In this document: positions 1 to 18,758 of the stretch, in pieces
Numbering within the stretch: the stretch's first letter is position 1
How the letters are laid out: every line of letters starts with the position of its first letter
Assembly (NCBI GenBank): GCA_029564595.1
Contig: JAKQPS010000071.1
Span: 1 to 18,758 of the forward strand
Direction of reading: 5' to 3'
Length of the DNA: 18,758 bases
Source of the DNA: a bacterium
GTDB taxonomy: Bacteria > UBP15 > UBA6099
Position numbers and translations under genes: made by a program
The notes under the pieces: model-generated
Told to the model about the DNA's origin: nothing
Database searches by the model: none
The model's input: only the letters and a program-made list of their open reading frames with translations

Positions 1-93
1 CGGTTTTGCGCCTTCGACGGGAGCGCCAAGCGCGTCCCCGACCGCAAGTCCCATAGTCGCTCCGATTTTCGAATCTTCTATGTTCGAGGCCAT
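1..93 (-). CDS. ADP-ribosylglycohydrolase (DraG family), N-terminal fragment
   Basis: Only the first 31 codons lie in the window; the gene runs off the left edge. The peptide starts MASNIEDSKIGATMGLAVGD and continues ALGAPVEG, which matches the N-terminal motif of the ADP-ribosylglycohydrolase/DraG family (G-x-x-x-G-L-A-x-G-D-A-x-G). In these enzymes that helix lies at the dinuclear magnesium site, and they remove ADP-ribose from proteins or small molecules. The ATG at 91-93 follows a good ribosome site (GGAGAAAAT) on the minus strand, which fixes the start. The catalytic acidic residues further along are outside the window, so activity and exact substrate cannot be judged. The gene is divergent from the metallophosphoesterases on the other side of a 394-base gap. 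Confidence 0.8.
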   Translation of the reverse strand, partial: MASNIEDSKIGATMGLAVGDALGAPVEGAKP

Positions 94-180
94 ATTTTCT
101 CCACAGCGTTGTCCGCCGTTGGAATTATAGCGCGGAACCCGGCGCGCGCGTAAGGTTTTACGGCGCGAAGGGCGCTATCC

Positions 181-242
181 CGGATTTTTACGAGAAAAAT
201 CCGTAAAATCGAATAAACCCGAATCCGTCATTAGGATTTGGG
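181..242. repeat. Extragenic double hairpin, copy 1
   Basis: Two hairpins lie side by side. The first has a 9-bp stem (CGGATTTTT with AAAAATCCG, 181-203) and is followed by TAAAATCG. The second pairs CCCGAATCC with GGATTTGGG around the loop GTCATTA (218-242), with one G-U pair. A stretch of 23 bases starting at 216 recurs exactly at 14807-14829, and the first hairpin also has a counterpart there. Two copies beside unrelated genes 14.5 kb apart indicate a dispersed extragenic repeat family rather than gene-specific terminators. Confidence 0.7.
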
Positions 243-353
243 AGCGGTTGTTCAGAGCGGATGAAAGCGGAACGCAACGCGCGTTTTTGCAGTGAACACA
301 ACATAAGGATTAATGAACAAAAACGCGGCGGCAACGAAGCAGTCAGCCCCTAT

Positions 354-400
354 GGAAAACGCCCCGGTTCGCCTGCTCCATCGACCAATCCGGGTTCAAT
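354..400. repeat. Partial copy of the extragenic repeat (middle segment)
   Basis: This segment resembles 14762-14808, sharing GCCCCGGTTCG and ATCCGGGTT at nearly the same spacing. At 14.8 kb the same segment sits between the two hairpins of the repeat; here it stands alone about 110 bases downstream of them. That suggests a rearranged or fragmentary copy. Confidence 0.5.
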
Positions 401-418
401 AGTTTTATATATTAGCCC

Positions 419-446
419 TTAATGTCGTTTTCTGCGGAGTTATAAT
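419..446 (+). promoter_or_regulatory. Candidate promoter for the metallophosphoesterase pair
   Basis: A perfect TATAAT (441-446) lies 42 bases upstream of the first phosphoesterase start. The best -35 at suitable spacing is TTAATG (419-424, 16-base spacer), which is weak. The -10 is the main support. Confidence 0.35.
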
Positions 447-487
447 TATGATATAAGGCTGCAAGGCGGAAGCCGAGCGGAGGAAAA

Positions 488-1507
488 ATGAAAAACGATG
501 AGAAGCGAAACGTCTGCGGCATAAGCAGAAGAGAATTCATAGCGGGAGCGGCGGCGCTAGGCGCGGCGGGCATGATGGGCGCGTTCGACGCGGCGTTCGC
601 GGCGATGGCTCCCATCCCGGACGGCATTGCGCCGGAAGTCCCGACGGTATTCCCGGCGAACAATGGCAGGTTCCGCATACTCGCCGTCACCGACCTTCAT
701 TTCCATCTAAACCATCTTGTGGACATGCAAACCGTCAAAGAGGTTGGCGAGATGGTCGCCAAGTTCGAGCCGGATATGGTGATACCGACAGGGGATGTGT
801 GGCATGAAAACCCGGAGGGCAGGGGCTTGGAGTATTGCAGGTATTCCTGCGAGCAGTTTGCGAAGTTGAAGAAGCCGTGGGCGTACGTGTGGGGAAACCA
901 CGACAAGGCGGACGACTACGATAAGGCGCACAAGATGATACGAAACGCGCCGTATTCGCTGTACCGGGGCGACGCCGCGGACGGCAACTACCGGATTCGG
1001 GTGTCGGCGGCGGAAGGCGGCCCGGCTCTATGGAACCTGATTGTCCTGAACGATTCGAGAGGCGGAATGAGGCAGGAGCAACTTGAATGGCTGAAGGCTG
1101 AATCGGCGGCCATCCGGGTGGAAACGCCCGCGCCGCCCCCCGCGTTCGCTTTCTTCCATATCCCAATTCGCCAGTATGACGACGTCGCCAAATCCGGCAA
1201 AGCCAAAGGCGTAAAATACGAAAATGTCAGCCACGAGGAAGGAACACACGACGCGCTCGCGGCGTTCCGGGAGTGCGGGTTCCTCAAGGGCGCATTCTGC
1301 GGACACGACCATGTGAACAATTATTACGGCGAGATGGAAGGGGTTCGTCTTGAATACGTCCGCGCGACGGGGCAAGGGGGATACGGCGGCAACCTTGTCC
1401 CCAAAGGCGGAACGGTCATCGACATAAATCTAGAAACCGGGGAATTCAGAACTATCGTTGTTTTCGCCAACGGAAAAACATGGTCGCCTAAGAAGCTGGT
1501 CGGCTGA
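488..1507 (+). CDS. Tat-exported calcineurin-like metallophosphoesterase, copy 1
   Basis: The 339-residue protein begins with a twin-arginine signal (SRREFI at residues 13-18, then an Ala/Gly-rich hydrophobic stretch to about 39), so it is probably exported folded with its metals. The metallophosphoesterase ligand set is complete and in order: D69 and H71 (TDLHFH), D103 (TGDVWHE), N137/H138 (WGNHDK), H224 (FFHIP), H273/H275 (CGHDH). Members of the family hydrolyse phosphomono- or diesters with two metal ions; the substrate cannot be read from sequence. The ATG follows GGAGGAAAA, a strong ribosome site. A near-identical second copy starts 43 bases downstream, and the two probably share a transcript. 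Confidence 0.85.
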   Translation: MKNDEKRNVCGISRREFIAGAAALGAAGMMGAFDAAFAAMAPIPDGIAPEVPTVFPANNGRFRILAVTDLHFHLNHLVDMQTVKEVGEMVAKFEPDMVIPTGDVWHENPEGRGLEYCRYSCEQFAKLKKPWAYVWGNHDKADDYDKAHKMIRNAPYSLYRGDAADGNYRIRVSAAEGGPALWNLIVLNDSRGGMRQEQLEWLKAESAAIRVETPAPPPAFAFFHIPIRQYDDVAKSGKAKGVKYENVSHEEGTHDALAAFRECGFLKGAFCGHDHVNNYYGEMEGVRLEYVRATGQGGYGGNLVPKGGTVIDINLETGEFRTIVVFANGKTWSPKKLVG

Positions 1508-1550
1508 CGCGCAAGCCGCCTCAGCGTGGCGGCGCGGCATCGGGAACTCA

Positions 1551-2564
1551 ATGAAAAAAGAAACCGGACGGGCAGTTGGCGGCATAAGCCGGAGAGAGTT
1601 CATAGCAGGAGCGGCGGCGCTGGGCGCGGCGGGCATGATAGGCGCGTTCGACGCGGCTCTCGCGGCTATGGCTCCAATCCCGGACGGCGCTCTGCCGGAA
1701 GTCCCGACTGTCTTCCCGGCGAACAAGGGCAGGTTCCGCATACTCGCCGTCACCGACCTTCATTTTCACCTCAATCACGCGGTGGACGCGCGCACTGTCG
1801 GCGATATCCGGGCGATGATTTCCAAATTCGAGCCGGACGTCGTGACGGCGCTGGGGGATGTGTGGCATGAGAACCCGGAGGGCAGGGGATTGGAGCGTTG
1901 CGCGTATGCCTGCGAACAGTTCGCGCAGATGGAAACGCCGTGGGCGTTCGTGTGGGGAAACCACGACAAGGCGGACGACTACGATGAAGCGCACAGGATG
2001 ATACGAAACGCGCCGCATTCGCTGTACCGGGGCGACGCGGCGGACGGCAATTACCGGATTCGGGTGTCGGCGGCGGAAGGCGGCCCGGCCCTATGGAACC
2101 TGATTATCCTCAATGATTCGCGAGGCGGAATGAGGCAGGAGCAGATAGATTGGTTCAACGCAGAAGCGGCGGCCATCCGAGCGGAAACGCCCGCTCCGCC
2201 CCCCGCGTTCGCTTTCTTCCACATCCCTCTCCCGCAGCACGATGATGTCGCTAAAGCGGGAAACGCGAAAGGCGTGAAGCTCGAAGAAGTCTGCCACGAG
2301 GGAGGCTCCCGGGACGCGCTCGGCGCGTTCCGCGATTCGGGTTTCGTCAAAGCCGCGTTCTGCGGACACGACCATCTGAATGATTACTATGGAGAAATGG
2401 AAGGCGTGCGGCTTCAGTACGCGCGCTCCACGGGCTATGAAGGCTCTGAAGACATTCTGGTTCCCAAAGGCGGAACGGTAATCGACATGAATCTTGAAAC
2501 CGGCGCGTTCAGGACGGCCACAGTGTTTGCAAACGGAAAGACATGGACGCCGAAGAATCTATAA
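1551..2564 (+). CDS. Tat-exported calcineurin-like metallophosphoesterase, copy 2
   Basis: This 337-residue protein is a tandem paralogue of the gene just upstream, with the same residue numbering almost throughout. The Tat motif SRREFI and all metal-ligand motifs are kept: TDLHFH, LGDVWHE, WGNHDK, FFHIP, CGHDH. The ATG at 1551 is chosen because the protein then aligns with copy 1 from its first residue (MKKETG against MKNDEK). An upstream in-frame ATG at 1458 would start inside the end of copy 1. The ribosome site is poor (GGGAACTC), so translation may partly depend on copy 1. DNA identity is high in places, for example around 950-1100 against 2010-2160, which points to recent duplication. 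Differences gather in the region after residue 225, which may alter specificity. Confidence 0.85.
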   Translation: MKKETGRAVGGISRREFIAGAAALGAAGMIGAFDAALAAMAPIPDGALPEVPTVFPANKGRFRILAVTDLHFHLNHAVDARTVGDIRAMISKFEPDVVTALGDVWHENPEGRGLERCAYACEQFAQMETPWAFVWGNHDKADDYDEAHRMIRNAPHSLYRGDAADGNYRIRVSAAEGGPALWNLIILNDSRGGMRQEQIDWFNAEAAAIRAETPAPPPAFAFFHIPLPQHDDVAKAGNAKGVKLEEVCHEGGSRDALGAFRDSGFVKAAFCGHDHLNDYYGEMEGVRLQYARSTGYEGSEDILVPKGGTVIDMNLETGAFRTATVFANGKTWTPKNL

Positions 2565-2593
2565 AACGGAATTGACGCAAAAACCCTTTTTTT

Positions 2594-2618
2594 CGTTGCC
2601 AAGGAGACCTTGGCAACG
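2594..2618. terminator. Perfect hairpin between convergent genes
   Basis: An 11-bp perfect stem (CGTTGCCAAGG with CCTTGGCAACG) has a 3-base loop and lies between the converging phosphoesterase and oxidoreductase genes. Its position suits a bidirectional terminator. However, the seven T's stand 5' of the hairpin on the + strand (2587-2593), and no U-tract follows it in either direction, so it is not a standard intrinsic terminator. Confidence 0.4.
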
Positions 2619-2714
2619 ATGAGGGGAATGAATTAATTCAGTTAAAACAAAAGAAGAGGATTTCCCCAAACCCTATTTCCCAAACTTCTTGAATTATCTT
2701 GACCGCGTCCGCGA

Positions 2715-3671
2715 TCAGTCGCGGCGGAGGATGCGGGCGGCGTCTGCGACCATCGACTCGAACACAGTTTTGACAGGGAGGATTTCCCTGCAGATGCCGA
2801 CGGCTTGGCCGGTGGCTATCACGCCCGCGTCCAGCTTGCCCTGATCGAACATGACGCGCGCCTTGTCGCCTCCGGCTACGGATATCAGTTCTGCGAGCGA
2901 AGCGTTGCGGTTGTCCATCTCGACGAGTTTGGCGGCCGGCTCGTTGCGCCACACGCGGTGAGCTGAGTTGACGCATTTCATGACGACCTCGGTGTCCGTT
3001 TCGGACGCGGAGGCGAGAGCTTCCTTGATATTGGGGTGAATCGGGCATTCCTCGGTCAGTAGCAGCCGAGTGCCGACGATGGCCGCTTGCGCGCCAAGAG
3101 CGAGCATCGCCGCCAGCCCTCGACCATCCGCCACCCCGCCGCCGCCGATCACGGGCGCGCTCACAGCGTCCACCACCGCAGGCACAAGAGCGAACGTCCC
3201 AAGCCCCAGATTTCCCACCGCTCCGCCGTTCTCGAACCCGACCACCGTCACTATGTCCGCCCCGATCGACACCGCCTTGCGCGCGTATTTCGCGCCGACG
3301 CACTTGTGGATCAACACGCAGCCCGCCTCTTTAAGCGGCGGATACAGTTCCGTCGGGGCCTTGTGCCCGGAAGTCTCAACTATCTTCACGCCCTCGTCCA
3401 GCAGGACTTCGATGTAGTCCTCGTTGTTTATCGGCCTCATAGCCGGGAACAGGTTCAGGTTGACCGCGAACGGCTTTGGCGTGAGCGACTTAATCTTTTG
3501 CAGCGCGTCCCTGAACTCGTCTTTTGAGTGGTAGATTGCGGAAGCGAGAATGCCGAGACCGCCCGCCTCGCTTATGGCCGCGGTGAACTCCGCCTTGGAT
3601 ATCCACATCATAGTCCCGCCGATTATCGGGTGTTCGATGCCCAGCATTTCAGTGACTTTTGTTTTCAGCAT
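2715..3671 (-). CDS. FMN-dependent oxidoreductase, nitronate monooxygenase / FabK (enoyl-ACP reductase II) family
   Basis: The 318-residue protein has the TIM-barrel layout of the 2-nitropropane dioxygenase/FabK family. The N-terminal HPIIGGTMMW resembles the usual P-I-x-x-G-x-M strand. EAGGLGIL follows at 35-42. The FMN phosphate site is GGGGVADGRG (176-185) followed by ALGAQAAIVGTR. Members either oxidise alkyl nitronates or reduce enoyl-ACP in fatty-acid synthesis; sequence alone does not decide which. The usual catalytic E-x-G-G-H motif reads ENGGA (147-151) here, so the histidine is replaced by alanine. A strong GGAGG seven bases before the ATG sets the start. The gene is last in a leftward series of three, 87 bases after the DUF1571-like gene, and could be cotranscribed with it. 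Confidence 0.8.
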   Translation of the reverse strand: MLKTKVTEMLGIEHPIIGGTMMWISKAEFTAAISEAGGLGILASAIYHSKDEFRDALQKIKSLTPKPFAVNLNLFPAMRPINNEDYIEVLLDEGVKIVETSGHKAPTELYPPLKEAGCVLIHKCVGAKYARKAVSIGADIVTVVGFENGGAVGNLGLGTFALVPAVVDAVSAPVIGGGGVADGRGLAAMLALGAQAAIVGTRLLLTEECPIHPNIKEALASASETDTEVVMKCVNSAHRVWRNEPAAKLVEMDNRNASLAELISVAGGDKARVMFDQGKLDAGVIATGQAVGICREILPVKTVFESMVADAARILRRD

Positions 3672-3758
3672 TCGCGCCTCCGCGTTTTTTAGGTAGAACG
3701 GCGTTTCGCCGTCCGCAGCAGTAAGTGTCCGCTTCCGAATCTCAACTGCGAACCCGGC

Positions 3759-4616
3759 TTAAAAATCCTTCTCCGCGAGCTTGTTCACTTCGAGGTCCGC
3801 GAACGTGTTCCGCCAATGGAACTTTCCGCCGACGAACTCTTCGATTTTCAGCAGCCAGAATTTTTCCTTGTCGATGAAATAGTCGTTGTGAGAGTTGCGC
3901 TGTTTTTCTATGCCGAGCATGTCTTTCCAGATTATAGCCTCGATGGGGCCGGGCACGGAGTATTTAGCGAAAGGCGGCTTAACGCGGTTGAACTTAGGAC
4001 GTTTCTCCCAATCGAAGGTGTAGCGTATGACGTAGCAGGGTCGGCCCATGACTTCGGCGTCCGGCTGCCGGGAAAGCTCCGCGTTGCCTTTGTAATACTG
4101 CATATAGAGCAGGGCCACCGTCCAGTTGGCCGTCAGCGCCCCGCCCGCGTCGTCGTCTTTTACGCTTCTCTTTATCCCCACTGGAGATATTTTCGGTTTC
4201 GCCCACCAGTCTTCTTTCACCTTGTCCGACCTGTACGTTATAATCGTCCCCCAGATAATGCTCGGCGTGAAGTCCGACTTGATGACCTTCATCTGCTGAA
4301 GGTACGGTTTCTTGAACTTAATCTCGTACTTCCCGCGCACGAGCTTGGCCTTTTCCTCTACTTCGTTCGTGACTCCGGCCTTTTTCGCCATGCTCTCGTA
4401 GTTGCCGGTCATCTCCTTCTGCCTGTCCTTCGTGAAGGTGTCCATGCCCTCGGCAAGCCAAGTGTAGCTGTGGCTGTCCACCGTGTCGTAAGTCTTGAGA
4501 AGCTTGTCTAGAATCTGTTGCGCCGACAGGTCGCCCTTCTGGCACAGCGCGCGGCCCGGGAACAGCAGCAACGCCGCTGCCAGCGCCGCAAACATCGCGT
4601 ATCTCGCTCTTTTCAT
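3759..4616 (-). CDS. Secreted DUF1571-like / LolA-fold protein
   Basis: The 285-residue protein starts with a Sec signal peptide (MKRARYAMFAALAAALLLFP then GRALCQ). The ATG at 4616 is chosen over one nine codons upstream because GGAGGTGG precedes it at good spacing. The mature part is a beta-rich domain: SAQQILDKLL and SYTWLAEG near the start, then charged strands, then GRPCYVIRYTFD and YFIDKEKFWLLKIEEF. The last two resemble the core of LolA/outer-membrane-lipoprotein-sorting-like and DUF1571 proteins, which bind lipid in a half-open barrel. No clear lipobox is present: the residue before Cys is Leu. I infer a periplasmic lipid- or lipoprotein-handling role from fold resemblance only. Confidence 0.6.
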   Translation of the reverse strand: MKRARYAMFAALAAALLLFPGRALCQKGDLSAQQILDKLLKTYDTVDSHSYTWLAEGMDTFTKDRQKEMTGNYESMAKKAGVTNEVEEKAKLVRGKYEIKFKKPYLQQMKVIKSDFTPSIIWGTIITYRSDKVKEDWWAKPKISPVGIKRSVKDDDAGGALTANWTVALLYMQYYKGNAELSRQPDAEVMGRPCYVIRYTFDWEKRPKFNRVKPPFAKYSVPGPIEAIIWKDMLGIEKQRNSHNDYFIDKEKFWLLKIEEFVGGKFHWRNTFADLEVNKLAEKDF

Positions 4617-4713
4617 ATCCGCCCACCTCCATAGATGTCGCACGCCGGATATTATAACCGCGCCGGGAAGAATTGAAAAAGATTTATCGCCGCCGCGCCG
4701 GTTCCGTCCGCGT

Positions 4714-5970
4714 TCAGCCGATTAGCGCCTTCTTCAGTATCGCATGCACATAGCGGACCTCGTCCCTTTCAAGGCCGCGTCCGAACGAAACGGCGCGAGC
4801 GTCCGTCCTTGCCACTATATATGATTCGAAAGGCGCGAAAGTTTTCAGGATCGCAAAAAGAATTTTTTCCGCACGCGAGTTTCCGATGCGACGCGCGCCG
4901 GGACGGATGCCTCGCCCGAATCTTGCCGCGTATGAGCTTTCCGAAGCGGCAAGATTGATCGCCTCTTCCATTGAACTTGGACTTCCTTCCCTCGCCGCTC
5001 CCGCAAGCTCGAACTCCTCGATCTCGCTTGCGTTTAGAGATATCTTTGTTTTCGAGAACAGCCCGGATGTCTCTACGACAAGACCCGTCGCGGACGCCGT
5101 TACGCGAACGTTTTTTTTCGCTCCGGAGAGGATCGCCGCCAAAGCTGCCAGCGGCGGGAGCGCCACGAATATGACGAATATAAACGCCGCTATCCCCAGA
5201 CGCGCCGTGGCAGGCATTCCATCCGACGTGTCTCTAAGGAAAGACAAAAAGAAGCTAAAAAAAACAAACGCGCTGAAAGCCAGCGGAGGGAGCGCTATGA
5301 GAAGAGACGCGCGGCCCGCTCTTCGGGCGGGAATCTCCACAGAGACGGAACCGCCCGGTCCGAAGGACGCCGAACTCTTCATCTCCTGCGGCGCGGGCGG
5401 GACCTGTATGTCTTCGCCTTCGCGACCTGCGATTTCCCTTATGGAAAGGTCCAGAGCGTCCGCCGCGCGGGTCACGACTGTCCCGCTCGTGGAGTCTTCC
5501 AGCGGGAAGCGGGTGAACTTCGCCAGTTCCTCCGCTTTCGCTCTCGCGCGCTCGTATGACTGCGGCGAGGCGATTTCCACATCCGCTGTTTTTCCCTCCC
5601 CCTTCAGCCTTACCGGATACACCACAGTCCTCGAATCGCTGTCTCCTCTCGATTCATGCGTAAGCGTCACTTTCCGGAACGCGTCCAGAGAAAGTTTCTG
5701 GCTTCTCATGGGGACAATCAGCCCCTGCCACTTGACGATGGAGCGGCGGAGCCTGTCTATCCTCACGCCTGTCCGGCCGAGCGCCAGCCCTGCCCCGACT
5801 GTCGCGAAAATCAAACCGAAAGGAAGCACGAAATACCACGGAGCTTCATTGTTGGTTCCGAAGGCGGTGGACATTATAAAAATGCCTGCGGCGAGGAACA
5901 CTGAGCCGAACAACGCTAGGCCGCCGCCTCCGCTCTTCGTCTCGAAGATGTCCGAGTTTTCGCGTCTCAT
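4714..5970 (-). CDS. Four-helix membrane protein with internal duplication, function unknown
   Basis: I do not recognise this 418-residue protein as a named family. It has two hydrophobic hairpins, at residues 18-37 plus 46-64 and at 222-245 plus 260-281. Each is followed by a similar beta-rich stretch: VRIDRLRRSIVKW...LIVPMRSQKLSLDAFRKVTL after the first, and VRVTASATGLVVET...LFSKTKISLNASEIEEFEL after the second. The two halves therefore look like diverged repeats of a helical hairpin plus a small beta domain, similar in layout to bacterial PH-like/DUF3592-type membrane proteins. A 120-residue Ala/Glu-rich linker joins them. The ATG follows GGGGGATG on the minus strand. It is the first of three leftward genes; the next begins 97 bases downstream. 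Confidence 0.6.
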   Translation of the reverse strand: MRRENSDIFETKSGGGGLALFGSVFLAAGIFIMSTAFGTNNEAPWYFVLPFGLIFATVGAGLALGRTGVRIDRLRRSIVKWQGLIVPMRSQKLSLDAFRKVTLTHESRGDSDSRTVVYPVRLKGEGKTADVEIASPQSYERARAKAEELAKFTRFPLEDSTSGTVVTRAADALDLSIREIAGREGEDIQVPPAPQEMKSSASFGPGGSVSVEIPARRAGRASLLIALPPLAFSAFVFFSFFLSFLRDTSDGMPATARLGIAAFIFVIFVALPPLAALAAILSGAKKNVRVTASATGLVVETSGLFSKTKISLNASEIEEFELAGAAREGSPSSMEEAINLAASESSYAARFGRGIRPGARRIGNSRAEKILFAILKTFAPFESYIVARTDARAVSFGRGLERDEVRYVHAILKKALIG

Positions 5971-6296
5971 GAGAACATCCCCCGCGTTTTCGCCCGCCTG
6001 AGAGACCCCCGCGACAAACCGCCGAAGCTGGCATCTAGCGGCGGATTCCGACTTGCGCGCGGCAGGCTTTTAAGTCAATTTACTCTTAACGCGCGTATTT
6101 GTCGATAGGATGAAACATGCTATAATCTGAAGTCATCGACGCGCGCGGCGCGAAGCAATTCGGGCGGCGGCGGAAATTCGGGACGCAAGGCCGGGCGACG
6201 CCGAATCCGGCGCCATTCTCGCGGGCATTTCAAAGCCGCGCGAAGCGCGCCCTCCGAATTCCTTTCCGGCCTCAATATCTTTTCGGGAGAACGATC
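5971..6296. other. Divergent intergenic region and aroC leader
   Basis: No gene is supported here. The left end serves the leftward membrane-protein gene (GGGGGATG ribosome site). At 6099-6126 lies a rightward promoter. The following 160 or so bases form a G+C-rich leader with several inverted repeats (for example CGCGCGAAGCGCG near 6237) and no open frame with a ribosome site. It ends in GGGAGA before the chorismate-synthase-like start. Confidence 0.5.
6099..6126 (+). promoter_or_regulatory. Sigma-70-type promoter for the chorismate-synthase-like gene
   Basis: TTGTCG (6099-6104) and a perfect TATAAT (6121-6126) are separated by 16 bases. Transcription would start near 6133, giving a leader of about 160 bases before the ATG at 6297. 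The local A+T-rich patch in otherwise G+C-rich DNA supports it. Confidence 0.6.
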
Positions 6297-7628
6297 ATGT
6301 TCGGTTGTCATTTAGGAAACCTATTTCAGGTAACGGTGTCGGGAGGCTCGTATCAGGAGGGACTGACCGCGACAATTCAGGGCGCGCCTCCGGGCATGTC
6401 GCTCTCCGAACAGGAAATCTATGCCGACCTCCTATTGAGAAAACCCGGCGCGGACGAGCTTTCTTCTCCACGCAAAGAGCCGGACCTGCCCGTTATCTTC
6501 ACCGGCGTTAACCCGGACGAAACCATCGAGGGCGCGTCCAACCGAAATCTCACCAACGGCACTCCGATATCCATACTCATACCCAACCTCGACCGCCACT
6601 TCATCCACGTCAAACAGTATCAGGACACCAACCGCACGCCGCGTCCCGGCCACGCGTCTTACGCGTCCTTCGTCAAATACGGCCCTAACGACGACGCCGT
6701 CGGCGCGGGAATCTTCAGCGGCAGGTACACCTCCACCATAGTGGCCGCCGGATATGTCGCCAAAAAGATACTCCGCGACAACGGCATATTTGTGTTCTCC
6801 GTCATAAAAGAGCTTGCGGGCGTTAAAAGCCCGGATGTGCCCCACGAAAAAGCGCTCGCGCTCTCCGACGAGTATAAAAGGATGCGCCGCGACTACGACC
6901 CCTTCTATCAGGAAATATACGTCAAAAAACGCGTCACGATGGAGATGCGCTTCCTTGAAAAAATGAGCGTGTTCGCCCAGATCGAAAACGAGATAGACGA
7001 GATACGCGCCAAAGCCCCGGCGTACGACGCGCAAGAAATACTCGAAAAATACGGCGTGCACCACGTTCTCAACTGCCCGGATTTCGAAGCCGCAGAAGAG
7101 ATGCTCGCCGCCGCAAACAGGATAACCGCGACCGGAGACTCGTCCGGCGGAGTGGTGGAAGTGGTCGCGCTCGGAGTTCCCGCCGGACTCGGCGAGCCGG
7201 TGTTCAAAAAGCTGGACGCAGAACTTGGCCGTATGCTCGGCATAGGAGCCGTCAAAGGCGTCGAAATCGGCGCCGGGTTCGCCGTCAAAAATATGACGGG
7301 GTTCGAGAGCAACGACCAGATGCGCTCGGAAAACGGCAAGGTGGTTTTCGAGAGCAACAACGCGGGCGGCATCACCGGCGGGCTGGCCACGGGACAGCCC
7401 ATCGTCGCGCGCCTCGCCGTAAAACCTACTCCCACCATCGACAAACGCCAGACCACTATCGATAAATACACGCTCGAAACTACCGAGCTTGCCGCCATCA
7501 CGCGCCGCGACCCCACCATCGTCGGCAGAATATGGCCTATCGCGGAAAACTATACCGCCCTCGTCCTGCTCGACAACCTCATCGCCCACTTGGGCTATCA
7601 GGCGATGGCGAAAAACGTCAAGCGATAA
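6297..7628 (+). CDS. aroC: Divergent chorismate-synthase-family protein
   Basis: Family membership is clear from GNLFQVT at the start, PPGMSLSE, RPGHASY (H119), VAAGYVAKKIL, GVPAGLGEPVF, GAVKGVEIG, SNNAGGITGG (353-362), KPTPTI and RRDPTIVG (403-410). True enzymes convert EPSP to chorismate with reduced FMN in the shikimate pathway. Two features are unusual. The first signature, normally F-G-E-S-H-G with a catalytic histidine, reads SGGSYQEG, with Tyr19 at the histidine position. A helical, charged insertion of about 70-80 residues (around 177-255) makes the protein 443 residues long instead of roughly 350-390. SSARETA is also changed to FSGRYTS. It may be a variant enzyme or a paralogue with another role. 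The ATG follows GGGAGA. No other shikimate gene is nearby. Confidence 0.75.
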   Translation: MFGCHLGNLFQVTVSGGSYQEGLTATIQGAPPGMSLSEQEIYADLLLRKPGADELSSPRKEPDLPVIFTGVNPDETIEGASNRNLTNGTPISILIPNLDRHFIHVKQYQDTNRTPRPGHASYASFVKYGPNDDAVGAGIFSGRYTSTIVAAGYVAKKILRDNGIFVFSVIKELAGVKSPDVPHEKALALSDEYKRMRRDYDPFYQEIYVKKRVTMEMRFLEKMSVFAQIENEIDEIRAKAPAYDAQEILEKYGVHHVLNCPDFEAAEEMLAAANRITATGDSSGGVVEVVALGVPAGLGEPVFKKLDAELGRMLGIGAVKGVEIGAGFAVKNMTGFESNDQMRSENGKVVFESNNAGGITGGLATGQPIVARLAVKPTPTIDKRQTTIDKYTLETTELAAITRRDPTIVGRIWPIAENYTALVLLDNLIAHLGYQAMAKNVKR

Positions 7629-7653
7629 CAGACGGGGTGGCTCTTTAATGCTG

Positions 7654-7687
7654 TTAAGGGAAAACTTTTGAAAAAGTTTTCCCTTAA
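7654..7687 (+). terminator. Long A/T-rich hairpin after the chorismate-synthase-like gene
   Basis: A perfect 16-bp inverted repeat (TTAAGGGAAAACTTTT with its complement) closes on a minimal GA/TGAA loop, starting 26 bases after the stop codon. No uninterrupted U-tract follows (AATCCCTTTC), so it may act as a terminator, an RNA-stabilising hairpin, or both. A partly similar sequence, CCCTTTCAAAACTTTT, follows at once. Confidence 0.5.
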
Positions 7688-7713
7688 AATCCCTTTCAAA
7701 ACTTTTCATGCTA

Positions 7714-7749
7714 GCGCCGAAGACGGGGCTGCGCCTCCGCCTTCGGCGC
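7714..7749. repeat. G+C-rich inverted repeat
   Basis: GCGCCGAAG (7714-7722) and CTTCGGCGC (7741-7749) form a perfect 9-bp stem around an 18-base loop. It sits just after the A/T-rich hairpin and may be part of the same 3' structure. Confidence 0.45.
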
Positions 7750-8061
7750 GTATCATGGCAAAAGATATTGGGAAAGGGTTTTCAAGGATATACGCGCTCC
7801 GAATTATCCCGGCTTCGGCGATAGAACCGACGAACTAAGGCGACTTTCATAGCGGCGAACTGCTTCTCGCCCCCCAAACGAGCTTGGGGCCGCCGCGTTT
7901 TTCGTTTTTGACACCAATATTCTATTCATTGATTTTCTCTTCCCTCCTTCTTTTTCGTGTCTCATTTTATCTCCGCGACGCGGGTGGATGAAATGTTTCC
8001 GGCGGGGGCTGAACACGGGCGAGGAAATATTATAGAATTAGCGAACGCGGAGAGGAAACAC

Positions 8062-9513
8062 ATGAGAGTGGAAACCCGTGCGGCGTTGTTCACAATAGGA
8101 GCGATGCGTCCGGGCGCGTTCTATGAGTTGCTTGACGGCGGAAGGCTGCCGAACATAGAAAGGATATTCGGCAGGGCGGTCAGGGCGGAACGGGCGGCGA
8201 CGGTTTTTCCGTCCGTGGCGGCGTCTTGTCACGCTGCGCTGGCGACGGGAGCTATGCCCGGAAGGAACCTGATAACGGGAGGCGGGCGGTTCGACAGGCA
8301 CGGGAAGATGCCGGCGCACAGGGAATACGCGATGACGGAGCCGTGGCGCGGCGCGGCGGGGCGGTTTGGGCTTCCGGCGCTGCCGAAAACGGGGGACGGG
8401 CCGGCGCTGGACAAGGACATAAGCGGCGGAACGGCGACGATATTCGAGGCGTTGAAAACGCGCGCGGCGAGGTCGGCGGCGGTATGGACGCCGGTGGGCC
8501 GCGGGGCGGACGAGCACATAACGGCGAGCGCGCTGGAGATAGCGTTGGCGTCGGCGGGGGGGAGGGGAGGCCGGGCGGCGTTTGACCGAGCGGCGGCGCG
8601 CAAGGCAGCGAAGTTCATAGCCGACACTAGGCGGTTGCACAGGATGATTCAGGTGAATTTCGCGGGCGCATTTCCGAGGAGCGCCGGCGCGGCGGAGGAC
8701 GAGGAGCGCGAGTATATTTCCGGCGTTCTGGACGCGTGTTTCGGGAGGACGCTCGACGCGCTCGCCCGGAGGCATCCTCTCGAGGAGTTCCATTTCGCGT
8801 TGTGCGCGGCGCGCGGCGGCAGGCACGCTCCAGCTCCGCCTGAACGCGTGGTGTCCCGCGCGGCGATGCGGAAAATCCTTTCCTCCGCCGGGTATTCGAT
8901 ATACAACCCAGCCGAGTCGGACAACCCGAAGAGGCGTTCGGCGGTGGCGTTCATACATTCAGGCTCGTATCATCTGCACTTAAGGAACAGGGCGACTGGG
9001 AAATGGCACAGTCCGCCGCTTTTCGAGGAAGATTTGATGTCGGCGGCGGACGCTTTTTTCGGGGCGTCGGCGAGCGGCGCGGGCGGCTCTGTTCCCGGAT
9101 GGCTGGATTTGGCTCTGGTTAAAAACGTCGAGATGGGCGAGTACGTGGTTTATGACGGCGTTCTAGCGGAGTCTCCGGAAGACTTCTTTTCGCGGAGCGA
9201 AAACGATATCAAGTATCCCGGAGCGAGTAAGAGACTGAAGGGCTTTTTCTGCAAGCACAGCCCGGATGTGGTGTTGCTCGCTGACAGGGAGAGGGGTTTC
9301 TGTTTCGAAGTGGAAAACGGCGCGCGCGGGGGCGGCGGCCTGTGCGCGGAAGACTCGCTCGTGCCGTTGCTTTTCTCAGGCCCCGGAGTGGAATCCGGGA
9401 TGATACGCGGCATGTGCTCGATTATAGACGCCGCGCCTTCGGTCGCCGCGCTGTTCGATGTCTCGATGACCACCGCCGACGGGCGGATACTTCCTCTGTT
9501 CAAACAATGCTAA
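8062..9513 (+). CDS. Alkaline-phosphatase-superfamily protein lacking active-site residues (probable pseudoenzyme)
   Basis: The 483-residue protein follows the phosphodiesterase/nucleotide-pyrophosphatase layout: a first strand (ALFTIGAMRPGAF), GRLPNIERIFG, TVFPSVAASCHAALATG, a middle ISGVLDACFGRTLDAL helix, PDVVLLADR (401-409) and LVPLLFSGPGV near the end. Active members bind two metals. Here the usual D-G-L-R-P reads G-A-M-R-P (G13). The nucleophile Thr of P-S-V-T is Ala53. The D-x-x-G-H motif is replaced by GAFPRS. The D-H-G after the next strand reads ARGGRH. The late histidine is absent. The start at 8062 follows GGAGAGGAAACAC. There is no signal peptide, whereas many relatives are exported. 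A structural, regulatory or substrate-binding role is inference. It lies 145 bases upstream of the efflux operon. Confidence 0.65.
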   Translation: MRVETRAALFTIGAMRPGAFYELLDGGRLPNIERIFGRAVRAERAATVFPSVAASCHAALATGAMPGRNLITGGGRFDRHGKMPAHREYAMTEPWRGAAGRFGLPALPKTGDGPALDKDISGGTATIFEALKTRAARSAAVWTPVGRGADEHITASALEIALASAGGRGGRAAFDRAAARKAAKFIADTRRLHRMIQVNFAGAFPRSAGAAEDEEREYISGVLDACFGRTLDALARRHPLEEFHFALCAARGGRHAPAPPERVVSRAAMRKILSSAGYSIYNPAESDNPKRRSAVAFIHSGSYHLHLRNRATGKWHSPPLFEEDLMSAADAFFGASASGAGGSVPGWLDLALVKNVEMGEYVVYDGVLAESPEDFFSRSENDIKYPGASKRLKGFFCKHSPDVVLLADRERGFCFEVENGARGGGGLCAEDSLVPLLFSGPGVESGMIRGMCSIIDAAPSVAALFDVSMTTADGRILPLFKQC

Positions 9514-9572
9514 ACCCTCGTGTTTCAGTTGCCGATGGGCGCTTAATGTTTTTTTATTATTTTTTAACGATA

Positions 9573-9578
9573 TATAAT
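9573..9578 (+). promoter_or_regulatory. Candidate -10 element for the efflux operon
   Basis: TATAAT within CGATATATAATAACC lies in the A/T-rich gap before the adaptor gene. The region at -35 is a T-run with no good match to TTGACA, so the promoter may need an activator. The leader that follows contains a G+C-rich hairpin (GGGCGGC with GCCGCCC, about 9611-9627). Confidence 0.4.
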
Positions 9579-9658
9579 AACCGGATGTCAAAGAGATTGG
9601 GCGACGGAAGGGCGGCGCGGCCGCCCGGACGCAGAAGAGCGCCGGTTCGGGGGAGACT

Positions 9659-11380
9659 ATGAAAAAAACGATTGTCATTCTGCTGGCGGCTATAGTCGTC
9701 GTCGGGGGCGGATTGTTCCTGAAGTCGAAACTCAAAAAACCCGCGATCGAAGAAGCAAAGATAAGGATAGTGGAAGCGTCGCGCGGAGACGTCACGCAGA
9801 TGGTGGAGGCGAGCGGCTCGGTGGTTTCCAATTTTGATGTCGAGATTAAGTGCAAGGCGAGCGGGGAGATAATCTCGCTGCCGTTTGACGCCAGCGACGT
9901 GGTGAAGAAGGGAGACCTTATCGCTGAGCTGGATCCGAGCGAGGAAGAGAGGAAAGTGGAGAAAGCGCGGGTTGCTCTGGATTCGTCTCGAGCGAGCCGG
10001 GACACCGCGAGGCAGAACCTGAGGATGGCCGAAAGGAATCTGGAGAATTCGCGGAGCCGGGCGGAAGTTACGCTTGAGGCCGCGAAATCCGCCGCCGAAG
10101 AGCGCGCCGCGAAAGCGGAGCGGGTCGCTCAACTTTATCAGAACAAACTCGCGAGCCGGGAGGAGCATGAAACGGCGAAAACGAGCGCGGCGCAGGCGCG
10201 CGCCGACCTCGAACGCGCTCATCTGACATTCAAAGACCTCGATGTGGAGGAAGCCGCGCTGGAAGTCAGCCGACAGAACCTCAAACGAGCAGAGGCGGAC
10301 GTTAAATCCTCGGAAATCAATCTCGACATAGCGATGCAGGGACTTGAGGACACGCGGGTGTACGCCCCCATGGACGGCGTCGTCACCGCCCGTTACGTGC
10401 AGACCGGACAGATTATCTCGTCCGGAACCACGAATGTCGGCGGAGGCACGTCGATAATGCAGGTGTCAGACCTGTCGCGGCTGTATGTGCTGGCGGCGGT
10501 GGACGAGAGCGATATAGGGCAGGTGCGAATCGGGCAGGAAGCCGAGATAACGGTTGACGCATATTCGGGCAGGGTTTTCAAGGGCAGGGTGGACAGGATA
10601 TCGCCGCGGGGCGAAATGGTGTCGAGCGTGGTGACGTTCGAGGTGAAGATTGAAGTGACGGAAGATGGAGGCATGAGCGCGGCGAGGGGTCGTTCGGGTG
10701 GCCGGAGGGATTCCGTCGCGGCGGGCAAGACGGTTCCGGAGGCTGACAAGGCGTCGCGCGCGGAGAATGCGGCGCCCGGCGAAGCGGCTGATTCCATTAA
10801 GTCGCCTGAAGGCAAAAAGAAGAGAGACGGCGCTGAAGGGCGCGGCGGCGCGGAGAGGGAAGAAGGCGGTTTCCGGCCCCCGCCTCCCGGCGGTCCCGGA
10901 TTCCCCGGCGGCGAGATGAGGCCGAGGGGAGAGGGCGGCGGTTTCGATCCGGCTGCGATGAGGCGGGACGCGCCTCAAGCGGAGGACGGCGGTCGCGTCG
11001 CGAAGAAGGACGCGGGAAAGGCTGCCTCCGAAAAAGGCGCGACGGCTCAAAGCGCGCTGTCAGGCCTGCTCAAACCGCAGATGACGGCGCATGTGAAGAT
11101 AATAATCGACGGAAGCAAAGACGTGGTTCTCGCTCCCTCGGACGCGGTGTGGAGAAAGGACGGCAAGTTCTTCGTGACTCTTGCGGCGGAAGGCGAGGAG
11201 CCGGCGGAGGGAGCCGAGCGAGAGGTGACAATCGGCATCTCCGACGGGACCAACACTGAAATCGCGTCCGGGCTGGAAGAGGGAGAAAAGTTGGCGGTCA
11301 AAGCGGCGGCTTCGTCGAACAAGTGGGGAGGCCGGAGCGGAGGAATGCCGCCGATGGGCGGCCCGATGATGAGGCGCTGA
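9659..11380 (+). CDS. macA: Efflux adaptor (MacA/HlyD-type membrane-fusion protein) with a long disordered insert
   Basis: This is the periplasmic adaptor of an ABC-type tripartite efflux pump. A membrane anchor (residues 4-21) is followed by a lipoyl half-motif around 58-93 (SGEIISLPFDASDVVKKGDLI). A coiled-coil hairpin rich in Ala, Glu and Arg runs over about 95-225. The second lipoyl half follows (YAPMDGVVTARYVQTGQII), then beta-barrel strands (DIGQVRIGQEAEITVD). Residues about 336-466 are an inserted low-complexity stretch of Gly, Pro, Arg, Glu and Lys. The usual L-x-P-x-M-T-A strand resumes at 470 (LLKPQMTAHVKIII), followed by the membrane-proximal domain and a Gly/Met-rich tail. The insert makes the protein 573 residues long against a usual 380-420. 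The ATG follows GGGGGAG. The ATPase starts 15 bases downstream. The gene symbol is by family resemblance. Confidence 0.85.
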   Translation: MKKTIVILLAAIVVVGGGLFLKSKLKKPAIEEAKIRIVEASRGDVTQMVEASGSVVSNFDVEIKCKASGEIISLPFDASDVVKKGDLIAELDPSEEERKVEKARVALDSSRASRDTARQNLRMAERNLENSRSRAEVTLEAAKSAAEERAAKAERVAQLYQNKLASREEHETAKTSAAQARADLERAHLTFKDLDVEEAALEVSRQNLKRAEADVKSSEINLDIAMQGLEDTRVYAPMDGVVTARYVQTGQIISSGTTNVGGGTSIMQVSDLSRLYVLAAVDESDIGQVRIGQEAEITVDAYSGRVFKGRVDRISPRGEMVSSVVTFEVKIEVTEDGGMSAARGRSGGRRDSVAAGKTVPEADKASRAENAAPGEAADSIKSPEGKKKRDGAEGRGGAEREEGGFRPPPPGGPGFPGGEMRPRGEGGGFDPAAMRRDAPQAEDGGRVAKKDAGKAASEKGATAQSALSGLLKPQMTAHVKIIIDGSKDVVLAPSDAVWRKDGKFFVTLAAEGEEPAEGAEREVTIGISDGTNTEIASGLEEGEKLAVKAAASSNKWGGRSGGMPPMGGPMMRR

Positions 11381-11395
11381 GCGGGGGAATCCCAG

Positions 11396-12055
11396 ATGCT
11401 GATAACAACGGAAAATCTAGTAAAGAAATACACGATGGGCGAGAGCGAAATCCGCGCGCTGGACGGAGTGAGCGTGAGCATCGCCGAGGGCGAGATGACA
11501 GCGGTCGTGGGCGCGTCCGGAAGCGGCAAATCCACTCTCATGAACATGCTCGGATGCCTCGACAGGCCCGATTCGGGCGAATATTTTCTCAACGGCGAGA
11601 ACGTCTCCCGGCTGCCGAAAGACAGACTGGCGGGGATTCGAAACCGGTATATCGGGTTTATCTTCCAGTCGTTCAACCTGTTGCCGAGGATGAGCGCGCT
11701 GGAGAACGTGGAACTGCCGATGCAGTACGCCGGGAAGAAGGACGCGAGGGGAGTCGCCGAGAGGGCGCTGGAGATTGTGGGGCTTGCCGGAAGGATGCGG
11801 CACGAGCCGGGAAAGATGTCCGGCGGAGAGAGGCAGCGGGTTGCGGTGGCGCGGGCGCTGGTCAACGACCCCGCCCTGATACTTGCCGACGAACCCACCG
11901 GCAACCTCGACAGCAAAACGGGAGAAGAGATAATGTCCCTGCTCGAATCGCTGAACGCGCAGGGACGCACGATAGTGATAGTCACGCACGACGCTGACAT
12001 CGCGGCGAGGTGCGGGCGCTCGATACGGATGAAGGACGGCAGGGTCGTCTCCTGA
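11396..12055 (+). CDS. macB: ABC transporter ATPase, MacB/LolD type
   Basis: This 219-residue nucleotide-binding protein drives the efflux pump. It has Walker A GASGSGKST (39-47), Q-loop Q91 (FQSFNLLP), the signature MSGGERQ (141-147), Walker B with D-loop LILADEPTGNLD (161-172) and the switch histidine H198 (VTHDAD). ADEPTGNLD and the small size are typical of the MacB/LolD/FtsE subgroup that pairs with FtsX-fold permeases. It sits 15 bases after the adaptor and 24 bases before the permease. In classic MacB the ATPase and permease are one polypeptide; here they are separate genes, as in many non-enterobacterial systems. The gene symbol marks the ATPase half only. Confidence 0.9.
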   Translation: MLITTENLVKKYTMGESEIRALDGVSVSIAEGEMTAVVGASGSGKSTLMNMLGCLDRPDSGEYFLNGENVSRLPKDRLAGIRNRYIGFIFQSFNLLPRMSALENVELPMQYAGKKDARGVAERALEIVGLAGRMRHEPGKMSGGERQRVAVARALVNDPALILADEPTGNLDSKTGEEIMSLLESLNAQGRTIVIVTHDADIAARCGRSIRMKDGRVVS

Positions 12056-12079
12056 CGGCCCGGAGGAGGGAAGCCGCCG

Positions 12080-13291
12080 ATGCTGTTTCTCACAATAATA
12101 AAAGTCGCTCTCAAGAGCCTAGTGGCCAACAAGCTTCGCTCGTTTCTGGCGATGCTTGGCATAATAATAGGAGTAGGCTCGGTGATAGCCATGTTGTCAA
12201 TCGGCGCCGGAGCGCAGAAAGACATCATGAACCGCATATCGATGATGGGCACGAACCTGCTGTCGATACGGCCCATGCAGTCCGCCGAACGCGGGGTGTC
12301 CACAGGTTCGAGCCGCCAGAATCTAACCCTCGAAGACGCGGAGGCCATTGTCGAGCGGGTTGATTCCATAGACGCAGTATCGCCTGTCGCGTCGAGCAAC
12401 GCGCAGTTGAAATACTTCAACAAAAACACCCGCGCGAGCGTCATCGGTTGCGCGGTAACGTATCCGTACATAGGCAACTTCGAGGTCGAGCACGGCAGGT
12501 TTTTCCGCGAGTCCGAAGAAGAAAGCATGGCAAGAGTGGTCGTGCTGGGCTCGGAGACCGCGTCCGAACTCGGAATATCAGGCAAGCAACTGGGCGAGAG
12601 GATACAGATACGGGGCATCAGTTTCGAGGTGGTCGGAATAATGAAGGAAAAAGGCGGCGCGGGCAGGTTCAGCCAAGACGATTCGGCTCTGGTCCCGTAC
12701 TCCGTGGCGATGCGCATATTGTTCGGGATGGACTACCTGTCGAACATAGACGTCCGGGCCGTGGACGGCGCCGACCTGACCGAGGTTGAGACGGACATCG
12801 CCACCCTGCTTCGCTCCCGGCACAAGATATCAGATCCGGAGAACGACGACTTCCGCGTGTTTAATCAGGCCGACATCATCCAGACCGCCACCGAGGTGAC
12901 CGACACGTTCACCATGTTGCTGGGCGGCATAGCTGCGATCTCGCTGCTCGTCGGCGGCATCGGAATAATGAATATCATGCTCGTGACTGTGACCGAGCGG
13001 ACGAAAGAAATCGGAATAAGAAAAGCCATCGGAGCCAGAGACCGGGACATACTGAAGCAGTTCCTCATCGAGTCGTTGATAATGAGCGGGGTGGGCGGGG
13101 CGCTGGGCGCGGCAGCCGGAATTGCGACGTCGGAAATAATCAGCAGCGCCTCGACGTTTTCCACATCGGTTTCGCCCGGCAGCGTTGCGCTCGCGCTCGC
13201 GTTCTCGGCGGCGGTTGGAGTTTTCTTCGGTTACTATCCCGCCGCGCGCGCCGCCCGGCTAGACCCCATCGATTGTCTCTACTATGAATAA
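12080..13291 (+). CDS. macB: ABC transporter permease, MacB/FtsX type
   Basis: The 403-residue permease has the MacB core layout. A first membrane helix (about 21-41, SFLAMLGIIIGVGSVIAML) is followed by the characteristic IGAGAQKDI. A periplasmic domain of about 230 residues comes next, then the FtsX domain with three helices near the C-terminus. Between these lies the cytosolic coupling stretch VTERTKEIGIRKAIGA, a strong family mark. The end, GYYPAARAARLDPIDCLYYE, is also typical. Such mechanotransmission transporters squeeze substrates from the periplasm through adaptor and TolC channel. The ribosome site is GGAGGAGGG, somewhat far from the ATG. The last codons lie just before the start of the channel gene. 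Confidence 0.9.
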   Translation: MLFLTIIKVALKSLVANKLRSFLAMLGIIIGVGSVIAMLSIGAGAQKDIMNRISMMGTNLLSIRPMQSAERGVSTGSSRQNLTLEDAEAIVERVDSIDAVSPVASSNAQLKYFNKNTRASVIGCAVTYPYIGNFEVEHGRFFRESEEESMARVVVLGSETASELGISGKQLGERIQIRGISFEVVGIMKEKGGAGRFSQDDSALVPYSVAMRILFGMDYLSNIDVRAVDGADLTEVETDIATLLRSRHKISDPENDDFRVFNQADIIQTATEVTDTFTMLLGGIAAISLLVGGIGIMNIMLVTVTERTKEIGIRKAIGARDRDILKQFLIESLIMSGVGGALGAAAGIATSEIISSASTFSTSVSPGSVALALAFSAAVGVFFGYYPAARAARLDPIDCLYYE

Positions 13292-13301
13292 GGAGTCCTC
13301 C

Positions 13302-14729
13302 ATGTTAAAACACGCCTTTGCCGTTCTCGCTCTGTTGACGATGGCTTTCGCCGCGCCAGCCGTTTGCGAAGAGGCTATACCGCAAAACATCTCTTTCGAC
13401 GACGCGCTCTCGCTCTCGCTCAAAAACAACAAGTCGCTCGCCGTTCAGATGTTCGACCCGAAGATATCTCTGACTAAAGAAACGATTGAAAAAGCGGCGT
13501 TTGATCCGGCCATATCCGCCGAGGCCGGCGGCTCCAGAAACAAATCCGCGTCCGGCTCCATCGACAACCGCTCTTCGGAGTCGGTCGAACTGTCGCAGAA
13601 ACTGCGCGGCGGCGGAGAGGTCACAATCGGGCTTTCATCGGACGACGCGTCGCCGGGGAACTCGGCGAGGATAGGCGTTTCATTGTCCGCTCCGCTGCTG
13701 CAGGGAGCGGGGTCGGACGTCAACCTCGCCGGAGTAAGGCAGGCGGCGCTCAATACGGAATCGTCGCGGCTTGAACTGAGGGCGTTCGTCGAGTCGCTTG
13801 TCGAACAGGTTTCAAACGCGTACTGGGACATGGCGCTGGCGCAGCGCGAGATTAAGATTTACGAAGATTCTCTGGCATTGGCTGAACAGCAGCTAGCCGA
13901 GACCGAGACGATGGTTGATCTGGGGAGTCTGGCGGAGATAGAGACAGTGGCCGCGCGAGCGGAAACGGCCCTGCGCGAACAGGCGCTGGTCAACGCGCGG
14001 AGCCGGCTCGAAACTCTCCGCGTGAAGATGCTTCGCCTGATGAACGCAGACCCGGCGTCCGAAACCGGACTGTTAGCCTCGGACGAGCTTGTGTCGCCGA
14101 CGGATGCCGCGCCGGATATCTCTATGGTGGCGGACAACGCAATTAAGAACAGGCCGGACCTGTTGAGGGCGCGGCTAGCCGTCGAGCGGGGCGACATTGA
14201 AGTCGTCAAAACTAAAAATGGACTGCTGCCTTACCTGTCTTTCTTCGTGACTCTCGGAGGAACGGGATATTCGGATTCGTTTGGCGACGCCTTCGGCGGG
14301 ATGCTGAGCGACGCGTACGACGCTCGCGCGGGGATTAGCTACAGCGCGACGCTAGGGCGGGCGGCGGACAAAGCGAGGTTCGCCGCGGCGGAGCTTTCTC
14401 TCGAACAAACGCGCGCTTCGCTGGAAAACATGGAACTGCTGGCGCGGGAGGAGGCGGTCAACGCGCGGCTCGAAGTCGAACGCGCGCGCGGCCAGCTCGC
14501 GGCTTCAGAGGCCGCGTTGGAACTCCAGAAAGAGAAGCTTCGCGCGGAAACCGAAAAGTTCAGAATCGGCAAATCAACCGCCATCGCGCTTCAACAGGCG
14601 CAGAGAGACCATCTGCGCGCGGAAGTCGATTCCGTTTCCGCCGCCGCAGACCTTCTCAAGGCAAGAGTCTCGCTGCTCCGCGCTCAGGGCGTGCTATTGC
14701 AAAATATGAATATCGCCATAATCGACTGA
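13302..14729 (+). CDS. TolC-like outer-membrane efflux channel
   Basis: The 475-residue protein has a Sec signal peptide (MLKHAFAVLALLTMAFAAPA) and two outer-membrane-efflux-protein repeats. The first runs roughly from SFDDALSLSLKNN (the usual A-L-x-x-A-L-x-x-N start) to residue 230, and the second from about 240 to the end. Long Ala/Glu/Arg helices such as LEVERARGQLAASEAALELQ form the periplasmic tunnel. It is the channel of the pump encoded by the three preceding genes. The start at 13302 is preferred over an ATG at 13284 because AGGAG lies six bases before it and it gives a clean signal peptide. The gene begins 10 bases after the permease stop, so translation is probably coupled. Confidence 0.9.
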   Translation: MLKHAFAVLALLTMAFAAPAVCEEAIPQNISFDDALSLSLKNNKSLAVQMFDPKISLTKETIEKAAFDPAISAEAGGSRNKSASGSIDNRSSESVELSQKLRGGGEVTIGLSSDDASPGNSARIGVSLSAPLLQGAGSDVNLAGVRQAALNTESSRLELRAFVESLVEQVSNAYWDMALAQREIKIYEDSLALAEQQLAETETMVDLGSLAEIETVAARAETALREQALVNARSRLETLRVKMLRLMNADPASETGLLASDELVSPTDAAPDISMVADNAIKNRPDLLRARLAVERGDIEVVKTKNGLLPYLSFFVTLGGTGYSDSFGDAFGGMLSDAYDARAGISYSATLGRAADKARFAAAELSLEQTRASLENMELLAREEAVNARLEVERARGQLAASEAALELQKEKLRAETEKFRIGKSTAIALQQAQRDHLRAEVDSVSAAADLLKARVSLLRAQGVLLQNMNIAIID

Positions 14730-14737
14730 CGGCTAAT

Positions 14738-14835
14738 CCGGTTTTTTCGCGAGAAAAAACCGGAAAATCGCCCCGGTTCGTCGGTTCTGTCGCCAAATCC
14801 GGGTTGAACCCGAATCCGTCATTAGGATTCGGGTT
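14738..14835. repeat. Extragenic double hairpin, most complete copy
   Basis: Hairpin one is a perfect 11-bp stem (CCGGTTTTTTC with GAAAAAACCGG) closed by a GCGA tetraloop (14738-14763). A 43-base linker (14764-14806) follows. Hairpin two is a perfect 11-bp stem (AACCCGAATCC with GGATTCGGGTT) around the loop GTCATTA (14807-14835). The same hairpins occur at 181-242 and the middle segment at 354-400. The element begins eight bases after the TolC-like stop codon and may end the operon transcript, although no T-tract follows either stem. Confidence 0.7.
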
Positions 14836-14926
14836 AAATAATGCCGGTAGCGGAACAGCTTCTCGCGCCGTCATTCTCGAGCAAGAGGGAATTCATCATC
14901 AGAGATAGAAGCACATCTCGCATTCC

Positions 14927-14940
14927 CATTAGCGCTAATG
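14927..14940. promoter_or_regulatory. Perfect 14-bp palindrome
   Basis: CATTAGCGCTAATG is its own reverse complement. It is the size and form of a dimeric regulator site, but no second copy is seen in the window. Confidence 0.25.
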
Positions 14941-15095
14941 AAAAACACCCCGGCCAACAACACGCGTCGCGGCAACGACTCGCGCGCGCCTCTCGCCTCG
15001 GCTCATCCAGCGTTTATGCTCAAACGTTTTTAATGGAAATCGGCAGTAGGTGAGAGTGGATGATTTCTGCGAAAACAAATGGAATATGCAGTTGG

Positions 15096-15109
15096 ACATA
15101 TCGATATGT
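15096..15109. promoter_or_regulatory. Perfect 14-bp palindrome upstream of the membrane-protein gene
   Basis: ACATATCGATATGT is its own reverse complement and lies about 135 bases upstream of the candidate -10 of the next gene. It could be an operator; chance palindromes are more likely in A/T-rich DNA. Confidence 0.25.
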
Positions 15110-15240
15110 TCCCATTAGAACCATGACCACATTGCCTTTCCTATTATAAATCCGATTCATTCACCCAATTCCATATAATCCTTCAGTCACTGCGCCTAAA
15201 AAATAAAACCTAAAGTCTTATCTAAATCTCAATGGCAATA

Positions 15241-15249
15241 TGATACAAT
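15241..15249 (+). promoter_or_regulatory. Candidate extended -10 promoter
   Basis: TGATACAAT fits an extended -10 (TGnTAnAAT). No good -35 is seen at normal spacing, which an extended -10 can tolerate. It would give a leader of about 50 bases before the ATG at 15308. Confidence 0.4.
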
Positions 15250-15307
15250 CTCTTAAGTCAATCATATTGTTGCTTCGAAGCTTTCTGTAAACGCAAGGAG
15301 GATAGGC

Positions 15308-16792
15308 ATGAGACGAGTAAGACAAATATCGTTGTGGATGCTTCTTATTTTGCTGTTCTCCACCTCATGCTACGCGCTAAAGGAGAGGGATGTATGGGAG
15401 GACAAAGGTTCCTTCTGGAACGGGCGCGTATGGTTTGGAGTGCGTTCCCATGATGGTGGCGAGCCTGAAAAGAGCGTTACATGGATGCTATATAGCGTTG
15501 AGCCGGGTAGTGAAGAGAAACCTAGGGTAGAGGCAGGTGTGTCTATTCCACTGGAGCTTTTCTGGCTTTTCGACGGTGAAGACAGGCTTTGGGTAATTTC
15601 GGCAGAATCGGTGGGCTACTATAAAGATGGTCAACTCACATTTGTTGATATGAAGAATAAGTTGACGGATATTACAAAGCCTTTTCTGTATAATGGCAGG
15701 CCAGCAGTTGTGGATAACGATGGCTATTCACTTACTTTGTATACACTTGGAGAAAATGAATGGACTAAAGGCGAGTCATTCACGGTTAAACATAATCGCC
15801 CGGATAAACATATCTGGTGGTATATGGAAGTCATCGCTGACCAAGATATATTGCACTTGTTTCTACAGAATAAGGACGGCTTAATATATCATTTTGAAGG
15901 TATCCCAACAGGAGAATACGAGGATGTAACGCAGTGGGAATTGCTGGCCAGAATGGGCGGATATTGCTGTGGCGGATACTGGGCCAGTGTCATATTCAAA
16001 GATCAAGTGACTATATTTTATCCTGTGGGTGGTCTGTTGGCTCACATAGAGGGGTTCAAACTGGTAGAGAACAAGTGGAAACGTTTTTTCAAGCCCAAAG
16101 CAAGCATATATGCCACCAACTGTTACGGAGTCTATCCGACAGGACAGAATGATGATTTCCTGCTGTTGCATGATTCAGAAAAAGGCTGGCTGGAAGCAAT
16201 AACATTTCAAAATGGTGAAGAAATTTCAAGAACTATGCTGGGTTCTAAACTTACTCTGTATAATCTGTCGATTAAAATAATTGCCTATGCTATACTGATA
16301 GTACCCGTTGTTCTTTTGATATTTTTCTTCGTCAGGTTTTTCAGGAACCCATTTAAATTATCCAGATTTGCGCTCACCCGCTTCCACGAAACAAAAGAAT
16401 ATCCGAGAGAGAAGGTTGACGTTGCGGCAATAATGAACGCAGAGTTTAAGAAGATCAAAGGCCTTAATGTGAAAAAGTGGCCTGAGAAGAACGCAATATC
16501 AGTCCGGCATAGTTTCTTCCAGAGTTCGGCAAACTTTGGATTCACTCCGCTAATCCCGGCGATTATCGAGTTTGAGGAAGCGGGTAGAGTTGTAAAAGTT
16601 ACAATGACAGTAAAGATGCCGTTGACTATGGTTATCCTGTTTGTTTTGATGATTCTGTTGATATGTATTTTCCTTCCGTTCGCGATATGGGCTTGGAGTT
16701 CAACATCTAAAAACAAGTGCTCTCAGTTCTTCCACCTGTTTTTAGTATCACTTGGAATTGAAGAGGCTGTGGATGCAAATGAATTGATTTAA
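15308..16792 (+). CDS. Unrecognised membrane protein with extracytoplasmic beta-rich domain, paralogue A
   Basis: I do not recognise this 494-residue protein. It has a signal peptide (MLLILLFSTSCYA, likely cut after CYA) and an extracytoplasmic domain to about residue 318. That domain consists of repeated beta strands ending in aromatic or Gly-turn motifs (WNGRVWFG, RLWVISAE, GYYKDG, ILHLFLQNKDGLIYHF, IEGFKLVENKWKRF), suggesting a beta-propeller-like fold. A membrane helix (322-345) and a basic cytosolic domain of about 90 residues (NPFKLSRFALTRFHETKEYP...) follow. One more helix (about 440-463) precedes the conserved tail FFHLFLVSLGIEE. Its paralogue C lies convergent downstream. Codon use is much richer in A/T than in the efflux operon. 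The ribosome site is AAGGAGG, six bases before the ATG. The layout suggests a sensor or surface-sensing protein, which is inference. Confidence 0.75.
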   Translation: MRRVRQISLWMLLILLFSTSCYALKERDVWEDKGSFWNGRVWFGVRSHDGGEPEKSVTWMLYSVEPGSEEKPRVEAGVSIPLELFWLFDGEDRLWVISAESVGYYKDGQLTFVDMKNKLTDITKPFLYNGRPAVVDNDGYSLTLYTLGENEWTKGESFTVKHNRPDKHIWWYMEVIADQDILHLFLQNKDGLIYHFEGIPTGEYEDVTQWELLARMGGYCCGGYWASVIFKDQVTIFYPVGGLLAHIEGFKLVENKWKRFFKPKASIYATNCYGVYPTGQNDDFLLLHDSEKGWLEAITFQNGEEISRTMLGSKLTLYNLSIKIIAYAILIVPVVLLIFFFVRFFRNPFKLSRFALTRFHETKEYPREKVDVAAIMNAEFKKIKGLNVKKWPEKNAISVRHSFFQSSANFGFTPLIPAIIEFEEAGRVVKVTMTVKMPLTMVILFVLMILLICIFLPFAIWAWSSTSKNKCSQFFHLFLVSLGIEEAVDANELI

Positions 16793-16797
16793 ATACA

Positions 16798-16905
16798 ATG
16801 CTCAAAAGAATAGTGGCGAATCTTCTTGCGCTCGTGTTATTATTAGCTCTGCTGTAGTCTCCTGTTTTGGGGTGAAGAGATGTTTGACCTGATGCTGGTC
16901 TAACT
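16798..16905 (+). pseudogene. Decayed 3' end of a third copy of the membrane-protein family
   Basis: The DNA between the two convergent paralogues reads MLKRIVANLLALVLLLALL then a stop, a hydrophobic helix without a ribosome site. About 20 bases further, in another frame, it reads MFDLMLV, stop, LG and, after a one-base shift, IQEQ. This matches the C-terminal tails of the neighbours, FFDLILVYFGVEE (paralogue C) and FFHLFLVSLGIEE (paralogue A), in order and spacing after a membrane helix. Stops and frame changes show it is not expressed as a protein. It is on the same strand as paralogue A and starts five bases after its stop. Confidence 0.45.
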
Positions 16906-16955
16906 GGGATTCAGGAACAGCCGAAGGCACACATACTGGTTTTGAAAGCAGCCGC

Positions 16956-18482
16956 TTATAATAATTTTTCGATTTCTTTTTTTTCTTCGACTCCAAAATA
17001 TACAAGGATAAGATCAAAAAACTCTTTGAATTGTTTTTTCCCCATTCTGACCTGAAATAATAATGCTACTGGAACTACAACGAAGAACATCATAAGTGTG
17101 ATATAAACAAGCATGTTGCCCTTTGAATCTATGCCATATGTATTTGATAGAAGCGGTATAAACACAAGAAAAAGACTCAAAAATATCAACAGAAGAAAAT
17201 TAGGGAGCTTTGAAACAAGTTTGATTTTTACCTTGCCTGCTGACTCCTCAAAATACATGATTGATAGTGAAATGGCCTTCATCCCGCCACCCGGAGTTAA
17301 TCGCTGCGAAAATTTCGGGCGTATTGTTAAGGCTTTGTGTTCCGGACGAGGCTTTATTACATAGGATTTGGTCTTGGAGTAATCGCGTGACATTATATCG
17401 TGGACATTTACTTCGGCTATAGGATACTCCCTTGCTTCCGAATACTGCGTGATGGCATACCTGTAAGCCCAGAATGGATTCAACATTATCACGACAAGTC
17501 CGCCGATGAGTATGAAAATGAGCAGCAGTTCGAAGAACAGCATTGCCCCCAGCACCGAAACCTCTCCGATTCTGAAGGATGATACAACTTTGTCGCCATC
17601 AACTACAATGCCCTTAGCCCTATACATAGTCTCATGAAACACTAAAAATTTATTTCCCACTATTGGGAAAACCCCAAAACTTCTCTCTCCTGCGAATATC
17701 GAGTTGGCGCTTCTATAAATATTCTCCCATCCATTCTCTGTTAAAACAAAACCTTCTATCCCACCCCATAAGAAACTCCCAACACTATAAAAAACGCTAG
17801 GTTTGCCGCCAATGTCAGCAGTTACCCAATATCCGCTATAATCTGTGACAGGTTCCCACTTTTTACATTCGGCATGTTCCTCGTCTGGTATTCCTATGTG
17901 ATGATATATACCCCCCTTATTGCTCAGGAATAAATGTAAATCATCACCTATCACGATAGTTTCGAGAAACTCATCCGCATCATCATCATTATCGTGAACG
18001 AGTTTGAAGGAACTCAATTCCTGCCAAGCATCTTCACTGAAAGATTTCAAGATACAGTCTTTGCTCTTATGTTCAATTACAGTCGGGAATCCATGAAATA
18101 TAAACGGTCTGGTAAAATCAGCAGGCATTTCATCCGTTTCAACTTGCAGATATTTTTCCCCGTTGAAATAACCCGTGGTTTCATCGGAAATTAGCCATAA
18201 TCTGTCAGTATCGCCGACCATCCAGAAGCTTCTAACGGGAAGTTTGATCTGAAACTCAAGTCGGGGAGGTTCCTTTGAGTTAATATCATAACTGTAAATC
18301 TTGTGGCCCCTTTCGCACAACAAACCCTCACACTTCTTAGGCATCCGTTCAGAAAACCAGAATCGGTCATTCCAGTATGCCGCTCTGTCTGTGTTTATCG
18401 TGTACAATGCTGAGAAGGAGCATTTGGGGGCTAGTAGGATAATAACGGAGACAACAATAATTGTTCGTATCGGCGTTTTCAT
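16956..18482 (-). CDS. Unrecognised membrane protein with extracytoplasmic beta-rich domain, paralogue C
   Basis: This 508-residue protein is a paralogue of the + strand gene at 15308. Shared features, in order, include YWNDRFWF, RLWLISDE, GYFNGEK, DFTRPFIFHGFPTV, LHLFLSNKGGIYH, IEGFVLTENGW, FGVFPIVGNKFLVFHE, AITQYSEAREYP and FFDLILVYFGVEE. It has a signal peptide (IRTIIVVSVIILLAP, SFSA), an extracytoplasmic beta-rich domain to about 308, then membrane helix 1 (310-334). A cytosolic domain of about 90 residues follows, then helices 2 (427-446) and 3 (457-477), placing the charged tail in the cytosol. The start at 18482 is chosen because GGGAGGGGA precedes it, while the ATG 27 bases upstream has no ribosome site. 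The function is unknown. The DNA is A+T-rich. Confidence 0.75.
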   Translation of the reverse strand: MKTPIRTIIVVSVIILLAPKCSFSALYTINTDRAAYWNDRFWFSERMPKKCEGLLCERGHKIYSYDINSKEPPRLEFQIKLPVRSFWMVGDTDRLWLISDETTGYFNGEKYLQVETDEMPADFTRPFIFHGFPTVIEHKSKDCILKSFSEDAWQELSSFKLVHDNDDDADEFLETIVIGDDLHLFLSNKGGIYHHIGIPDEEHAECKKWEPVTDYSGYWVTADIGGKPSVFYSVGSFLWGGIEGFVLTENGWENIYRSANSIFAGERSFGVFPIVGNKFLVFHETMYRAKGIVVDGDKVVSSFRIGEVSVLGAMLFFELLLIFILIGGLVVIMLNPFWAYRYAITQYSEAREYPIAEVNVHDIMSRDYSKTKSYVIKPRPEHKALTIRPKFSQRLTPGGGMKAISLSIMYFEESAGKVKIKLVSKLPNFLLLIFLSLFLVFIPLLSNTYGIDSKGNMLVYITLMMFFVVVPVALLFQVRMGKKQFKEFFDLILVYFGVEEKKEIEKLL

Positions 18483-18534
18483 TCCCCTCCCGCATATACG
18501 ATAACTCATTCACTACCGATATGGCCATGTTAAT

Positions 18535-18562
18535 ATTTTAATTACCTATCATCATATGTTAA
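18535..18562 (-). promoter_or_regulatory. Candidate promoter for paralogue C
   Basis: On the minus strand, TTAACA (18562-18557) and TAAAAT (18540-18535) are separated by 16 bases, about 53 bases upstream of the ATG at 18482. The heptamer ATGTTAA occurs three times on the + strand (18527, 18556, 18595), overlapping or flanking this promoter, and might be a regulator site. Confidence 0.4.
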
Positions 18563-18758
18563 CACGATAACTATTAAAAGCATACTCCAACACCATGTTA
18601 AAAGCTTCTTTGCAAATCAATGCTGTTCAATCAAGCGACCTCCAGAGATAGTTGCGTAAAAGCGGGCGGTGGAAAAGGTTCTTTCCATTTTTCGTGAAGC
18701 AGATACTGGAGGGGGTGGCTCGAGAATATATTCAACTGAATGAGGGACAAGATACGCG
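18563..18758. other. Right-edge region, possible decayed transposase start
   Basis: No intact gene is supported. On the + strand a frame near 18669 reads VEKVLSIFREADTGGG, resembling the first helix of IS3-type OrfA transposases (I-L-R-E-A-x-x-G). After a one-base shift it reads GVAREYIQLNEG, resembling the second helix. Composition becomes richer in G+C again. The window ends before this can be tested. Confidence 0.2.

Follow-up and report, generated by a model that had tools for sequence, protein, structure and literature searches.

Beta-propellers are used alike for binding, catalysis and scaffolding; among the described six-bladed forms, the AAL-type fucose lectins (AAL, AFL, AofleA) are soluble proteins with no membrane part. 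RDD domains (PF06271) are membrane domains found in a reported Na+(Li+,K+)/H+ antiporter of Halobacillus and in SppI, which inhibits the membrane protease SppA (PMC7568657). Here we describe a laterally transferred pair of convergent, paralogous genes, A and B, that fall outside known families and whose products are predicted to be membrane proteins with an outer six-bladed propeller, comparable in fold to the AAL-type lectins. They come from the GTDB phylum UBP15 (Candidatus Lagoxiota), which comprises six genomes originating from a black smoker, from digester sludge and from wastewater (PMC11382960). Their architecture is new and unnamed, built of known parts, and the accessory genome of this poorly known candidate phylum gains with it a membrane family without a name.

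The convergent gene pair and the layout of its products

The stretch of DNA analyzed (the window, 18,758 bp) corresponds to all of contig C33, from a metagenome-assembled genome of 4.4 Mb in which A and B are the only two copies found. Both are intact reading frames preceded by a Shine-Dalgarno sequence, and their stops lie 163 bp apart. For gene B the start at 18482 is favored over the mechanical ORF start at 18509 because of its GGGAGG ribosome-binding site. Scans for consensus promoters and terminators gave results no better than shuffles. The features of the pair are:

15308-16792, + strand: gene A, 494 aa, from ATG 15308 to stop 16792, with AAGGAGG at 15295-15301
15410-16246, + strand: predicted six-bladed beta-propeller of A, extracytoplasmic, residues 35-313 (model, fold search)
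16277-16333, + strand: membrane helix of A, residues 324-342 (hydropathy; model helix 317-346)
16343-16618, + strand: cytosolic domain of A, residues 346-437 (alignment; low-confidence model)
16622-16705, + strand: second hydrophobic helix of A, residues 439-466 (hydropathy, model)
16706-16789, + strand: C-terminal tail of A, residues 467-494, conserved with B
16874-16924, + strand: possible tail remnant of a third copy, between the stops of A and B (suggestive only)
16956-18482, - strand: gene B, 508 aa, from ATG 18482 to stop 16956, with GGGAGG upstream
17574-18380, - strand: homolog in B of the predicted propeller of A, residues ~35-303 (alignment; fold predicted for A only)
17487-17543, - strand: membrane helix of B, residues 314-332 (hydropathy)
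17205-17483, - strand: cytosolic domain of B, residues 334-426, weakly START-like (model, fold search)
17043-17201, - strand: membrane hairpin of B, two helices, residues ~428-480 (hydropathy, module model)
16959-17042, - strand: C-terminal tail of B, residues 481-508, conserved with A

The two proteins align from end to end (28% identity, 209 bits, BLASTP E 5e-66), with collinear motifs running from WN-R-WF through to the C-terminal FF-L-LV--G-EE. The preliminary description of this DNA had recognized a tail-to-tail pair of paralogs with short motifs matching in order and a conserved C-terminal tail, all of which the alignment bears out; the failure to align that it had named as evidence against such a pair is absent. 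It had also placed in each product a beta-rich outer domain, which we find at residues ~35-313, and a cytosolic domain of ~90 residues, as we too find, and it had counted a single membrane helix, which is too few. The full order is an N-terminal signal/anchor, the beta domain, a helix, the cytosolic domain, one (A) or two (B) further helices and the tail. The hydrophobic segments beyond the signal/anchor lie at residues ~324-342 and 439-466 in A (hydropathy and model), and at ~314-332, 428-450 and 458-480 in B (hydropathy and module model). A 25-residue gap in the alignment of the second helix set takes out one helix from A, so that the C-terminal tails of A and B may sit on opposite sides of the membrane. 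The order of signal/anchor, outer domain, helix and a basic segment after the first helix (RFFRNPFKLSR in A) fits a predicted outside-to-inside topology. A candidate lipobox at the shared C21 was rejected by eye, the residues there being STSC in A and APKC in B.

The short translated stretch between the two stops, EEMFDLMLV*LGFRNSR, was picked after looking; it scores 37 against the A/B tails, where dinucleotide shuffles score 21.8 +- 3.1 (0/1000), and its score against the whole proteins is not significant (73/500 shuffles). This resemblance is suggestive, and only that, of a leftover from the tail of a third paralog.

Searches with the whole proteins and with their separate domains recovered no usable family match in Pfam, NCBIfam, PADLOC, PHROGs or the PDB, so the earlier statement that no named family has this layout holds at the level of sequence, and no match of a whole protein to a characterized family, which would have spoken against it, was obtained. 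Stray matches to an S1 RNA-binding domain (E 0.09), DUF2304 (E 0.06), GH16 chains (E 0.04) and phrog_8120 (E 0.02) were set aside as weak or short. Among known anti-phage defense families, PADLOC returned 0 at E up to 1, and no relatives were found among viral contigs, phages and plasmids.

The predicted outer propeller and the inner module

We modeled A with AlphaFold2 from a shallow, five-row alignment, at a mean pLDDT of 63 across the whole protein. In the model, residues 35-313 form 24 strands arranged as six sets of four, with ten-residue blocks of the outer domain mostly at pLDDT 67-87 and some loop blocks down to ~50. Its best structural matches are propellers (Foldseek E 5e-7), with overall identities of 6-12% and a top match to 7c39_A (Z 18.2, rmsd 4.1 over 271 residues). 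That the ectodomain of A folds as a six-bladed beta-propeller is thus well supported as a prediction; in B and in the relatives described below the same fold rests on homology to A. The fold search on this ectodomain proposed in the preliminary description has given a predicted fold, and that fold does not point to any one ligand. Moreover, as propellers have many roles, the fold alone does not establish a receptor.

When one genome per bacterial or archaeal species was scanned for a pattern of two motifs, which would miss any relative lacking them, relatives turned up only in UBA6099, the sister species, and in one Planctomycetota genome. Among 392 Planctomycetota genomes a profile search added a second relative, and a similar search of 386 relatives' genomes outside that phylum found none besides the sister species. 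The two unnamed Planctomycetota proteins are:

L023:6940-8604 of RA.bin114: propeller-RDD protein, propeller E 5e-21
L027:1477-3156 of G269: propeller-RDD protein, propeller E 2e-25

Both share with A and B the N-terminal anchor, the homologous propeller and the next membrane helix; they differ in ending with an RDD domain (PF06271, E 9.9e-20 in L023; L027 aligns with L023 from end to end through this domain, E 7e-79), in being G+C-rich, and in being single genes with no convergent partner seen. The preliminary description had asked whether homologs always occur in clusters; these do not. Since the same propeller and helix precede an RDD domain in Planctomycetota, the propeller is an independent, swappable outer module, reused ahead of a different membrane domain in another phylum. 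We found nothing relevant in the literature consulted on RDD domains combined with propellers.

The RDD domain that sits behind this propeller in Planctomycetota is missing from A and B: neither gives a match to PF06271, and their inner module shows no resemblance to the RDD part of the Planctomycetota proteins. For the C-terminal module shared by A and B there was no confident match anywhere else in the 386 genomes; outside the pair the matches reached no better than E 1e-3 to 1e-2 and lay for the most part on hydrophobic stretches, and we take them as noise. Modeled alone, the inner module of B (mean pLDDT 53.6) matches mainly START/Bet v 1-like folds (Z 5-6.5, Foldseek E > 0.05, for this low-confidence model). 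The likeness of its cytosolic strands and helix to these helix-grip domains is weak and below the level of relationship, and the fold in B would be split by membrane helices before the last helix; a START/Bet v 1-like inner module is accordingly offered as a lead, not as a finding. If the module were START-like, the proteins would show an unusual coupling of binding outside to a lipid-type pocket inside. A bolder reading, which we consider unlikely, would see here a transmembrane receptor of new architecture, made up of an outer six-bladed propeller reused across phyla, one helix and a START-like cytosolic domain split by membrane helices, its genes having travelled laterally as a convergent pair.

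Proposed role of the pair

We tentatively favor the view that A and B act as a membrane-anchored propeller receptor or scaffold coupled to the inner module. Under this proposal they would be accessory, horizontally transferred inner-membrane proteins displaying the predicted propeller on the outer face of the membrane, where it would most likely bind a ligand, perhaps a glycan, a peptide or another envelope protein. A membrane helix would link the propeller to the inner module, comprising the small cytosolic domain and one or two helices, and this module might react to, or be positioned by, binding outside. Against a receptor stand the lack in A and B of a recognizable output domain or a conserved partner gene, and the unequal number of membrane helices in the two proteins. 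Of the earlier suggestion of a signaling or surface-sensing family, the order of outside domain, helix and inside domain stands, reinforced by the predicted propeller and the positively charged segment; signaling itself is a conjecture, given that no known output domain is present.

The Planctomycetota proteins raise an alternative, which we also judge unlikely, namely that the propeller caps a small membrane domain, where it captures a substrate or acts as a gate, making the proteins transport-related or regulatory accessories whose membrane part has been swapped in UBP15. The occurrence of the same propeller and helix ahead of RDD domains in L023 and L027, and the reported antiporter and SppI among RDD proteins (PMC7568657), would agree with this; however, the inner module of A and B is not RDD-like, and a transporter would be expected to have more than two or three helices.

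A role for the pair as mobile immunity or exclusion proteins, with the outer propeller blocking or capturing a toxin, a bacteriocin or a phage component, appears distinctly unlikely, although A and B are mobile, patchily distributed, A+T-rich cargo. A+T-rich islands recur in the sampled stretches of the window's genome (part of contig C104 reads N). The ones we looked into encode a DNA methyltransferase whose neighbor weakly matches a nuclease family, a PIN/EVE-like protein, and unrecognized membrane or secreted proteins; another site in the genus holds a ParE/Phd-type module. This content speaks for an immunity role, but accessory islands hold genes of every sort, no toxin or defense gene adjoins A and B, and PADLOC gave no match to either.

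Still less probable is that the proteins are membrane-anchored lectins whose propeller binds fucose-like sugars. The AAL-type lectins AofleA, AFL and AAL do rank at the top of the fold matches (Z 16-18 over 240-274 residues); yet their identity to A is only 6-10%, and sialidases (Z ~16) and Kelch propellers (Z ~15), which together span Z ~15-17, score nearly as well. Furthermore, no lectin profile matched A or B: in Pfam neither the whole proteins nor the ectodomains matched anything to E 10, and an ectodomain profile matched no sequence in the PDB. Sialidases and Kelch proteins similarly share the propeller fold but no family profile match with A and B, and the Asp-box repeats of sialidases (SxDxGxxW) number 0 in A, B, L023 and L027.

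Lateral transfer of the block

The pair lies within an A+T-rich block that also occurs, at another locus, in the sister species UBA6099:

15026-18617, no strand: transferred block with the whole convergent pair, 41% G+C, 97.6% identical to L006 13340-9747 of UBA6099

This 3.6-kb block has 41.0% G+C vs ~55% for the genome, and GC3 is 0.42-0.46 in A and B vs 0.71-0.74 in the adjoining tolC and permease genes. In the window it follows tolC, whereas in UBA6099 its neighbors are a SnoaL-like gene on one side and yifB on the other, with different flanks at the two loci. In the congener G003, tolC is followed by MGMT and uvrC, an order that UBA6099 shares beyond a toxin-antitoxin insert; in the window's genome the MGMT and uvrC genes are on another contig, adjoining other DNA. 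Between the two species, dS (NG86) is 0.040 for A and 0.035 for B. Six host genes (tolC, yifB, a 678-aa gene and the permease, ATPase and SnoaL-like genes) give 0.14-0.25. The other locus in the sister species, together with a dS ~5 times below that of host genes, directly supports acquisition of the block and its recent movement between sister species, as the preliminary description had suspected from the A+T-rich island; the comparison is between metagenome assemblies for both genomes. A and B offer a clear example of two genes that moved together as one unit. The dN/dS values of A (0.25) and B (0.39) indicate that both are under constraint. Five other members of the phylum, two of them congeners, lack the pair, although some of their assemblies are incomplete.

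It is highly improbable that A and B are ordinary, vertically inherited envelope genes whose low G+C is a local peculiarity of composition and whose second locus reflects rearrangement or misassembly, for although both are intact, full-length and under purifying selection, and gene order in the genus is rearranged near dispersed repeats, the low dS, the absences and the differing flanks at both loci argue against it.

As to how the transferred block moves, its only long reading frames are A and B, no transposase or integrase is encoded within it, and no pair of terminal inverted repeats was found at its ends; it might, for instance, be exchanged by way of conserved genes on its flanks. Downstream of the SnoaL-like gene, three congeners each carry an A+T-rich insert of their own:

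L006 9600-13870 (UBA6099): the pair
L018 2375-3720 (G003): 258-aa secreted orphan
L021 3250-4220 (G001): UPF0489-like ORF

Given the varied A+T-rich cargo at such sites, the pair is typical accessory cargo, whose function is not told by its setting. Between tolC and MGMT, UBA6099 carries a gene pair for a ParE-type toxin and a Phd/YefM antitoxin (L012 10084-10604, - strand), and the corresponding gap in G003 is without an insert. A dispersed intergenic repeat of up to ~240 bp is present in dozens of copies per genome (G000, G001, G003), with fragments near break points of gene order between species:

214-400, 7804-7866 and 14763-14839 of the window: dispersed repeat
L006 13650-13885: dispersed repeat

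Elsewhere in the window, tandem genes at 488-1507 and ~1545-2564 (+ strand) encode Tat-signal calcineurin-like phosphoesterases (PF00149, E 9e-12 and 1e-10), whose close similarity suggests a recent duplication. The MacA-like adaptor of an ABC export operon (9659-11380, + strand) contains a long low-complexity stretch, with abundant G, P, R and E, at residues ~325-465, and beyond the block, at 18652-18758 (+ strand), another frame (LRKSGRWKRFFPFFVKQILEG...) seems to begin and runs off the end of the contig.
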